Source: Pseudanabaena yagii GIHE-NHR1
Lineage (GTDB): Bacteria; Cyanobacteriota; Cyanobacteriia; Pseudanabaenales; Pseudanabaenaceae
Assembly (NCBI RefSeq): GCF_012863495.1
Contig: NZ_JAAVJL010000001.1
Location: forward strand, 62,001-126,000
DNA: 64,000 nt
Reading direction: 5' to 3'
Part shown: positions 1 to 64,000 of the stretch, piece by piece
How the letters are laid out: the number at the start of each line of letters is the position of its first letter
Numbering within the stretch: position 1 is the stretch's first letter
Position numbers and translations under genes: made by a program
The notes under the pieces: model-generated
What the model was told of the DNA's origin: nothing
Databases searched by the model: none
Seen by the model: the letters and a program-made list of their open reading frames with translations, nothing else

Positions 1-243
1 TTTACCACGAGGAGTAGAAGCGAAGTTGTTGCCTGCTTGTTGGGTGGTGTAAGGGAATTTTTGATATACAGCGTTTGCTGCACCTTCAGCCAAGCTGGAA
101 GCCTTAGCACTCAAGGTTTTTGCAGCATCAAGGCTAGCGGCGGCGGTACGCAAGCGACCAAAAGCTGCTTGCATTTCAGGAACGCTGATATAACGACCTT
201 GAGAATCGGCTGTAGCAACTGCTTCGGTTAAAGGAGTCTTCAT
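1..243 (-). CDS. cpcA: Phycocyanin alpha subunit, N-terminal 81 codons (cut by window edge)
   Basis: The alpha chain pairs with CpcB to form the phycocyanin hexamers of phycobilisome rods and carries one phycocyanobilin. The reverse strand from 243 reads [20 protein letters not shown] and continues to a KFPYTT...GNNF segment, which is the classic CpcA start. Only the first half of the usual 162 residues is inside the window, so the chromophore cysteine is not visible. The start is preceded by a GAGG ribosome-binding site. It lies 172 bases downstream of cpcB on the same strand, the normal cpcBA order, so co-transcription is expected. Confidence 0.96.
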
Positions 244-415
244 GTTTAATTTACCTCTAAAAAGTTATTTGAGACTAAAAATGGATTAGACAAAAAAGGA
301 ATTGTGCAAAAAGGATTATGCAAAATTTTGCGATAAGGCTAGTGAAAGCAAATTTTAATCAGCTTTGTGAATTGATTTTTTATACAATTAAGTCAATTCA
401 GCAAGCTTGAAAAAT

Positions 416-934
416 TTAGCCAACCGCTGCTGCTGCCTTGTCAAAATAGCTAGCTACTTCAGCCATAAGAGCGCTACAGTCGCCACGAGTTACGCCATTA
501 GGATCGTTAGCAAGTGCGATCGCTGCTGCTTTCATCTTTTCAACGCCTACTGCAACTGATCCACCAGGTACGCCCAATGCGCTGTAGGTTTCACGCAAAC
601 CATTAAGGCAACGATCTTCCAATACACTTGCGTCGCCAGCATAGATAGCGTAGGTAACATAGCGAAGGATGATGTCCATATCACGCATACAAGCGGCGAT
701 ACGACGATGAGGATAAGCATTTCCACCAGGAGCGATCAATTGAGGCTGATCTTCAAATAGTGCACGAGCAGCATCTGTAACGATCGCAGAAGCGTTGGAT
801 GTAATACGGTTAACAACGTCTAAGCGCTTTGTTCCGTCTGCTACCACTTGTTTCAAAGCATCGATTTGAGAATCGGTAACGAAAGCACCGCGAGTATCTG
901 CCTGAGCAACTACTTTAGTAAAAGCATCTAGCAT
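416..934 (-). CDS. cpcB: Phycocyanin beta subunit
   Basis: Light-harvesting phycobiliprotein of phycobilisome rods. The 172-residue length is exactly that of CpcB. Visible landmarks are the bilin-binding cysteines C82 (in AACMRDMD) and C153 (in RGDCSAL), the conserved N72 after PGG that is methylated in phycobiliproteins, and the C-terminal [12 protein letters not shown]. First gene of the cpcBA transcript, with an AAGGAGACTC ribosome-binding site just upstream of the ATG. Phycoerythrocyanin beta is similar and also has both cysteines, but the following cpcA start makes phycocyanin far more likely. The pigment is made by the PcyA enzyme encoded immediately upstream. Confidence 0.96.
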
Positions 935-1515
935 TTAAAGAGTCTCCTTTTTATTAATTAAATATATAAATTGAGAATGATTCCGTACCTTCTTAATTGA
1001 TTGGGATATTTATTTCGCGAAACACCCAATTCATAAGATTCCTCAAGCATTAATTGAGTAAAGCGATAACCAAGCTTCTCAATTTACTTAATGGAACTAA
1101 ACCTTAACTTTGTAAGTTTTTTGGTTCAGTGGCTTTTGGATTGAGTTGATTAAAACAACTAATTTGTGCAGATTTTGTGCAATCCATTAAAAGCTCAAAA
1201 TCAAGTTAACTAAAACTTCTGAAGAATATCTATAAACCTTGATCTAACAAGGCATCTAAGCTTTTTTACCTAACCTTAAAGTATGAACCTATCGTTGCAT
1301 TTAGTTTCATTTCTTTACAATATAAAGATTAGTAACAAACTTAGATTTTGGCTTTTTTACTATACTTATTTGCTGAATATAAAGATGGGTATGTAATTTA
1401 GCTACGCCATTTTTAATTTTTTTATTTAGTTTGCGAAAGTTTATCCATAAGTAAACAATTGTTAAGGGTATACCATTATGCAATTCTTTACATTTATTTA
1501 TATATTCACCCAAAA
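935..1515 (-). promoter_or_regulatory. Long AT-rich cpc promoter/leader region
   Basis: About 580 bases without a convincing gene between pcyA and cpcB. The strongly expressed cpcBA transcript must start here on the reverse strand. The sequence is AT-rich, with an imperfect inverted repeat around 1092-1130 (GAACTAAAC against GTTTTTTGGTTC on the other side) that could form a leader hairpin. The short reading frame at 1307-1528 has no cyanobacterial protein character. No individual promoter box can be assigned with confidence. Confidence 0.5.
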
Positions 1516-1544
1516 GAGAAGGGGGCACTTTGTGCCCCCTTCTC
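1516..1544 (-). terminator. Hairpin terminator of pcyA
   Basis: Perfect 13-bp stem (GAGAAGGGGGCAC paired with its complement) with a TTT loop, starting two bases after the pcyA stop and followed on the reverse strand by a TTTTG run. It separates pcyA from the cpc leader. Confidence 0.85.
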
Positions 1545-1546
1545 CT

Positions 1547-2287
1547 TTACTCAACGTAATCAAAAAGCATGGTTGTCATGTAGCGTTCTGTCCATTCTTC
1601 TCCAAAGGATTTTTCGAGTACCCGTCGCGTTTTGTCATTTTGCTGTTGCTTTTGGCAGTAGTAGCGATGACCAGCCCGAATCTTGCTAATCTCTTCGGAA
1701 GTACTAAAAGGAGTTGTGGCAACGGAGAGTTGACAATGCAAAGTCAAGATCGATCGCACTCGGTCTAGGAAATCTGCCTCTTCGCGATCGCCCATTGGAC
1801 GGATAAACAAACAAAATTGCGAGAAAATATCGCCCCACTGTGGCAATTCGCGAGGTTGCTCGAAGTTGACTATCGGTAAATTTGATAAAGCTTGATGATA
1901 GCTGGGTGGTAAGGCAAAATCAGGATAAAGAGGAGATAGATCAGCGATCGCAGCACTAATTCCTGCACGACCACCTACTAAGTCGGCTCCAAAGATAGGA
2001 ATATCATACTCAGCATTAGGAAACATCACACAATGGAGAATATCCAACCCATTACCCACCTGCGCTAGTTCTAAATGTAGCTTCCGAAACTGTGGTGTGC
2101 TGTAGCAATGATTTTCGATTACTAGCCTTTCACCTTCCAATGCACCTTCTACATAACCGAGATCTTCTGGAATTTGATAGGGAGATAAATCTAGGTTTTC
2201 TCGCCATACGGTTTCGATGCAATTCGCTAAATCACGAATTAAAGGATATTGTTTCTCTCGTAGTGATGCTTCTAGAGTTTGGGACAT
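1547..2287 (-). CDS. pcyA: Phycocyanobilin:ferredoxin oxidoreductase
   Basis: Reduces biliverdin IXalpha by four electrons from ferredoxin to phycocyanobilin, the chromophore of phycocyanin and of many cyanobacteriochromes. The 246-residue length and whole-protein sequence fit PcyA. The catalytic residues known from the Synechocystis enzyme (E76, H88, D105) align with E73, H85 and D102 here (HLELAQ, DILHCVMFP, GADLVGG), all offset by three. Cytoplasmic. It lies directly upstream of the phycocyanin genes on the same strand but is separated by a strong hairpin, so it is probably a separate transcript. Confidence 0.97.
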   Translation of the reverse strand: MSQTLEASLREKQYPLIRDLANCIETVWRENLDLSPYQIPEDLGYVEGALEGERLVIENHCYSTPQFRKLHLELAQVGNGLDILHCVMFPNAEYDIPIFGADLVGGRAGISAAIADLSPLYPDFALPPSYHQALSNLPIVNFEQPRELPQWGDIFSQFCLFIRPMGDREEADFLDRVRSILTLHCQLSVATTPFSTSEEISKIRAGHRYYCQKQQQNDKTRRVLEKSFGEEWTERYMTTMLFDYVE

Positions 2288-2366
2288 GGGTCTATATCTA
2301 AAGTTAATCTAAAAAAATATTAGTAAAGGGGATTTGTTATGCGAAACGCCACATATCCAGATTATT

Positions 2367-2470
2367 TAAGTAGCTGGGTGCAATTAAATATAAAACCCCA
2401 AAACCTGTGGCGCACGCTGCGCGTGCGCCACAGGTTTTGGTTCTATTTTTTAATTACGCCTAGCTACTTA
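2367..2470. repeat. 104-bp foldback (MITE-like) element
   Basis: Outer arms 2367-2390 (TAAGTAGCTGGGTGCAATTA...) and 2447-2470 are inverted repeats with about four mismatches. They enclose a perfect inner palindrome with 20-bp arms at 2398-2417 and 2421-2440 and a TGC loop. It fills the gap between pcyA and the response regulator. There is no coding capacity. The two-layer structure recurs elsewhere in the window. Confidence 0.7.
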
Positions 2471-2553
2471 TGTGAATATTCATTCTCTCACCGTCCGCTA
2501 GCATAATTGACGCAGTAAAAGTTAAGAAATATAGCTATAGCTAAATTCCAAAG

Positions 2554-2588
2554 CCCAATTTCAAAGAGCGGTGCTCTTTGAAATTGGG
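2554..2588. terminator. Perfect palindrome downstream of the response regulator
   Basis: 16-bp perfect arms (CCCAATTTCAAAGAGC and its complement) around a GGT loop, six bases after the response-regulator stop. It may act as a terminator, although no long T tract follows. It belongs to the palindrome set described in the findings. Confidence 0.6.
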
Positions 2589-2594
2589 GGGCAA

Positions 2595-3782
2595 TTATTG
2601 CCGATAGGCGCTAATGCGTTGCAAGCGATTGCGAATGCGGTTAGCCAGATCGATACCTGCGATCGGTTTACATAAATAGTCATCAGCACCGACACTAAAG
2701 GCGAGGTTTTGCGTATGCCGATCGCTTACAGCGCTTAAAAACAAAACTGGTAAACGTTGCCATTGAGGATAGCTACGGAGAGCCTGACAAATATCTATTC
2801 CATCAAAGGGGGGGATATTCACATCTAATATGAGGACATCTGGTAATACGGCTTCTAAAACTGACCAAAACTCCTGTGGATCATCTAGGGTCGTAACTTT
2901 AAATTCCCAAGGTGCAAGTAGCTCTGGTAGCGATCGCAAATAGTCAATATCATCATCGACAACCATTAATTTGATTGCGGCTTGAGGTTGCTTGATGGTG
3001 AATGAAAGCGATGAGTTAGCGACGATTGGGGTTAACGGGAAATCTACGCCAGATAAATCAGGTAAATTAGAAATCTGTGATGTTTTTGCTGATTCTAAAT
3101 CTGGACTCTTATCTGGTGCTTTGAGGTAATAGCCTCGTCCATGTACGGTGGCAACAAAATCTGAGGGAGCGCCTGCTTGGACTAACTTGTGACGCAAGCG
3201 GCGAATATGCGATCGCACGGTTGCCTCGGAGGGAAAATCATCGGAAGACCAAAGGCGATCAAGAATTTCGTCAGCACTGAGTAAATGTTGACTATCACGT
3301 AGCAACAGTTCTAATAATTCATATTCTTTATTGGTTAGTGTTAGCGGCTGACTATTATAAGAAACTTCACAGGTACTAGGATTGAGTAGTAAATCTCCCC
3401 AAACTAACAAAGGAAACGAGCTGGCATTGCTCCTTCTCAATAAAGCACGAACCCTTGCAATTAATTCTGGCATATCAAAGGGTTTGACCACACAATCATC
3501 TGCGCCTGCATCTAGTCCATTTACTTTGACTTTACTACTATTTTCGGTAATGAGCAGAATGGGCATCGTATAGCCTTCTACTCGAAAGCGATGACAGAGA
3601 TTGATTCCATTTAAATTTGGTGATGTAATATCGAAGATAAACAGGTCATATTCAAAGGTTGAGCCATAGCTCCAAGCTGTTTCGCTATCTTTAACTACAT
3701 CAACGATGTAATGATGTGCGGTGAGATGTTTAGTTAAATTAGCGATTAAGATTTCATCTTCTTCTATGAGTAATATCTTCAT
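2595..3782 (-). CDS. Response regulator with REC - winged helix - REC architecture
   Basis: Predicted two-component transcription factor. From the ATG at 3782 the protein has 395 residues: a receiver at about 1-120 (start MKILLIEEDE, phosphoacceptor D51 in FIFDITSP, KPFDMPEL), an OmpR/PhoB winged helix at about 125-220 (EATVRSHIRRLRHKL, VHGRGYYL), a linker, and a second receiver at about 270-390 (VVDDDIDY, LILDVNIPPFDG, CKPIAG). An in-frame start 19 codons upstream is rejected because that extension is encoded by the palindrome at 3809-3857. No kinase gene is adjacent, so the partner is unknown. The two-receiver form is typical of cyanobacterial regulators. Confidence 0.9.
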   Translation of the reverse strand: MKILLIEEDEILIANLTKHLTAHHYIVDVVKDSETAWSYGSTFEYDLFIFDITSPNLNGINLCHRFRVEGYTMPILLITENSSKVKVNGLDAGADDCVVKPFDMPELIARVRALLRRSNASSFPLLVWGDLLLNPSTCEVSYNSQPLTLTNKEYELLELLLRDSQHLLSADEILDRLWSSDDFPSEATVRSHIRRLRHKLVQAGAPSDFVATVHGRGYYLKAPDKSPDLESAKTSQISNLPDLSGVDFPLTPIVANSSLSFTIKQPQAAIKLMVVDDDIDYLRSLPELLAPWEFKVTTLDDPQEFWSVLEAVLPDVLILDVNIPPFDGIDICQALRSYPQWQRLPVLFLSAVSDRHTQNLAFSVGADDYLCKPIAGIDLANRIRNRLQRISAYRQ

Positions 3783-3808
3783 ATACAGCCTTGAGGCTTT
3801 AAGTAGTA

Positions 3809-3857
3809 CAAAGAAATTTTGAAAGTGTGTCTCCGCCACACTTTCAAAATTTCTTTG
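3809..3857. repeat. Perfect palindrome, 21-bp arms
   Basis: CAAAGAAATTTTGAAAGTGTG and its exact complement around a 7-base loop, in the gap between the methyltransferase and the response regulator. It contains the TTTTGAAAG...CTTTCAAAA motif shared with the palindromes at 6753, 59308 and 60368. Confidence 0.75.
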
Positions 3858-3886
3858 GGGTTTAATTTAGCGCAAAGCGCTGCAAT

Positions 3887-5083
3887 CTATTGGGGCGTTA
3901 ATAAGATGATTTGTTGCTGCTGGAGCGATCGCACATCTTCTAAAGTAGCCTCAACGGACTCTAGGATCTGCGCGACGGTTTGACCTTTATTTTGATTGTC
4001 ATCAGTAGCTAACAGGAACTTCCATGCTGACTCACTGATTTTCACAAGCTGATAGTTGTAATCAAAGAAATGAGCACTATCGCGCCAGCCATAAATACAG
4101 GGACTCGGCTCAGGAATGGCTCTGAGTAATTCTGCATCAACTTGCCAAGTCTTCTTCTCAAGCGGCGGACGGACTAAGAAGAACTCATAATGGGAAATTG
4201 TCTGCGGATCGAGAACTTCGATGAGGCGATAACGTTGGCGCTCAGTAAGATGTTGCGATCGCGCACTTAAGTCAGGGGCTTTGCCGATCAAGCGATTTAA
4301 GTCCCATACTTGCGGATTGGAGAAGCCAAGGAATTCTAATCCTGAGGCATCAATTAATTCAAAGAGAGTATTTACATTGTAATTAAGCTCTTGGGGATGC
4401 ACATACATATCCGCAAAACAAGCATCCTGTTGATTTTCCGCCGCCCAACGTTCAGTTTCACGACGACGGAGCGCATTAGTCTCAGGCAGATTCGCAAATA
4501 TTTCCCTACCGATTTTCACGCCATCAACATAATCGCCTCGCTTATCACCTTGCAATAAAGCGATCGCTTCCTGCATCAAACGAATTTCCCAACGTCCTAG
4601 TTCGCCATACACAAAAATATGTAGCAATCCTCCGGGAGCAAGCTTATTTGCTAGAGCCTGTATGCCACGGATGGGATCGGCGGTATGGTGGAGAACGCCT
4701 ACGGAATTGATTAGATCAAATTCTCCTTCCAATTGATCAGCATCAAATAGACTGAGGTGATAGAATTCTGCTCTAGTTGCACCTGACCTTTTACAGCGTT
4801 CTTTGGCAACAGCGAGAGTTCCTTCACTGAGATCGATGCCGACAACATGAGCTTCGGGATTGAGATGGACAAGATATTCGGTGCTTACGCCTGAGCCACA
4901 GCCCGCATCGAGAACGCGAATATCATTTTTAGTAGGTTTTTGTCCAGTACAAAAGTTATAGGCAGCTTGCCAATTCCAGCGCCAGTTATATCCGGGAGGT
5001 GGCTCATCTAGGAGGGGTTCTGGTGGGAAGGGGTAGGTGTTGTAGAGTTTGGCAACGGCTTCGCTGACTTTGGGATCGGACAT
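3887..5083 (-). CDS. Class I SAM-dependent methyltransferase
   Basis: 398 residues. The methyltransferase core lies at about 50-170: motif I VLDAGCGSG at 57-65 for S-adenosylmethionine binding, acidic loop VVGIDLSEGTL, motif INSVGVLHHTADP, and post-motif KLAPGGLLHIFVYG. A C-terminal half of about 200 residues (with YVHPQELNYNVNTLFELI and an EFFLVRPP segment) has no domain I can name; related proteins with this tail are common in cyanobacteria. The substrate cannot be told from the sequence. Single gene, facing away from the GxxExxY gene. Confidence 0.88.
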   Translation of the reverse strand: MSDPKVSEAVAKLYNTYPFPPEPLLDEPPPGYNWRWNWQAAYNFCTGQKPTKNDIRVLDAGCGSGVSTEYLVHLNPEAHVVGIDLSEGTLAVAKERCKRSGATRAEFYHLSLFDADQLEGEFDLINSVGVLHHTADPIRGIQALANKLAPGGLLHIFVYGELGRWEIRLMQEAIALLQGDKRGDYVDGVKIGREIFANLPETNALRRRETERWAAENQQDACFADMYVHPQELNYNVNTLFELIDASGLEFLGFSNPQVWDLNRLIGKAPDLSARSQHLTERQRYRLIEVLDPQTISHYEFFLVRPPLEKKTWQVDAELLRAIPEPSPCIYGWRDSAHFFDYNYQLVKISESAWKFLLATDDNQNKGQTVAQILESVEATLEDVRSLQQQQIILLTPQ

Positions 5084-5120
5084 GGGTAATTTTAAAATTA
5101 TTTTGGTATTTTAGGAATAT

Positions 5121-5148
5121 AAACCACAAAGGCACGGAGACACAAAGG
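5121..5148. repeat. Left inverted repeat flanking the GxxExxY gene
   Basis: 28 bases beginning AAACCACAAAGGCACGGAGA. They match the complement of 5544-5571 at 25 of 28 positions. The repeat ends four bases before the start codon of the enclosed gene. Confidence 0.8.
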
Positions 5149-5152
5149 GATT

Positions 5153-5542
5153 ATGAGAGAGGCGATTTCGGAGGGGGTGAATCAGGTGGCTAAGGAGATT
5201 GTGGATTCGGCTTTTCAGGTGCATTCTACGTTGGGGGCTGGGTTGTTGGAAAGTGTTTATGAAATTTGTTTGGAGCATGAGCTAAGGAAAAGGGAGATAA
5301 GGGTAGAGCGACAAGTACCGATTCCTGTAATTTATGATGGCGTAAGGCTTGAAGCTGGATTTCGTCTAGATCTCTTAGTGAATAACTGCGTCATCGTCGA
5401 ACTGAAAGCCGTAGAATATCTCTTGCCAGTACATACCGCCCAACTCATGACCTACCTCAAACTCACCAAACACCGCCTCGGACTCCTAATCAACTTCAAC
5501 GTCCCCCTCATCAAAGACGGACTCAAACGCATCGTCCTCTAG
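5153..5542 (+). CDS. GxxExxY family protein (PD-(D/E)XK-like)
   Basis: 129 residues. The family signature GLLESVY lies at 30-36. A nuclease-like core follows, with D73 (RLDLLVNN), E83 and K85 (VELKAVE), matching a PD-(D/E)XK arrangement, and then the typical HTAQLMTYLKLTKHRLGLLINFNV block and a C-terminal GLKRIVL. Members are small, sporadic proteins of unknown role. Whether this one cuts DNA is inferred only from residue pattern. The gene sits exactly between two 28-bp inverted repeats (5121-5148 and 5544-5571), unlike its neighbours, which suggests arrival as a small cassette. No ordinary ribosome-binding site other than AAAGGGA is seen. Confidence 0.9.
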   Translation: MREAISEGVNQVAKEIVDSAFQVHSTLGAGLLESVYEICLEHELRKREIRVERQVPIPVIYDGVRLEAGFRLDLLVNNCVIVELKAVEYLLPVHTAQLMTYLKLTKHRLGLLINFNVPLIKDGLKRIVL

Positions 5543-5543
5543 A

Positions 5544-5571
5544 CCTTTGTGTCTTTGTGCCTTAGTGGTTT
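5544..5571. repeat. Right inverted repeat flanking the GxxExxY gene
   Basis: 28 bases beginning CCTTTGTGTCTTTGTGCCTT, two bases after the GxxExxY stop. It is the inverted partner of 5121-5148. Confidence 0.8.
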
Positions 5572-5608
5572 CCTTCCCCAATCAAAATCAGTTTTTAGGA
5601 CATTTAAA

Positions 5609-6760
5609 ATGGCTCCCGTTCGTCTATGCAGCGTTACCAAAAAATTTGCAGAAAATACAGTTCTTCGAGAAATTGATCTAGAAGTAGCCGATCGCGAATT
5701 TCTGGTCTTGGTAGGTCCCTCAGGATGCGGCAAAAGTACATTATTGCGGTTAATAGCTGGCTTAGAGGAAGTAACGGACGGCTCCATTTATTTAGGCGAT
5801 CGCCAAATCAATCACCTACCGCCCAAAGTCCGCGATATTGCGATGGTGTTTCAAAGTTACGCGCTTTATCCCCACATGACCGTTTATAACAATATTGCCT
5901 TTGGCTTGAGACGGCAGCGATCGCGTAATTTGTCACCCCTTGCTTGGCTATCACCTACAAGTAAAAAACAAAAGTCTGAAATCGATCAACGGGTACAGCA
6001 GGTTGCGGAATCTCTACAAATTTCCCACTTACTCAGCCGCAAACCCAAGGAACTATCGGGCGGACAAAAACAACGGGTTGCCCTCGGTCGAGCGATCGCC
6101 CGCAATCCTCAAGTCTTTTTAATGGATGAGCCGCTATCAAATCTTGATGCTCAGTTACGCAGTGATACGCGATCGCAAATTGTGCAGCTACAAAAGCAAT
6201 TACAGGTCACAACGATCTATGTGACCCACGACCAAGTAGAAGCAATGACCATGGGCGATCGCATTGTGGTCTTAAATAAAGGCGATATTCAGCAAGTGGA
6301 TACGCCGTTAAATATTTATCGTAAACCTGCCAACGTTTTTGTAGCGGGATTTATGGGTTCACCACCGATGAATTTTCTATCAGTACAGGTCGATAGTAAT
6401 GGCAATCTGCATGGTGAGAGTTTGCATCAGCCGATTTCTATTAATGAGTTATCAATTAATCAGATAGGACGCGATCGCGCTTTTACCCTTGGCTTCCGTC
6501 CCGAAGATTTACAGCCAACAGATGCCGAAAATGCTCATTTAGAAGGCTCTGTCGAACTAGTCGAAGCGCTAGGCTCGGAAACCATTGTGCTATTAAAACT
6601 CGCGAATAGTGAAATCAGAGCAAGGGTTTCCGCCGATATTAGCTTGGAATATCATTGGCAAATTGGCGATCGCAGTTTTTGGCGCTTTGAATTGAATAAG
6701 CTCTATGCCTTTGATGCCGATTCAGGTGTTACGTTGCATCATCCCTATCAAAAGTTTTGA
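5609..6760 (+). CDS. ABC transporter ATP-binding protein, MalK/UgpC type
   Basis: Energises uptake of a sugar or glycerol-phosphate-like solute in this family. 383 residues from ATG 5609, chosen over an upstream in-frame start because the N-terminus then matches the family (MAPVRLCSVTKKF). Visible: Walker A GPSGCGKST, Q-loop MVFQSYALYPHMTV, signature LSGGQKQR, Walker B VFLMDEPLSNLD, H-loop YVTHDQVEAMT, then a regulatory TOBE/MalK-type C-terminal domain from about 260. An insertion of about 30 residues rich in S, K and Q follows the Q-loop region. No permease or binding protein is adjacent, which is common for shared MsmX-like ATPases. The stop codon lies inside the palindrome 6753-6789. Confidence 0.92.
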   Translation: MAPVRLCSVTKKFAENTVLREIDLEVADREFLVLVGPSGCGKSTLLRLIAGLEEVTDGSIYLGDRQINHLPPKVRDIAMVFQSYALYPHMTVYNNIAFGLRRQRSRNLSPLAWLSPTSKKQKSEIDQRVQQVAESLQISHLLSRKPKELSGGQKQRVALGRAIARNPQVFLMDEPLSNLDAQLRSDTRSQIVQLQKQLQVTTIYVTHDQVEAMTMGDRIVVLNKGDIQQVDTPLNIYRKPANVFVAGFMGSPPMNFLSVQVDSNGNLHGESLHQPISINELSINQIGRDRAFTLGFRPEDLQPTDAENAHLEGSVELVEALGSETIVLLKLANSEIRARVSADISLEYHWQIGDRSFWRFELNKLYAFDADSGVTLHHPYQKF

Positions 6761-6789
6761 AAGCGCGGCAAAGCCGCGCTTTCAAAACT
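6753..6789. repeat. Perfect palindrome overlapping the ABC ATPase stop codon
   Basis: 17-bp arms AGTTTTGAAAGCGCGGC and complement with an AAA loop; the TGA stop at 6758-6760 is part of the left arm. It may serve as a bidirectional terminator between the convergent ATPase and helicase genes, although no T tract follows. Confidence 0.75.
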
Positions 6790-6805
6790 CTAAATTGCAT
6801 AAACT

Positions 6806-9124
6806 TTACCAAGAGATAAATTCAGGAAACTTCTTCGCTAGTTCCGTAATTGCAGGACAAATTGGCGCATTCTCAGTACGATTCTCTAAAGTATTCCAAC
6901 TGAACGGAGCTGATTGTGCTGCTGATAGCCATAACAATTTTTTCGCTCGGGTCATTCCCACATAGAGCAGTCGAAACTCCTCCGCCTGCTTGAGATAACT
7001 ACATTGTTTCCAAGCTTCCTCAGGATTGGGAATTCGCTCATGATGCACGATCGCTCGAATCTGTGCTCTTGCTACTTCGGGTAAACCAAAATCCCCTAGA
7101 AACTTGACGGATTCAGGGATATAGGCTTCCCCCGGACAAATGCGCTTATGCAGAAAGGGCATGAAGACCACATCCCAATCTAGACCTTTAGCTTTATGCA
7201 GACTAATAATCGTCAACTGTCCAGCAGTCATATAGCGCCCTTCTAGATTCTCATCTTCCACCGCTTCAAAGTTCTCAGACTCGACAATTTCCTTTAATTC
7301 TGTAATCACTGTTTGCATGGAGTAATTGCCCACAAGCTGTTGATTGAGGCGATCGCCTAATTTATCGGCTGTCGCCAAGAGTCCCGCCTCGTCATCATAG
7401 AGAGTAAAGGCGATAAACGGAATCAGGTTATAGAGAGGAAGTTCAATTTTGGCGCGGAGTAAAGCCTTACATTTCGACTGAGCATCTTGAGCAAGTGGTG
7501 TTAGGGCAGGATCTAATAATGTTGGGTAGAGGAACTTTTCGGGATTGCTAGCGAGAGCATTTAAGTCTTGCTGGGATGAGATTTTTAGGCGATCTTTGAG
7601 AACCTCTAGGGCAGATTTGAGATTATCGGGCGAATGGGGACGCTCCATAAATTGCAAAATTGCCAACATATCCATTGGCACACGCGATCGCCGATCGCTC
7701 TGTTCGACATCATAGATTTTAATGTCATGCTCCTTGGTCAACCATGCCAAAGCCTCCGCCACAAAGCGACCTTGATTATGTTGGCGCACTAAAATCGCCA
7801 TGCTGAGTTTCGGATCTTGCTCATGCAGTTGCTTAATCCGTAAACCAATCAACTCGATTTCATGTTCAATATCATCGACTGTATTGGGTAAATAGATTTC
7901 TACACCCTTGCCAATGGGTTCAGGATTAGCATTTGCCTGTGGATCATCCACATCTACAGGATGAATTCTTTGTTGACGGAATGGCTTTTCTAATTTGGCA
8001 TATTCGGAATGATTGACCCAGTACAAAACGTAATTAGCGGCGCGCATCACATTGACAGTGCTACGTCCTGCTTGATCGAGAGTAGAGAGTTGTGAATTGA
8101 GTTGGCAGCGATCGCAGAATTCATTAAAAAAGCGTGGATCGGCAGTGGTAAATGTGGAATTAATCGCCTGATTCGGATCTCCAACCCGCATCAAATTTTT
8201 AATACCCTCACCCCCAACCCCTCTCCCTGAGGGAGAGGGGAGTAAGAAAGATTTTTCCCCATCTCCTTCAGGGAGAGAGGAGTAGGGAGTAAGGGCAAGA
8301 ATCTCTAGCAGATCAGTTTGTAATGGGGAAGAATCCTGTGCTTCATCCTCAAATACAGCAAAAACACGCTCCTGCCAATATTTGCGAATACTGTCGTTTT
8401 TTAATACTCGCAACGCGCCCAAAATCATATCGTCATAATCGATCGCCCCTTCTTGCCGCAATAGTCGCTCATAGGTTTCATAAAGCCCTGCGGCAATTTC
8501 TAAAATAGTTCCCCCATCGGGAGATTCGGCTTGGCGCAAATCCTCTGGCGTTAATTCAGAACTTTTTGCTGTAGCGATCGCTTCTCTCGCTAAGCTCGGC
8601 AAAACATCGGTGCGTAGTACAGTCTGCCGCCGCAAGCGTTCCGTATCTTCCCCATCAAAACTTCTACCTTCAAGGAGTAGATCGTACAATTTGGGATTCT
8701 CTTTTACCCAAAGATTCGTAGCATTACGAATTAAGCGCTGTTTTTGAGATTCAGAAACAATGATCGTTTCACCTGCGCCAAATCCTGATAATTCACGATG
8801 ATTGCTGGCAATGGTATATGCCAAGCTATGCAAAGTACTAACAGTAAAAGCACTCTGGGGCAATCGCAAGTTTTTTAAATGTTCCGATACTTTTTTGCGA
8901 ATGTTGCTGACTGCCGATCGCGTAAAGGTGACAATTACCAATTGCTTTTGGCGATGTAAGTTGAAATTAGCGATCGCGATCGCGGCGGCAACTGCCATGC
9001 CCGTTGACTTTCCTGCCCCCGGCACTGCGGATACGGCAAGCTCGCCCCCTTGCCAGTCTGCCATCGTTTGCTGCCCCTTGCGGAGTGTTTTGCGTAATTC
9101 ATTGAGAGCTTCGGGCAAGACCAT
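6806..9124 (-). CDS. UvrD/PcrA-like superfamily 1 DNA helicase
   Basis: ATP-dependent 3'-5' helicase family. 772 residues with motif I VPGAGKSTGMA near residue 36, motif Ia FTRSAVSNIRKKV, motif II VFEDEAQDSSPLQ, motif III region MRVGDPNQAINSTF, motif V SLHKAKGLDWDVVF and motif VI LLYVGMTRAKKLLW. Motif I is AVPGAGKS rather than AGPGSGKT, as in a divergent cyanobacterial branch. Between motifs II and III about 30 residues rich in G, S and P are encoded by an inserted genomic repeat (8205-8295). Starts eight bases after the upstream DUF29 gene, so it is probably co-transcribed. The exact repair or replication role is not known. Confidence 0.9.
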   Translation of the reverse strand: MVLPEALNELRKTLRKGQQTMADWQGGELAVSAVPGAGKSTGMAVAAAIAIANFNLHRQKQLVIVTFTRSAVSNIRKKVSEHLKNLRLPQSAFTVSTLHSLAYTIASNHRELSGFGAGETIIVSESQKQRLIRNATNLWVKENPKLYDLLLEGRSFDGEDTERLRRQTVLRTDVLPSLAREAIATAKSSELTPEDLRQAESPDGGTILEIAAGLYETYERLLRQEGAIDYDDMILGALRVLKNDSIRKYWQERVFAVFEDEAQDSSPLQTDLLEILALTPYSSLPEGDGEKSFLLPSPSGRGVGGEGIKNLMRVGDPNQAINSTFTTADPRFFNEFCDRCQLNSQLSTLDQAGRSTVNVMRAANYVLYWVNHSEYAKLEKPFRQQRIHPVDVDDPQANANPEPIGKGVEIYLPNTVDDIEHEIELIGLRIKQLHEQDPKLSMAILVRQHNQGRFVAEALAWLTKEHDIKIYDVEQSDRRSRVPMDMLAILQFMERPHSPDNLKSALEVLKDRLKISSQQDLNALASNPEKFLYPTLLDPALTPLAQDAQSKCKALLRAKIELPLYNLIPFIAFTLYDDEAGLLATADKLGDRLNQQLVGNYSMQTVITELKEIVESENFEAVEDENLEGRYMTAGQLTIISLHKAKGLDWDVVFMPFLHKRICPGEAYIPESVKFLGDFGLPEVARAQIRAIVHHERIPNPEEAWKQCSYLKQAEEFRLLYVGMTRAKKLLWLSAAQSAPFSWNTLENRTENAPICPAITELAKKFPEFISW
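8205..8295. repeat. Dispersed GGGAGAGGGG-type repeat inserted in the helicase frame
   Basis: On the forward strand it reads CCCTCACCCCCAACCCCTCT followed by a CCCTGAGGGAGAGGGG palindrome and a second partial copy with CTTCAGGGAGAGAGGAG. It encodes a LLPSPSGRGVGGEG-like peptide on the reverse strand and keeps the helicase open. The family resembles short dispersed repeats seen in many cyanobacterial genomes. Confidence 0.8.
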
Positions 9125-9132
9125 AGAAGTAC

Positions 9133-9591
9133 TTAATTAGGTAGAAAATCTGGATCTAAAACTTGCTCCTGTGTATATGGACAAGTATTAGGGAAAGTTT
9201 TTTTAGAAATACCCGTTTCGCTACTAGCTAACTGAATTGCCCCTGTATAGGCATCATCAAATATTTCTGCAAAGTATCGTTTGAGACTTGGAGATTCCGT
9301 AAACGCATCTTCAATTCGCAAGCGATGTTCAATGATACTAGACTGCCAACTTCTACTCCGATGACTAGGTTGATATTGCCATTTTAGTAAGTGCTGTAGG
9401 ACGATTCTCAGATTGCTTTTCAAGCTACTACGTGTACTTTTCCCGATGTCAGCAATTTCTTCAATAATATTGTCCCAGTCGATCGCTGCTAAGTCCTGCG
9501 ATCGCAATTTGGTTAAGGTTAGTTCAACCCATGCGAGATAGTCCGTCTTGTATAGATTGGCAAGTTCTAGTTTTAGAGTTGTTTGGGACAT
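9133..9591 (-). CDS. DUF29 family protein
   Basis: 152 residues with the pattern of the DUF29 family, which is abundant and multi-copy in cyanobacteria and of unknown function: N-terminal LYKTDYLAWVELTLTKLRSQ, the WDNIIEEIADIGKSTR block and the LLKWQYQPSHRSRSWQSSI block, then a helical C-terminal half ending CPYTQEQVLDPDFLP. Soluble, mostly helical. Ends eight bases before the helicase start. The next upstream gene at 9689 is a membrane protein on the same strand. Confidence 0.88.
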   Translation of the reverse strand: MSQTTLKLELANLYKTDYLAWVELTLTKLRSQDLAAIDWDNIIEEIADIGKSTRSSLKSNLRIVLQHLLKWQYQPSHRSRSWQSSIIEHRLRIEDAFTESPSLKRYFAEIFDDAYTGAIQLASSETGISKKTFPNTCPYTQEQVLDPDFLPN

Positions 9592-9688
9592 TGTTTGTCT
9601 ACTCTTGGAATAGTTACTCTTGGGAAAATGGTTGGTAGAACTCCTTTAGCTTAATTATAGCGATCGCAATGCTGAGTATGTAAAACTT

Positions 9689-10252
9689 TTATGTTGTCGT
9701 TCTACTTGGCAATTGATCATTTCTTTCAAATTTGTTTAAAAAGATATCTGCAACAACCAAAATCAAGAAAAATACAAGAAACAAGAAACTTGGTGATAAA
9801 TCTTTAAGAGGTGATGGATAACCGAAGGTCAATAAAATGACAATCCATGTACTAAGCAATAAGCAGGGAACTATTCTCGGATAAAGCATTGCAATATTTC
9901 GCAAGAAATCATCCAATCCGTCATATAGTCCTTCTTGATGGAATCTTTGCAAGTTCCTACTATGCTGCCATATACGAATATGTGCCACCATAATGCTGAC
10001 TCGAAGAAGTAAGGATGAGATTATGCCAATCATAGGAATTATCTGTCCAAAAAAGTCTTTGGCTATAATTGCATTGGAGTTAAAATATCCTAAAACGAAG
10101 GCAGAAATTAGAAATGTTTGTGAAGTGAGGAACCATGCGACTCTTTGAGCGCTAATGTTGTATTCAAATCTCACTTCTTCGCGCAAAAACTTTAACCAAT
10201 CAGATAGAGGTGGCTCTGTCTGTGGTTGATATTGAACTTGTGTCTCGGTCAT
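9689..10252 (-). CDS. Membrane protein of unknown function (187 aa)
   Basis: Not recognised with certainty. The N-terminal cytoplasmic stretch ends in LREEVRFEYNISAQRVAWFL, followed by four probable membrane segments at about 38-55, 68-88, 124-142 and 150-168 (VAWFLTSQTFLISAFVLGYF, IIPMIGIISSLLL, PCLLLSTWIVILLTFG, FLFLVFFLILVVADIFL). The layout of a short head before two pairs of helices is seen in small bacterial membrane proteins of unknown role. It is 21 bases downstream of the 10274-10900 gene on the same strand, so the two probably form an operon. Confidence 0.7.
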   Translation of the reverse strand: MTETQVQYQPQTEPPLSDWLKFLREEVRFEYNISAQRVAWFLTSQTFLISAFVLGYFNSNAIIAKDFFGQIIPMIGIISSLLLRVSIMVAHIRIWQHSRNLQRFHQEGLYDGLDDFLRNIAMLYPRIVPCLLLSTWIVILLTFGYPSPLKDLSPSFLFLVFFLILVVADIFLNKFERNDQLPSRTTT

Positions 10253-10273
10253 TGATAATTAATTAGTAATTCT

Positions 10274-10900
10274 TTAACTTTCTTTCAACTGTTTCCGAAA
10301 GTCTTCAACAATTTTCTCAAGATGTTTCTCAAAAAGAGTATATCGACGATCAGTTACGTGAAGTATTATCCAAAGAAGAATACTAAGGATCCATGGTAGT
10401 GGACTAGCAACAAGTAAAATTAGACTGCGATTCGGTGCCATAAATAGAAGGTAAGCAACACCAAAAGACAGTAAAACAGTTCTAAACCAATAACCAAATA
10501 ATCCTAATGGTGGAGATTTGTATAGAATAAACCTCCATTGAGATCTAAATCCTCGGATATTTCTATAAAAATAAAACTCATCCGTAGTATGGTTATAAAA
10601 AGCAACAAGAGCATTAAATTTTTCTTTGTCTAGTAAATTTGCACCTATTATTTCAGTGATTTTATGTCCCGGTCTAGCTAGATGCATATTTGTATTTACC
10701 AAATCTATGCTCCTTTCGATACCATCTTCAAATTGCAGCCACAATGCTTGATCAACAGTCACTGAACTACCAACAGTGGTAGTCGTCTGCTGATGGCTTA
10801 CAACAATGCCAGTTTCTGTCCAAAGTTCTACTCGACATTCCCCTCGTACAAAATGAGATGTTCTAAAGAACTTGAGGCTATCTGGAATAGAAACTTGCAT
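10274..10900 (-). CDS. Unknown protein with soluble N-terminal domain and C-terminal membrane pair
   Basis: 208 residues from ATG 10900 (an in-frame start 19 codons upstream lacks a ribosome-binding site; AAAAGGG precedes 10900). Residues 1-125 look soluble and beta-rich, with a threonine run (HQQTTTTVGSSVTV). Two probable membrane helices follow at about 140-180 (LFGYWFRTVLLSFGVAYLLFM and SLILLVASPLPWILSILLWII), then a charged helical tail with EKHLEKIVEDFRKQLKES. I cannot name the family. The next gene downstream is another small membrane protein, so they may act together. Confidence 0.65.
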   Translation of the reverse strand: MQVSIPDSLKFFRTSHFVRGECRVELWTETGIVVSHQQTTTTVGSSVTVDQALWLQFEDGIERSIDLVNTNMHLARPGHKITEIIGANLLDKEKFNALVAFYNHTTDEFYFYRNIRGFRSQWRFILYKSPPLGLFGYWFRTVLLSFGVAYLLFMAPNRSLILLVASPLPWILSILLWIILHVTDRRYTLFEKHLEKIVEDFRKQLKES

Positions 10901-11107
10901 TATGTAAGCCCTTTTACTGATGTTTAGATACTGATGCTTAGATTTGGAAGTCAGCAACGGAAAAAATTATCTAATATTTTTATATTTTGTCAAGTATTAA
11001 TTAATTAAATTATCTTGTACCAATATTACCCTTGTGAAATTCTGTGTTTTAGATTGCTATGATGATATTAATTAAGCAACGAAAAATTAAAAACGAATAA
11101 AGGGTTT

Positions 11108-12472
11108 ATGTCATCAGCGCTCAGTGTAGAAAAATTAGTCTCCGATGCCAAAGAGACCGCTAGCAAATTAGGAATTAAAAAATTTGATATTTACGGCGCG
11201 ATCGTCGATGAAACTAGCGCTGAAGTCGATAGTGGCGCACCCAAACAAGTATCCGCATCCAATCGCGCCAGCATCACCGTGCGCGTCTGGAATGATGAGG
11301 GAACTGTCGGCGTTACTTCTACCACCAATATCGATCGCGTTGGCTTAGAACTTGCACTCCAAAGCGCCCATGAAGCTAGTTTCTTTGGTGCTAAAGAAAA
11401 TATTCCTGATTTTAGTCCTGAAGCGATTGCTGATATTCCTGCACGCGAGCCACAAACTGCACCGCAAACTGCGATCGAGCAACTCGTAGAAACACTTTTG
11501 GGTGCTGAGAAGGAATTGTTAGATGCACATCCTGCGATCGCAGGGGTTCCCTATAATGGACTTTCTCAACGCGATCTCAGCCGCTTCTATCTCAATAGTG
11601 ATGGTGCAATGCGAAATGAAAGTAGTTCCTATAGCTCCATTTATCTCTATACTAAAACTGAAGAAGAAGGCAGAAAACCTCGCAGTGCAGGAGCCTATCG
11701 CATTAGCCGAGACTTTGCGAGTTTAGATGTCAAGGGTTGTGTTGAGGAAACTGCCGAGAAAACAATTAGTCATTTGAACTATGACAAAATCAAATCTGGC
11801 AAATACTTAGTCGTATTTTCTCCCGAAGCATTTCTGAGCTTGATTAGTGCGTTCTCTAGTCTCTTCAATGCCCAAAGCATTCTTGATAAAAACAGTCTCT
11901 CTACACCCGAATCGCTTGGTACTCAGATTGCCTCACCCCTGCTAGATGTGAGCGATGATGAACTCCATGTGGGTAACATTGGCGCATCCACCTTTGATGG
12001 CGAAGGAACTCCCACTCGCCGCATTCCTTTAATCGTAAATGGGATTTTAACTAATTTCCTCCATAGTTCTGTAACCGCAAAACGCTTAAATGCTCAACCG
12101 ACGGGTAATGGGAGTGTTGGCGCAAAGGTTTCCGTCAGTCCCAACTTCTTCCATATTGAGCGTAGTAAAGCTGCTAATTCTACCAATGAGAAAGTCTATG
12201 ACTTGGCAACGGTTGAGAATGTAATTTTGATTGATGATTTGCAAGCACTCCATGCGGGTGTGCAAGCATCTCAAGGTTCTTTCTCTCTGCCCTTTGATGG
12301 TTGGCTAGTGAATAAAGGCGATCGCATGAGTATCGAGGCAGCAACGGTCGCTGGTGATATTTTGGAATTGCTCAAGGCGATCGTCTATGTCGAGCCAGAG
12401 GTAAAAATTACCCCATCAGGTGTGGCTCCTCAAGTTTGGGTAGAAGGATTATCAATTACAGGTGAAGCATAA
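11108..12472 (+). CDS. TldD/PmbA (TldE) family protein
   Basis: 454 residues. In this family TldD is a zinc protease and its partner TldE/PmbA lacks the metal site; together they degrade small peptides or mature modified peptides. The conserved C-terminal half is clear: SGKYLVVFSPEAF, a FDGEGTPTRRIPLIVNGILT block near 300 and a C-terminal SITGEA. I do not see the HExxxH zinc motif of TldD, so the PmbA-like partner role is favoured. Cytoplasmic. Single gene with a clean hairpin terminator; the ATG is preceded by AAAGGG. Confidence 0.88.
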   Translation: MSSALSVEKLVSDAKETASKLGIKKFDIYGAIVDETSAEVDSGAPKQVSASNRASITVRVWNDEGTVGVTSTTNIDRVGLELALQSAHEASFFGAKENIPDFSPEAIADIPAREPQTAPQTAIEQLVETLLGAEKELLDAHPAIAGVPYNGLSQRDLSRFYLNSDGAMRNESSSYSSIYLYTKTEEEGRKPRSAGAYRISRDFASLDVKGCVEETAEKTISHLNYDKIKSGKYLVVFSPEAFLSLISAFSSLFNAQSILDKNSLSTPESLGTQIASPLLDVSDDELHVGNIGASTFDGEGTPTRRIPLIVNGILTNFLHSSVTAKRLNAQPTGNGSVGAKVSVSPNFFHIERSKAANSTNEKVYDLATVENVILIDDLQALHAGVQASQGSFSLPFDGWLVNKGDRMSIEAATVAGDILELLKAIVYVEPEVKITPSGVAPQVWVEGLSITGEA

Positions 12473-12473
12473 G

Positions 12474-12510
12474 CTAAAGACTTGGTGCACTATATGCACC
12501 AAGTCTTTAG
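12474..12510. terminator. Hairpin between convergent TldD/PmbA and pentapeptide genes
   Basis: 16-bp perfect stem CTAAAGACTTGGTGCA around a CTATA loop, two bases after the upstream stop and four bases before the 3' end of the convergent gene, so it can terminate both. Confidence 0.8.
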
Positions 12511-12514
12511 TCAT

Positions 12515-12898
12515 TTAGTTCTTGGCGTTATACAAGTTCGCATTTGTCATCTGAGCGCCCTCAAAAAGTGTTTCTTGCAAGTTTGCCCAACTTAAGTTTG
12601 CACCCCGTAAGTCAGCCCCACGTAGATCAGCTTTGCGTAAATCCGCTCCCTTTAAATTGGCATGACGGAGATTAGCACGATGCAGATCGGCACTATTTAA
12701 ATTTGCGTAGCTCAAATCTGCGCCACTCAGATTAGCTCTACAGAGCTTGGCATTAGCAAAATTGCTTTTGCTCATTGATGCGTGGCTAAAGTCAATTTTG
12801 TGTAAGTCGATCGCTTTTAAATCTGCACCCACAAGATCGACATTAGAAAACACTTTTCGTCCCGCTCGATATAGTTGCAAAAATTCTTTAGCATCCAT
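12515..12898 (-). CDS. Pentapeptide-repeat protein, cytoplasmic
   Basis: 127 residues, of which about 35-120 are pentapeptide repeats of the A(D/N)LXX type (for example ANLSGADLSYANLNSADL), about 16 units. These fold into a right-handed quadrilateral beta-helix. No signal peptide, so it stays in the cytoplasm. The N-terminal 25 residues (MDAKEFLQLYRAGRKVFSNV) resemble those of several cyanobacterial members. Function unknown; cyanobacteria have many paralogues. Confidence 0.9.
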   Translation of the reverse strand: MDAKEFLQLYRAGRKVFSNVDLVGADLKAIDLHKIDFSHASMSKSNFANAKLCRANLSGADLSYANLNSADLHRANLRHANLKGADLRKADLRGADLRGANLSWANLQETLFEGAQMTNANLYNAKN

Positions 12899-13092
12899 TA
12901 ATTGCTTAGCCTAGGCAAAATCTATGAGAACATGAATATTTTTGAAAGCGATTTTAAACTCGGATTGATCAATAATTCTACAAGTCTTAGGCGCTAAAGA
13001 CATCAGCAATTAGAGAAAACTCTGACAGTCTGAGTCTTCTCCCAACTGTAGCAATTAGGGCTTACGCAATGCTATCGAGTTTACTGGGTTTT

Positions 13093-13133
13093 GAAGAGAT
13101 GTGGTGTGGGATTTGCCCATACCACATCTCTTC
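13093..13133. terminator. Hairpin downstream of the 13139-13519 gene
   Basis: 18-bp stem GAAGAGATGTGGTGTGGG with one mismatch and a 5-base loop, lying six bases after the reverse-strand stop codon. A probable terminator of the pabB-type transcript. Confidence 0.6.
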
Positions 13134-13138
13134 TTGGA

Positions 13139-13519
13139 TTAACCTTCTAAGGAATCAAGATCTAATGCTGCTGAACCGCCCCGTTCAAGCTCAACTAGCA
13201 TTTGTCCCAATTGCCGCCAGATAAGAAGCGCAATACCAAGAGTGATAGGAATTGCAACTATATAACCAAATATGGCTGGGAAACCAAATACCTCTAATCC
13301 CGTTGACATGAATATAGTAATACTGATGACCATGCCGAGGTAAGGAACTTTAATACTGGAGCTTTTGAGTTCTAATATTGTGCGAGATGATTTACGAGTT
13401 GACCAAACATTTACTAAATTGCGTAGGGTCACTTCAAAGGAGCGCCCACAGGCAAGTCCAGCAAGTAGGGAAATAGCGAATAAAAAATAGGGAGGATCAG
13501 AAGGAAAGTAGTAATTCAC
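13139..13519 (-). CDS. Small membrane protein downstream of the chorismate enzyme
   Basis: Not recognised. Starting from GTG 13519, the product has 126 residues: a hydrophobic helix after MNYYFPSDPP (YFLFAISLLAGLACG), a polar segment with RKSSRTILELKSS, and two more hydrophobic stretches (VPYLGMVISITIFM and FGYIVAIPITLGIALLIW) before an acidic tail. The reading frame is open further upstream into the end of the pabB-type gene, but that part is a shadow. GTG is chosen because it begins 27 bases after that stop; the ribosome-binding site is weak, so the start is uncertain. Confidence 0.6.
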   Translation of the reverse strand: MNYYFPSDPPYFLFAISLLAGLACGRSFEVTLRNLVNVWSTRKSSRTILELKSSSIKVPYLGMVISITIFMSTGLEVFGFPAIFGYIVAIPITLGIALLIWRQLGQMLVELERGGSAALDLDSLEG

Positions 13520-13545
13520 GGTTATATCAATCTTTGAGTATATTT

Positions 13546-14907
13546 TTATCTTACTAGTCCGAGCGCAGCTAATTGTGCTTGAGCTTTTTGTAATGACTCG
13601 TGCCATTCGCGATCGCTAATACTATCAGCGACGATACCTGCACCGACCTGTCCCCAAATATGATCGTTGGTCTTTAGCAAAGTCCGAATCAAGATATTGA
13701 GATCCATATTGCCACGTTTGTCGATATAGCCACAGGAACCATAAAACAAACTGCGTCGTTGGGGTTCTAGCTTTTCGATGATTTCCATACAGCGCACCTT
13801 GGGACAGCCTGTAATTGTCCCCCCCGGAAAAGTTGCGCGAATCAGATCCACAAAATTGTGATCGCCTCGTAATGTCCCCACCACATTACTAACGAGGTGC
13901 ATCACATGACTGTAACGCTCGATCACTAATAATTCATCAACTTTAACGCTTCCCCATTCACATACCTTACCTAGATCATTACGTTCTAAGTCAACGAGCA
14001 TAATATGTTCAGCTTGTTCTTTGATGCAGGCAAGTAATTCCTGCTCAAGTTCTAGATCCTGCTGGTCAGTTTTGCCTCGTGGTCTTGTACCTGCAATCGG
14101 ACGAGTTTCGGCATGGCGATCGCGCAAACTCACGAGACGCTCGGGTGAGACACTGATCACTTCGCCCCAAGTGGTGCGCCAATAGCTAGCAAAGGGTGAG
14201 GGATTGATTTTTTGTAAATGGCGGTATAGTTGCCATCCATCCGATGCCCAAGGATAGCCATATCGCATGGAGAGATTTGCCTGAAAAATATCACCCGCAT
14301 AGATATGTTGCTTGGCAGTTTCCACGATGGACTCATAGCCTTGTCGTTCTGGCGAATAAGTTGGGTTAGCTTGACTGTGATCATTACTAGTAAAAACAAG
14401 GGGCTTAAGTCCCTTGTTTTCTAAATTGCTAAGACGATCGCTTAATTCATCTAGCTCATGGTGATCGCTAGCGGCTAGCCAAACAGTTTGAGTCTGATGA
14501 TCAATGACAGCAAAGCTCGATGGCTCATACCAAAAGGCAACTGGGAAGGGCAAACTGTCAGATTTGGTATATGGCAAGCGCTCAATTTCCCATGCAAGGT
14601 CATAGCCTAACCAGCCTAAATACCCTCCCGTAAAGGGTAAGTGATTTGGTAAATCAGGATCAGTATTTGGAGCAGATTGCATTCGCGATCGCAGTTTCTC
14701 TAGACATGACAAAATTTCGCCAACTTCAGGAGTCCAGATTTGACGAGGTTTACCTGCGGTGATCGAGTATCGAGCTAATTTTGAAGGAGCTGTGGTAGGG
14801 CTTTCCAATAGAACCGTAATTGGTTCCCCTAAGTAGAGGGCTTCCCATAGATCTGCTCCTGTTATTTCCTTAGGTAGCGATCGCTGAAGCCACACCCAAT
14901 CGGTCAT
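13546..14907 (-). CDS. Chorismate-binding enzyme: aminodeoxychorismate/anthranilate synthase component I
   Basis: 453 residues of the TrpE/PabB family, which aminate chorismate for folate (PabB) or tryptophan (TrpE) synthesis with a glutamine amidotransferase partner. Visible: N-terminal lid domain (GGYLGWLGYDLAWEIE), ETRPIAGTRPRG, HIMLVDLERNDLGKV, YSHVMHLVSNV, FPGGTITGCPKVRCMEII and the C-terminal GAGIVADSISDREW. The length is shorter than cyanobacterial TrpE (about 500), which favours a PabB-like role, but the PIAGT motif has alanine as in TrpE rather than the lysine of E. coli PabB. The distinction is therefore open. No trpG/pabA is adjacent. Confidence 0.9.
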   Translation of the reverse strand: MTDWVWLQRSLPKEITGADLWEALYLGEPITVLLESPTTAPSKLARYSITAGKPRQIWTPEVGEILSCLEKLRSRMQSAPNTDPDLPNHLPFTGGYLGWLGYDLAWEIERLPYTKSDSLPFPVAFWYEPSSFAVIDHQTQTVWLAASDHHELDELSDRLSNLENKGLKPLVFTSNDHSQANPTYSPERQGYESIVETAKQHIYAGDIFQANLSMRYGYPWASDGWQLYRHLQKINPSPFASYWRTTWGEVISVSPERLVSLRDRHAETRPIAGTRPRGKTDQQDLELEQELLACIKEQAEHIMLVDLERNDLGKVCEWGSVKVDELLVIERYSHVMHLVSNVVGTLRGDHNFVDLIRATFPGGTITGCPKVRCMEIIEKLEPQRRSLFYGSCGYIDKRGNMDLNILIRTLLKTNDHIWGQVGAGIVADSISDREWHESLQKAQAQLAALGLVR

Positions 14908-15038
14908 AGAGAGATTTCATAAAGTACGGTTTTATTAAACCGTACTTTGGCAATGCAAAATGCTAACCAAATTGCAGTTTCCTAAGCGCAGTGGCATACT
15001 GGAAAACGATAAATCTTCAAACTGCAACCTAGAAATCT

Positions 15039-15224
15039 ATGAATCGCACCTTGTTTATCGGAATTCTCGTTGTAATTGGGTTGATGGTATTAGCGAGTTC
15101 ATTACCGAATAGGTTCTATGGCGCGAATGATCGCAAATTTATTATTATTACCATCGCAACTTGTATAGTTTCCGCGATCGGGCTAGCAATATTTTTCAGC
15201 GTTCCCTTTTTAACCGCAAACTAA
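15039..15224 (+). CDS. Small two-helix membrane protein
   Basis: 61 residues with two hydrophobic helices (LFIGILVVIGLMVLASSL at about 4-21 and FIIITIATCIVSAIGLAIFF at about 34-53) joined by a short charged NRFYGANDRK loop. Resembles the small conserved hypothetical membrane proteins of cyanobacteria, but I cannot assign a role. ATG follows a weak purine stretch. It lies between divergent and convergent genes and is probably transcribed alone. Confidence 0.65.
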   Translation: MNRTLFIGILVVIGLMVLASSLPNRFYGANDRKFIIITIATCIVSAIGLAIFFSVPFLTAN

Positions 15225-15245
15225 AAACCTTGCTTCGCCAGATTT

Positions 15246-15596
15246 TTAATACTTAGCCATATTCGGGTCAACCCCATAGGCATAGGCATCAATCCCACCA
15301 GCAATATTTTTAACATTGGTAAAGCCTTGATTAATCAGCCACTGGCACATTTGCGCCGATCGCATTCCATGATGGCATAGGACTAATGTTTCTGTATGGG
15401 GATCAAATTTCTCTTTAAAATCTGCTGCCCATTGGTCATATTCACTCAGGGGAAAGATTGAAAACCCATCAATAGCAGCAATCTCCACTTCATCCCGTTC
15501 GCGCACGTCAATTAATTGTAAAGCTGGTTGATTCTCTGAGCGATCGCCAGCCAAACGTTCAGCGAGTTCTTGGACAGTAATTTGTATGATAGACAT
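15246..15596 (-). CDS. Rhodanese-like domain protein
   Basis: 116 residues forming one rhodanese domain. The active-site loop LCHHGMRSAQMCQWL has the cysteine that carries persulfide in this family; the N-terminal QLIDVRERDEVEIA and C-terminal NIAGGIDAYAYGVDP are typical. Single-domain members take part in sulfur transfer or act as small persulfide carriers; the acceptor cannot be read from the sequence. Cytoplasmic. Confidence 0.93.
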   Translation of the reverse strand: MSIIQITVQELAERLAGDRSENQPALQLIDVRERDEVEIAAIDGFSIFPLSEYDQWAADFKEKFDPHTETLVLCHHGMRSAQMCQWLINQGFTNVKNIAGGIDAYAYGVDPNMAKY

Positions 15597-15717
15597 ACGC
15601 GCACAATACTCTCAAAATATCTCTTAGGTATGAGTTAAAAACCTATCACAAGTCTCCACTTTTAGCCCAAACTTAGATATTGCAGTTTCCCTATTACCGC
15701 AGAATCTGTCTAGACTA

Positions 15718-16185
15718 ATGAGCCAACCCATCGAAGAATTGTTGCAAGATCTTAAGAGCGAAGATGAAGGTGTACGTGAGCGTGCTACTCAGGGTCTTTG
15801 GGAAATGTGGTTTATGCAAAAGGGGATGCAGGGTTTACAGGTTTTGCGCCAAAGTCAGATGATGGCGGATAGTGGCAATGTTCGTCAGGCGGAGTTAATG
15901 CTGACACAGTTGATTCATGCTCAGCCAGATTTTGTCGAGGCATGGAATCGTCGGGCAGTACTGTTTTATATGCAGGGGGATTACAAGCGCTCCATCAAAG
16001 ATTGCCAAAAGGCGATCGCACTGAATCCTTACCATTTTGGAGCAGTACATGGTTTGGGTTTATGTTATGCCGCGATCGGTAACTATCACGAAGCGATCGC
16101 CACTTTTCGTAGAGCCTTGGAAATTCAGCCCTATTCACTCACCAATCAAAAATTAATTCTTGAATGCACCGCTATGTTGAACTAA
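15718..16185 (+). CDS. Tetratricopeptide-repeat protein
   Basis: 155 residues. The N-terminal 45 residues (EELLQDLKSEDEGVRERATQ and WEMWFMQKG) are of a type found in cyanobacterial and plant TPR proteins. Three TPR units follow (GNVRQAELMLTQLIHAQPDF, GDYKRSIKDCQKAIALNPYH, GNYHEAIATFRRALEIQPYS). Probable protein-protein interaction role, partner unknown. The start ATG overlaps the end of a long leader with no clear ribosome-binding site. Confidence 0.88.
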   Translation: MSQPIEELLQDLKSEDEGVRERATQGLWEMWFMQKGMQGLQVLRQSQMMADSGNVRQAELMLTQLIHAQPDFVEAWNRRAVLFYMQGDYKRSIKDCQKAIALNPYHFGAVHGLGLCYAAIGNYHEAIATFRRALEIQPYSLTNQKLILECTAMLN

Positions 16186-16214
16186 AAAAAGACTCGCTTC
16201 GCGAGTCTTTTTTT
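16184..16214. terminator. Bidirectional terminator
   Basis: A7-GACTCGC-TTC-GCGAGTC-T7: a 7-bp GC stem flanked by A and T runs, directly at the TPR stop codon and one base from the stop of the convergent membrane protein. A strong intrinsic terminator in both directions. Confidence 0.92.
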
Positions 16215-17632
16215 TAATAGTTGCTATACCAAAGGGGAGTACGACGGACAAAGGCAAAAATACAGACTCCGATACTCATACTCAGCCATCCGCAAATGAG
16301 TGTTAGGAAAGGTAATGCTTGACTCAACGAAAGACTAGTTCCTGTGGCTCTGGTAGCAAGAAATATACTGAGTAGTAAAAGTGCAGTGCCCATTTCCCAA
16401 GGCTGTAATTTATTTCTGCGATCGCGATAATCGCTATCTAAACTATTGGGGGCGACTAATTTTAGAAAAAATCTGGCGATCGCAGGACTAACAATACAGA
16501 CCCCAAGCCAAGCGATGACAGTAGCTGCGGATAATTTTGTCTCGATGGGAAAAATGATCAAAGCGAAAACACCAATAATCGTAAAGGCAGTGCCTGCCAA
16601 TATCCCAGCCCCCTGTGGTAGCAATACATGGGCTAAACCCAAGCTATCACATTCAGTTTCTTGCTTAGCCAAATGAAATTCTTCACGGAGCGTTTGACCT
16701 AACTGATCGTTGTCATCATCTTTCCCCTTGATTTGATCTACTAACATCGTCATAGCCAAGGGAAGCGTGATCTCGCTACTGCTACCCGCTAATTGCATCC
16801 AACTTAATTCGCCCCCAGCTTCTTGCAGCTTGACCAATGACAATCGTGAAAAAGGACGCAAATCGATCGCATATTCTGCCGAAATGCCCCACAAACCACT
16901 AAACCGCAGATGCAAAATCTTTTCAGGTGATCGCAGTTGCACTTGCCATGTAAAGAAACCTGTTAGCCCCGTAAGTGTAAAAATAATGACGATGATTGCT
17001 CTGATACTGCTAGAAAAATCGAGCATTGTCCAAAAGAAAAAGCCAATAACAATTAATACAAGACTATTAAATTGTCGTGGTTGCTGAGCTAATGGAGAAG
17101 GACTAACTAAAACCGTTTGGTCAGAATAGGCAACAACATTTAAAGCTTCAGGATTAGGAATTGCTGGGGCAGCTTGAGCATTCGTTTTCGCAAGTTGAGA
17201 TCTAAGCGATCGCAGCATCAAATTGCTAGAAATACCAATCAAAATCGCCGCAGGGACAATCCACCACATTGCCACAAAGGTTTGAGTAGTTAGAGGAGAA
17301 TCATTACTAACCCCTGTGATCAAAATTAACCAATAGCTAACCAGAGCAATCAATTGCCATTGAGAGAAAACATAGTCAGCATTTTGGCGACATACTTCCA
17401 CAACTGACTTGGCTGTATAGATACCAAGTAAAAAACCCAAGCTAAAAAGTAATCCTGCGATCGCTAAAAGTCTGGGATCATCTAATTGGAATAATCTCGC
17501 AATCACTCCCAACAGGATCAGAAAACCAGCAAAACCAAAGTTTGCACAAATCGGATAAGTTGCTTGCCGCCATCCCCACCCAACTTTACCTGATACCAAT
17601 TGCCGTTGTGAGTGGGAAGGCGAAACTTGCAT
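16214..17632 (-). CDS. Multi-pass membrane protein of unknown function
   Basis: 472 residues from ATG 17632; a start 17 codons upstream would overlap the preceding gene and lacks a ribosome-binding site, whereas AGAGAAAAG precedes 17632. About nine hydrophobic segments: two near 25-70, two near 95-145, two near 195-235, then a soluble stretch of about 130 residues with FSGLWGISAEYAIDLRP and SWMQLAGSSSEITLPLAMTM, and three or four more segments near the C-terminus. I cannot name the family. It follows the PIN/TRAM gene by 19 bases and is probably in the same transcript. Confidence 0.75.
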   Translation of the reverse strand: MQVSPSHSQRQLVSGKVGWGWRQATYPICANFGFAGFLILLGVIARLFQLDDPRLLAIAGLLFSLGFLLGIYTAKSVVEVCRQNADYVFSQWQLIALVSYWLILITGVSNDSPLTTQTFVAMWWIVPAAILIGISSNLMLRSLRSQLAKTNAQAAPAIPNPEALNVVAYSDQTVLVSPSPLAQQPRQFNSLVLIVIGFFFWTMLDFSSSIRAIIVIIFTLTGLTGFFTWQVQLRSPEKILHLRFSGLWGISAEYAIDLRPFSRLSLVKLQEAGGELSWMQLAGSSSEITLPLAMTMLVDQIKGKDDDNDQLGQTLREEFHLAKQETECDSLGLAHVLLPQGAGILAGTAFTIIGVFALIIFPIETKLSAATVIAWLGVCIVSPAIARFFLKLVAPNSLDSDYRDRRNKLQPWEMGTALLLLSIFLATRATGTSLSLSQALPFLTLICGWLSMSIGVCIFAFVRRTPLWYSNY

Positions 17633-17651
17633 ATTTACTTTTCTCTTTTCG

Positions 17652-18728
17652 TTAAACTGTAGCGATCGCTTCATGACGAGCAAAGATCATCCGCCCTGCG
17701 GAGGTCTGCAAGGCGCTAGTGACAATCACGATAATTTGTTTACCGAGATATTCACGACCTTCCTCGATGACTACCATCGTGCCATCTTCAAGATAGCCAA
17801 TCCCTTGAGAAGCTTCTTTTCCTTCCTTCAATACCTTCAGTTCTAGCGAATCTCCAGGTAAGTAGGTGGGTCGCAAAGCTTGGGCAAGATCATTAATATT
17901 CAAAACTTCAACCTGTTGCAAGTTGGCAACTTTATTGAGGTTGTAATCATTAGTAATCAAGGTACATCCTAATTCTTGAGCGAGGCGCACTAACTTTGCA
18001 TCAACGGTATGGAGATCTTCATAATCGGCGGAATGAATGGTAATGCGATCGCTATATTCTTCACGCATATTGTTGAGAATATCCAATCCTCTGCGACCAC
18101 GTACACGCTTTTGATCGTTGGAGCTATCCGCGATCGTTTGCAATTCTTGAATCACGAAATGGGGGATCAACAATTGCCCTTCTAAAAAGCCCGTTTCCAT
18201 CAAAGTTTGAATACGTCCATCAATGACCGTACTTGTGTCGAGAACTTTAGCTGTAGCGGTTCTTAAAGTTCCATCCGCGAGTAGACTACTTTCGACATTA
18301 TTAGGATTAATCAACCGCAACAGAGCGCGTCCGTGAGTATCGGAAAGCGTCATCCCCGAATAGGCAAAGATAATACTCACTAAAATTGCAGTCAGCGGTT
18401 TGATAAAAGCAAAATCTTCAGGAATAGGGATCAAGAACAATGGCGCTAGCATCAAGTTAGCCACCAATAGCCCAAATACTAAACCAACTGCCCGCCCCAA
18501 GATTGTCTCAATCGGCAAAGCGCGGACATTGGACTCAATGCGGCGATAGGTGTTTTGCCCAATCAATCCTGCAATTAGTCCGACAAATGAACCAACCCCA
18601 AGCGTTACCCATCGAAAATTTTGGACATTGATATGCGCGATCATATCCGATGGTAAGAAATCGATGCCGTGGAAGCCCGTGCCTGCTCCCGCAAGAATGA
18701 ATGTGAAGATAATAATAGCGTCAATCAT
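17652..18728 (-). CDS. PIN/TRAM-domain membrane protein, YacL type
   Basis: 358 residues: four hydrophobic segments in the first 135 residues, then a PIN-like domain at about 160-290 (KVLDTSTVIDGRIQTL, LIPHFVIQELQTIADSS, KRVRGRRGLDILN, AKLVRLAQELGCTLITNDYN with the conserved acidic residues), then a TRAM domain at about 295-355 (LRPTYLPGDSLELKVLKEG, GIGYLEDGTMVVIEEGREYL). PIN domains of this family are putative ribonucleases and TRAM binds RNA. Its cellular role in cyanobacteria is not established. Leads an operon with 16214-17632. Confidence 0.92.
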   Translation of the reverse strand: MIDAIIIFTFILAGAGTGFHGIDFLPSDMIAHINVQNFRWVTLGVGSFVGLIAGLIGQNTYRRIESNVRALPIETILGRAVGLVFGLLVANLMLAPLFLIPIPEDFAFIKPLTAILVSIIFAYSGMTLSDTHGRALLRLINPNNVESSLLADGTLRTATAKVLDTSTVIDGRIQTLMETGFLEGQLLIPHFVIQELQTIADSSNDQKRVRGRRGLDILNNMREEYSDRITIHSADYEDLHTVDAKLVRLAQELGCTLITNDYNLNKVANLQQVEVLNINDLAQALRPTYLPGDSLELKVLKEGKEASQGIGYLEDGTMVVIEEGREYLGKQIIVIVTSALQTSAGRMIFARHEAIATV

Positions 18729-18890
18729 AGGGCGGAACTCCGCTTAGACGAATAAATATAAGGATATGAGATCAACACAAATAATTTCTAGCCTATAGCT
18801 TTTATTGAGTTTTTGGGATACTCTTCCAACTTTCTCAATCCTTTGCATACAATTCTACACAACTGGTTCTAGCATTGGCGCAATAATTGC

Positions 18891-19292
18891 TTATTTTGCT
18901 GGTTTAGGGCAACCTTCACTAGATTTTTGACCATCGGGCATAATTGCACCACAAAAATTAGTTTCGGACATATAGGCTCCCGTGAGATCTGCCCCTGTGA
19001 GATCTGCGCCTCGCAAATCAGCCTTATCTAAAATTGCGCCGATCAGGTTCGCTTCACGCAAATCAGAAAGTTTGAGATCCGCAGAAAACATATTGGCATT
19101 GCGTAAGTTTGCACCTCTAAGATTCGCAAAACTTAATTTTTCACGCACGAGATCACAGCCTTCACAGGAGCGTGTTTGTAAAACTTGGCGCAGGTGTGTG
19201 GGATCAGCAAAGGCTGATTCGGTATAGCTTGTTAAGGCGATCGCACCGATGAGTCCTGAAATTGCTAAGCAGGAATTAATTAGAGTTTTCAT
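18891..19292 (-). CDS. Exported pentapeptide-repeat protein
   Basis: 133 residues: a signal peptide (MKTLINSCLAISGLIGAIAL...AFA, cleavage predicted near residue 29), a short QVLQTRSCEGCDL motif often found at the front of exported cyanobacterial pentapeptide proteins, then about nine pentapeptide units (ANLRGANLRNANM, DLTGADLTGAYM), and a cysteine-containing tail. Likely periplasmic or thylakoid-lumenal; function unknown. Single gene. Confidence 0.9.
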   Translation of the reverse strand: MKTLINSCLAISGLIGAIALTSYTESAFADPTHLRQVLQTRSCEGCDLVREKLSFANLRGANLRNANMFSADLKLSDLREANLIGAILDKADLRGADLTGADLTGAYMSETNFCGAIMPDGQKSSEGCPKPAK

Positions 19293-19927
19293 TGTTAATC
19301 TCTGGTTGAGCTAAATGTTTTGCATTTTTTGTGACGCGACTAAGCCACGTCACAAGAAATTGGTTCCTTATTTTAACTGTGCATCCCGAAATGTTGTTTC
19401 TATAGCAAAGCAAGTTTTGCTTAAGACATAAAACCAGAAGACGAGTTGCGGCGCTTCGCGCCGCAACTCGTCTTCTAGGGTGGAGTTTTGTGAAGAGTTT
19501 TGTTATTTAGACTACATATGTTAGATGCTTGTATTCTTGCCCTAGCAATATCCTATAGCGTTTTTCATTTTGGCGTAGGCATAAAGACTCAAAGCTCTTT
19601 TTCGGCTGATTGATAAATCACGGCAAAATGCGATCGCAATCACAAGGGCATATAGCTGATATCACTGGCAAACATTGCAAAAAGTTTGATGATGATGTCA
19701 TTCAGTTAACCGCTAATGGGTAAAGTTCACCCAATTGGTTGAGTTGATAGTAGGAAGTGGCGATCGCTACTAATGCTAGAAAATTCAATTATTAAGAGGT
19801 TTTTATTTTACCTACGCAAAATAAAAACCTTAAATAAAGACCAAGAGCAGAAGTTAAGTTTTCGGATTTTCGTTTTGATCTATCAATTTCATTGAACGCA
19901 GTTAGAGAAAGCAGCATCGAGGCAGTT
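19293..19927. other. Intergenic region without a convincing gene
   Basis: 635 bases between the exported pentapeptide gene and the exported 116-residue protein. It contains one palindrome (19436-19476), a few GCGATCGC octamers and an AT-rich leader. No reading frame shows protein character; the reverse frame at 19792-19977 looks like chance. Promoters for the two flanking divergent genes must be here, but none can be pinned down. Confidence 0.6.
19436..19476. repeat. Perfect palindrome, GGCGC-TTC-GCGCC core
   Basis: 19-bp perfect arms AGAAGACGAGTTGCGGCGC around TTC. Closely related in its core to those at 21651-21699, 59395-59435 and 60258-60292. No T tract; far from any 3' end. Confidence 0.75.
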
Positions 19928-20278
19928 ATGAAAAACACAGTTGTCGCCACACTATTAGCCATTTCGGGTTTCGCCATTTCAGGGCTTGCTCTTGCCGCAC
20001 CAGTTAATGCCCAAACCGCAATAATTGCTGCTCTCTATCAAAACCCATCTTCTCCTCAAACAGAAGTACGCTATGACAACGCTAAAGTTGATAGCAATCC
20101 AATCATCATTGCTGTTAACACCAGTCCAGAAGTCGTTACTATTGCCGAAAACTTGATGTTTGGTGATAGCTACGATCGCATCGTTACGATGAATCACTCA
20201 GATAATATAGTCTGTATGGTTAGCGGTAGAGGTTCTACTAATGGTGCTGTGACCTGTGGTCTTGTAGACCACGAATAA
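19928..20278 (+). CDS. Small exported protein of unknown function
   Basis: 116 residues from ATG 19928, chosen because GAGG lies nine bases upstream and the protein then begins with a clear signal peptide (MKNTVVATLLAISGFAISG, cleavage near APVNAQ). The mature part has no recognisable domain; it has two cysteines (NIVCMVSG and AVTCGLVD) that could pair after export. A strong terminator follows. An in-frame start 12 codons upstream is less plausible. Confidence 0.7.
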   Translation: MKNTVVATLLAISGFAISGLALAAPVNAQTAIIAALYQNPSSPQTEVRYDNAKVDSNPIIIAVNTSPEVVTIAENLMFGDSYDRIVTMNHSDNIVCMVSGRGSTNGAVTCGLVDHE

Positions 20279-20284
20279 AAACAT

Positions 20285-20313
20285 AAAAAAGCCTCGCAGT
20301 GCGAGGCTTTTTT
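20285..20313. terminator. Bidirectional terminator
   Basis: A6-GCCTCGC-AGT-GCGAGGC-T6 between convergent genes at 20278 and 20316: a classic intrinsic terminator in either direction. Confidence 0.92.
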
Positions 20314-20315
20314 AT

Positions 20316-20819
20316 TTAGGCAATATTGGCATTATTTTTCATTTCATTGAGTTTTTGTAAGCCAAACTGAGCACGCTTAATTTGTTTCTCACATAACTCC
20401 TCAATGTCAGTACGCCCGATCTCAATCCCATGTTGGGTATCCGTTGCCCGATCAAAAAAGACGATACTATCCACCTGTTTCATGCCAATTAAGCGAAACA
20501 GCATATCGATGACGTTGTATTCACCACATTCAAGATTTTCATCATTTAACTTGAGGCGATCAATATTGGCAGGTGTGCGATCGCAATAGGCATAAATCGT
20601 CGTCTTTTCCACTTCAGGATTATCGTGATTGCTGAGAGGTGTCAGGAGCCAGCCACCCTCAATATCTTGAATGACAAAATAAACTGTGTGCTTCAGATTT
20701 TGGGCGATCGCTTTGAGTACTGATGTAATCAAACTGACTGCACTAGCAGTTTCCTCATCGGGGGTACTCTCTACGAGTAGAGCCACTTGGCGATCGAGAA
20801 TTTGATCTTTAGTTAGCAT
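20316..20819 (-). CDS. Conserved hypothetical protein (167 aa)
   Basis: Soluble mixed alpha/beta protein that I do not recognise. Segments such as VYFVIQDIEGGWLLTPLSNH, KTTIYAYCDRTPANIDRL and VDSIVFFDRATDTQHGIEIG are not low complexity and look like a folded domain; the C-terminus is a helix with KQIKRAQFGLQKLNEM. Its start overlaps the end of the upstream membrane-protein gene by 11 bases, so the two are translationally coupled and likely work together. Confidence 0.7.
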   Translation of the reverse strand: MLTKDQILDRQVALLVESTPDEETASAVSLITSVLKAIAQNLKHTVYFVIQDIEGGWLLTPLSNHDNPEVEKTTIYAYCDRTPANIDRLKLNDENLECGEYNVIDMLFRLIGMKQVDSIVFFDRATDTQHGIEIGRTDIEELCEKQIKRAQFGLQKLNEMKNNANIA

Positions 20820-21558
20820 TGATCTTCAAATTAACATGGTGAGCAGATCGCTTGAGCGAAGGTTTAATCATATGGGGTTGTAGCGCCTCCAATGTCTCAA
20901 ATATTGCTTCACGCATTGTCACTTCTGTTTCCCGATTGAGCAAAAGATTGCAACAATCAGCGATCGCGCGTTCTTGGGCAGCAGGCAGTTGGTTCTCTTG
21001 GATATATTGCGTAATTTGTTTAATTGCAATTAATCTAGCCAGATCGTCATTTACCGTCAGTTGCGTAATCAGTTGCTCAAAGTTATCTTGCTGACGTTGG
21101 AGCCATTTACCAAAGGCTTGACGTGCTAACAGTGCCAAAACTCCTAAAGTTGCCACAAGTTGCAAAATACTGGCGGAAGCTAACCAATGGTTATCCTGAG
21201 TTGACCAAATTGTAAGTATGGTATAGGTCAAAAAGATCGTAATTGCACCGCTCGCAACGGATAGCGGCAGGTGACGATAGGGACTCTGTAAAAACTTTTG
21301 GACTCGCCATAGGATTACATTCCAGTTCCAATCCTGAATGACATATATCGCAATCATCACGGCGATGCCTGTGCTAGTAGCTGCTATTAATTGCCAATTC
21401 CAAACTAGCAATAGTACCAAAAAAATTGCCAATAAGACCCATACTGGCAAGGCTTGCTCCCGAGAAAGCCCACGAAAAAACGATCGCAGCAATTGCTGTG
21501 ACTGTGAAGTTGTTGTTGAAGTTGTTTCTTGCTCTTGAAAGCGAAAGTCTTTAACCAC
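20809..21558 (-). CDS. Membrane protein, probably coupled with the 167-aa protein
   Basis: 249 residues: a polar N-terminus with a T/S/Q run (TTSTTTSQSQQ), two hydrophobic segments at about 38-75 (VWVLLAIFLVLLLVWNW and STGIAVMIAIYVI), two more at about 98-145, and a soluble helical C-terminal part with ARLIAIKQITQYIQENQLPA that could be a HEAT-like repeat. Function unknown. Overlaps the next gene by 11 bases. Confidence 0.7.
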   Translation of the reverse strand: MVKDFRFQEQETTSTTTSQSQQLLRSFFRGLSREQALPVWVLLAIFLVLLLVWNWQLIAATSTGIAVMIAIYVIQDWNWNVILWRVQKFLQSPYRHLPLSVASGAITIFLTYTILTIWSTQDNHWLASASILQLVATLGVLALLARQAFGKWLQRQQDNFEQLITQLTVNDDLARLIAIKQITQYIQENQLPAAQERAIADCCNLLLNRETEVTMREAIFETLEALQPHMIKPSLKRSAHHVNLKINAN

Positions 21559-21650
21559 TGTTTATCCCTAAAGACCCTAATAGCTACTGTACAGGATTTT
21601 AAGCCAAAAAATAAGAGAGACACTTTGCAGTCACTCTTATTTTTATATTT

Positions 21651-21699
21651 CTCCAAGAAGAGAATGGCGGCGCGAAGCGCCGCCATTCTCTTCTTGGAG
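21651..21699. repeat. Perfect palindrome, 23-bp arms
   Basis: CTCCAAGAAGAGAATGGCGG plus CGC, then GAA, then the exact complement. It lies 15 bases beyond the 3' end of the EamA transporter gene, where it may terminate transcription. The GGCGGCGC core is shared with 19436, 59395 and 60258. Confidence 0.75.
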
Positions 21700-21714
21700 T
21701 TCAAGTGATGACAG

Positions 21715-23472
21715 CTACTTAGCAGGTTTTTTATACATATTTTGGAGACTGAGCAAGCCTACTCCACCTGTAACCAGAAATACACCAAATAATTGAATGA
21801 ACTCTAGTTTATCTCCCAAAATTGTAAATGCTAAAAATGTTGTAAATACAGGACCACTAGCACTAACTATCGAGGCTTGGGCTGCTCCCATTAGCTTTGT
21901 ACCAAAACTGGTTAGTAAGTAACCACCCAAGGTCGTCAAGGCAATCAAGAAGCACATGAATACAAGTAACCCATTTAAGGAAATTGAGGCTAAGTTGAAG
22001 GGCAATGTCCCCAAACAGAGCAATAAAATGATCGCAAAGTTAATGGAAGTAAAGGAGACAGGATTGAGTTGTTTAAAACAAGCCTGTGAAGTGATGATAT
22101 AGCCCGCAAAAGCGACACCCGAAGATATGGCAGCAATGATCCCCCATGTATCAGGCTTAATGCCTCCCAAGATGTTATTGGTCAGCATGATACCTAGATA
22201 GATGATGCCAATGACCAGCCACCGTTCCTTACTGGGGCGATCGCCAAATAGAAACCAAGCCATCAACACCGTAATGGTCGGGAAAATGAAAAATAAAGTT
22301 ACCGCAAGACTCGGCTTTAAAATCCCTAGAGCCAAGTAAATAAAAGCGAAAGATGCAAATTGTAATAACGCACTAAAGGCAACTCGCCAGAATAATGGGC
22401 GACGACTGGGGAGTAGCAATTGCTGGAAGTCACGTAATACATCAACCCGAAAGATAGCCTTAGCTACTAACCACATAATTGGCGTAGCGAAGAGCATCCG
22501 CAATAGCAACAACATAAACGAGTTAGGGACACTTGGCTTTATCAAGCCGCCAAATTGAAAAAGTCCAAAGATATTTGAGTGAGAGAAAATTACTCTTACC
22601 AAAATATTTTGTAGAGATAAAACTACTGAAGCTCCTAAAACCAGAATAAATCCAAACCACCAGTCATTAAGACGCTTGGCAGGCTGAGCTATGGCTGGAG
22701 ATGGCTCAACAGCTTCCAAAGGCTGTGTCGGATCACCTGCATAGGGACGAGTATCATTGTCATATTCCCGAAATTGAGTGCTATTCGCATTAAATTGGGG
22801 CATCTGGATTTGGCTATAGTTGCCATTGCCATTTGGTCTAACTGATGCGGTACTGTTGCCATTAGTCCCGATCACCCCCGTAAAATTTGGTGTCCCCGTA
22901 AAATTTGAGATGGGTGGGTTGCCTCCTGTCCCACCATAGCGATCGCCTGAAGATCGTCGTAAATATTCATCAATTCTTTCTACCAGAGCCGACAGCATTA
23001 ATTCACCTTGCTGACGCTGGGTATACATTCTTTGCATTTGATCATCAAGATCACGCTGATAGGTATCTACATCCCGTTGCAAGGATTGAAATGTAGTCCG
23101 AATGGCGCTGTCAAGGTTGAGCATTAGTTGCTCAAAATTTTGTGAATGATCATTAAGGACTTGCGAATTAGTAACGATCACATCATTTTTGAGGTGATAG
23201 GTGATCGCTTGAGCAAGTTGCTCGATCCATTGCTGTCGCTGAATTTCCTGTTGATTCATCCCCTGCTGAGCAACAGTTAGTACCTCTAGCTCCTTGCGTT
23301 GAGACTGGAGACGTTGAATATCATCAGTTAAGGCATTCTTTTGGGCTTGTAAAATTAAAATTTCACGGCTGAGCTTACCCAAGATATTTGCCCGCAGATC
23401 TGACAAGTCCTTGGTGACTCCTGCGAGGGTCTGCTCGTAATTACTATTACTACGAATATTATTGCTCTCCAT
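21715..23472 (-). CDS. Coiled-coil plus EamA/DMT-type transporter
   Basis: 585 residues from ATG 23472, which has GAGG eleven bases upstream (a GTG four codons earlier directly abuts the GAG). Residues 1-180 are a predicted coiled coil (LREILILQAQKNALTDDIQRLQSQ type heptads), 180-270 a disordered N/G/P/T-rich linker, and about 275-585 ten hydrophobic segments of the drug/metabolite transporter superfamily with two EamA repeats (LFFIFPTITVLMAWFLFGDR, SIVSASGPVFTTFLAFTILGDKLE). The substrate cannot be inferred. The cytoplasmic coiled coil is an unusual addition to an EamA exporter. Confidence 0.85.
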   Translation of the reverse strand: MESNNIRSNSNYEQTLAGVTKDLSDLRANILGKLSREILILQAQKNALTDDIQRLQSQRKELEVLTVAQQGMNQQEIQRQQWIEQLAQAITYHLKNDVIVTNSQVLNDHSQNFEQLMLNLDSAIRTTFQSLQRDVDTYQRDLDDQMQRMYTQRQQGELMLSALVERIDEYLRRSSGDRYGGTGGNPPISNFTGTPNFTGVIGTNGNSTASVRPNGNGNYSQIQMPQFNANSTQFREYDNDTRPYAGDPTQPLEAVEPSPAIAQPAKRLNDWWFGFILVLGASVVLSLQNILVRVIFSHSNIFGLFQFGGLIKPSVPNSFMLLLLRMLFATPIMWLVAKAIFRVDVLRDFQQLLLPSRRPLFWRVAFSALLQFASFAFIYLALGILKPSLAVTLFFIFPTITVLMAWFLFGDRPSKERWLVIGIIYLGIMLTNNILGGIKPDTWGIIAAISSGVAFAGYIITSQACFKQLNPVSFTSINFAIILLLCLGTLPFNLASISLNGLLVFMCFLIALTTLGGYLLTSFGTKLMGAAQASIVSASGPVFTTFLAFTILGDKLEFIQLFGVFLVTGGVGLLSLQNMYKKPAK

Positions 23473-23698
23473 TGAAGAAATCACCTCGTAACAATGCCAT
23501 CTGAAATAACGGTAGGGACTATGGTTGGCACTACTTTTTTTATTGCTTGTTGAATTGCTTGAGCTTGGTTGCGTCTAGTTTGCGAACTTTATAACACTAA
23601 TTTGAGCATCTGGCATATTTTGTTTTGTTTGTTTATCAGAAAAATCGGTGCAACTAAACAAGGTTAGTTAGGGGCAAGCTCTTAAATTTTAGGTTTCT

Positions 23699-23751
23699 AA
23701 TGAATCCAAATTTTTGCAGCTTAGCTGCTATATAAAAAAATTGGGTTCATT
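23699..23751 (-). terminator. Imperfect hairpin downstream of the VWA gene
   Basis: Arms AATGAATCCAAATTTTT and AAAAAATTGGGTTCATT pair with one or two mismatches around an 18-base loop containing GCAGC-TTA-GCTGC. It lies two bases past the reverse-strand stop and includes T-rich stretches. Confidence 0.55.
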
Positions 23752-23753
23752 GT

Positions 23754-24941
23754 TTAAGCTCTAGCAGTAGAAATTTCCCTTGAGGCTGCCCATTGACTAA
23801 TATCTTGACGATTGATGGCGGCTGCCATTAGGTCAGGGAAGAGGTCTGGGGTGCAGGCAAAGGAAGGCACACCAAAACTGGCGATCGCGGCTGTATTGTT
23901 GTGATCATAGGAAGGCGCACCATCGTCATTTAGAGCTAATAGGGTAATAAACTGTACACCCGAAGCTACTAAAGTTGCAATTCGCTTCAGCATTTCCTGA
24001 TTATTGCCACCTTCGTACAGATCGCTAATTAATACAAAAATTGTTTCGTGAGGCTGACGGACTAAACCTTGGCAATAGGCGATCGCCTGATTTATATCTG
24101 TTCCTCCTCCCAATTGTGTGCCAAAAAGAACTTCCACTGGATCTTGCAGTAATTCCGTTAAATCAACCACAGCCGTGTCAAATACCACCATACTCGTTTT
24201 GACCGCAGGTAGGGTGGCTAAGACTGCACTAAAAATTCCTGCATAGACGACGGAAGTTGCCATTGAGCCGCTTTGATCGACACAGAGAATGATATCTCGG
24301 AGAGAGGAGCGCTTACGACCATAGCCGATGCGCGTTTCAGGAATGACGGTGCGGTATTCAGGCTGATAGTTTTTGAGGTTAGCGCGAATGGTACGATGCC
24401 AGTCAATTTCATTGTGGCGAGGACGACGATTGCGGGTAGCACGATTGAGACTGCCTAATACAGCTTGCCTTGTGGGATTTTCTAATTTCCTTTGAAGTTC
24501 CTCGACTACTCGCCTTACGACTATCCTTGCAGTCTCTTTGGTTTTACTAGGCATAATGCCACTGAGGGATAGAAGATTGGAGACGAGATGCACATCTGGC
24601 TCGATCACTTCGAGCATTTCGGGTTCTAATAGCATTCTCTGCAAGTTCAGTCTTTCTAGAGCATCCTGCTGCATAATCCGCACTACAGAAGTCGGAAAGA
24701 ATGTACGAATATCACCTAGCCATCGGGCAACTTTTGGCGATGAACTGCCTAATCCCCCTTTCCGATCCTGTGAACCATCAGCACTTTCGTCATTGCCATA
24801 CAAGGCTGCTAATGCTCCATCCATAGCTGAGTCGCGATCGCTAAGACATCCACCACCAATCCCATCAGCTACACCTCCACCCAAAATCAATCGCCATCGA
24901 CGCAGTCGTTCAGTAGCACTTTGTTGGTCTTTAACTGACAT
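23754..24941 (-). CDS. VWA-domain protein
   Basis: 395 residues. The von Willebrand A domain lies at about 210-370: the metal-binding MIDAS motif VDQSGSMATS, the following T in LGGGTDINQAI and the D in LISDLYEGG are all present. The N-terminal 200 residues are helical (for example TARIVVRRVVEELQRKLENP) with a WHRTIRANLKNY stretch similar to that of VWA partners of MoxR-type AAA ATPases. Such pairs act as metal-dependent chaperones, but no AAA gene is adjacent, so the partner is unknown. ATG 24941 is supported by the full-length fit. Confidence 0.9.
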   Translation of the reverse strand: MSVKDQQSATERLRRWRLILGGGVADGIGGGCLSDRDSAMDGALAALYGNDESADGSQDRKGGLGSSSPKVARWLGDIRTFFPTSVVRIMQQDALERLNLQRMLLEPEMLEVIEPDVHLVSNLLSLSGIMPSKTKETARIVVRRVVEELQRKLENPTRQAVLGSLNRATRNRRPRHNEIDWHRTIRANLKNYQPEYRTVIPETRIGYGRKRSSLRDIILCVDQSGSMATSVVYAGIFSAVLATLPAVKTSMVVFDTAVVDLTELLQDPVEVLFGTQLGGGTDINQAIAYCQGLVRQPHETIFVLISDLYEGGNNQEMLKRIATLVASGVQFITLLALNDDGAPSYDHNNTAAIASFGVPSFACTPDLFPDLMAAAINRQDISQWAASREISTARA

Positions 24942-25007
24942 TTGCTTACCCCACTAAGTTTCAAGTTTATAGTGCAATGCTTCTGGCGTTTACTAATTTA
25001 GATTATG

Positions 25008-25203
25008 CCTCCATAAATTGCGAGTTTCTCATGACTAATCCATGCCCAAAGTTGATCGCCATAGGAGAAATACCACCATTCATTTGGATGTCTCACAAAA
25101 TTGCTATGGTTCATTACCTCGTTTAATAATTGGCGATCACTATGAAATTCCATCTCTTGCTTATCACTAGAATTAGCAAAATAATCTGGTAAAGAGCGAT
25201 CGC
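25008..25203 (-). pseudogene. Duplicated 3' fragment of the vanX-type gene (copy A)
   Basis: About 196 bases nearly identical (roughly a dozen differences) to the 3' end of the intact gene at 32566-33279, starting CCTCCATAAATTGCGAGTTT and running to GAGCGATCGC. It has no start codon of its own. It ends one base before the stop codon of the DUF5615 gene. Confidence 0.88.
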
Positions 25204-25204
25204 C

Positions 25205-25561
25205 TTATTTTTCAAGAGTTCTCATTCTAATCTTGTCTTCTTCAATAACACTGAAATGTCCATGCCAGTCATCGCGCATGGCAATCACTCTAGAAACTTT
25301 TTCAGCTACTGCTGCTCCAGATGGTGCTTTAATCCTAAATAAAATAATGCCAATAGTAGCAGGCAATTTTGAACGAAAAGCCAATTCTCCAAAATCTTTG
25401 TCAAAGGTTAAAAGAATGCGATTTTCTACTTGAGCGCGATTCAACACTTCTGGGTCAGAGATGCCAGGAGATTCTATTCTAATCCATGCAACATCATGTC
25501 CGTTTTGACGTAACGCTGCAACAGCATCAAAGGGAAAATTTTCGTTAGCAAGAAATCTCAT
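25205..25561 (-). CDS. DUF5615 PIN-like protein, probable toxin
   Basis: 118 residues of the DUF5615 family, a PIN-like fold: N-terminal MRFLANENFPFDAVAALRQN, the GHDVAWIR block, RILLTFDKDFGELAFR with the conserved acidic residues, and ATIGIILFRI. In cyanobacteria these genes are nearly always paired with an upstream DUF433 gene, as here with three bases between, and are thought to form toxin-antitoxin modules; toxicity is inferred from that context only. It carries fragments of vanX on both sides of the module. Confidence 0.9.
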   Translation of the reverse strand: MRFLANENFPFDAVAALRQNGHDVAWIRIESPGISDPEVLNRAQVENRILLTFDKDFGELAFRSKLPATIGIILFRIKAPSGAAVAEKVSRVIAMRDDWHGHFSVIEEDKIRMRTLEK

Positions 25562-25564
25562 AAA

Positions 25565-25795
25565 TTAAGTAGAAATAGCATAGACTTTTTCGGATTTAAG
25601 AGCAGCACTGGCATAGCTAAGACAAGCTTGTATATCCACAACAGTTATACCTGGATAATTTCGCAAAATTTCGTCAATACTCCAACCTTGCGCCAGAAGA
25701 TCAATGATAAATTCAACAGCCAGTCTTGTTCCTTTAATGATTGGCTTGCCAACTAAAATATTAGGATTAACAGTAATTCGAGTTTGCCATTCCAT
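25565..25795 (-). CDS. DUF433 protein, probable antitoxin (copy 1)
   Basis: 76 residues of the DUF433 family, a small helix-turn-helix fold: ITVNPNILVGKPIIKGTRLA, EFIIDLLAQGWSIDEILRNY, GITVVDIQACLSYASAAL. Paired with the downstream DUF5615 gene. It differs from the second copy at 32246-32476 at only three residues. Confidence 0.92.
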   Translation of the reverse strand: MEWQTRITVNPNILVGKPIIKGTRLAVEFIIDLLAQGWSIDEILRNYPGITVVDIQACLSYASAALKSEKVYAIST

Positions 25796-25896
25796 AATTT
25801 AAGGCGTGTAGTCTAACACCATAAATATAGCGTTTCTGTTAAATATAAAGCCAAATAATCTCTACACTTCTCCCAAAATATTGAACTATCTAAACT

Positions 25897-26018
25897 CCTC
25901 CATAAATTGCGAGTTTCTCATGACTAATCCATGCCCAAAGTTGATCGCCATAGGAGATCATAGGGATGTCGCACAAAGCCACTATGGGGCATTACCTCGT
26001 TTAATAATTGGCGATCGC
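25897..26018 (-). pseudogene. Duplicated 3' fragment of the vanX-type gene (copy B)
   Basis: A shorter copy of the vanX 3' end, identical at the front (CCTCCATAAATTGCGAGTTT), with an internal deletion of about 14 bases and ending near GCGATCGC, six bases before the stop of the ABC ATPase. Together with the spacer 25796-25896 and the DUF433 gene it matches 32246-32712 in the same order. Confidence 0.88.
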
Positions 26019-26024
26019 AATAAT

Positions 26025-26840
26025 CTACTGATATCGCTCTAGAAAATCCAATGCTTGATTTCGTAGATCATAATATTCTTTAGACTCTCGCAATTCATGG
26101 CGATCGCGAGGACGTGGTAAGGGGATATCTAGCACTTTCCCGATAGTTGCATGGGGGCCGTTCGTCATCATTACCACACGATCGGACATGAAAATCGCCT
26201 CATCAACATCGTGGGTAATCATCATTACCGCTTGGCGATGGTTTTCCCAAATATCTAAAACTTGCTGTTGTAATTTAGGTCTGGTCAAGGCATCTAGCGC
26301 TCCAAATGGCTCATCTAATAGCAGCATCTTGGGACGAGTCGCTAAGGCGCGAGCCACACCAACTCTTTGCTTCATTCCACCAGAAAGTTCATGAGGATAT
26401 TTATCGGCGGCGGCAGTGAGATTCACCATTTCGATATGTTCATTTACGATCGCAATTTTTTCTTCACGACTGGCGGTTTTGAATACTTCATCTACTGCCA
26501 TACGGATGTTTTCTTTTACTGTCAACCAAGGCAGCAACGAATAGCCTTGAAAGACCATCATTCGCTCTGCTCCCGGTTTACGAATCATCTTACCTTCTAA
26601 GGTAACTGAACCTGATGTCGGTTTCTCTAACCCTGCGACAATCCTTAAGAGAGTCGATTTACCACAGCCTGAGTGACCAATCACCGAGATATATTGCTGC
26701 TCAGCGATCGCAAGGTCAATGCCATCAAGCACCACAAACTGACTACCATCAGGTTTGCGAAAGGTCTTGACGACATTTTCGATCGCTAGAAATGTCTTGT
26801 CTTGGGGATGATTAGAATTGAGCGATGGTTGAGTAGTCAT
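26025..26840 (-). CDS. ABC transporter ATPase of the nitrate/bicarbonate/cyanate type
   Basis: 271 residues, NrtD/CmpD/CynD/SsuB family. Walker A GHSGCGKST, Q-loop MMVFQGYSLLPWLTVKENI, signature HELSGGMKQRVGVARAL, Walker B MLLLDEPFGALD, H-loop MMITHDVDEAI. The sequence AERMMVFQ...YSLLPWL is typical of the cyanobacterial nitrate/bicarbonate/cyanate branch. It drives a permease and a binding protein encoded upstream, both of which are broken here, so the ATPase is probably an orphan. The substrate cannot be decided; the absence of an NrtC-like fusion protein favours cyanate or sulfonate over nitrate or bicarbonate. Confidence 0.88.
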   Translation of the reverse strand: MTTQPSLNSNHPQDKTFLAIENVVKTFRKPDGSQFVVLDGIDLAIAEQQYISVIGHSGCGKSTLLRIVAGLEKPTSGSVTLEGKMIRKPGAERMMVFQGYSLLPWLTVKENIRMAVDEVFKTASREEKIAIVNEHIEMVNLTAAADKYPHELSGGMKQRVGVARALATRPKMLLLDEPFGALDALTRPKLQQQVLDIWENHRQAVMMITHDVDEAIFMSDRVVMMTNGPHATIGKVLDIPLPRPRDRHELRESKEYYDLRNQALDFLERYQ

Positions 26841-27154
26841 AAAAAATATTATGCAAGATTATGCAAGGAAAAATTATGCAAGGGAAAAGGATTGGGGAGC
26901 ATTTGCTCTAATTTCAAAGCTGTTCAGATAGCCAATAGGATTGCTAGGGTCAAAGGATTTGCGATCAATAAAGGCTGAAGCAGGTTCCACTTTATAATCA
27001 TCCGATGGACATTTAATTCCCATTTCGGCAGCAATTTCTCGATACAAATCTGTTCGCCATGCTTGACGGGCGATCGCTTCAGCATTGTTCGGGAATTCAG
27101 GGATTTGTCCCCAACGGGCTGATTGAGTCATCAACCAGAGGCTCTGGGATTGCC

Positions 27155-27163
27155 ATAGAAAAG
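27155..27163. repeat. 9-bp target-site duplication, left copy
   Basis: ATAGAAAAG, directly repeated at 28219-28227 on the other side of the insertion sequence. Confidence 0.9.
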
Positions 27164-28218
27164 GGCTTTGTTGCATGAATAAAAAGAAGCCAAAAGATGG
27201 AGGATCTTAGAAAATTAACGAACAACAGGAGAGGAGAGAGGTTTAGCCAGTTGAATCATGCGATTAAGAGCAGCACATTTGATGAACAACTCAACCGCCT
27301 GATTGTCAAATTTACGAGAACATAAAGTAGCACCAAAGATTTTTTTGAAACGAAACATCGTAGTTTCTGCCAAAGAGCGCCGATGATAACCTGAGTCACG
27401 TTTCCATTTTTTACGCCCATGTTTACGGATATAACGGAGATTTTGGTCACGCGGATGTGGTGGAGCATTGGTATTGCCATGCTGCCAGATTTTGGCATCT
27501 TTGCGCGGAGGAATCACGGCTTTAGCACCATGTTGGGCAATCTCGTCATAACAATGACGATGGTCATAAGCTCCATCTGCGGAAACTTGAGCAATTTCAG
27601 CATCAATCGCATCGAGAATATCGGCGAGTACTTCTCCATCGTGGCAATCATTCGTGGTGACGACCGCAGCCAGTATTTCTCCTGTTGATTCATCGGCTCC
27701 TAGGTGTAATTTGCGCCATGTCCGTCTCTTACTAATTCCATGCTGCCGTGTTTTCCATTCCCCTTCGCCGTATACTTTGATCCCTGTCGAATCAACTACT
27801 ACATGCACTGCTCCCTGTTTCGGGATTACTGGTAAGGTCACACTTAAACTTGCTGTCCGTCTTGACACGGTGCTGTGGTCTGGTACTGGTAAATCTATTC
27901 CCATCAAGGCAAATATTGACTCTAACAGTCCTTGCGTTTGTCTTCCTGCTTGCTGATATACCGCTTTGACCGTGATAAATGTCGCTATTGCTATATCACT
28001 GTAATCTTTGGAAGCTCCCCGTTTGCCACTTAATGTTTGATTTAACCATCCTTCAATTACTTCTTCGCTCATCCAAAAAGTCAGGCTTCCTCTTTGTTTT
28101 AGCCCTGCGTTATACTCTGTCCAGTTGCGGATCTCATGTTTCTGTGTCATTTGCTGGGACTCCATCTCCTGATTTTTATCTAATTTACCTTCTCTTCCCC
28201 TTTTTATGCAACAACGCC
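27164..28218 (-). mobile_element. IS5-family (IS903-group-like) insertion sequence, 1055 bp
   Basis: Terminal inverted repeats: left end GGCTTTGTTGCATGAATAAA, right end (complement) GGCGTTGTTGCATAAAAAGG. Flanked by the 9-bp direct repeat ATAGAAAAG. The length, the GGCTTTGTTG ends and a 9-bp target duplication are the hallmarks of the IS903 group. One transposase gene on the reverse strand. It lies inside the binding-protein gene. Confidence 0.93.
27215..28150 (-). CDS. IS5-family transposase
   Basis: 311 residues from ATG 28150, which has GGAG nine bases upstream; an ATG five codons earlier directly follows AGGAG and is too close. DDE catalytic domain: VVVDSTGIKVYGEGEWK (first D), VSADGAYDHRHCYDEI (second D), and RRSLAETTMFRFKKIFG (E). 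The frame is intact so the element may still move. The reading frame is fused upstream with the host binding-protein remnant, which is an accident of insertion. Confidence 0.93.
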   Translation of the reverse strand: MTQKHEIRNWTEYNAGLKQRGSLTFWMSEEVIEGWLNQTLSGKRGASKDYSDIAIATFITVKAVYQQAGRQTQGLLESIFALMGIDLPVPDHSTVSRRTASLSVTLPVIPKQGAVHVVVDSTGIKVYGEGEWKTRQHGISKRRTWRKLHLGADESTGEILAAVVTTNDCHDGEVLADILDAIDAEIAQVSADGAYDHRHCYDEIAQHGAKAVIPPRKDAKIWQHGNTNAPPHPRDQNLRYIRKHGRKKWKRDSGYHRRSLAETTMFRFKKIFGATLCSRKFDNQAVELFIKCAALNRMIQLAKPLSSPVVR

Positions 28219-28227
28219 ATAGAAAAG
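28219..28227. repeat. 9-bp target-site duplication, right copy
   Basis: ATAGAAAAG, matching 27155-27163. Confidence 0.9.
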
Positions 28228-29353
28228 TGGAATGATCGTGGGCAATCTCAGAAACAGAGGAAGGCATTTCAAAGAAAAGAGTTGTCTCCATGCTATTAGT
28301 GATGCGCGGTTGATTATCAAATCCACCGTAGTTATAATTTCCTAAAATTGCAGGTTTTGTATATTTAACATTTGCTCCTGTAAAGGAACGTTGAGAGATG
28401 ATTTTAGCAACTTCTTCACGATGGGAAGCTTCGCTGCAATATTGACAGGCTTCGATCATCGCTTTTACTAGCGAGCGGTAAGTTTTGGGATAATTCTGAA
28501 TGAAGGATTCGCGCACGGCTAATAAGCGATCGGGATGACCATGCCAAATTTCTCGACCTTGAGCAAAGGTAAAGCCTACGCCTTCATTACCTGCGATCGT
28601 TCGCGTATTCCAAGGCTCTGCAACCATATAGGCTTGAATTGTTTCCATTCGCATATTGCTCACCATTTGTGGTGGTGGGGTAATAATGGAACGTAATTCG
28701 GCAACGGGATTGATACCAGATGCGGAGAGCAGATAGCGAATGAAATATTCATAGATCGCAGAACTCAGAACCGTTGCCCATACCCGATCCTCAATAGGTG
28801 CAGTCTGCCAATAGTTTCGCAAATTTTTCCCAAATCTCTCTAAGTCTCCATTATAGGTAGATAAGGGACGAATACCTGCTTCCCACAGCTTGCGATTGAA
28901 GGTGATTGCATTGCCATGACGATGAATAGTCATCGCCGCACAAAGGGGAAAGTGGCGTGCGCCTTCCGCGCCAGTTCGGGCATTGGTGACAGCACCCGAT
29001 ACGACAGGGGAGGCATCTAAGCGCCCGAAAATAATCCCATCACGGGAATTTGCCCAGCTAGCTTCTCGACTGAGCGTAACGTTTAGTCCATACTTCCGAA
29101 AGAATCCTTTTTCCCATGCGATCGCAAAGGGAGCGCAATCGTTAACGGGTACAAATCCGACAGTTAAGTTAGGTTTCTCTAAGCTGGCGGGATTAATGAT
29201 GTGTTCTACAGCCAACGCTGTTTCCGATAGTCCCGTTGGATTTCGTCCTTGCTCTTGAGCGCAAGCGGAAAAGGCGATCGCTGAGGCAGTAGCGGTCATT
29301 CCCTTGAGAAATGATCTTCTTGTACGTGGTGTGTACATGAAAATCTCCTAAGC

Positions 29354-30188
29354 TTAAGATTGTATAGGGCGACGAGTCATGATTGCTTGCAATTTGGCGA
29401 GGGCATAGTCCAAAATCAACCCCGTTACACCAATCACAAAGACCGCCAAAAATACGGAACTCACATTCAATCGGTTCCATTCATCCCAAACGAAGAAGCC
29501 AATTCCAATGCCTCCCGTGAGCATTTCTACCGCCACAATCACCAGCCATGCAATCCCCAAACTGATGCGTAAACCTGTAAAGATATAGGGCAAACTAGCG
29601 GGTAAAATCACCTTAATCAACTGCTTCCATCGAGGCATTTCTAAAACTTGGGCAACTTCCAAATAGTCTTTAGGAACATTACTAACACCTTCAGCCGTGT
29701 TAATGATCGTAGACCAGAGGGAAGTAATAAAAATCACGAAAATCGCTGAAGGTTCCGCCGCATTAAAAATTGCTAAGGCGATCGGCAACCATACAAGGGG
29801 AGAAACGGGCTTAAACACCTGAATAATTGGATTAATTGCTAACCAAGCATGGCGCGATAACCCAATCCAAACACCAACGGGAATGGCAACGATCGCCCCC
29901 AAGGAAAAGCCAATACAAACTCGACGGAGGCTCGCTAGGAGTAAACCAACCAATGCCAATATCTCCCGGCCCGCGCCGATAAAATGGATTTAAAATAAAA
30001 TCTAAATTCTTGGCTAAGGCTTCTGGCGGTGTGGGCATCATTTCATGGCGAAATAAAGCGATCGCCCACCATAGGGCAATCACTCCCGCAAAGCCAGCGA
30101 TCGGTAGCAAAACATTAGCTTGAAACAAGCTGCGAAAACATCTATTTACAATAGTGCGAACCTTAGCGGCTAAACTCATCAAAACCAT
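29354..30188 (-). pseudogene. ABC permease gene (NrtB/CynB-like) with a frameshift
   Basis: The N-terminal part starts at ATG 30188 (MVLMSLAAKVRTIVN) with one membrane segment and an NPFYRRGPGDIGIGW stretch; the rest from about 29945 reads LLLASLRRVCIGFSLGAIVA..., a BPD-type permease with the EAA-like loop DYLEVAQVLEMPRWKQLIKV and ILPASLPYIFTGLRISLG. The join requires removal of one T (an A on the forward strand among 29943-29945), so one base has been gained. This could be a sequencing error, but it lies next to the IS-broken binding-protein gene. The first gene of the operon, 15 bases upstream of the binding-protein start. Confidence 0.85.
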
Positions 30189-30333
30189 AATCTGTAATAT
30201 CTTGTTTCAGATTGATCGCTACAATTTTGCCATGATTATCTGTTTCAACTTGTGGACGAATTTGATTCTGGTAAATCAGATCGCCAAGTTGGGCAAATTC
30301 TTCTTTACTATAGCGAGGTTGACAGATTGCCAT
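30163..30333 (-). CDS. Small protein (56 aa), possible antitoxin-like, overlapping the permease start
   Basis: Reads MAICQPRYSKEEFAQLGDLI then YQNQIRPQVETDNHGKIVAI and a short tail. The first 43 residues match a small cyanobacterial family (RYSKEEFA...IRPQVE...NHGKIVAID) whose members are usually longer and often have a downstream toxin-like or protease-like partner. The tail after VAIN is short and its stop lies 25 bases inside the permease start, so this may be a gene truncated when the operon arrived. Family function is not established. Confidence 0.5.
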   Translation of the reverse strand: MAICQPRYSKEEFAQLGDLIYQNQIRPQVETDNHGKIVAINLKQDITDYGFDEFSR

Positions 30334-30451
30334 AATTCTTATTTCTCCGCGATCGCACTTTAATTTAGCATTATAACTAATCAGAAACTACTGCAAAGAA
30401 ATCACTATCATTGCATGTAAAAGTTAAAATCCTAGGATCTTCTCAGATATT

Positions 30452-31858
30452 TTAGTTTCCCTGAACTTCTTTGATAACTGCCTCAACATCTATAACTTCA
30501 GCCACCCTTCCATAAATAGCCACAATAACTTCGGAAAGACTGTTACTATTAGAGTTACTAGATAGATCTTGGATAATTTGTGAAAGCATTATCTGTAATG
30601 CTTCTATAGCAGGGAACCTCCCTGTTCCAGTACCAAGTAACGGAAAAGCAATACTTCGATAATTACCATGATTGGCTTTTTCTATACAGGTGTGTATTAC
30701 TTTTTGAATAACTGGTTTAGAAAGTCTTTCTCCAGTATTCAAGTCAATAACTACTCCATGAAAGATCTTTTGAGCAGGTAGTTTTCCAGCATTAGTAACT
30801 GCAACATCTCCTAAAGATAGAGGAATCAACTTTTGTGCTTCCGAATAAATATCTCCACCTCCAACAGAGCGAAGTCTATAAGAAACACCACCTCCCATAC
30901 TTAGGTAATTATCATCTGAACTGACGATGATATCAGTTACCAGATTAGTAATTTCACCTTGATAAATTCTTATCAATCTACCATTAACAGCTAATTCCCC
31001 TATAAATAGACCTCCAAACTCATACTGATTTATCCTCTTGAAAGTTACTTTTTTGGAAAAATCTGATTGACTAATATTCTGATTCCTAAAATCTTCGATT
31101 AACTTGTGTAATTCTCTTATTTCGTCTTCTTGACGACGTAATTGTATTGTATATTCATCAATTGCTTTCTGTGCTCTTTTACTATCTTGGCGACCACGAG
31201 CCAGCTCTAACTCATTTTGAAGTGTTTGAATTAATTGATTCTTATCTTGAATTAATAGCTCTGCATCTTTCTCAGGTTCAGAATCAGAACGATCAATAGC
31301 AATTTTTAAACTTTCCAAATTTTCTCTCTGAGCTTTTAAGGCATCGCTTTGTCCCTGTAGCAATTTCTCTTCAAAAGCCACATAGGCTTTAGGGTTTTCT
31401 TGCTTTAATCTCTGTTTAGTCTCCAAAAGTTTATTTTCAGCTAGCTGCTTCTCAAGTTGTATTTGCTGTTGAAGAGGAGCAACATTAATTCCCCCAGATA
31501 CAACTTCTATAAATGAATATGATATTTGACCAAACCTATGATAACTACTATGTGGATCTAAATCTTTAGTGTTTTTCCAAATAATATATAGAGCGGTTAC
31601 ACTAATAAATAATCCCAACCATCCAATAACTACGCCAAATAAATATCCTTTAAAAAAATCATATTTCTCAGTCGCTAATAAGAACTTATCTATAATTGGG
31701 CTTATTGTGCCTCCTCCAATGACTATAATAAGTCCTCTATATCGTTGTGATTCCGAGATGTCTTTGACATCAGTTGAGGTTCGCCAACTATCAAGATAAA
31801 AAGTCATACCTGCAATCATGCCGACAAACAAAGAAATGATTGATGTTTCGGGAATCAT
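30452..31858 (-). CDS. Membrane-anchored, coiled-coil macro-domain protein
   Basis: 468 residues from ATG 31858, which has GAG nine bases upstream; a TTG eight codons earlier is less likely. Three hydrophobic segments in the first 95 residues (IISLFVGMIAGMTFYL, GLIIVIGGGTISPII, YLFGVVIGWLGLFISV), a long coiled coil of about 130 residues (EKQLAENKLLETKQRLKQEN, ELARGRQDSKRAQKAIDEYT), then a macro domain at about 295-455 (IYQGEITNLVTDIIVSSDDN, MGGGVSYRL, PLLGTGTGRFP). Macro domains bind or remove ADP-ribose or related nucleotides. The TM-coil-macro layout is not one I can assign to a described system. Confidence 0.85.
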   Translation of the reverse strand: MIPETSIISLFVGMIAGMTFYLDSWRTSTDVKDISESQRYRGLIIVIGGGTISPIIDKFLLATEKYDFFKGYLFGVVIGWLGLFISVTALYIIWKNTKDLDPHSSYHRFGQISYSFIEVVSGGINVAPLQQQIQLEKQLAENKLLETKQRLKQENPKAYVAFEEKLLQGQSDALKAQRENLESLKIAIDRSDSEPEKDAELLIQDKNQLIQTLQNELELARGRQDSKRAQKAIDEYTIQLRRQEDEIRELHKLIEDFRNQNISQSDFSKKVTFKRINQYEFGGLFIGELAVNGRLIRIYQGEITNLVTDIIVSSDDNYLSMGGGVSYRLRSVGGGDIYSEAQKLIPLSLGDVAVTNAGKLPAQKIFHGVVIDLNTGERLSKPVIQKVIHTCIEKANHGNYRSIAFPLLGTGTGRFPAIEALQIMLSQIIQDLSSNSNSNSLSEVIVAIYGRVAEVIDVEAVIKEVQGN

Positions 31859-32039
31859 AGCTATCTCGCGATAATAAAGCAAATAGTGCAGGTAGATAAG
31901 TAATCAATTCCACTTTAACAGGTTTGTCATTCAATCTCCCTATAAAGCGTAAATTTCTTATTGCTAACTGATATTCACGGGCGATCACTATAGAAAAGAT
32001 ATCACCATTCATAACACTCATTGATACTTCTTTGAAATC

Positions 32040-32142
32040 TACTATAGATTATTAATTGGTTTAGTAATTAGCGATCACGATAAGGTTCCATGTCTAAAAT
32101 ATCAAGAGAATTTGCACAATAATTAACCAAAGAGTGATCGCC
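32040..32142 (-). pseudogene. Decayed vanX 3' fragment (copy C)
   Basis: Diverged remnant of the same 3' end (TTTAGTAATTAGCGATCACG...AAAGAGTGATCGCC against TTTAATAATTGGCGATCACT...AAAGAGCGATCGCC in copy A), with several substitutions and a changed middle. It occupies the same position before the DUF5615 remnant as copy A does before the intact DUF5615 gene. Confidence 0.65.
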
Positions 32143-32242
32143 TTATTTTCTAAGAGTTCTCATTCTAATTTTGTCATCTTTAATAACACTGAAATGTCCA
32201 AGTCAGGTATCACACGTGGCAATCACTAGCAAGGAATCTCAT
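32143..32242 (-). pseudogene. DUF5615 toxin remnant with large internal deletion
   Basis: The right end keeps the first five codons (ATGAGATTCCTTGCT) and the left end the last about 29 codons of the DUF5615 gene at 25205-25561, joined after loss of about 260 bases and out of frame. It directly follows the second DUF433 gene as the toxin does in copy 1. Confidence 0.88.
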
Positions 32243-32245
32243 AGA

Positions 32246-32476
32246 TTAAGTAGAAATAGCATAGACTTTTTCGGATTTGAGAGCAGCACTGGCATAGCTA
32301 AGACAAGCTTGTATATCCGCAACAGTTATACCTGGATAATTTCGCAAAATTTCGTCAATACTCCAACCTTGCGCCAGAAGATCAATGATAAATTCAACAG
32401 CCAGTCTTGTTCCTTTAATGATTGGCTTGCCAACTAAAACATTAGGATTAACAGTAATTCGAGTTTGCCAGTCCAT
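32246..32476 (-). CDS. DUF433 protein, orphan antitoxin (copy 2)
   Basis: 76 residues, 73 identical to copy 1 (E2D, I13V, V52A-type changes). Intact, although its toxin partner downstream is deleted. The 96-base spacer up to the vanX gene also matches copy 1. Orphan antitoxins may still neutralise the toxin encoded at the other copy. Confidence 0.92.
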   Translation of the reverse strand: MDWQTRITVNPNVLVGKPIIKGTRLAVEFIIDLLAQGWSIDEILRNYPGITVADIQACLSYASAALKSEKVYAIST

Positions 32477-32565
32477 AATTTAAGGTGTGTAGTCTAACAC
32501 CATAAATATAGCGTTTCTGTTCGATATAAAGCCAAATAATCTCTACATTTCTCCAAAATATTGAA

Positions 32566-33279
32566 CTATCTAACTCCTCCATAAATTGCGAGTTTCTCAT
32601 GACTAATCCATGCCCAAAGTTGATCGCCATAGGAGAAATGCCACCATTCATTTGGATGTCGCACAAATCCGCTATAGGTCATTACCTCGTTTAATAACTG
32701 GCGATCGCTATGAAATTCCATCTCTTGCTTATCACTAGAGTTAGCAAAATAATCAGGTAAAGAGCGATCGCTAATTTCATCAATCGGCGAACCCATATCT
32801 ATAGTTTCAATCCTTCCGTAGGAAGGATTGAAACTACACAAGGTCACATCGATCGCTGCACCTGTGCTGTGAGGAGGCGGAGTTTTCGGATCTTGGCTAG
32901 GAATTGCCCAAAACTTCATTACTTCAGCATTAAGTGAATTTTTTTGATCTTCAGTAAGCGAATCTATTTCTAAGCCTTTACTTGCCACTAACTGAGCAAA
33001 ACTGTAGTCCACCATAAACTGCTGCACAGGAATCGGACGATAGGCATCAAAAATCGCAATTTTCCAATTGGGGCGAAGGGCTTGCAAATAGGCTTGAGAT
33101 TTTTGTAATCTTTCTAAAATTCCTTGGCGGACAAAAAAAGGAGAGCGATCGCCATATGGTGCGCCTAAAGACATATATGGATGCGGATCGATTGTTATGA
33201 TGCCAGAGTCGAGATCAGAGGAGAGTGCGACCAGTGGCTCATTACAATCGGCAATGGAAATGTGTTGATAGGGTTTCAT
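32566..33279 (-). CDS. D-alanyl-D-alanine dipeptidase, VanX/DdpX family
   Basis: 237 residues. Zinc dipeptidase that hydrolyses D-Ala-D-Ala, used in peptidoglycan turnover and in nutrient recovery in non-resistant bacteria. Zinc ligands visible in PPHSTGAAIDVTL (H and D) and NEWWHFSYG (E and H); also KIAIFDAYRPIPVQQF. Between DVTL and DMGSPIDEISDRS lies a CSFNPSYGRIETI insert encoded by the 35-bp palindrome at 32802-32836; family members usually have a shorter linker there. The 3' end of this gene is the source of the fragments near 25008, 25897 and 32040. Confidence 0.92.
   Translation of the reverse strand: MKPYQHISIADCNEPLVALSSDLDSGIITIDPHPYMSLGAPYGDRSPFFVRQGILERLQKSQAYLQALRPNWKIAIFDAYRPIPVQQFMVDYSFAQLVASKGLEIDSLTEDQKNSLNAEVMKFWAIPSQDPKTPPPHSTGAAIDVTLCSFNPSYGRIETIDMGSPIDEISDRSLPDYFANSSDKQEMEFHSDRQLLNEVMTYSGFVRHPNEWWHFSYGDQLWAWISHEKLAIYGGVR
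32802..32836. repeat. CRISPR-repeat-like palindrome inside the vanX-type gene
   Basis: Perfect 16-bp arms TAGTTTCAATCCTTCC around GTA. The GTTTCAATCC...GGATTGAAAC form resembles cyanobacterial CRISPR repeats, but there is a single copy and no spacers. It is in frame within the coding sequence. Confidence 0.75.
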
Positions 33280-33334
33280 AGAAGAAGCGTATTGCTAAAT
33301 TTGCAAACCGATGACATCATAGTCCCTTCTCAAA

Positions 33335-33376
33335 AGCTAAAAGCCAATAGCCAATAGCTAATAGCTTTTAGCTAAT
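33335..33376. repeat. Heptanucleotide tandem repeat
   Basis: Six 7-base units: AGCTAAA, AGCCAAT, AGCCAAT, AGCTAAT, AGCTTTT, AGCTAAT. It resembles the short tandemly repeated repetitive (STRR) heptamers known from cyanobacteria. Also partly self-complementary (AGCTAAAAGC with GCTTTTAGCT). Confidence 0.85.
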
Positions 33377-33500
33377 TATCAACAGCTATAGCCATATACG
33401 GCTTGATCGCTAATAATGAGTAAATACACTTACTGTACAAAAGTTAACAGTTTATCGGATATACTCCGCTAGACTCTTAGCCCACGTTAATTCTGATGTG

Positions 33501-33506
33501 AGGAGG
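33501..33506 (+). promoter_or_regulatory. Strong Shine-Dalgarno AGGAGG without a nearby ATG in frame
   Basis: AGGAGG lies 8 bases before an in-frame ATC (33515) and 11 before ATT (33518). The frame is open from there into murA, while the first in-frame ATG is 75 bases downstream at 33581. It may mark a non-canonical start. Confidence 0.45.
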
Positions 33507-33580
33507 ATAAGGCGATCATTTCTACAAACCGTTCAACCAATGCAGGTACAACCAGCACTCTACAGCCAACATTACAGCCT

Positions 33581-34960
33581 ATGCAATCGACGATGGATCT
33601 CGGCACAGCTTCACAAATTATTGAGCCATTAGAATCAACCACGCTCGAACTTTCGCAAATGCCACAAATTGAACCCAACGCCCCAGTCCTCCGCATCATC
33701 GGTAAAGCCCCTTTATCTGGTCATGTCCCTATTAGCGGTGCAAAAAATTCGATCCTTGCCCTCATGGCAGGCACACTCTTATCCTCCGAAGGCTGCCGTA
33801 TTCGTAATGTCCCCAACCTCGCTGATGTGCAGCGTATGGGTGACATTCTCGAAACCCTTGGTGTCAAAATTTCTCGCAATGCTGAAGTCCTCGATCTCGA
33901 CACTAGCAACCTGACCACCAACTCTGCGCCCTACGAATTGGTCAGCAAAATGCGAGCGAGTTTCTTCGCCCTAGGTTCATTACTAGCAAGACTTGGTTCC
34001 GCAAGAATGCCTCTCCCCGGAGGTTGTGCGATCGGGGCGCGTCCTGTCGAATTGCATGTACGTGGTTTACAAGCTTTGGGGGCGGATGTTCAAATTGAGC
34101 ATGGCATCGTGATCGCCCATGCCAAGAGTCGTAATGGACGTTTGCAAGGTGCAAAAATTTATCTTGATTGCCCCAGTGTTGGTGCGACCGAAACCTTAAT
34201 GATGGCGGCAACATTAGCCGAAGGTCAAACAATTATTGAAAATGCTGCCCAAGAACCTGAAGTGATCGATCTTGCGGATCTTTGCATTGCGATGGGGGCA
34301 AAAATTCATGGTGCTGGTACAAATACCATCATCATTGATGGTGTCGACAGGCTCCATTTTGCTGACTTCACCGCCATTCCCGATCGCATTGAAGCCGCAA
34401 CTTTCATGGTTGCAGCCGCCATTACGCGATCGACCTTATCAATGTCACCAGTAGTTCCCGCACACCTCACCGCCGCCATTTCTAAATTGCAAGATATCGG
34501 TGTGACTGTACGGATTGATGCCCCCGATACCATCACCGTCATTGGTGGCGATCGCTATCGTGCCGTTGACATTGAAACCCTGCCTTACCCCGGATTCCCT
34601 ACGGATATGCAAGCGCAGTTTATGGCTTTGCTGACTATCTGTGAAGGTAATGGCGTAGTGACTGAAACTGTATTTGAAAATCGCTTGCAGCACGTTGCGG
34701 AACTCAATCGCATGGGTGCAAATATTCGCCTCAAGAATAATGTGGCGGTAGTGACAGGTGTTCCGCAATTGTCGGGCGCTCCTGTGATGGCGACGGATTT
34801 ACGTGCCTCGGCAGCATTGGTTATCGCGGGACTAGCCGCCGATGGTGAAACCACAGTCATGGGCTTGCATCACCTCGATCGCGGTTACGATCGCATTGAG
34901 GAGAAGTTACGCAATGTTGGCGCGAAGCTCTACCGCACTACAGAAACAGTAAATGCCTAG
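33581..34960 (+). CDS. murA: UDP-N-acetylglucosamine 1-carboxyvinyltransferase
   Basis: Transfers enolpyruvate from PEP to UDP-GlcNAc, the first committed step of peptidoglycan synthesis. 459 residues from ATG 33581. Visible: [20 protein letters not shown], the catalytic-loop cysteine in [63 protein letters not shown] and [14 protein letters not shown]. About 30 extra N-terminal residues rich in S, T and Q precede the usual start, and could be 22 longer if a non-ATG start at 33515/33518 is used. Cytoplasmic. Strong terminator directly downstream; not in an operon. Confidence 0.96.
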
Positions 34961-34962
34961 AT

Positions 34963-35002
34963 AAAAAAGCCCCGCTTTGCTTACGCGAAGCGGGGCTTTT
35001 TT
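34963..35002 (+). terminator. Terminator of murA
   Basis: A6-GCCCCGCTT stem with AAGCGGGGC-T6 and a 10-base loop, two bases after the murA stop. Confidence 0.92.
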
Positions 35003-35005
35003 CAT

Positions 35006-35122
35006 TAAGGGACTTGCGATTAATTAAAGTACCTACGGCTTCGACTTCGCTCAGCCAACGTTGGCTGAGCGAAGTCGAAGCCATACAAACTCGGTGGTAC
35101 CTTTTTTCTCGTCAAGTCCCTA
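35006..35122. repeat. Nested foldback element with GGCTTCGACTTCGCTCAGCC core
   Basis: Outer arms TTAAGGGACTTGCGATTAAT (from 35006) and its approximate complement ending at 35122 (CGTCAAGTCCCTAA) enclose a perfect inner palindrome at 35037-35082 with 22-bp arms and a CG centre. The inner sequence recurs, with three changes, at 43390-43442 without these outer arms. Confidence 0.75.
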
Positions 35123-35248
35123 ATGGAAGAGAATTTCATTGCCCTTTTTATACGGTCGCCCTCCAAAAGTAGTTCCAATATCAACAGATAAAATTTGGGT
35201 TTGATATGATAGAGATCCTTGATCTTGATAGCGTTCTCAACAAACCTC

Positions 35249-37252
35249 ATGGCACTGTTCGACATTCGTACCCCTTGGCAACCTACCGCCGATCAACCCA
35301 AAGCGATCGCCCAACTGCTCGATGGTTTACAAAAAGGAATGCGTTATCAGACCCTACTGGGCGCAACGGGTACTGGTAAAACGATGACTGTCGCCAATGC
35401 GATCGCTAAATATCAAAAGCCCACTCTAGTCCTAGCCCATAACAAGACCTTGGCAGCGCAGCTATGTAATGAATTGCGCGAATTCTTTCCCAATAATGCC
35501 GTTGAATATTTCATTAGTTATTACGATTACTATCAGCCAGAGGCATATATTCCCGTTACCGATACTTATATCGAGAAGACTGCCTCGATTAATGACGAAA
35601 TCGATATGCTGCGCCACTCCGCCACGCGATCGCTGTTTGAGCGCAAAGATGTGATTGTGGTCGCCTCCGTAAGCTGCATCTATGGTTTAGGAATTCCAGA
35701 AGAATATCTTAAGGCTTCGATCCCTCTAGCCGTCGGTGTGGAATACGATCAAAGGGAATTGCTAAAAGCCTTAACTAATGTGCAGTACGAACGCAATGAT
35801 ATTGAGCTAGGTCGTGGTAAATTCCGCGTTAAGGGTGATATTTTAGAAATTGGACCTGCCTACGAAGATCGCACCATTCGCGTAGAATTTTTTGGCGATG
35901 AGATTGAAGCAATTCGCTATGTCGATCCTGTGACGGGAGAGATTTTGCAAAGTATGGAAGCTTTGAATATCTATCCTGCAAGGCACTTTGTCACCCCTGC
36001 CGATCGCTTAGAAATTGCCTGTGCCGATATTAAAGCAGAACTGGAAGAGCGTCTCGAAGAGTTAACTAATGCAGGAAAATTACTAGAGGCTCAACGTCTG
36101 GAACAGCGCACTAAGTATGATTTGGAACTATTGCAGGAAGTCGGCTTCTGTAATGGCGTGGAGAACTATTCGCGGCATCTCGCAGGACGACAAGCGGGAG
36201 AGTCGCCAGCCTGTTTAGTAGACTATTTCCCCAAGGATGATTGGTTACTGATTGTCGATGAATCTCACGTTTCCATTCCGCAAATTAGAGGGATGTATAA
36301 TGGAGATCGCGCCAGAAAAATGACCCTGATCGATCATGGCTTCCGTTTACCCAGCGCGGCGGACAATCGACCTCTCAAGGCTGATGAATTCTGGGATATG
36401 GTCAAGCAATGTATTTTTGTTTCCGCCACCCCCGGTGATTGGGAAATGGAAGTCTCAGAACAGGTAGTTGAGCAAATCATCAGACCCACAGGCGTAGTCG
36501 ATCCTGAGATTTTTGTCCGCCCAACTGAGGGACAAGTGGATGATCTTTATCATGAGATTCAATTGCGGATTAAGCGCAAGGAAAGGGTCTTAATTACAAC
36601 ACTAACTAAGAAAATGGCGGAGGACTTGACTACCTACTTTCAAGAGCGAAATCTATCGGTGCGATATCTCCATTCCGATATCAAATCTATTGAGCGGATT
36701 GAGATTTTGCAAGCTTTGCGAAAAGGGGGATTTGATGTTCTGATCGGGGTGAACTTGTTGCGAGAAGGATTAGATTTGCCTGAAGTGTCACTGGTGGCAA
36801 TTCTCGATGCAGATAAGGAAGGCTTTTTAAGAGCCGAGCGATCGCTAATTCAGACTATCGGACGGGCGGCGCGAAATGTGGCGGGACAGGTGATTATGTA
36901 TGCCGATCGCTTGACTAACAGTATGGAAAAGGCAATTTCGGAAACAGAACGTCGCCGCCGCATTCAGATTAAACATAATGAAGATAACAATATTACGCCA
37001 AGGTCAATTGTGAAGTCGATTGAAGGTAATGCGATCCTTGATTTTCTATCAGTTTCGCGCCGACTCAATGAGCGCCAGCTTGAGTATGTGGTCAATAATG
37101 CGAAGGAGATTTCTCTGGATGACATTCCCGCCATCATTGAGCAGTTGGAAGCCCAAATGAAGGATGCTGCGAAGAAGCAAGAGTTTGAGCAGGCTGCTGC
37201 TTTTCGCGACAAGATTAAGGCTTTGCGCGATCGCCTCATCGGTAAAGCGTAA
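35249..37252 (+). CDS. uvrB: Excinuclease ABC subunit B
   Basis: DNA damage recognition and loading subunit of nucleotide excision repair; works with UvrA and UvrC. 667 residues from ATG 35249; an upstream TTG ten codons earlier is rejected because [12 protein letters not shown] fits the family start. Walker A GATGTGKT, the beta-hairpin [12 protein letters not shown] that clamps the strand, motif [27 protein letters not shown], motif [12 protein letters not shown], motif [11 protein letters not shown], and the C-terminal UVR domain ([20 protein letters not shown]). Cytoplasmic. Next to the Argonaute island but itself a normal core gene. Confidence 0.97.
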
Positions 37253-37308
37253 ATCTAGAAAATTAAGATAGTATTTAGAGAAAGTGAATTTAAAACTTAG
37301 GAAAGCGT

Positions 37309-37533
37309 ATGTTTACACTTGCAGCAGCAATTGAGGTTGTTGAACAGTTACCAATAGATCAACAAGATATGTTGGTAAAAATTATTCGTAATCGTCAGAT
37401 TGAGCGTCGGCGTAATGAGATTGCTCAAAATGGACGTGAGGCGTTAGCGGCGTATCAGATTGGCGAATTAAAGTCTTACACCGCAGAAGAGGCGATCACT
37501 GAGTTACGGAATATGCTTGATTCACCAGAATAA
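37309..37533 (+). CDS. RelB-like antitoxin of a RelE-type module
   Basis: 74 residues, helical and charged (IEVVEQLPIDQQDMLVKIIR, RRNEIAQNGREALAAYQIGE). The pattern of a small charged protein starting MFTLAAAIEVVEQLP and followed within four bases by a gene starting MRKIVFSPKF is the usual antitoxin-toxin arrangement in cyanobacteria. The toxin gene is interrupted (37537-37716), so this antitoxin is now an orphan. Family membership is by pattern and context, not search. Confidence 0.75.
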   Translation: MFTLAAAIEVVEQLPIDQQDMLVKIIRNRQIERRRNEIAQNGREALAAYQIGELKSYTAEEAITELRNMLDSPE

Positions 37534-37536
37534 TCT

Positions 37537-37716
37537 ATGAGAAAGATTGTCTTTTCGCCAAAATTTGGGTGTGCTTTGCGGCGGTATGTTAAGTGAAATC
37601 CTGAACTAAGAAATCGCATATTGATGAAAGATGTCGAACAAAAAGTTGAGGCAACGGGGCAATGCCATGTCACGGAGATCGCTCAATCCTTAAAGCATAA
37701 ACCCAAGAAATCATGA
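37537..37716 (+). pseudogene. RelE/StbE-type toxin, broken by an in-frame stop and truncated
   Basis: Starts MRKIVFSPKFGCALRRYVK, then TGA at 37594-37596, then continues NPELRNRIL in the same frame. Intact relatives usually read RYVKRNPEL, so a CGA to TGA change in one arginine codon explains the stop. After RIL the sequence no longer matches toxins and ends in a chance frame at 37716. The gene is therefore non-functional. Confidence 0.8.
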
Positions 37717-37795
37717 ATTTAATCTATATGTTTTATGCTAAAATCACTGAAATCATAACCTTACTGAGTTTATAAGCCATTTTTCGTAATTACTA

Positions 37796-39889
37796 ATGAC
37801 AACATTTATAGAAGTTTTTCCTATTAATCTTTCTGCATTGCCAATACTTTATGCTTACAAGTTGATAATAGGGAATAACGATATGTCCACTATTGGATGG
37901 AAATTTGCATATAGATTAAGGGCTGAATTGGGGGGGCATTGGGTATGGAGTGAAAGCAAGATTGTTGGAGATAAGTTAGTATCCGAACTCGAAATTAAAA
38001 ATATTGTAGAAGTCCTTTGGCAAGAGCAGCCCGAAGTTTATAGGAATTTGCAAGGATTGAAGCGAGATATAGATTTTGCAATCACACCTCAATCCCAAGC
38101 AGATTTTGTGGCTTTTGGTTTGTTCTCAGATATTCAAAGAGAAATCAAGTTGAAGCTATCTCAGAAGAATCACGATCTTGGCAGAGCTAAAATAGAGAGA
38201 ACTTATGGTGTAAAAGCATGGGTAGTCAATGACCATCCATCGATCTCTATTTCGGTTCAATCAAATTTAATCTACAAAGAAGATTTCAAGACCTATGCAG
38301 CGAAAGTTGCTGACCCTAATCAGCTATTAGGAATAATGGTTGAAGATAAGGGATCTAGCTTAAAAGATGAAATTGTCGCCATAACAGGGCGGCTGATTGA
38401 CCACAGAACGAGGCTTTTGAGCTTAACAAAAAAAGATGAATCAAAAGCTCTGATTAATAATGCACCTGATGATGAATTAGTTGTTTCTGTCGGGAAATCT
38501 CGTTACGACTACATTGCGAGTGCATTAAAGATTGTTCTTCGGTTGGCAGACTGTCAGCGCTTTGGGGTAGACTCCCAGAAAGCGTTAAATATTTTAAAAA
38601 TAGAACCTAAGTTGCGTTCCGATATAATAAGCTCTATCGCTGAAATTGCTAAAAAACAAAATTTTATTCAAAATGCTTACACTTCTGGGAAAAATACAAA
38701 TTTGTTCTTGAGTTCTGAAAGCATCGGATTTAGCTCAAATCTTTGTTTTGGCAATGCCAAAATCGGCAAGCATAATGAGATGTTGAGTAGCTTAAAACTA
38801 TATGGTGTATATAGGAGAGCAAAAAATTTTTCTGAAAATAACCCAATTTATATTGGTATTATTAAAGGTGCTAAGACAGAGAGTTTAGAAAAATTCTGTC
38901 CCGCGTTGCAAGAAGAACTAAGCAAATTAAAATTCAAGTCTGAGTACGTCGGATTAAAGAATATCCAAGAAGATTCAAGGATAAAAATAGAAGAAGCTAT
39001 TAATATCTTGATGCAGAAAGAAAAACAGCCAGATATCATACTAGCTTTTTTTAATGATAACTCTGAAGAAGAGGGTAGTGCGTACGATAAATTTAAATCT
39101 ATAACTATCGGTCGAGGTATACCTAGTCAGTATATTGAAAAATCAACAACTACCAATACTTTCGCATTAGGTAATATAGCTTTGGGGATTTTAGGAAAAA
39201 CAGGCAATACCCCTTTTGCTTTAGCTGAACCATTACCTTATGCTGATTTAGTAATTGGTCTTGATGTTGCTCGTCAAAAAAAGCAAAATCTGGCAGGAAG
39301 CCTCAATGCTACTGCTATAGCCCGTATTTACTTTAGCAATGGAGATCTACTAAGATATCGCATCCATGATGCTCCACTAGAAGGAGAAACGATTCCACAA
39401 AATGTATTACAAAGTTTATTCCCTATCGATGAGTTTCAGGGAAAAAGAGTAGTTATTCATAGAGATGGCTTATTTCGTGGCAAAGAGAAACAGGTTCTAA
39501 AATCATGGGCTAAACAAATTGGTGCAGAATTTTATCTGGTTGAAGTAATTAAAGATGCCGTACCAAGAATTTATTCCTTCACTAATGGAGAAGTGAAACA
39601 ACCAGCTAAAGGTGATGTTTTTAAATTAAGTGATACTCAAGCTTTTTTAGTCTCGTCATTGCCCCCATTTAAAAATTCCACTCCTCAACCTTTGCAAATT
39701 CGTACAGAAGCCCCTTTTACAATTGAGCAAGCTGTCCACTCCGTTTTATCGCTCACACTTTTGCACTATGGTTCACTTAGGGGGACAAGATCTCCAGTCA
39801 GTATTCACTTTAGTGACAAAATCGGTGGTTTAGTTTTGAAAGGAATTAAACCTAAAGATTTAGAGGGAACTATCCCTTATTGGTTATAA
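37796..39889 (+). CDS. ago: Long prokaryotic Argonaute with predicted catalytic PIWI domain
   Basis: 697 residues. Prokaryotic Argonautes use short nucleic-acid guides to find and often cut invading DNA. The N-terminal half (1-330) holds N and PAZ-like regions; the MID domain at about 340-470 has YDKFKSITIGRGIPSQYI, where Y430, K434 and Q445 fit the guide 5'-phosphate pocket. The PIWI domain runs about 480-697. Candidate catalytic residues: D490 (VIGLDVAR), E529 or E531 (PLEGETIP, the glutamate finger), D557 (IHRDGLF) and D674 (IHFSDKIGG). The D-D-D spacings (67 and 117) are close to those of Thermus TtAgo (68 and 114). No helicase or nuclease partner is adjacent, as for the stand-alone cyanobacterial Agos. 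No clear ribosome-binding site; the region looks AT-richer than neighbouring genes. Confidence 0.95.
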   Translation: MTTFIEVFPINLSALPILYAYKLIIGNNDMSTIGWKFAYRLRAELGGHWVWSESKIVGDKLVSELEIKNIVEVLWQEQPEVYRNLQGLKRDIDFAITPQSQADFVAFGLFSDIQREIKLKLSQKNHDLGRAKIERTYGVKAWVVNDHPSISISVQSNLIYKEDFKTYAAKVADPNQLLGIMVEDKGSSLKDEIVAITGRLIDHRTRLLSLTKKDESKALINNAPDDELVVSVGKSRYDYIASALKIVLRLADCQRFGVDSQKALNILKIEPKLRSDIISSIAEIAKKQNFIQNAYTSGKNTNLFLSSESIGFSSNLCFGNAKIGKHNEMLSSLKLYGVYRRAKNFSENNPIYIGIIKGAKTESLEKFCPALQEELSKLKFKSEYVGLKNIQEDSRIKIEEAINILMQKEKQPDIILAFFNDNSEEEGSAYDKFKSITIGRGIPSQYIEKSTTTNTFALGNIALGILGKTGNTPFALAEPLPYADLVIGLDVARQKKQNLAGSLNATAIARIYFSNGDLLRYRIHDAPLEGETIPQNVLQSLFPIDEFQGKRVVIHRDGLFRGKEKQVLKSWAKQIGAEFYLVEVIKDAVPRIYSFTNGEVKQPAKGDVFKLSDTQAFLVSSLPPFKNSTPQPLQIRTEAPFTIEQAVHSVLSLTLLHYGSLRGTRSPVSIHFSDKIGGLVLKGIKPKDLEGTIPYWL

Positions 39890-39957
39890 GGTTATCGTAA
39901 TCAAGAAATGAGTAGACACGAAGCAAGATTTTTATCAGATTAGATTAGAGGTAGATC

Positions 39958-40182
39958 ATGGAAACTATTAGTATTGAAGTTGAGCCAGAAATTGCCAGAG
40001 CCTATCAAGAGGCAAACTTGATGGAACGCAAAAAAATGCAAATCATCCTCAATAGTTCGCTCAAACAATTTGTGCGTAAGCTATCTTTGGAAGACACCAT
40101 TCAAGAAATGCAAACACAAGCCAAAGCCAACGGACTAAACCAAGAGATCCTGAATAAAATTTTGAATGAAGACTATGACTAA
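39958..40182 (+). CDS. Antitoxin of a PIN-toxin module (toxin lost)
   Basis: 74 residues, acidic and helical (METISIEVEPEIARAYQEAN, QFVRKLSLEDTIQEMQTQAK). Its stop overlaps the ATG at 40175 of a frame that begins MTKPRFVINANI, the start of a PIN-type toxin; the overlap is the usual coupling of these modules. The toxin has been truncated, so the antitoxin stands alone. It starts 68 bases after the Argonaute stop. Confidence 0.75.
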   Translation: METISIEVEPEIARAYQEANLMERKKMQIILNSSLKQFVRKLSLEDTIQEMQTQAKANGLNQEILNKILNEDYD

Positions 40183-40210
40183 ACCTAGATTTGTCATAAA
40201 TGCAAATATC
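40175..40210 (+). pseudogene. N-terminal remnant of a PIN-family toxin
   Basis: Twelve codons MTKPRFVINANI match the start of PIN toxins (MTKPRFVIDTNV-like) but the first catalytic aspartate position is N here. After this point the frame runs straight into the DUF2281 gene. Confidence 0.6.
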
Positions 40211-40225
40211 CAAGAGAACAAACAA

Positions 40226-40441
40226 ATGACTACCAGAGAAAAACTTATTCAAGAAATCTCCCACGTTCCTGAAGAACTAGTAGAAGAGCTTTTTGACTTC
40301 TTGCTATTCACACAAACTCGCAGACAACAAAATAAAACCTTAAAAGAACCAAGACCCTATGCCCTCTGTGCTGGCGAATTTACTGTTCCTCAAAACTTTG
40401 ACGACCCTTTACCAGAAGATATCTTAAAAGACTTTGAATAG
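40226..40441 (+). CDS. DUF2281 protein, antitoxin of the VapC pair
   Basis: 71 residues from ATG 40226. N-terminal TREKLIQEISHVPEELVEEL and a FDFLLFTQTRR segment are typical of DUF2281, a family found as VapB-like partners of PIN toxins. The C-terminal part (RPYALCAGEFTVPQNFDDPL) ends in the PED motif common in these antitoxins. Twelve bases separate it from the VapC gene. The longer frame from 40166 fuses it to the broken PIN start and is not the native start. Confidence 0.82.
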   Translation: MTTREKLIQEISHVPEELVEELFDFLLFTQTRRQQNKTLKEPRPYALCAGEFTVPQNFDDPLPEDILKDFE

Positions 40442-40453
40442 AATAGACAAATT

Positions 40454-40843
40454 ATGCGATTGCTTCTTGACACACATATTTTTCTTTGGTTTCTTAATGG
40501 AGATCCTCAACTTTCTTCACAGTTTCGCGACTACATCCAAGACCCCAATAACAATGTCTACCTGAGCGTTGTATCTGTTTGGGAAGCCACAATTAAATAT
40601 CAACTTGGTAAACTTCCTTTCCCAGAATCCCCTGCAACATATTTACCAAGACAACGTATTCGACATCAAATCGATAGCCTACAAATTGACGAAGCTAGTA
40701 TTACACAACTAATTCGATTACCACCTTTACATAGAGATCCCTTTGATCGACTTTTAATTTGTCAATCTATTCAGCATAATTTAACGATAGTGACTGCCGA
40801 TCAAGCGATCATTAACTATCCAATAGTTCAAATTCTAAAATGA
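40454..40843 (+). CDS. VapC-like PIN-domain toxin
   Basis: 129 residues, full PIN domain: MRLLLDTHIFLWFLNGDPQL with D6 of the first acidic motif, SVVSVWEATIKYQLGKL with the conserved glutamate, and HRDPFDRLLICQSIQHNLTIVTAD with the C-terminal acidic residues. PIN toxins of this class cleave tRNA or other RNA; this target is unknown. Paired with the DUF2281 gene just upstream. It seems intact. Confidence 0.9.
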   Translation: MRLLLDTHIFLWFLNGDPQLSSQFRDYIQDPNNNVYLSVVSVWEATIKYQLGKLPFPESPATYLPRQRIRHQIDSLQIDEASITQLIRLPPLHRDPFDRLLICQSIQHNLTIVTADQAIINYPIVQILK

Positions 40844-40901
40844 TAATTTATAACAATCACTTGCTCGTTTAACTTTACAGCGAAGCGCAATCGCATTATC
40901 C

Positions 40902-41036
40902 ACAGATGTAGTCATATATCTGTATGTTGTAAATGGCAAAGCCGATTATTTGATTACAGGCGATCATTATTCTCCTAAATCATATCTAGGCGCTAACTCT
41001 TGCATTCATGAATTTAAAATCTTCTTCCCCATCTTT
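40902..41036 (+). pseudogene. C-terminal remnant of a PIN-family toxin
   Basis: In frame at 40929 the sequence reads VNGKADYLITGD, the characteristic C-terminal block of PIN toxins (GKADYLVTGD), without any start codon or body. It is in the 164-base gap after VapC and overlaps the start of the DUF3326 gene. It may be the other half of the toxin whose start lies at 40175. Confidence 0.5.
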
Positions 41037-42066
41037 TAATGTCTTACTACTAGTGCCTACTGGCATTAATGCCGCTATTGGTGGCTATGCAGGTGATGCT
41101 TTGCCAGTGGCGAGAGCGATCGCCTCAATAGCGGATAACGTAATCACCCATCCCAATGTCTTAAACGGCGCAAGTTTATATTGGTCAATGCCAAATGTGT
41201 TATACACCGAGGGATATGCCCTTGATCGCATGGCAAAGGATGACTGGGGACTGCGTGCGGTCAGATCTAATCGCATAGGTATAATTCTCGATCGCGGTAT
41301 GAAATCAGACTTAGAATTACGTCACCGTCAAGCGATTGCGGCGGCACAAGCGACATTAGGATTGAATATTAGCGATGTATTAGTGACCGATCGCGATCTG
41401 GGTGTGGAATTGAGATCGGGGGAGTCGGGCGCGACATGGGGAACGATCGCCAATCTCGATAGTTTACTCAGAGCCGCCGAGAAATTGATTAAAGTTTCTC
41501 AAGTAGAAGCGATCGCAGTAGTCGCCAGATTTCCCGATGATCCTGATAGCGAGGCATTACAAAACTATCGCCAAGGCAAAGGGGTGGATGCTCTCGCAGG
41601 AGCCGAAGCCGTAATTAGTCATGCGATCGTGCGCGAATTTGCCATACCTTGCGCCCATGCCCCTGCCTTACAACCATTACCACTCGATCCAAGCGTTTCG
41701 CCCCGTGCGGCGGCTGAGGAACTAGGTTATACATTTCTGCCCTGTGTATTAGTCGGATTAAGTCGCGCCCCGAAAATCATTACCAATCGCAATCTGCTTA
41801 AGCCTGATGATATTACGGCTGATGATATCAATGCGATCGTTACGCCTTACAGTGCTTGCGGTGGTGCGGGTTTATTAGCACTTAATCCATTACCCCATGT
41901 CCAAACTATTTTTGTGAAGGAAAATCAAACGGCGCTAGAAGTTACCCCTGAGATATTGGGATTAAAAGGTGTTGTAGTTGAAAATTATTGGGAAGCGATC
42001 GGGGTTTTAACCGCAATGAAAGCAGGAATTAATCCTCGCAGCTTACGAAATTACCCAAACCTATAA
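41008..42066 (+). CDS. DUF3326 family protein
   Basis: 352 residues, conserved in cyanobacteria and plant plastids, function unknown. Landmarks: LLVPTGINAAIGGYAGDALP, ASLYWSMPNVLYTEGYALDR, GKGVDALAGAEAVISHAIVR, PCAHAPALQPLPLDP and VTPYSACGGAGLLAL. Soluble with probable nucleotide- or sugar-handling fold, but this is not established. Its last codons (NYPNL and stop) lie inside the left arm of the palindrome 42050-42108, so the C-terminus may have been changed by that element. The ATG overlaps the end of the PIN remnant. Confidence 0.92.
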   Translation: MNLKSSSPSFNVLLLVPTGINAAIGGYAGDALPVARAIASIADNVITHPNVLNGASLYWSMPNVLYTEGYALDRMAKDDWGLRAVRSNRIGIILDRGMKSDLELRHRQAIAAAQATLGLNISDVLVTDRDLGVELRSGESGATWGTIANLDSLLRAAEKLIKVSQVEAIAVVARFPDDPDSEALQNYRQGKGVDALAGAEAVISHAIVREFAIPCAHAPALQPLPLDPSVSPRAAAEELGYTFLPCVLVGLSRAPKIITNRNLLKPDDITADDINAIVTPYSACGGAGLLALNPLPHVQTIFVKENQTALEVTPEILGLKGVVVENYWEAIGVLTAMKAGINPRSLRNYPNL

Positions 42067-42108
42067 AGTTGTGACCCTTTGGGGCACAACTTTATAGGTT
42101 TGGGTAAT
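42050..42108. repeat. Perfect palindrome spanning the DUF3326 stop codon
   Basis: 24-bp perfect arms (ATTACCCAAACCTATAAAGT and TGTG) around an 11-base loop; the left arm encodes the last five residues of the DUF3326 gene. It could terminate that gene and the convergent oxygenase. Confidence 0.85.
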
Positions 42109-42137
42109 GGCGGTGCAAAGCACTGCTATTTCTGGAA

Positions 42138-43175
42138 CTACGAAGTAAAAGATTTGCCTAAGCCGATCGCTGCCAGCTTTTTACGAAAAGCGATCGAGCT
42201 TTTGTCGCCTGCAATATGTACCTCGTCCGCAAGGCAAATTGGCAAATCCTCTGGCCATTGCTCCTCAACGATCGCCTTGTCCTCATAAAATACCTGATCA
42301 TTAAAATCGAGAGTGTTTTGTAGAGGCGCATCTTTATCAAAGTTTCGACAAATCGGAACAAACAATCGCGTTTTCCGTGCCGAAATTGGCGAAGCCGCGT
42401 TGAGAATATGTAGATTGCCATGAGGAAAGAAAACAGTCAACTTGGCGGTGAAGGGAATAAACAGTTCAAATAGTCTGCGCCACAAAAAATCAGGTGGAGC
42501 TAAATGCTTCATGCCATGAGCGTAGTTGCTAACAGTACTGATATAGTCGGCTCTGAATCCAGAGGCTGTTTGCTCGATGCTATAGTCTGGCACTTCGGGA
42601 TTATCCTTTTCCCCAAAAGACTTCGCATGGATAAAGGCAAAGTGACTGACATCTAAGAATCCTTCCACTTGTCGCCCTGCTGCCGCATCCAAATCCACGG
42701 AATTAGGTAACACCTGAATATAATCTGGATCTTCCCATTCATCAAATTCAGGAAATGGAACTGCACCATTATCGATCAATCTTGTCCAGACTAACCCATA
42801 GCGCTCCATTACTGGATAGGTCTTAAGTTTAAGTCTTGATGGAATTGTGGCTTCAGGCTGAGCGGGAATATGAACACATTTAGCATTGCAGTCATATTGC
42901 ACACCATGATAAGGACAAACGAGGCGATCGTTTTCAATCCAACCTAAACTCAGGGGTGCGCCACGATGCAGGCATAGATCTTTAGCAACAATAACCGAGC
43001 CATCGGAAACTCGATAAATCACCAATCTTTCGTCTAATAGGTGTGTGCCATAGGGCTTTTCAGTTGTGATCTCATGGGAAAATGCAACGGGATACCAGAA
43101 GGGTGCAAGCGCTTGCCAATCAGTTGAACTAAAAGTGCAATTGCGTGGCAAAGATACTTCTTTGGTTGCTACCAT
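42138..43175 (-). CDS. Rieske-type non-heme iron oxygenase
   Basis: 345 residues from ATG 43175 (the 17-codon upstream extension lacks a ribosome-binding site). Rieske [2Fe-2S] motif CLHRGAPLSLG...VCPYHGVQYD at about 65-90, mononuclear-iron region EGFLDVSHFAFIHAKSFGEK with the two histidines, and an aspartate further on. It belongs to the aromatic-ring/chlorophyll-breakdown oxygenase superfamily; plant pheophorbide a oxygenase-like and vanillate demethylase-like members share this layout, but the substrate cannot be read here. No reductase adjacent. Convergent with DUF3326. Confidence 0.9.
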   Translation of the reverse strand: MVATKEVSLPRNCTFSSTDWQALAPFWYPVAFSHEITTEKPYGTHLLDERLVIYRVSDGSVIVAKDLCLHRGAPLSLGWIENDRLVCPYHGVQYDCNAKCVHIPAQPEATIPSRLKLKTYPVMERYGLVWTRLIDNGAVPFPEFDEWEDPDYIQVLPNSVDLDAAAGRQVEGFLDVSHFAFIHAKSFGEKDNPEVPDYSIEQTASGFRADYISTVSNYAHGMKHLAPPDFLWRRLFELFIPFTAKLTVFFPHGNLHILNAASPISARKTRLFVPICRNFDKDAPLQNTLDFNDQVFYEDKAIVEEQWPEDLPICLADEVHIAGDKSSIAFRKKLAAIGLGKSFTS

Positions 43176-43260
43176 AAAAATCACTCTTGTGTCTAGTTCT
43201 ATAAGATTGACGTTACAACGCACCAAAGTTTTATTCTGTATAACTTTGCACGAATCTAGT

Positions 43261-43366
43261 TAACACGAGTTCGGAATAACTCAAAACCCAAAAGTAAAAG
43301 GCTTGCTACGCAAGCCTTTTACTTTTGGGTTTTTAAAATTTGCCAGCTTAACTCGAACTGACGTTA
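43261..43366. repeat. Nested foldback element, TAAC-GAGTTCGG family (copy 1)
   Basis: Outer arm 43261-43277 (TAACACGAGTTCGGAAT) pairs imperfectly with 43351-43366 (ACTCGAACTGACGTTA). Inside is a perfect palindrome with 24-bp arms at 43283-43306 and 43310-43333 around TAC. The same outer sequences occur at 62004-62148 around a different inner structure. Between the Rieske oxygenase and rpmG. Confidence 0.8.
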
Positions 43367-43389
43367 TAGATAATTCAAATAAAAAATAG

Positions 43390-43442
43390 GGCTTCGACTC
43401 CGCTCAGCCAACGTATATAGATGGCTGAGCGGAGTCGAAGCC
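43390..43442. repeat. Palindrome GGCTTCGACTCCGCTCAGCCA, 21-bp arms
   Basis: Perfect arms around an 11-base loop (ACGTATATAGA). The arms are the same as those at 35037-35082 except for the C/T change in CTCCGCT. It lies upstream of rpmG, not at a 3' end. Confidence 0.85.
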
Positions 43443-43581
43443 TCTTTTAACTTATTTAGAACTGCTATAGTTATGGCGATCGCCTAAATTTCTGACAATA
43501 ATTTTCCTATTGGTGTGGAAGTAGGATAATTTTGTGTAATACTTGTAGATCGCACTTTTAAGTAATCTCACAACTAAAAAA

Positions 43582-43776
43582 ATGGCTAAAAACAAAGGTG
43601 TCCGTCTCGTTATTACGCTAGAGTGCACCGAATGTCGCACCAATGCCAATAAGCGATCGCCTGGTGTATCTCGTTATACGACCATGAAAAATCGTCGTAA
43701 TACCACTGCAAGATTAGAACTCAAAAAGTTCTGCCCTCATTGCAACTCTCACACTGTTCACAAAGAAATCAAGTAG
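43582..43776 (+). CDS. rpmG: 50S ribosomal protein L33
   Basis: 64 residues of bL33: [20 protein letters not shown] with [20 protein letters not shown] and two CxxC pairs (CTEC and CPHC) that bind zinc, the C+ form. Part of the large subunit. It precedes rpsR by 38 bases, the usual cyanobacterial rpmG-rpsR operon. Confidence 0.97.
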
Positions 43777-43814
43777 TCCGTTAATCCCAATCATTAAAAT
43801 CGCATAATCCCATC

Positions 43815-44042
43815 ATGGCAATTAACTCCTCTTTTTATCGCAAGCGCCTCTCTCCGATCGCGCCTGCTGCCAAAATCGACTATAAAGATGTCGAATTACT
43901 GCGTAAGTACATCACCGAACGTGGCAAAATTCTTCCCCGTCGTATTACAGGTTTGACCGCAAAGCAACAACGTGCTTTGACCACAGCGATTAAACAAGCT
44001 CGTGTAGTTGCATTACTGCCTTTCATCAACAAAGAAGGTTAG
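43815..44042 (+). CDS. rpsR: 30S ribosomal protein S18
   Basis: 75 residues of bS18: [40 protein letters not shown] and [20 protein letters not shown]. Co-transcribed with rpmG. The stop codon is followed immediately by two hairpins. Confidence 0.97.
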
Positions 44043-44112
44043 TAAAGAAATGGCGCGATGCGTCATTTCTTTACTTAAAAATAAAGAGACGCGATGCGTC
44101 TCTTTATTTTTT
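44041..44112. terminator. Pair of adjacent hairpins after rpsR
   Basis: First hairpin AGTAAAGAAATG...CATTTCTTTACT (44041-44075), second AAAAATAAAGAGACGC with its complement ending in a T run (44076-44112). Both loops contain the GCGATGCG sequence. The second overlaps the stop codon of the convergent deacetylase-like gene. Together a strong terminator for both strands. Confidence 0.85.
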
Positions 44113-45081
44113 TAGGCATTGCTCAATGACACTAACGACCGATCGCGAAAGGCTATTGAAGTCATAACCACCTTCTAGACCAAATAAGATTTTAGGCGTT
44201 ACCTCTAGACAAAGCTTTGTCAAAGTACCGAAATCCTCTGGTTTCAGCAAAACACTCGCAAGGGGATCGTCAGCATTGGCATCAAAACCTGCACTGACGA
44301 TTAGGAGGTCGGGATTAAAGTTTTTGAGAAATGGGATAATTTGATTTTCAAATATTGGTAAATATTCGGTAATAGTCGAATTTGCTCGCATGGGAATATT
44401 CAAAATATTTTCATGTTCACCCGTTTCATCTTGATGCCCTGTCATGGGATAAAAAGGTGATTGATGCGTAGAAATGTAGGCAATGTCATGGCGATCCCAT
44501 ACTGCTTCCTGTGTGCCATTGCCATGATGTACGTCCCAATCGAGAATAGCGACACGCTGAAGATTTAAGCGATCAATTGCTGACATCGCCGCGATCGCCG
44601 CATTACCAAAGATACAAAAACCCATTCCTGTATGAGCGCGAGCATGATGTCCGGGGGGACGTGCTAGCACAAAGGCAGGGCGACCAGAATTAATCACTAT
44701 ATCCACACCATCGAGCCATGCACTAACGGCTAAAAGAGCCACATCGTAACTTTGCCAAGAAGCGATCGTATCTCCGTCAATATAGCCACCACCCTGATTT
44801 GTTAATTGACGGAGAGCCTCGATATATTCCTGAGTGTGAAAACGCCGCACTTCTTGTAAGATATCAAATCCCGATCGCTGTCGTGATTTGATGGAAGTTG
44901 GTTCCTGCCAAATTAACTGTGGGGCGATCGCCGAATTTTTCAAAGTATCAACTATGGCAGTAAGGCGACCTGCTTTCTCAGGATGATAAGTGCCTGTATC
45001 ATGTTCTAGAAAAATATCAGAATAAATAATTGGGAATTTATTAGTAGGTGGAGAATCAATCTCTAAGTTAGATGTCAACAT
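44104..45081 (-). CDS. Histone-deacetylase/acetoin-utilisation family hydrolase
   Basis: 325 residues from ATG 45081 (GTG two codons earlier is possible). Zinc-dependent deacetylase family that removes acetyl groups from lysine, polyamines or similar amides. Active-site motifs: ARPPGHHARAHTGMGFCIFG with the tandem histidines, DWDVHHGNGTQEAVW with the metal-binding aspartate and histidine, SAGFDANADDPLAS and FGLEGGYDFNSLS. Substrate unknown in cyanobacteria. The stop lies in the hairpin 44076-44112. Confidence 0.93.
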   Translation of the reverse strand: MLTSNLEIDSPPTNKFPIIYSDIFLEHDTGTYHPEKAGRLTAIVDTLKNSAIAPQLIWQEPTSIKSRQRSGFDILQEVRRFHTQEYIEALRQLTNQGGGYIDGDTIASWQSYDVALLAVSAWLDGVDIVINSGRPAFVLARPPGHHARAHTGMGFCIFGNAAIAAMSAIDRLNLQRVAILDWDVHHGNGTQEAVWDRHDIAYISTHQSPFYPMTGHQDETGEHENILNIPMRANSTITEYLPIFENQIIPFLKNFNPDLLIVSAGFDANADDPLASVLLKPEDFGTLTKLCLEVTPKILFGLEGGYDFNSLSRSVVSVIEQCLKK

Positions 45082-45211
45082 ACGCACTTTTGCCTATCGA
45101 TAAATCAACGAATAGTTGTTGTCTCTATAGAGACTAGCGTTATACTTTTAAAATTACTGATTTGTTGGAAATCTTTCATATTTTCACAGCAATTTTACTT
45201 AGGTTTTTCCT

Positions 45212-45835
45212 GTGGTCGATCCATCTCAACCAACACAGCAATCAGATACGGAAATGCTAGCCGTGCCGAAGGAGCTTGCATTATCGATTCGAGAGATTAT
45301 CTATCTCTATCATCATCACAATAAACAAAACGTCCTAGAAGCTGTCAGAAATATGATCGCCGCAGCTAAAGATGATCAGATTTACCCAATATTAAAAAAT
45401 CAAAATTTAACCAATTATTCCCATAACTCAGAATTAGAAAATGACGAAGACTTTCGTAAAAGTTGGGATGACATATTAAATGTCCAAGTTTACATTGATA
45501 CTGAAATTTTTGGAGAGTTAGATCCGCGCCCACCTGCCCTTGTTGAGATAAATAGCAACAGTGTAGATAGTGAGACGGTAATTCAACATACCGAGGCAAC
45601 TGAAGCCTATGTGCAGGCATGGAAAGAATTGGCGCAAAATATGTCTTCTTTCCCTGATGATTTATTTACGCGACTCTGGACAACTATAGAAATTGCTAAA
45701 ATTGTCGAATGTTCACCAAGTAGTTTACGGCGTGCGCGTAGAAGTGGTCGTTTACCCATTCGCATCAAAAATCTCATTCTCGATTGCATCTCCCATGATG
45801 GTAAGCGAAGTTTATGGTTTGTCCGTCCAGCTTAA
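45212..45835 (+). CDS. Conserved hypothetical protein with a possible HTH
   Basis: 207 residues, GTG start. Soluble, mostly helical; not recognised. The C-terminal part (LWTTIEIAKIVECSPSSLRRARRSGRLP) looks like a helix-turn-helix of the kind used in MerR- or excisionase-like DNA binding, so a regulatory role is possible. The middle is acidic with ENDEDFRKSWDDILN. It lies upstream of a sensor kinase, separated by 66 bases and with no terminator. Confidence 0.6.
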   Translation: MVDPSQPTQQSDTEMLAVPKELALSIREIIYLYHHHNKQNVLEAVRNMIAAAKDDQIYPILKNQNLTNYSHNSELENDEDFRKSWDDILNVQVYIDTEIFGELDPRPPALVEINSNSVDSETVIQHTEATEAYVQAWKELAQNMSSFPDDLFTRLWTTIEIAKIVECSPSSLRRARRSGRLPIRIKNLILDCISHDGKRSLWFVRPA

Positions 45836-45901
45836 GAAACCATTAGCGATCGCTAAAACATCAAGTTAAAATCATCAATGCTATTTTGTACCTATTAGTT
45901 C

Positions 45902-48799
45902 ATGATGTCTTCTCCAGACTTATTCAAACGCCTTGGGCTGGGAAACATCTCCCTATATTGGATTATGCTTGTACCCTTTGTGGTGCAGATTGTCGGCTCA
46001 GTAGGACTTGTAGGCTATTTATCTTATCGTAGTGGTGAATCAGCAATTGATAAATTAGCTAATCAAATTATGCAGGAGGTAGGCGATCGCATTGACCAAA
46101 GCCTCCATAGTTATCTGCACAAGCCTACGGAGATCAATCAAAATAATGCTGCTAACATAAAACTGGGAATGCTCGATTGGCAAAATTTGGCAGCCGTAGA
46201 AAAATATTTTTGGCAGCAATCTCAAATATTTACGGATATATCTTCCGTGGCGATCGCTACAGAACAAAAGGAAATTCTCATAGTTGAAAATTTAGAGGAT
46301 GGTTCCCGTGCCATTCGCGTCAGAGATCAATCCACAAATTACAATTGGGATACCTATCTTGCCGATACAGCAGGTAATCGGCAGCAGCTAATTAGACGCT
46401 CTGCAACCTATGATCCCCACAACGATCCGCCCAATCATCCTTGGTATGGACATGCTAAAAATGCTAGAAGAGCAGTCTGGAGAATTAATGTCTCTCTAGC
46501 CAATCCGAATCAACCTTCCCTAATCGCTGTAAATTTTTTGCCCTTTAGCGATCGCAATAATCAATTTCAAGGTGTATTAGGAACTGCGGTCTCCTTGACT
46601 CATTTAGGAGATCTCTTGCAAAAGCTCAAAATTGGGAAAACAGGGCAAGCCTTTGTGATTGAGCGTAATGGTCAAATGATTGGGATGTCCACAGGTGAAA
46701 TTCCCTTTCGACAAGGTTTACTTGCACCATTGACAGAAAACACTGCCAAAAATGTTGATCCGAATAATCGCCGCTTTAGTGTTTTAAATAGTCAAAATGC
46801 GCTAACGAGAATTACTGCTCAATATCTGACAGAAAAGTTTGGAGGACTCGATAACATTAAAGATCGTCAACAATTGCGATTTGAGAAAGAAGGAATACAT
46901 TATTTTGTACAGATTTTGCCTCTGAAGCGAGACAGTAGCCATCAGGATTTAGATTGGTTAGCGGTGATTGTAATTCCTGAAGCAGACTTTATGGCTGAGA
47001 TTCAGGAAAATGCGAATAGAACCTTTTGGTTATGCGTCCTGACTTTATTGGTGTCCACGGGCATTGGGCTGCTGCTTGCGCGCTGGATTACAACTCCAAT
47101 TAAGCGCCTAGGCAAAGCCAGTCAGGATCTAGTGAATGGTGATTGGCAAGCTTTACCAGAAGATATTGCGATCGCGGAATTAAATACCCTTGCCCGATCC
47201 TTTAATTGGATGGCTGATCAGTTTTATCAATCTTTTGATCAAGTCAATCAATCTCTACGGGAATCAGAAGCTAAATTTTCTACTATTTTTCAGGTTAGCC
47301 CCGATCCTGCATGGATTGCGACCTTAGCAGAGGGTAGATGCTTATATGTCAATCAGAGTTTGTGTCATTTTTTGGGAGCTGACCAAAATAAGATCATCGG
47401 TCATACCTGTAGGGAACTGAATTTATGGGGTGATCCTGAGGATATGTATCGTTACTGGGACGTACTGCATCGGGAAGGGCGCATCGAAAATTTTGAAGTA
47501 GTAGTTCGCACCGCAACGAAAGAGCTTAAGACAGTCTTGATATCCGCAATTTGCATGTCTTTGGATGGTCAGGATTGCGTGATTGGCATTATGAAAGATA
47601 TTAGCGATCGCAAAAAAACAGAAATAGAACTACAAGAAAGTCAAGCAAAGCTCAATACTGCCTATACAGAGCAAAGTATCTTATTTAATGCTATGAGTGA
47701 TGTGGTTCTAGTTCGCAATTCTGAAGGAAGTTGCATCAAAATAGCTGCAACTAAAGATTTAAATTTAAAGGGAACTCGTGAAGAAGTTTTAAGCCAATCA
47801 ATTTACGAAGAGTTACCCCATGATGCTGCTGAGACAATTGTAAGAACGATTCAAACCGCATTAAAAAATAATCAGATTGCAAATTGCGAATACAAATTAG
47901 AAATTGATGATCGCGAAATGTGGTTTGCCACCAGTATTTCACCGCTAACGGAAGATACAGTAATCCAAATTTCACGAGACATCACCGAACGGAAGCAATC
48001 TGAAATTATTTTAGCTAATGCCAAAGAAGCTGCCGAAGCGGCGACCAAGGCGAAGAGTGAGTTTCTTGCGAACATGAGTCATGAAATTCGCACCCCTATG
48101 AATGGTGTCTTAGTTATGGCGCAGTTACTTGCTACTAGTGAACTGACAACAGATCAAGAGGAACTTGTCCAAACCATTATCGAAAGTGGCGATATTCTAT
48201 TGACGATTATTAATGACATTTTAGATTTTTCTAAAATTGAATCGGGAATGTTGGAAATAGAACAAAGAGAGTTTATTTTAGAAGATGTGATTAATTCAGT
48301 TTTCAGCCTCATGTATAATCAAGCTGAAAGCAAACATATCCATCTCTACTATTCCATTCATCCTGATGTGCCTAAAAGCGTGATTGGAGATAGCTCGCGA
48401 TTACGTCAAATTTTGATTAATTTAGTTGGTAATGCAATTAAGTTTACGCCAAAGGGAAATATATCTGTTTCGATTAACGCTATTCCCTTACCTGATACTT
48501 CACAATATGAGTTGAAATTTGCAATAACAGATAGTGGTATTGGTATTCAAGGCGATCGCCTCATTAATCTCTTCCAAGCCTTTACCCAAGCTGATACCTC
48601 GATTAGCCGCCGCTATGGTGGTACTGGACTAGGTTTGGCGATTAGTAGGAGATTGGTTGAACTAATGGGAGGCACAATTTGGGTAGAGAGTTTTGGACAA
48701 GTTGGAGGCAATCCTCCTCTAAACTGGCAATCAGATCTCATCACTCAAGGGGCAACATTTTATTTTGTGATTCATGTTGGGAGCAATGTAACAATGTGA
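45902..48799 (+). CDS. Membrane sensor histidine kinase (Cache - HAMP - PAS - PAS - HisKA - HATPase)
   Basis: 965 residues. One membrane helix at about 20-42, a large extracytoplasmic Cache-type sensor domain to about 375, a second helix (FWLCVLTLLVSTGIGLLLA), HAMP at about 397-450, two PAS domains (about 455-575 and 590-700), a phosphoacceptor HisKA with the H in FLANMSHEIRTPMNG at about 727, and HATPase with N-box RQILINLVGNAIKF, DSGIGIQ and GGTGLGLAIS. No receiver domain, so it signals to a separate regulator; none adjacent. The ligand is unknown. Confidence 0.92.
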   Translation: MMSSPDLFKRLGLGNISLYWIMLVPFVVQIVGSVGLVGYLSYRSGESAIDKLANQIMQEVGDRIDQSLHSYLHKPTEINQNNAANIKLGMLDWQNLAAVEKYFWQQSQIFTDISSVAIATEQKEILIVENLEDGSRAIRVRDQSTNYNWDTYLADTAGNRQQLIRRSATYDPHNDPPNHPWYGHAKNARRAVWRINVSLANPNQPSLIAVNFLPFSDRNNQFQGVLGTAVSLTHLGDLLQKLKIGKTGQAFVIERNGQMIGMSTGEIPFRQGLLAPLTENTAKNVDPNNRRFSVLNSQNALTRITAQYLTEKFGGLDNIKDRQQLRFEKEGIHYFVQILPLKRDSSHQDLDWLAVIVIPEADFMAEIQENANRTFWLCVLTLLVSTGIGLLLARWITTPIKRLGKASQDLVNGDWQALPEDIAIAELNTLARSFNWMADQFYQSFDQVNQSLRESEAKFSTIFQVSPDPAWIATLAEGRCLYVNQSLCHFLGADQNKIIGHTCRELNLWGDPEDMYRYWDVLHREGRIENFEVVVRTATKELKTVLISAICMSLDGQDCVIGIMKDISDRKKTEIELQESQAKLNTAYTEQSILFNAMSDVVLVRNSEGSCIKIAATKDLNLKGTREEVLSQSIYEELPHDAAETIVRTIQTALKNNQIANCEYKLEIDDREMWFATSISPLTEDTVIQISRDITERKQSEIILANAKEAAEAATKAKSEFLANMSHEIRTPMNGVLVMAQLLATSELTTDQEELVQTIIESGDILLTIINDILDFSKIESGMLEIEQREFILEDVINSVFSLMYNQAESKHIHLYYSIHPDVPKSVIGDSSRLRQILINLVGNAIKFTPKGNISVSINAIPLPDTSQYELKFAITDSGIGIQGDRLINLFQAFTQADTSISRRYGGTGLGLAISRRLVELMGGTIWVESFGQVGGNPPLNWQSDLITQGATFYFVIHVGSNVTM

Positions 48800-48826
48800 G
48801 TAGCGGCACGAGGTGCCGCTACTCAC
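48796..48826 (+). terminator. Hairpin overlapping the sensor-kinase stop
   Basis: 14-bp perfect stem GTGAGTAGCGGCAC around GAG; the kinase stop TGA (48797-48799) lies within it. No T run of length follows, so termination is likely but unproven. Confidence 0.65.
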
Positions 48827-48902
48827 CTCTTGGGTGAACTTACGCATTAATTTTGAGAAAAAGCCTTATGCTAGAAAGCTGCCAATAGCAACATTTGTGT
48901 GA

Positions 48903-50033
48903 ATGTATCTCAAATCTCTCCACATTAAGCAGTTTCGTAACTACATCGATCAGGAAGTCGCTTTCACTGCGCCCAAGACTGTCATAGTGGGTAATAATGC
49001 TCAGGGCAAATCAAACCTACTAGAAGCAGTCTTACTATTAGCGACTTTGCGATCGCACCGTGTGAGTAAAGATCGAGATCTAGTAAAAAATGGCGAGTCG
49101 ATTGGCGAAATTATTGCTATCTGTCAGCGATCGCGATCGCCTGAAAGCTATCCCGTAGAGTTAGGAATGCGGATGCGCTCTAGTGGCAAACGCACTTTAA
49201 CTGTAAATGCTGTAAATCAGGCAAGACATTTAGATTTTCTCGGCAATTTAAATGCCGTTATGTTTTCCAGTTTAGATTTAGACTTAGTGCGTGGTAGTCC
49301 TGAAAGTCGGCGCAATTGGCTGGATACAGTTTTAATTCAATTAGAGCCGATTTATATTAATCTGTTGCAGCAATATAACCAAGTTTTGCGCCAGAGAAAT
49401 GCTTTACTCAAATCAATTAAACAGGGACAAATAAGCTATGAACCGCAACAAATGGCGCTCTGGGATGCTCAGTTAGTTACAGCGGGAACCAGATTAATTA
49501 GAAGACGATCTCGTTTACTAGAACGCTTAACCCCCATCGCAAGGCATTGGCATCAAGCTATTAGCGGTGGTAGTGAGCATTTAGAAATTACCTATGTCCC
49601 TAAATTTGAGTTTGCACCAACAGATCTAGTTGAGGATATTCATCAGGCTTTTTTTGAGGCAATTTTCCAAAAAACAATCATTGAACAACATCAAGGTACA
49701 AGTTTAGTTGGTCCTCATCGCGATGAAGTTTCCCTCACGATTAATGCTACGCCTGCGCGTGAGTATGGCTCTCAAGGTCAACAACGGACTTTAGTATTAG
49801 CTCTAAAACTAGCGGAGTTAGAATTACTGGAATCCGTACTTGGAGAACCACCATTATTATTGTTAGATGATGTACTAGCTGAGCTAGATCTTCAACGCCA
49901 AGATCATCTATTAAATGCAATTGGCGATCGCGTGCAAACAATAATTACCACAACCCATCTAGGATCGTTTGATGCTCAGTGGTTAAATTCCGCCCGAATT
50001 TTTCAAGTAGAAAATGGCAAAATTTCATTCTAA
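48903..50033 (+). CDS. recF: DNA repair/recombination protein RecF
   Basis: 376 residues. SMC-like ATPase that helps load RecA on gapped DNA. Walker A GNNAQGKSN at about 31-39 with the N-terminal LHIKQFRNY, VDLD-type middle (MFSSLDLDLVRGSPESRRNW), signature SQGQQRTLVLALKLAE and Walker B LLLDDVLAELD near 320. ATG at 48903 gives a full-length fit. The terminator at 50035 begins two bases after the stop. Not in an operon. Confidence 0.95.
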   Translation: MYLKSLHIKQFRNYIDQEVAFTAPKTVIVGNNAQGKSNLLEAVLLLATLRSHRVSKDRDLVKNGESIGEIIAICQRSRSPESYPVELGMRMRSSGKRTLTVNAVNQARHLDFLGNLNAVMFSSLDLDLVRGSPESRRNWLDTVLIQLEPIYINLLQQYNQVLRQRNALLKSIKQGQISYEPQQMALWDAQLVTAGTRLIRRRSRLLERLTPIARHWHQAISGGSEHLEITYVPKFEFAPTDLVEDIHQAFFEAIFQKTIIEQHQGTSLVGPHRDEVSLTINATPAREYGSQGQQRTLVLALKLAELELLESVLGEPPLLLLDDVLAELDLQRQDHLLNAIGDRVQTIITTTHLGSFDAQWLNSARIFQVENGKISF

Positions 50034-50034
50034 A

Positions 50035-50073
50035 AGCAAAAAACAAGCCTGCAATGCAGGCTTGTTTTTTGCT
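50035..50073. terminator. Bidirectional terminator of recF and the cyAbrB gene
   Basis: AGCAAAAAACAAGCCTGC stem around AAT with its complement containing a T6 run, between convergent genes. Confidence 0.92.
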
Positions 50074-50085
50074 TTGTGTTGTTAT

Positions 50086-50466
50086 TTATTCTTCGTCGTC
50101 TGCACCAACTTGACGTAGATGAATATGTTTGCGTCCGAGACGAATTTCTAACTCATCACCAGCCTTTAAACCCATAAGTTGTGTGTAGGCTGAACCGATT
50201 AATAGGTTGCCATTCTTTTGAACACTTACACGATAACTAGCACTACGTCCGCCTTTGCCGCTTCCTTTAGCTTCAAGCTCAACCCCATCTGCTTCCATCA
50301 AAGCATTATAAAATTTCATCAAGTTAACACGAGCTTGATTGTTTTTGGTGATGGTTGCGTATCCACAAGCTTTAGCTTTTTCTTCTTTTGATAGGTGCTC
50401 TAGTTCTTTGACTTTCTGCAACAAAGCTTCACCAGAGAGTTGGACGGGTTGTTTGACTTTTGCCAT
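50086..50466 (-). CDS. cyAbrB-type transcriptional regulator
   Basis: 126 residues of the cyanobacteria-specific AbrB family: N-terminal LSGEALLQKVKELEHLSKEE, CGYATITKNNQARVNLMKFY, and a C-terminal AbrB-like DNA-binding part (LIGSAYTQLMGLKAGDELEI). Cyanobacteria have two such proteins that act as global regulators of carbon/nitrogen balance and other programs; I cannot assign this to cyAbrB1 (CalA) or cyAbrB2. Single gene, with a strong terminator. Confidence 0.93.
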   Translation of the reverse strand: MAKVKQPVQLSGEALLQKVKELEHLSKEEKAKACGYATITKNNQARVNLMKFYNALMEADGVELEAKGSGKGGRSASYRVSVQKNGNLLIGSAYTQLMGLKAGDELEIRLGRKHIHLRQVGADDEE

Positions 50467-50708
50467 AGGTTTCTAACAGTTTTATATCAAATTATTTCTA
50501 ACTTAGTATCTAAGATAGTTGTACTATTCGTCAAATTTTTTAGTTAAATCTACAAGCTATTTATATTTACAGATCTCTGTGATCCATTTCTAATTACTTA
50601 TTGTGATCCTTAGTTAAGTATTATTCCATAAAATTACCTAAATAGCCCATTTTAGTCTTGTAATTTATGGCACGATCAATATGTCAATTAAGTAGATTGC
50701 TAACAATT

Positions 50709-53700
50709 TTATCCAACTAATTGAACTGTTGAACCCTCATCATTTTTCGATACTTCGATCAGCGTATTAAAAGCTTCCTTCATTTGTGGCATATGGGTAA
50801 TGACGAGAATGCACTCAAAATCGGGTGCGATCGCATTAATGGCACTGACAAGGCGATCGCATCCTAACTGGTCTTGACTGCCGAAACCTTCATCGATAAT
50901 TAGGGTTTGCAAAGTACTGCCTTTACGCTGAGCAAGCACACGAGAGAGGGCAAGCCGCACCGCAAAATTAATGCGAAAGGCTTCTCCTCCCGAATAGGTT
51001 TCGTAGGGTCTTGTACCTCTCGTATCCGCAATTTCAATGTCGAGGGTTTCGATGAGCCGATCGCTTTTTTTGCCAGATTTTTGAGTGATGAAGCGGACAT
51101 TTAATTGGCGATCGCTGAGTTGCGCGAGAATTTGATTGGCTTCCACTTCGATTTGTGGTAAGACATTTTCGAGCATCAAGGCTTGAATGCCATTTTTGCC
51201 AAAGGCTTGATAGAGTTCATTATGAATGCGTTGACGTTGGCGAGCCGCTTCGATTTGCGAGAGGGTTTCCTGTTCGCGTTGACGGCTTTGCTCTAGTTGT
51301 TGTTGGGATTGCTGAAGGCTACCGATTTGGGCGAGGAGAGTGTCCATTTGCGATCGCCAGTTTTGTAAATTTTGCCTTAGACCATGAATTTCCTGAGCAT
51401 GATCGCCATGCAAGGCTTGAACCTGAGCCTGTAAGCCTGTAATTTGAGCAGAGATAGTTTGAAATTCTTGCTGATGTTTAGTTTGAGACTGTTGCAAATG
51501 GCTCACCTGTTGCTGAAGTTCGGGATATTCCTGTTCGGCGCGAGTAAGTTCTTGATAGCGCAATAGTGAGGTCGTCAGTTCTTGTTTTTGGGTGCGAAGT
51601 TGTTGATGTCGGTCTGGATCGTAGGATAATTGGGCAAGAGCGCGATCGCACTGTTCGAGTTCATGCTGAACTTCTAGATCGATCAGATTTTTGGTTAAGC
51701 GTTCTTCTAATTGATTAATTTTTAATTGCAGATCAGGGATTTTTTGCGAGAGATGATCCGCTTGACGTTGGGCATTTTTTAATTCTGATTGCTTGATTTC
51801 CGCCCAGCGCCAGCGTTCGACATCGCCACGAGCCAGAGCATGATTTTTTTCATCATAGGCAAATTTATGGATATTCTTATCGATTAATTCCATTTCCTCC
51901 CATGCTTCGCGCAAATAATTTTTAGTTTGCAAGCGATCGCTTAAATCTTGAATCTCCGCTTCAATTAGCCCCAGTCTTTGCACTGCCTCAGCAATTGCCT
52001 TCAGCCGTTCTTGCAAAGTTCCCTTGCGCTGAATTAAATCATTAAGTGGCGCGAGTTCCTTTTTGAGATTACGATATTCCTCACGCAAAACTTCGATTTC
52101 ACAGTTAGAAGCCGCCTGTTGTTCCTTGACCACCCAAATATCCGCTTGCAAATCGCGAGATTCTTGCCTATGTTTTTTCTGCACTAATTGCCAATGTGCC
52201 TCATCAAGAGGGCGATCGCACAATGGACATGGCGCATTCGGGACGGTTAACTGACGCATTTTCGCTTCTAGTTTATTAAAGGCAGCCTCGCTATCCGCTA
52301 AACGGCTTTTTAATCGTTCCAAAAAGTCCCGTCGTTCTAATCCCTTTTCATGGACACGCTGTTGATAGACTTGCTTTTTTTGCAATGCTTCGATTTGGCG
52401 ATCTAGCTCCTGAGCATGACTGAGAAGGCGATCGCGATCTTTGACTTGCAACTGCAATTGGTCACGTTTGGCAACTAGTTCTTCTAACTTGGCAGTAAGT
52501 TTTGTTTCTTCCCGTTCTAACTGATGTTTGAGCGTCTGATAGCGATGGACGAGGGGCGTAGATTGGGCATGGAGGCGATCAAATTCCTGCAAAACTGCCC
52601 TTGCTTTGTGTAATTCGGCGATCGCGGCTTCAATTTCCGTTGCTCGACTTAACACGCCTTGCAAATCAGTTTCCTGCTGTACTAGGCTTTCTAACTGGGC
52701 TTGATAATGGCGTAACTGACCTTTAAGTTCACTTTGCAAACTAGCGAGTTTGTGACTAAAGTCGCCACGCCTTTCACTTAGTTTTTGATATTTTTGAAAC
52801 TTGCGCTCTAGCTCTGCCTCTTGATTAGATAGCAATTGATAGCGTTCGTAATCTTGCAAAATTAGCGATCGCTCGCGCAGATAGTTTTCTAACAGTTGTA
52901 ATTGCTTCTGTTGACTAGCAAGTTGTCTTTCTGTTTGCGTTAAATTACTAGAGAGCGAAGTTTGCTGTTGCTGTTGCCAAGTCAACTGCTGGGAAACGCT
53001 GTTATATTGCTTTTGCAAATCTTCGACAGCTTGTAATTTGGCGCGATCGCGACTTTCCCAAGTTTGTAACTCTGTTAATCGCGATCGCAAAGTTTCTAAC
53101 TGCGGCACAATTTCTGCTCCCGCTAAAATCTGTGACTGCAAATGCGCCAATAAATTCTCTAAAACAGCCGACTCCGCCTTACTAGTTCGCGCAATATCCT
53201 TAGCCCTCTCCGCCAACTCGTCATACTGCGATAGCGCTAGCATATCCGCCAAAATCTGCTTGCGATCGCTGGGACGCTTCAGCATAAATTCATCAGCGCG
53301 ACCTTGGCGCAAATAGGCGGAATTAACGAAAGTTTCATAATCCATTTTCAGATGGGAAATGATACTTTGCTGCGTGGATCGCACCTTACGCTCAGTCAGG
53401 GATTTAAATTTCCCTTCACTCTGCACCTGAAATTCTAAAGATGTTGAACTATTCCGCGATCGCGTTCTAATGACCCGATAGATCTCCCCACCTGCGATAA
53501 AAGTGAAATCTACTTGAGTCTCCTTAGAACCCACATGAATCACATCATCTTCACTTGCCGCCCGACTCGCGCCCCATACCGCCCAAGAAATTGCCTCTAA
53601 TAACGAAGACTTACCTGCTCCATTCGCGCCACAAATACAAGCAACATGAAGCCCACTGAAATCTAAGGCTAATTGTTGATAGCTCAAGAAATTTTTTAAT

Positions 53701-53720
53701 CTTAATTTCTGAGGGATCAT
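50709..53720 (-). CDS. sbcC: Exonuclease SbcC/Rad50-type SMC ATPase
   Basis: 1003 residues. Partner of the SbcD nuclease; together they open hairpins and process DNA ends. N-terminal Walker A GANGAGKSSLLE, long coiled-coil arms with a zinc-hook CPLC at about residue 498-501, and a C-terminal ATPase lobe with signature YSGGEAFRINFAVRLALSR and Walker B LIIDEGFGSQD. The sbcD gene is not adjacent in this window. In a genome with many perfect palindromes such as this, a hairpin nuclease could be under selective interest, but that is only a remark. Confidence 0.94.
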   Translation of the reverse strand: MIPQKLRLKNFLSYQQLALDFSGLHVACICGANGAGKSSLLEAISWAVWGASRAASEDDVIHVGSKETQVDFTFIAGGEIYRVIRTRSRNSSTSLEFQVQSEGKFKSLTERKVRSTQQSIISHLKMDYETFVNSAYLRQGRADEFMLKRPSDRKQILADMLALSQYDELAERAKDIARTSKAESAVLENLLAHLQSQILAGAEIVPQLETLRSRLTELQTWESRDRAKLQAVEDLQKQYNSVSQQLTWQQQQQTSLSSNLTQTERQLASQQKQLQLLENYLRERSLILQDYERYQLLSNQEAELERKFQKYQKLSERRGDFSHKLASLQSELKGQLRHYQAQLESLVQQETDLQGVLSRATEIEAAIAELHKARAVLQEFDRLHAQSTPLVHRYQTLKHQLEREETKLTAKLEELVAKRDQLQLQVKDRDRLLSHAQELDRQIEALQKKQVYQQRVHEKGLERRDFLERLKSRLADSEAAFNKLEAKMRQLTVPNAPCPLCDRPLDEAHWQLVQKKHRQESRDLQADIWVVKEQQAASNCEIEVLREEYRNLKKELAPLNDLIQRKGTLQERLKAIAEAVQRLGLIEAEIQDLSDRLQTKNYLREAWEEMELIDKNIHKFAYDEKNHALARGDVERWRWAEIKQSELKNAQRQADHLSQKIPDLQLKINQLEERLTKNLIDLEVQHELEQCDRALAQLSYDPDRHQQLRTQKQELTTSLLRYQELTRAEQEYPELQQQVSHLQQSQTKHQQEFQTISAQITGLQAQVQALHGDHAQEIHGLRQNLQNWRSQMDTLLAQIGSLQQSQQQLEQSRQREQETLSQIEAARQRQRIHNELYQAFGKNGIQALMLENVLPQIEVEANQILAQLSDRQLNVRFITQKSGKKSDRLIETLDIEIADTRGTRPYETYSGGEAFRINFAVRLALSRVLAQRKGSTLQTLIIDEGFGSQDQLGCDRLVSAINAIAPDFECILVITHMPQMKEAFNTLIEVSKNDEGSTVQLVG

Positions 53721-53901
53721 TTTGGTGTGTAAGAATCTTTCCTAACAAGTTATACTAGCTATTATTTAATTATCATAATAATGTATTGTCCAACAAAAGT
53801 GCAGCCTCTCTCATCTAGTACAGGTAATTCATAAATTATCCCTACTCGGTTTTAGAATTCCTATAGCTGCACAGCATCAACAACTAAAAGCTGAGAGCGT
53901 T

Positions 53902-54273
53902 ATGGAAATATGGGAAGAAATTAGCCGCCAAAGAGTCAAATACATTGTCGATAGCTATCAGTTAGATGGTGATGACGATGAATATTTTTATGACTATTTA
54001 GATGATCTCCTCCAAGCCTATCCACCGCCACAAATTGAGTTAGCGCTTGTCGAAATCTTGATTGAAAGCTGGCGTAATTTTCCCCTCCTGCGTGGAGTTC
54101 TATTCCTAGAGCGATCGCACAATCTTTTGAAATCTTGGGAAAATAAGACAATCGCCCCAAATATTTCTGCAACCCACTTTCGTTTGATTACAGGGCTAGA
54201 TCCCACACCTATATTTGGAACAGGTATAGATACTCATTCAACAAGAAGTGTATTTCCCTCCATCAGCAAGTAA
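53902..54273 (+). CDS. Conserved hypothetical protein (123 aa)
   Basis: Soluble and acidic, mostly helical, with DGDDDEYFYDYLDDLLQAYP and PQIELALVEILIESWRNFPL. I do not recognise the family with certainty; similar small proteins are common in cyanobacteria. Its ATG follows a GAGAG purine stretch. Single gene upstream of a repeat-rich gap. Confidence 0.7.
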   Translation: MEIWEEISRQRVKYIVDSYQLDGDDDEYFYDYLDDLLQAYPPPQIELALVEILIESWRNFPLLRGVLFLERSHNLLKSWENKTIAPNISATHFRLITGLDPTPIFGTGIDTHSTRSVFPSISK

Positions 54274-54599
54274 TTCTTGAGCATTGATTATTAACTTATA
54301 TAAAGTTATACAAACAGTAAATTGACAACCCCAAAATCCTCATAAAATTAGCTATAGCAACCCTAAATTCTTTATAAGATTTTAGGGTTGTAAGAGGGGA
54401 AACTGAAAGAGGTACTCACCTACAAACTAATTAGGATTACTATATAAATGTTTTGTGGAAGTGCAACCCGCAGGGGCGCACTTCCACAAAACATTTAGGA
54501 CTGCTATATGTAGTTTTTTAGATTAGAAAAACTGTTCTTGCAATTACTGGTTAGGGGGAATCGCCTTTTTGTTAGTCAGTTAGAATGTAAGAAGGCGAT
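54274..54599. other. Intergenic region with two palindromes
   Basis: 326 bases, no gene. Holds a hairpin at 54359-54390 (CAACCCTAAA with TTTAGGGTTG) and a perfect palindrome at 54446-54496 with 19-bp arms AAATGTTTTGTGGAAGTGC around a 13-base loop. Sequences like GCTATA and GGATTACTATA flank the palindromes. Confidence 0.7.
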
Positions 54600-57500
54600 G
54601 TGTCATATATGAATATTTCTTTACTAGATTCAAAATTGATAAATAAGCTTTTTAAAGGAAAATTTAACTTTAAAGTTTTATTTATACTATTTTTATTCGG
54701 ATTTTTGGGGTATTGGGGCAATTATCTCCGATTACCATTGTTCTTTGGGGTGGAATTTCTATTTGGAAGTATTTTTGTCTTGATTGCAACTTATCTCTAT
54801 GGGATAAGAATGGGGACTGTAGTTTCAGCGATCGCTAGTCTGCAAACTTATTTTCTTTGGGGACAGCCCTATGCTGCGATTTTGTTGATTTTAGAAACGA
54901 TCTGGGTGGGGATAGGACTGCATTATAAAAATCAGAACAAGCAGCCTCGCAACATGGTCTTGCTGGTATTGTCCTATTGGCTATGTTTAGGCGCTCCATG
55001 CTGTTTTTTATTCTATTACTTTTTTCTGAAATTTGGGATTAATTCAGTTATTCTCGTTACCCTCAAGCAGGTAATTAACGGTGCATTTAATGCGCTCATT
55101 GCCCATTTATGTCTAGGCTATCTACCCATACGTCAATGGTTGCGGCATCAATCAAGCGATCGCCATCATCTAACTATTCAACAAATGCTATTTCACGCAT
55201 TATTAGCATTTGTGTTTTTCCCACTACTAGCAATTGCGATCTTGACAGGTTATCAAGCCTTAAATTACATCGAAAATGAAATTAGTAATCAATTACATGC
55301 AAATACCGCAGAGCTAGTCTTAGATTTAAAAATCTGGCATCAAAACAATTTACGAACTCTACAAGAGATTGCTATTTTAGCTGCCGATGATAAAAGTTGG
55401 GAACGTTTGCAATTTGGAACTACCACCCTAGGTAAAGTTAATCCATCCTTATTAAGAATTTATGTTACAGATGTCCAAAGCAATATTTTAGCTGCCTTCC
55501 CGAATATATCCGATACAGATAGAGCAGAGCTAAGTGTATCCATTGGCAGCAGTGATCTCTTTCAAACTACTCGTACAACCCTCAGCACTGCTTTTAGCAA
55601 TATTCATAATAATGATCACATGATCTCGATGCCCCATGTTGATATGGCGGTTCCAGTTGTTAGGCAAAACCGCTTTCAAGGCATCGTAATCGGTGCATTA
55701 GATGTTCCCCAAATCGATAAAATTTTGGCAAAAAGCACTCCCAACAGAAAGGTGGAAGCGTTCCTAATTGATCGACATAAGGAAATCATTTCTGTTTCTT
55801 CTCCTAATCTCCAACTAGGAAATGTGTTTGATGTGAAACAGGGAGGAGAAGTTCGGAGTTTTAAGAATGATCAGATCCAATGGATCCCTCATATCAAAGG
55901 CGCAGCATTAATGACTCGGTGGCGTAAATCTTACTATATTCAACAAGCTACTATTGATGCTCAAAATCCTTGGGTTCTAGTTGTCCGCTTATCTCCCGTT
56001 GCCTATATTGATGCCTTAGAAAATTTATATACCTATATCTTAGTAATTGTCCTCACGATTATTCTCTTAGCGACAGCCGTAGCCAATTCCCTCAGCCTAC
56101 GTTTAGTAAAACCTATTGCAAAGCTCATGCGACTGACGACAGAGCTTCAACAAAATCTCTCTAGTGAGTCCGATTTCGTCTGGCAGTCTAAAAGTTTTGC
56201 TGAAATTGACACGCTAGGCTATAACTTTCAGGTCATGGCAAGCGCCTTGCGTGAAAAATTCCAAGAAATTCAACAAGCTAACCTCAATCTTGAAAAAAGA
56301 GTCCAAGAGCGCACTGAACAACTACTTAAAAGCGAACTTCGACTAGAAAGGATTACTGATGCTGTGCCAAGTACGGTATATCAATTCCGTCGCGACCTTG
56401 ATGGTAGTTACTCTTTCCCATTTATGAGCCAAGGTGCTTATGATTTGTTTGAATTGACTGCTGAAGAATGTTGCCAAGATGCTGCTAAAGCTTTTGATCT
56501 AGTAATTGATGAAGACTTAGAAAAGCTGTTTGAATCAATTGAAGATTCTGCTAAAACAGAAACAAGTTGGGTACATGAATTTCGGCTAAGGACACCTAGT
56601 GGTAAGTTTAAATGGGTATCTGGACGCTCCCAACCCATGCGTCAAAGTGATGACAGTATTATTTGGAATGGAATCCTCACGGATATCACTCACTTAAAGG
56701 AGATAGAGTCAGCCCTGCAAAAGAGTGAAGAACGGTGGCAACTAGCAATTCAAGCGGCTGATGATGGCATTTGGGATTGGAATCTAGAGACAGGCATAAT
56801 ATTTCGCTCAGCGCGCTGGCGGACTATTCTCGGCTTAGATCCCCATCTGGATGACGAGGAAAACTTGGATTGGCTCTCGATTATCCATCCTGATGATCGA
56901 GAGAATGTCTTACAAGCCCATGCCCGTTATCTCAATCGTGAAGTTCCACGATACATAATGGAACATCGCATGAGACATCAAGATGGAAGTTATCGATGGA
57001 TTTTAACTAAAGCGATGGCTCTGTGGGACGAGCAGGGCAAGCCCCTACGCTTGGTAGGTGCAAATAGCGATGTAACTGATCGCAAACTCACGATCGCTGC
57101 TTTAGAAAAGCGTGAGAGTTATCTTGCGATGCTGGTTGATGTGCAGCATTATCTAATTGCAGAGAGTACTCAAGACTATGGCAGAATTTTAGAACTGTTA
57201 GGCAAGGTTTCTGATTTCTCAAGTGTCAAGTTATTCACCTGTGAAAAAGACCTTAGTGATTCTTTTGAAGAGGAAATCGGTATTGCCCTAGGTACGAATC
57301 TCCATGTTGATTTATATGCGGCTTGGTATAGCCAAGGCATACATCCACCGCAAGCATCACAGCAAACAACATTTATCCAAAATCTAATTAGTTGCCAATG
57401 GCTTCAGAGACTTGCACAGGGAGAATTGTTCAATGTGTCTGCGTCTACAGTTGATGCATCCGAAAAATCAATTTTGACCTCTAAAGGACTCCTGTCAATT

Positions 57501-59276
57501 TTAGTCATGCCAATTATGGTCAATGGCAAGTTTTGGGGATTCTTGAGTTTCCATGACTATCATAGCGATCGCCTACGTGACCATGCCGAAATCAGCTTAT
57601 TGACTATTGCGGCTTCTTCTTTATCCCTACATCTAGAACGTCAACAAGCTCAAATCGAGATGTTACAAGCGATGGAGGCTGCACAGGCTGCCAACCAAGC
57701 TAAGAGTGAATTTCTCGCTACCATGAGTCATGAAATTCGGACTCCGATGAATGCTGTGATTGGGATGGCAAGTTTGCTATTAGATACGGATCTAAATCAT
57801 GAACAGCATGAATTTGCGGAAATTATCAGATCCAGTGGAGATAATTTACTCACAATTATTAATGACATTCTGGATTTCTCTAAAATCGAATCAGGACGAT
57901 TTAGTTTAGATAATCATCCTTTTAACCTGCGGAGTTGTATTGAAGATTGTCTCGACCTTTTAGCCGGCTATGCCGTATCTAAAGATATTGAGCTAGTCTA
58001 TTGCATAACTACTGATGTGCCAGATTGGATTTTGGGAGATATCACTCGCTTACGGCAAATATTAGTTAATTTATTGAGTAATGCGATCAAATTTACGCTT
58101 AAAGGTTCAGTCAGTCTGAGAGTTTCCGTTAAGGATGGTCTGCCTAATCATGGCGCTAGTGCAGAAATACCATACCAACTACTCTTTGCTGTTCAAGATA
58201 CTGGCATAGGTATTCCTCGCGATCGCTATGATCGTTTATTTAAACCCTTCAGCCAAGTTGACTCTTCAACTACTCGTCAATATGGTGGTACTGGCTTAGG
58301 ACTTGCCATCTCTAAGCATTTGACTCAAATTATGGGTGGTGATATCTACTGTGAGAGCACGGTTGGTATTGGCTCGATTTTCTCATTTACAATCTCCACC
58401 TTTGCGACCCAACCCGAATCGATTCCGCCTCAATGGGAGCCAAGTTTAGCGGGGCAACGCTTATTAATTCTGGAAGATCATGACGTTAATAGGGAAGAGT
58501 TAATTAATTTTGCCCAATTATTAAAAATGGAAGTGATGGCAACTCCATATAGTCATCAAGCGATCGCTTGGTTGCAGGAAGGACAAAAATTTGATTTAGC
58601 AATTGTTGATGCTTGTCTCCCTCATCTGGATAATGATAGGGAAACAGATACTCAAGATCCTCACAATCAATGTGATATGGGCGCATTAATCCAAATGCAA
58701 TCTAGATCACTACCAATCATTTTATTAATGCCCCATTGCAAGTGTGTTGTTCAAGAGAGTGATACGCTCATTTCTCTAAGTAAACCCATCAAGCGATCGC
58801 TTTTATATAGTGCATTATTAAAACTAAATAAGCGATCGCAATCGTCAACACCAATAAAGCAGAAAGAAGATTCCATTTTTGATGAAAACTTTGCAGCGAA
58901 ATTCCCCCTGAAGATTTTGATAGCTGAGGACAATATTGTTAATCAAAAGGTGGCAACACGCTTCCTCAATCGTTTAGGCTACCGTGTTGATGTGGTTGCC
59001 AATGGACTTGAAGCCTTAGAAGCAATTTATCGTCAAAACTATGATGTCATCCTTATGGATATCCATATGCCCGAAATGGATGGTATTACTGCAACTAAGA
59101 AAATTATTGCCGAATTTCCCCAAAGTCCTTGGATTATTGCGCTCACTGCTAATGCTGCCCAAGTCGATCGCGATATTTGCCTCGAATCTGGAATGCAAGA
59201 TTATTTAAGTAAACCTCTCAAAGTCCAAGATTTAACTAGATCCTTAGAAAAGGCATACCAAAATAGAAGCGCATAG
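54600..59276 (+). CDS. Large hybrid sensor histidine kinase
   Basis: 1558 residues; GTG 54600 is three codons upstream of ATG 54609, and GAAGG lies four bases before the GTG and thirteen before the ATG, so either is possible. Order: about five to six membrane helices to residue 190, another helix, a Cache-like sensor (about 225-465), a helix, HAMP (about 495-550), PAS (about 590-710), PAS with PAC (about 715-835), GAF-like (about 855-1010), HisKA (MSHEIRTPMNAV, H at about 1044), HATPase (GGTGLGLAIS near 1228), a first receiver (about 1285-1405) and a second one (about 1438-1555, ILMDIHMPEMDG). The first receiver keeps its aspartate (IVDACLP) but has M at the T/S switch position (ILLMPH). Confidence 0.9.
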   Translation: MSYMNISLLDSKLINKLFKGKFNFKVLFILFLFGFLGYWGNYLRLPLFFGVEFLFGSIFVLIATYLYGIRMGTVVSAIASLQTYFLWGQPYAAILLILETIWVGIGLHYKNQNKQPRNMVLLVLSYWLCLGAPCCFLFYYFFLKFGINSVILVTLKQVINGAFNALIAHLCLGYLPIRQWLRHQSSDRHHLTIQQMLFHALLAFVFFPLLAIAILTGYQALNYIENEISNQLHANTAELVLDLKIWHQNNLRTLQEIAILAADDKSWERLQFGTTTLGKVNPSLLRIYVTDVQSNILAAFPNISDTDRAELSVSIGSSDLFQTTRTTLSTAFSNIHNNDHMISMPHVDMAVPVVRQNRFQGIVIGALDVPQIDKILAKSTPNRKVEAFLIDRHKEIISVSSPNLQLGNVFDVKQGGEVRSFKNDQIQWIPHIKGAALMTRWRKSYYIQQATIDAQNPWVLVVRLSPVAYIDALENLYTYILVIVLTIILLATAVANSLSLRLVKPIAKLMRLTTELQQNLSSESDFVWQSKSFAEIDTLGYNFQVMASALREKFQEIQQANLNLEKRVQERTEQLLKSELRLERITDAVPSTVYQFRRDLDGSYSFPFMSQGAYDLFELTAEECCQDAAKAFDLVIDEDLEKLFESIEDSAKTETSWVHEFRLRTPSGKFKWVSGRSQPMRQSDDSIIWNGILTDITHLKEIESALQKSEERWQLAIQAADDGIWDWNLETGIIFRSARWRTILGLDPHLDDEENLDWLSIIHPDDRENVLQAHARYLNREVPRYIMEHRMRHQDGSYRWILTKAMALWDEQGKPLRLVGANSDVTDRKLTIAALEKRESYLAMLVDVQHYLIAESTQDYGRILELLGKVSDFSSVKLFTCEKDLSDSFEEEIGIALGTNLHVDLYAAWYSQGIHPPQASQQTTFIQNLISCQWLQRLAQGELFNVSASTVDASEKSILTSKGLLSILVMPIMVNGKFWGFLSFHDYHSDRLRDHAEISLLTIAASSLSLHLERQQAQIEMLQAMEAAQAANQAKSEFLATMSHEIRTPMNAVIGMASLLLDTDLNHEQHEFAEIIRSSGDNLLTIINDILDFSKIESGRFSLDNHPFNLRSCIEDCLDLLAGYAVSKDIELVYCITTDVPDWILGDITRLRQILVNLLSNAIKFTLKGSVSLRVSVKDGLPNHGASAEIPYQLLFAVQDTGIGIPRDRYDRLFKPFSQVDSSTTRQYGGTGLGLAISKHLTQIMGGDIYCESTVGIGSIFSFTISTFATQPESIPPQWEPSLAGQRLLILEDHDVNREELINFAQLLKMEVMATPYSHQAIAWLQEGQKFDLAIVDACLPHLDNDRETDTQDPHNQCDMGALIQMQSRSLPIILLMPHCKCVVQESDTLISLSKPIKRSLLYSALLKLNKRSQSSTPIKQKEDSIFDENFAAKFPLKILIAEDNIVNQKVATRFLNRLGYRVDVVANGLEALEAIYRQNYDVILMDIHMPEMDGITATKKIIAEFPQSPWIIALTANAAQVDRDICLESGMQDYLSKPLKVQDLTRSLEKAYQNRSA

Positions 59277-59307
59277 TGATTACAGCGCTTTGCGCTGACT
59301 TGAAACC

Positions 59308-59358
59308 CAGAGAAATTTTTGAAAGCGAGGCGAAGCCTCGCTTTCAAAAATTTCTCTG
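59308..59358. repeat. Perfect palindrome, TTTTTGAAAGCG family
   Basis: 24-bp perfect arms CAGAGAAATTTTTGAAAGCG plus AGGC, loop GAA. Related to 3809, 6753 and 60368. Confidence 0.85.
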
Positions 59359-59394
59359 TACTACTTTCAGCCTCAACAGGCTGTATTTTGCTTA

Positions 59395-59435
59395 AAAAGA
59401 TGAGTGGCAGCGCTTCGCGCTGCCACTCATCTTTT
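59395..59435 (-). terminator. Terminator palindrome of thf1
   Basis: 19-bp perfect arms AAAAGATGAGTGGCAGCGC around TTC, ending 19 bases downstream of the thf1 stop on the reverse strand and followed there by a T-rich stretch. Shares the GGCGC/GGCAGCGC-TTC-GCG core with 19436 and 21651. Confidence 0.75.
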
Positions 59436-59453
59436 GTTTTTTGTATGCTCTTC

Positions 59454-60161
59454 CTAATTATCCGCAGGAGTATCACTAGTTGATTCCGCAGTGGTGGCAG
59501 CCTCTTTTTGGGCGCGTTTTTTTCGCTCAGCTTCCACCATATCGGCAATCATTTGTCTGGCTTGCTCGATTTTATCGAGGTTAGAGCGATACAAATCAAT
59601 ATCCTTGAGTAAGCGATCGCTACCAAATTTTAAAGTTTCACCAACTAATTTCAGGATTTCTTCCCGCTTTGTATTATCAGCGATCGCATCAGGATCACTG
59701 ATTTCTAATAAAGCGTATACTCCAACACCAAGTAGACGGCTATATTTGAAATTTTCTTTGTTGGCAATAGTATGGAGTTGTCCCGCTAGCGGTTCAAGAT
59801 AGCCACCAGATTCGAGCTTAGTCAATAGATCCTTGACTTCATTTGGCGATCGCGTAGCGAGGTCGAGCAAGGTCGTTGCATCTTGACGAACGCGATCAGA
59901 GTCAAACTGAAGTGCTGAACATAGCGCATGAAATACGGCAAAGCGATCGGTTTCAGGCTTGTAACCAACAGTAAAGCGATCGAATGTGGTCACAAAACCT
60001 AAGGCAAAGATGGAGTCATAAACAAATGTTTGATTGACTTTTAGCAAATGCACTTCCACCAAAAGCTCATCTACAACCCGTCGATAGACTTGATTGACTG
60101 GCTTGGGGAAAGCTAAATAAAAATCTTTTTTGGTATCAGAAACAGTACGGACGGTATTCAC
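59454..60161 (-). CDS. thf1: Photosystem II biogenesis protein Psp29/Thf1
   Basis: 235 residues from GTG 60161, which gives MNTVRTVSDTKKDFY, the normal family start; two TTG codons upstream are less plausible. Family landmarks NQVYRRVVDELLVEVHLLKV, YDSIFALGFVTTFDRFTVGY and a C-terminal coiled coil with EQARQMIADMVEAERKKRAQ. Needed for FtsH-dependent photosystem II repair and thylakoid formation. Likely cytoplasmic or thylakoid-associated. Single gene. Confidence 0.95.
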   Translation of the reverse strand: MNTVRTVSDTKKDFYLAFPKPVNQVYRRVVDELLVEVHLLKVNQTFVYDSIFALGFVTTFDRFTVGYKPETDRFAVFHALCSALQFDSDRVRQDATTLLDLATRSPNEVKDLLTKLESGGYLEPLAGQLHTIANKENFKYSRLLGVGVYALLEISDPDAIADNTKREEILKLVGETLKFGSDRLLKDIDLYRSNLDKIEQARQMIADMVEAERKKRAQKEAATTAESTSDTPADN

Positions 60162-60470
60162 AGTCAACAAAACCTAACGACAAGATAGTGCAAATAATCA
60201 TCGCACAGATAGCCATAGCATCAGTCTATCGCTGTGGATAAATTTTGATCTAGGTACTGAAGAGAGTTGCGGCAGCGCCGCAACTCTCTTCAGGGTTTTA
60301 TGTCTTACGAGCTAATCTTTGTGTTTAGGCTGGGAAACGCTATATTGTTCATGTTTGCAGCCTGCTTAGTAATTTTTGAAAGCGGGACTTTGCTGCGCTT
60401 TCAAAAATTACTAATTCAGCACAATGCGCTGTATAACGCACCAAGTCGTTACTTTTAGGTAAATCCAGCC
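60162..60470. other. Intergenic region with two palindromes
   Basis: 309 bases between divergent genes. Contains palindromes at 60258-60292 (16-bp arms TGAAGAGAGTTGCGGC around AGC) and 60368-60412 (17-bp arms AGTAATTTTTGAAAGCG around an 11-base loop). The frame at 60267-60458 is made partly of these repeats and is not treated as a gene. Confidence 0.75.
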
Positions 60471-61961
60471 ATGAATTTAGCTCGGTTAATCTCCGAAACT
60501 GCCGCCAAATATGCTGACAAGCCAGCAATCATCTTTGAGGGGAGAACTTGGAATTACCGAGACTTTGATCATCAAGTCCATCATTACGCTGCCATACTTC
60601 AGCACTTAGGTATTAACAAAGGCGATCGCGTGGCAGTGCAATTGCCTAAATGTATTGAGTTTTTATTTTTGCATTTCGCGATTCTTTCCATCGGCGCGAT
60701 CGCACTTCCCCTAAATCCCGACTATCGCCCCGAAGAAATTGTATATTTCTTAACTGATTCAAGCAGTTCTTTATTGGTCACGACTCATCCTCTTTACACC
60801 AAAGTCCAATCAGAGCTTCAACATTTATCAGCATTACAGATTCTCCTCAAAGAAAATATCCCCACTTTCCAAACAGAAGAATTTATTCCTGACTATGCTA
60901 CAGGTGGTGATGATATTGCCATGATTTGCTATACCTCAGGAACCACAGGACGCTCGAAAGGGGCTGCGATTTCGCATCGTAATCTCATCGCGAATATACA
61001 ATCCTTATATCAAGCATGGGCATGGAGCGATCGCGATATTTTGCTCCATGTCTTGCCGCTATTTCATGTGCATGGCTTAAATGTCGCTGCTCTGGGCTGT
61101 CTCTATGCAGGCGCGACGATGATAATGTTTGAGAAATTTGAGCCTCGTCGCGCATGGGAAACCTTAACTTCTCAAAACTGCACGATCTTTATGGCTGTGC
61201 CTACGATTTATCAAAGATTGATGAATGAATGGGAAAAACTGGAGCCTAAGCCAAATTTGCAACAAATGCGCCTATTTATCTCTGGTTCTGCTCCCCTTAG
61301 CGATCCACAATTCTATCAGTTTGAGAAGCTGACGGGATTTCGGATTCTCGAACGCTATGGCATGACAGAAACAGGCATGAATGCATCTAACCTGATTGCC
61401 CCAGAACATCGCAAAGCCAAGAGTGTTGGCTTTGCATTGTCAGGAGTGGAAATTCGCATCGTTAATGCAGATGGTGATCAGGTCAAGGGATCGGAAGTTG
61501 GTGAAGTTTGGATTCGCGGTGAGAATGTCTTTCAAGGATATTGGCAGATGCCCGACAAGACAGCCGAAGCCTTTGTCAATAGTTGGTTTCGCACAGGCGA
61601 TCTTGGTTTTCAAGATCCTGATGATAACAATCGGCTATATTTAGTAGGTCGCGCTAAGGAGCTAATTATTACAGGCGGGTTTAATGTCTATCCTAAAGAA
61701 ATCGAGAATATTTTGGAAAGTCACGATGCGGTTAAGGAGTCAGCCATAATTGGCTTGCCTGATCAGGATTTCGGAGAAAAAGTTGTGGCAGCGATCGCTC
61801 TTCGAGAAGACATGAGCATCGCTCCTGAAGTATTAATCAATTATTGCAAAAGTCGTCTCGCCTCTTATAAGTGTCCCAAGCAAATCTTTTTTGTTACCGA
61901 ACTTCCCCGTAATGCAATGGGCAAAATCCAGAAAAACATCTTAGCTCAACAACTTAAATAA
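60471..61961 (+). CDS. AMP-forming acyl-CoA synthetase family protein
   Basis: 496 residues of the ANL superfamily (acyl/aryl-CoA ligases): YTSGTTGRSKGAAISHRNLI, HVLPLFHVHGLNVAAL, LFISGSAPLSDPQFYQFE, ILERYGMTETGM, FRTGDLGFQDPDD, LYLVGRAKELIITGGFNVYP and the C-terminal PRNAMGKIQKNIL with the catalytic lysine. Activates a carboxylic acid as adenylate, then forms a CoA thioester. The short chain of about 500 residues and FHVHGLN suggest malonyl-CoA synthetase or short/medium-chain type, but the acid is not known. No neighbour in the same operon. Confidence 0.92.
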   Translation: MNLARLISETAAKYADKPAIIFEGRTWNYRDFDHQVHHYAAILQHLGINKGDRVAVQLPKCIEFLFLHFAILSIGAIALPLNPDYRPEEIVYFLTDSSSSLLVTTHPLYTKVQSELQHLSALQILLKENIPTFQTEEFIPDYATGGDDIAMICYTSGTTGRSKGAAISHRNLIANIQSLYQAWAWSDRDILLHVLPLFHVHGLNVAALGCLYAGATMIMFEKFEPRRAWETLTSQNCTIFMAVPTIYQRLMNEWEKLEPKPNLQQMRLFISGSAPLSDPQFYQFEKLTGFRILERYGMTETGMNASNLIAPEHRKAKSVGFALSGVEIRIVNADGDQVKGSEVGEVWIRGENVFQGYWQMPDKTAEAFVNSWFRTGDLGFQDPDDNNRLYLVGRAKELIITGGFNVYPKEIENILESHDAVKESAIIGLPDQDFGEKVVAAIALREDMSIAPEVLINYCKSRLASYKCPKQIFFVTELPRNAMGKIQKNILAQQLK

Positions 61962-61989
61962 TAGAGGCGACGTAGTGCGTCGCCTCTAT
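61961..61989 (+). terminator. Hairpin after the acyl-CoA synthetase
   Basis: 12-bp arms ATAGAGGCGACG around TAGTG, overlapping the last base of the stop codon. Short loop with stable stem; followed by an AT-rich stretch. Confidence 0.7.
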
Positions 61990-62003
61990 ATCATTAGATT
62001 AAA

Positions 62004-62148
62004 TAACGCGAGTTCGGGATGATTTGAAACAGGCTTTGAGAGAGGATTTGCTACGCAAAACCTCTCTCAAAGCCCAAAAATAAAAGCCTTGCTACGCAAG
62101 GCTTTTATTTTTGGGCTTTATTTGTCAGCTTACCCCGAACTGACGTTA
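62004..62148. repeat. Nested foldback element, TAAC-GAGTTCGG family (copy 2)
   Basis: Outer arm TAACGCGAGTTCGGGA (62004-62019) pairs with CCCCGAACTGACGTTA (62133-62148), 13 of 16. Inside are two hairpins: GGCTTTGAGAGAGG...CCTCTCTCAAAGCC (about 62032-62074) and CAAAAATAAAAGCCTTGC with its complement (about 62075-62115), both with CTACG-type loops. Same outer arms as 43261-43366. Confidence 0.82.
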
Positions 62149-62185
62149 AATAATAGAAGCAACGCTCTGCGTTGCTTCTATTATT
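62149..62185 (-). terminator. Terminator palindrome of the lytic transglycosylase gene
   Basis: 17-bp perfect arms AATAATAGAAGCAACGC around TCT; the reverse-strand stop codon at 62181-62183 lies inside the right arm. Followed on the reverse strand by TTAACGTCAG rather than a T run. Confidence 0.7.
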
Positions 62186-64000
62186 TGGCTGAAGCATTGA
62201 GATTACTGGACTGTTGTAAACTCGCGATTTGTTGCTGTACAGATGGCGAATATAAGCGTAAATAGTTCCAATAATTACCTAAAACCTTCGATACATAGTC
62301 TCTCGTTTCTTCGTAAGGAATGTTATTGACAAATTCATCGGGATCGCCAACTCCACGCTCTTCTACCCATCTACCAACTGCTCCAGGACCCGCATTATAA
62401 CTAGCGACAGCTAACATCGAGTTATCGCTATAGCGGCTGTGCGTATAGTCCAGATACCAAGTACCAAAACTGATATTGTCCGAAGGATTATCAAGATTGT
62501 AATTACTTACTCCCTTCTTGCTAGCAATCCATGTGCCTGTATCGGGCATAATCTGCATCAAACCGATCGCACCAGAACGAGAACGAATTTGCGCTTCAAA
62601 TCGTGACTCTTGACGCATCAAACCAATTACCAATGCAGGAGAAAGTCTCCGTTCACGCGCCCAATTAGAAATGATATCCCAGTAATGGAATGGATAAAGG
62701 GATTGCATATAGGCAGGATGCTGTTTGATCTTGGCGATTTCAACCTTTTGAGGAGAAGAAACATCAATCAAATCTAAGCTTTCGATGGTTTTAATGCCAA
62801 CAAGATTATCCTGAACGGCTACGCGCAATACGCCATCGGTAAAAATTTCACTAGGTTCCAAATTCCGCTTTGCACCTAGCTCTGTTTGCCACTGCGATCG
62901 CGCATCACGATCTAAACCAAGCACATATAACTCTTGCAACTTTGCCGAACCAGCAGGCAAGGGAGTACGCGCACTAGGGATGGCAATCGCGGGCGCAGTA
63001 TAACGCGCTGTGGTAAATGTGCCCACTTGCCAACCGAGTGAACCTGCGGCGCGCCATGCGTAATAGGAAGAGGGGTGTTGACGAATTGTAAATTCAAAAA
63101 ATTTCTTGGCTCTGGACTTATCACCGATTTGGTTAGCCCATTTGCCTGCCCAGAAACTTGCTTCGGCAGCAGAGTCACTATCAGGACTATTGGCGATAAT
63201 TGCATCAACAGTGGCGATCGCATTATTCAGTTGTCCGCCGCGTGCCTGCCCTTTTGCAATGCGCCAACGCAGTTGACTTGCCGCATCACTATTGCCATAG
63301 CGCTCTAGCAATAGATTTCTAGCATTACTAGCAGCTTGCGGACTACCAAGTTTATCTTGCAAGATGGTAGCTTTAATGGCTAATGCTTCGCCTGCGGTGT
63401 CAGGGTAGTTAGCCACAATTCGATCAGTCGCCGCGATCGCTACTTCAGGAGATTCAATCTGAGTAATCCGAATCAGGGCGCGAGGAGCTTGAGGACTTTT
63501 GGGGAACTGTTGAACAACGCGATTGTAGGCAACAATTGCTGATTCAATCTGTCTACCACGGTGCAGGCTACGGGCATATTGATAAGCTGTAAGCGGATTA
63601 ACCGTTGCCCGAGCATAGGCATTCGCGGCTTTACCAAATTCAAAATTTTTGTAATAGGCATCGGCGATCGCCCACCATTGCTCGCTTGTAAGTGCAGGTG
63701 AACTAGCGACTAACCGATCTAAAGTTGGGCTGATACCTTTAAGATCACCAAAATAGGTCGCCAAATGCGCTATCAAATCAACTCGATTAGGAGCTTGAGC
63801 CAATAGGCGAAGGGCAGCTTCTTGCGATCGGGGATGAGCAGGAAATTTATCTAAAATCTGTTGGTTTTGCCCCAAGGCAAACATGGCTTCTGCGGCTACA
63901 GGACTATTGGGGAAATTGGTTAAAATACTTTGCCAAGTGGTTGTTGCGCCTTGGAGATCTCGCAGTTGAGTTTGAGCCTGTGCGCGTTTGAGCAACACAT
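62181..64000 (-). CDS. Lytic transglycosylase (SLT) with TPR region, partial
   Basis: Cleaves the glycan chains of peptidoglycan to anhydromuropeptides. The frame stays open at the window edge, so the N-terminus and any signal peptide are missing; at least 606 codons are present. About 400 residues of helical/TPR-like repeats (for example GNSDAASQLRWRIAKGQARG, FWAGKWANQIGDKSRAKKFF) precede the SLT domain: LSPALVIGLMRQESRFEAQI with the catalytic glutamate, RSGAIGLMQIMPDTGTWIAS and LAVASYNAGPGAVGRWVEER. Periplasmic, Slt70-like organisation in a cyanobacterium. Confidence 0.93.
   Translation of the reverse strand, partial: VLLKRAQAQTQLRDLQGATTTWQSILTNFPNSPVAAEAMFALGQNQQILDKFPAHPRSQEAALRLLAQAPNRVDLIAHLATYFGDLKGISPTLDRLVASSPALTSEQWWAIADAYYKNFEFGKAANAYARATVNPLTAYQYARSLHRGRQIESAIVAYNRVVQQFPKSPQAPRALIRITQIESPEVAIAATDRIVANYPDTAGEALAIKATILQDKLGSPQAASNARNLLLERYGNSDAASQLRWRIAKGQARGGQLNNAIATVDAIIANSPDSDSAAEASFWAGKWANQIGDKSRAKKFFEFTIRQHPSSYYAWRAAGSLGWQVGTFTTARYTAPAIAIPSARTPLPAGSAKLQELYVLGLDRDARSQWQTELGAKRNLEPSEIFTDGVLRVAVQDNLVGIKTIESLDLIDVSSPQKVEIAKIKQHPAYMQSLYPFHYWDIISNWARERRLSPALVIGLMRQESRFEAQIRSRSGAIGLMQIMPDTGTWIASKKGVSNYNLDNPSDNISFGTWYLDYTHSRYSDNSMLAVASYNAGPGAVGRWVEERGVGDPDEFVNNIPYEETRDYVSKVLGNYWNYLRLYSPSVQQQIASLQQSSNLNASAK

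Follow-up and report, generated by a model that had tools for sequence, protein, structure and literature searches.

A predicted slicing long-A Argonaute of Pseudanabaena in a variable slot downstream of uvrB

The ago gene of Pseudanabaena yagii GIHE-NHR1 raises three questions: whether its product can cut nucleic acid, whether it works without a partner, and what it does for its host. The window, meaning the whole stretch of 64,000 nucleotides that was analysed, lies on a contig of 3.69 Mb within a genome of 5.57 Mb (G000). It carries ago on the + strand at 37796..39889, an intact open reading frame with an ATG start and 697 residues, exactly as an earlier note on this DNA had described it. 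The product matched the Pfam Piwi model (E 1.7e-12), being the sole Piwi-family match in the assembly, the PADLOC pAgo model over residues 2-697 (818.6 bits) and also the PADLOC pAgo_II model. Its best matches in PDB were 9iad (272 bits) and AaAgo (1yvu, 135 bits). A profile built from 11 members of its clade reached up to 208 bits with AaAgo, and 136-150 bits with CbAgo and CpAgo over profile positions 125-680; some of the solved AaAgo, CbAgo and CpAgo chains compared carry engineered changes. The alignment to CbAgo and CpAgo spans the stretch expected for PAZ and L2, and no Pfam match to a PAZ domain was obtained in the window Ago. The alignment allows a putative PAZ domain; the AlphaFold model, made from three sequences, had a mean pLDDT of 35 and a pTM of 0.25 and nothing was drawn from it. 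Judged by sequence, the protein is a long-A-type Argonaute of Pseudanabaena: it has MID and PIWI domains and groups with AaAgo and CpAgo in the tree described below, and its named close relatives come from the same genus (L002, isolate ULC187bin1, and L003, strain UWO311).

The catalytic residues were analyzed by alignment with AaAgo. D490 (codon 39263..39265, + strand), E531 (39386..39388, +), D557 (39464..39466, +) and D674 (39815..39817, +) aligned with AaAgo D502, E541, D571 and D683, in AaAgo numbering counted from the alignment, and the MID residues Y430, K434, Q445 and K468 aligned with AaAgo Y439, K443, Q454 and K480. None of these eight residues varied across the 11 aligned clade members, of which ten are 37-93% identical to the first. 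The complete DEDD tetrad and the Y430, K434, Q445 pocket proposed in the earlier note are in agreement with this alignment, which adds K468 to the pocket. That note named D490, D557 and D674 correctly and left the choice between E529 and E531 undecided. In a wider Ago alignment, from which L001, L005 and L006 (duplicates) and L011, L032, L025 and L027 were omitted, position 531 was E in all rows and position 529 was E, D, F, P or a gap; the glutamate finger is therefore E531 and not E529. The tetrad spacing of 41/26/117 appears nearer to that of AaAgo (39/30/112, counted) than to that of TtAgo, for which 34/34/114 was taken, and the resemblance to TtAgo claimed earlier was not borne out. The MID motif (Y/R, K, Q, K) has been defined, and its YK type linked to guides with a 5'-phosphate (PMC6299218). 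The window residues support a canonical pocket of this YK, 5'-phosphate type; preference for DNA or RNA is not predicted by sequence (PMC6299218). The dN/dS of ago was 0.11-0.16 in all ten pairs among the five orthologues of the genus, a purifying selection that supports the view that the gene is functional.

The position of the protein among Argonautes was determined with a tree of MID-PIWI regions comprising 44 rows, with L018, L037 and fragments omitted and with some long branches (AaAgo, CpAgo, L049 and L010). The window Ago grouped with other Pseudanabaena Agos and with proteins of five other cyanobacterial families (support 94/87, not starred). The clade that holds 9iad was its sister (100/99), and the two together had a support of 98/94; AaAgo fell outside both and the SeAgo-like group was far off. 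The window Ago thus forms a group separate from the 9iad/ChAgo-like clade, whose members are paired with a nuclease, and does not branch with the SeAgo-like proteins of the TtAgo/SeAgo group. Rather than being TtAgo- or SeAgo-like, the protein belongs to a clade beside the 9iad/ChAgo-type Agos, followed by AaAgo. Short pAgos, SPARTA, SPARSA and long-B proteins were not matched either, the tetrad being complete and no TIR, Sir2, Mrr or APAZ partner being seen among the adjacent genes. An origin from phages or plasmids was also considered and rejected: a scan of viral contigs revealed no relative, a single phage record gave a partial match at 29%, and the plasmid matches were distant (14 records, each spanning less than 80% of the query).

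The two sister clades differ in their gene neighbourhoods. A PD-(D/E)XK nuclease gene adjoins ago in 19 of 19 sister-clade loci, L037 being counted there by similarity since it is absent from the tree, and in none of 11 window-clade loci. The copy of locus L064 matched PDDEXK_1 with an E of 9.2e-13. A homologue of this nuclease was present in one of the 26 Pseudanabaena genomes, the one with a sister-clade Ago, and none was detected in genome G000 at E 1e-5. For SeAgo-like and other loci (L016-L031) the count was 0/16, little upstream DNA was covered and the figure was not used. The contrast of 0/11 with 19/19 upholds the absence of a nuclease partner from the window Ago. No helicase, Sir2, TIR or Ago-type nuclease partner was seen among the adjacent genes, in agreement with the earlier note. 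The description of the gene as stand-alone holds as regards a dedicated partner nuclease, and falls short in that an antitoxin-like gene lies 3' of ago in four of the five genus orthologues. Occasional linkage of active long-A Agos with Cas4-like genes was already known (PMC10653904).

The distribution of the gene within the genus is patchy. An orthologue was found in five of the 26 genomes and a different Ago in four more (G001, G004, G007 and G013); the Pfam Piwi search of the same genomes missed G013 and added a partial match in G023. G002, the nearest relative among the genomes searched, has no Ago, yet its UvrB and MurA are approximately 100% identical to those of the window. Between the window and G011, dS was 1.39 for uvrB, 1.73 for murA and 1.95 for DUF3326, against 0.54 for ago; between the window and G012 it was 1.24, 0.76 and 0.62, respectively, against 1.29 for ago. 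All three core genes place G011 farther from the window than G012 and ago reverses this order, in a comparison limited to three core genes where dS values above 1 are near saturation and the uvrB difference is small. The reversal points to exchange within the genus. No clear conflict was observed for G021, where ago (0.25) falls within the core range of 0.21-0.61, or for G008, where it is slightly below it (0.77 against 0.92-2.03). Since the nearest relative lacks ago and the divergence of ago conflicts with that of the core genes, the gene was probably exchanged horizontally.

The site occupied by ago is itself variable. The gene at 35219..37252 (+ strand), whose product we take from its sequence to be UvrB and which we read as a housekeeping gene, is the fixed element, and the variable slot begins at its 3' end. 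A high-identity match to uvrB was present in 25 of the 26 genomes, with the gene fragmented or truncated in two of these, and the downstream region was surveyed in 24, three of these only to a nearby contig end (G009 and G016, with no usable uvrB, were omitted). Downstream of uvrB we found ago in G000 and G021; the antitoxin-like/toxin pair C1-C2 with PtuA in G008, and C1 in G005; HigB and a neighbouring ORF with PtuA-PtuB (Septu) in G020 or with PtuA in G017; a HigA-like ORF and a caspase-like gene in G022; the antitoxin-like ORF C7 with YafQ in G002 and G012, and in G024 C7-YafQ with RmrA- and QatC-like genes, which could instead be regulators or enzymes of an ordinary kind; and, in G003, a PIN_3 toxin together with an antitoxin-like ORF. 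The C1, C7 and HigA-like ORFs had no Pfam match above cut-off, and the term antitoxin-like refers to their location next to genes of toxin families. A toxin-antitoxin (TA)-type gene was recognised at most 700 bp after uvrB in 10 of 21 genomes (G005, G007 and G019 left out for their contig ends) and not within that distance in G001, G004, G006, G010, G011, G013, G014, G015, G018, G023 and G025. For the control genes the corresponding counts were 2/22 for murA and 1/19 for DUF3326 (without G004, for a contig end). These counts were scored by eye, with partial Pfam support and not blind, on genomes that are related to one another. The variety of this region fits a slot, at the 3' flank of uvrB, into which cassettes are exchanged. 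The notion that UvrB itself is a partner of Ago was rejected, as many different things follow uvrB across the genus and the two genes lie on different contigs in three of the five Ago genomes (G008, G011 and G012).

These results bear on what the Argonaute does. We propose, with a probability of roughly three in four, that it is a catalytically competent long-A slicer which serves as an accessory defence, has no dedicated partner nuclease and is carried as exchanged cargo in the uvrB slot. The defence role, which the earlier note had predicted, is one we infer from the location, the patchiness and the signs of horizontal exchange. An active slicer could also have its main role on the chromosome, in finishing replication or in processing gyrase-linked breaks, with defence secondary, and such a role in finishing replication has reportedly been proposed for TtAgo. 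In line with this, ago adjoins a repair gene, uvrB, and in E. coli SeAgo and LrAgo take 78-95% of their guides from the chromosome, with peaks at the ter sites, and aid cells treated with ciprofloxacin (PMC10269773). On the other hand, SeAgo gives its own host no protection against ciprofloxacin (PMC10269773), unrelated defence genes also use the slot after uvrB, the divergence of ago conflicts with that of core genes, and 21 of the 26 genomes, including the nearest relative, lack the orthologue. A housekeeping function is improbable for a gene that is patchy, seemingly exchanged and missing from the closest relative searched, so that a mainly chromosomal role seems unlikely and the replication decatenation put forward in the earlier note gains nothing.

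The genes that flank ago were then compared with their counterparts elsewhere in the genus. Upstream, the intact 74-residue antitoxin-like ORF C7 (37309..37533, + strand), named so from its position beside a toxin-family gene, is followed by a remnant of a YafQ-like toxin (37534..37640, +) with an internal stop and a truncation relative to intact copies; in G002, G012 and G024 the C7 ORF precedes an 88-residue ORF, which in G002 matches Pfam YafQ_toxin. Directly upstream of ago lies a degenerate copy of the uvrB 3' end (37677..37716, +), 82.5% identical over 40 bases to the uvrB end of G002; the window's own uvrB tail, used as query, gave no match to it. Clearer copies precede ago in G011 (35 bp) and G021 (23 bp). 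Downstream, the 74-residue antitoxin-like gene C1 (39958..40182, +), with no Pfam or NCBIfam match above cut-off, is followed by the start of C2, its cognate PIN_3 toxin (40175..40207, +), which is cut after about 11 codons and has intact copies in L052, L062 and L097. The interruption, shared with L051 (the locus of G021), is made by a second TA pair consisting of a DUF2281-like antitoxin ORF (40166..40441, +; DUF2281 E 2.3e-5, just under cut-off), whose own start is probably an internal ATG after the C2 remnant, and a PIN-domain toxin (40454..40843, +; E 5.9e-12). A 13-residue tail of a C2-type PIN_3 toxin remains at 40929..40967 (+) and is identical at 13/13 residues to the copy of L051, which matched PIN_3 (2.4e-22) and TIGR00305 (2.1e-27). 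Both flanks of the window ago thus hold orphan antitoxin-like genes. The earlier reading of this DNA had missed the antitoxin-like gene 68 bp 3' of ago, as well as the TA genes beyond it, among them one that encodes a PIN (RNase-type) domain. Promoter and terminator scans of 37200-41100 gave signals at or below chance level.

The proximity of C1 raises the possibility that Ago and the small gene or genes downstream form one unit, in which a PIN-type TA pair guards Ago and loss or inhibition of Ago would free the toxin and stop growth. C1 (73-74 residues) follows ago by 61-70 bp on the same strand in the window, L051, L052 and L062, that is, in four of the five genus orthologues and in no fewer than two distinct contexts. 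In L052 and L062 it overlaps the beginning of an intact C2. It is mostly under purifying selection (dN/dS 0.05-0.31), and in G021 a further C1'-C2' pair, itself intact, has been kept some 2 kb 3' of ago. However, C1 is absent after ago in L061 (the locus of G008), and the C1-C2 pair of that genome follows uvrB on another contig. C2 next to ago is destroyed in both the window and G021, and the pair was not found in seven window-clade neighbourhoods from genomes outside the genus. Close C1 homologues (at least 63% identity) occur in 10 genus genomes and lie beside ago in only four of these, and C1 is not tied to Ago. We consider a guarding unit quite unlikely.

Copies of the uvrB end indicate how the slot may be filled. 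Segments of the uvrB 3' end are found again 3' of the gene in six of the 24 genomes, against four of 173 control stretches, two of these four being from one duplicated stretch of G002. The copies are strong in G012 (112 bp, 91%) and G003 (136 bp, 77%) and short in G021 and G008 (23 and 37 bp). In G012 the uvrB locus reads uvrB-C7-YafQ-uvrB tail-C1 fragment and has no ago, and it looks like a matching site without Ago. In G011 ago and uvrB are on different contigs, yet 35 bp of the uvrB end stand just upstream of ago. As a tentative model, which we rate at somewhat below even odds, the uvrB 3' end would serve time and again as the landing site of small defence cassettes, with a segment of the uvrB tail brought in or duplicated on arrival. 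TA pairs (C7-YafQ, C1-PIN, HigB and its neighbour) would form an entry layer and perhaps a recombination handle, and payloads (Ago here; Septu, caspase-like and RmrA/QatC-like genes elsewhere) would be swapped between these pairs, in many cases with orphan antitoxins left behind as scars. Such a mechanism would be unusual, because no integrase was recognised by eye among the ORFs read after uvrB; transposase-like ORFs were present. A statistical trend for TA and other defence genes to be enriched around pAgos is known (PMC2743648), and nothing on uvrB as a defence or integration hotspot appeared among the matches listed in a literature text search.

Returning to the proposed accessory slicer, the protein would load a short 5'-phosphate guide, most likely DNA, in its MID pocket, and the tetrad D490/E531/D557/D674 would cut nucleic acid complementary to that guide, most probably multicopy DNA or DNA of invaders; no dedicated partner nuclease would take part. 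RNA may also be a target, since ChAgo, assigned here to the sister type, uses DNA guides to cut RNA as well (PMC11817465). The gene would travel between Pseudanabaena strains as defence cargo, together with TA genes, in the variable slot after the uvrB 3' end. That the protein has an intact tetrad but no longer cuts, and is confined to binding guide and target or acts through an effector not linked to it, is very improbable. The tetrad and MID pocket do not vary even among members as little as 37% identical, selection on the gene within the genus is purifying, and ChAgo, a DEDD protein of nearly the same spacing, cleaves DNA and RNA, whereas its tetrad mutants do not (PMC11817465).

In a survey of 2023, the only Agos from filamentous cyanobacteria predicted to be active were two metagenome-derived sequences, and every cyanobacterial Ago with predicted activity fell into a single cluster together with TtAgo, in a tree built on 179 positions (PMC10653904). 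The full-DEDD clade of the window, which lies close to 9iad and AaAgo in the present tree, does not fit this picture easily. A full-tetrad Ago is now found in five Pseudanabaena genomes; one belongs to the named strain UWO311 and another is a metagenome bin that could be among the two sequences of that survey. The papers that name both Pseudanabaena and Argonaute did not, by title and start of abstract, treat the window gene. The two sister clades, with a nuclease neighbour in 19/19 and 0/11 loci, offer a natural experiment on the role of a partner nuclease for a slicing Ago, and the uvrB slot is a place to seek further defence genes and to study the exchange of cassettes. This type of Ago protein was already known, and the slot is the fresher part.

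Among characterized systems, AaAgo of the hyperthermophile Aquifex aeolicus (PDB 1yvu) is similar in length (706 residues) and matches the DEDD tetrad and the YK..Q..K pocket residue for residue within residues 232-697, but its identity is low and its branch in the tree long. The best solved relative is 9iad, listed in PDB as 'Protein argonaute' (745 residues). Its clade differs from that of the window in having open frames of about 740-790 residues and in that 12 of its 19 loci have Y or S in place of the MID lysine. From residue numbering we infer that ChAgo of Chroococcidiopsis belongs with 9iad; its tetrad, D533/E575/D600/D721, has a spacing of 42/25/121, near that of the window Ago, and it uses DNA guides to cut DNA and, less well, RNA (PMC11817465). 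In haloarchaeal Ago-PLD systems (APAP, PMC11442185) a PLD-family gene is adjacent, and none was present among the scanned neighbours of the window Ago. The nearest neighbour of ChAgo was LrAgo (29%; PMC11817465). LrAgo of Limnothrix rosea, a DNA-guided DNA nuclease, possibly falls in the window clade by way of L035. The residues D516 and D583 of L035 are presumably those of LrAgo; if so, LrAgo is about 37% identical to the window Ago, the value for L035, and its gene context differs. SeAgo of Synechococcus elongatus, which we take to be L028, resembles the window Ago in being a DEDD long-A slicer in a cyanobacterium; its group, shared with TtAgo, differs in lying on another branch, in having R at position 434 and a gap at 430, and in an identity of about 25% over 432-675. 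SeAgo lowers transformation and the maintenance of an RSF1010 plasmid in its host (PMC10653904), and in E. coli plasmid DNA is enriched 3- to 14-fold among the guides of SeAgo and LrAgo (PMC10269773).

Downstream of the Argonaute (Ago) gene, a DUF2281-like/PIN toxin-antitoxin (TA) pair lies within the remains of the PIN_3 toxin gene (window 40166-40967). The antitoxin-like gene of the disrupted first TA is still intact in this region. The arrangement is that of a second TA inserted into an earlier one.

In the 9iad/ChAgo-like sister clade, a PD-(D/E)XK nuclease gene adjoins Ago in all 19 loci (L012-L015 and L036-L050), and alignment revealed that the MID lysine is replaced by Y or S in 12 of these 19 Agos. 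The same alignment showed a DEDH tetrad in place of DEDD in L036 and L039. The sister-clade Ago gene of L037 (G190:C2) contains an internal TGA, and its aligned open frame lacks the C-terminal end, which holds the last catalytic residue.

One Ago of the window protein's own clade is in pieces on two contigs of the G034 assembly (L011 and L032). A PIWI-like stretch that matches 39% of the query at 29% identity was found at 10573-11433 of MT835890.1, a 15.8 kb phage record without annotation derived from human faecal samples.

Elsewhere in the window, a 476-aa Macro-domain protein (30452-31882, minus strand; Pfam Macro, 1.6e-18) weakly resembles the macro domain of Thoeris ThsA, with an E value of 0.0019 that falls short of the cut-off, and seems to begin with membrane segments.

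At locus L106 of genome G020, the consecutive genes 3' of uvrB encode a HigB-like toxin, which also matches PADLOC PD-Lambda-2_A, a HigA-like ORF, PtuA and PtuB. This is a Septu system placed behind a TA pair, in the uvrB slot that Ago occupies in the window.
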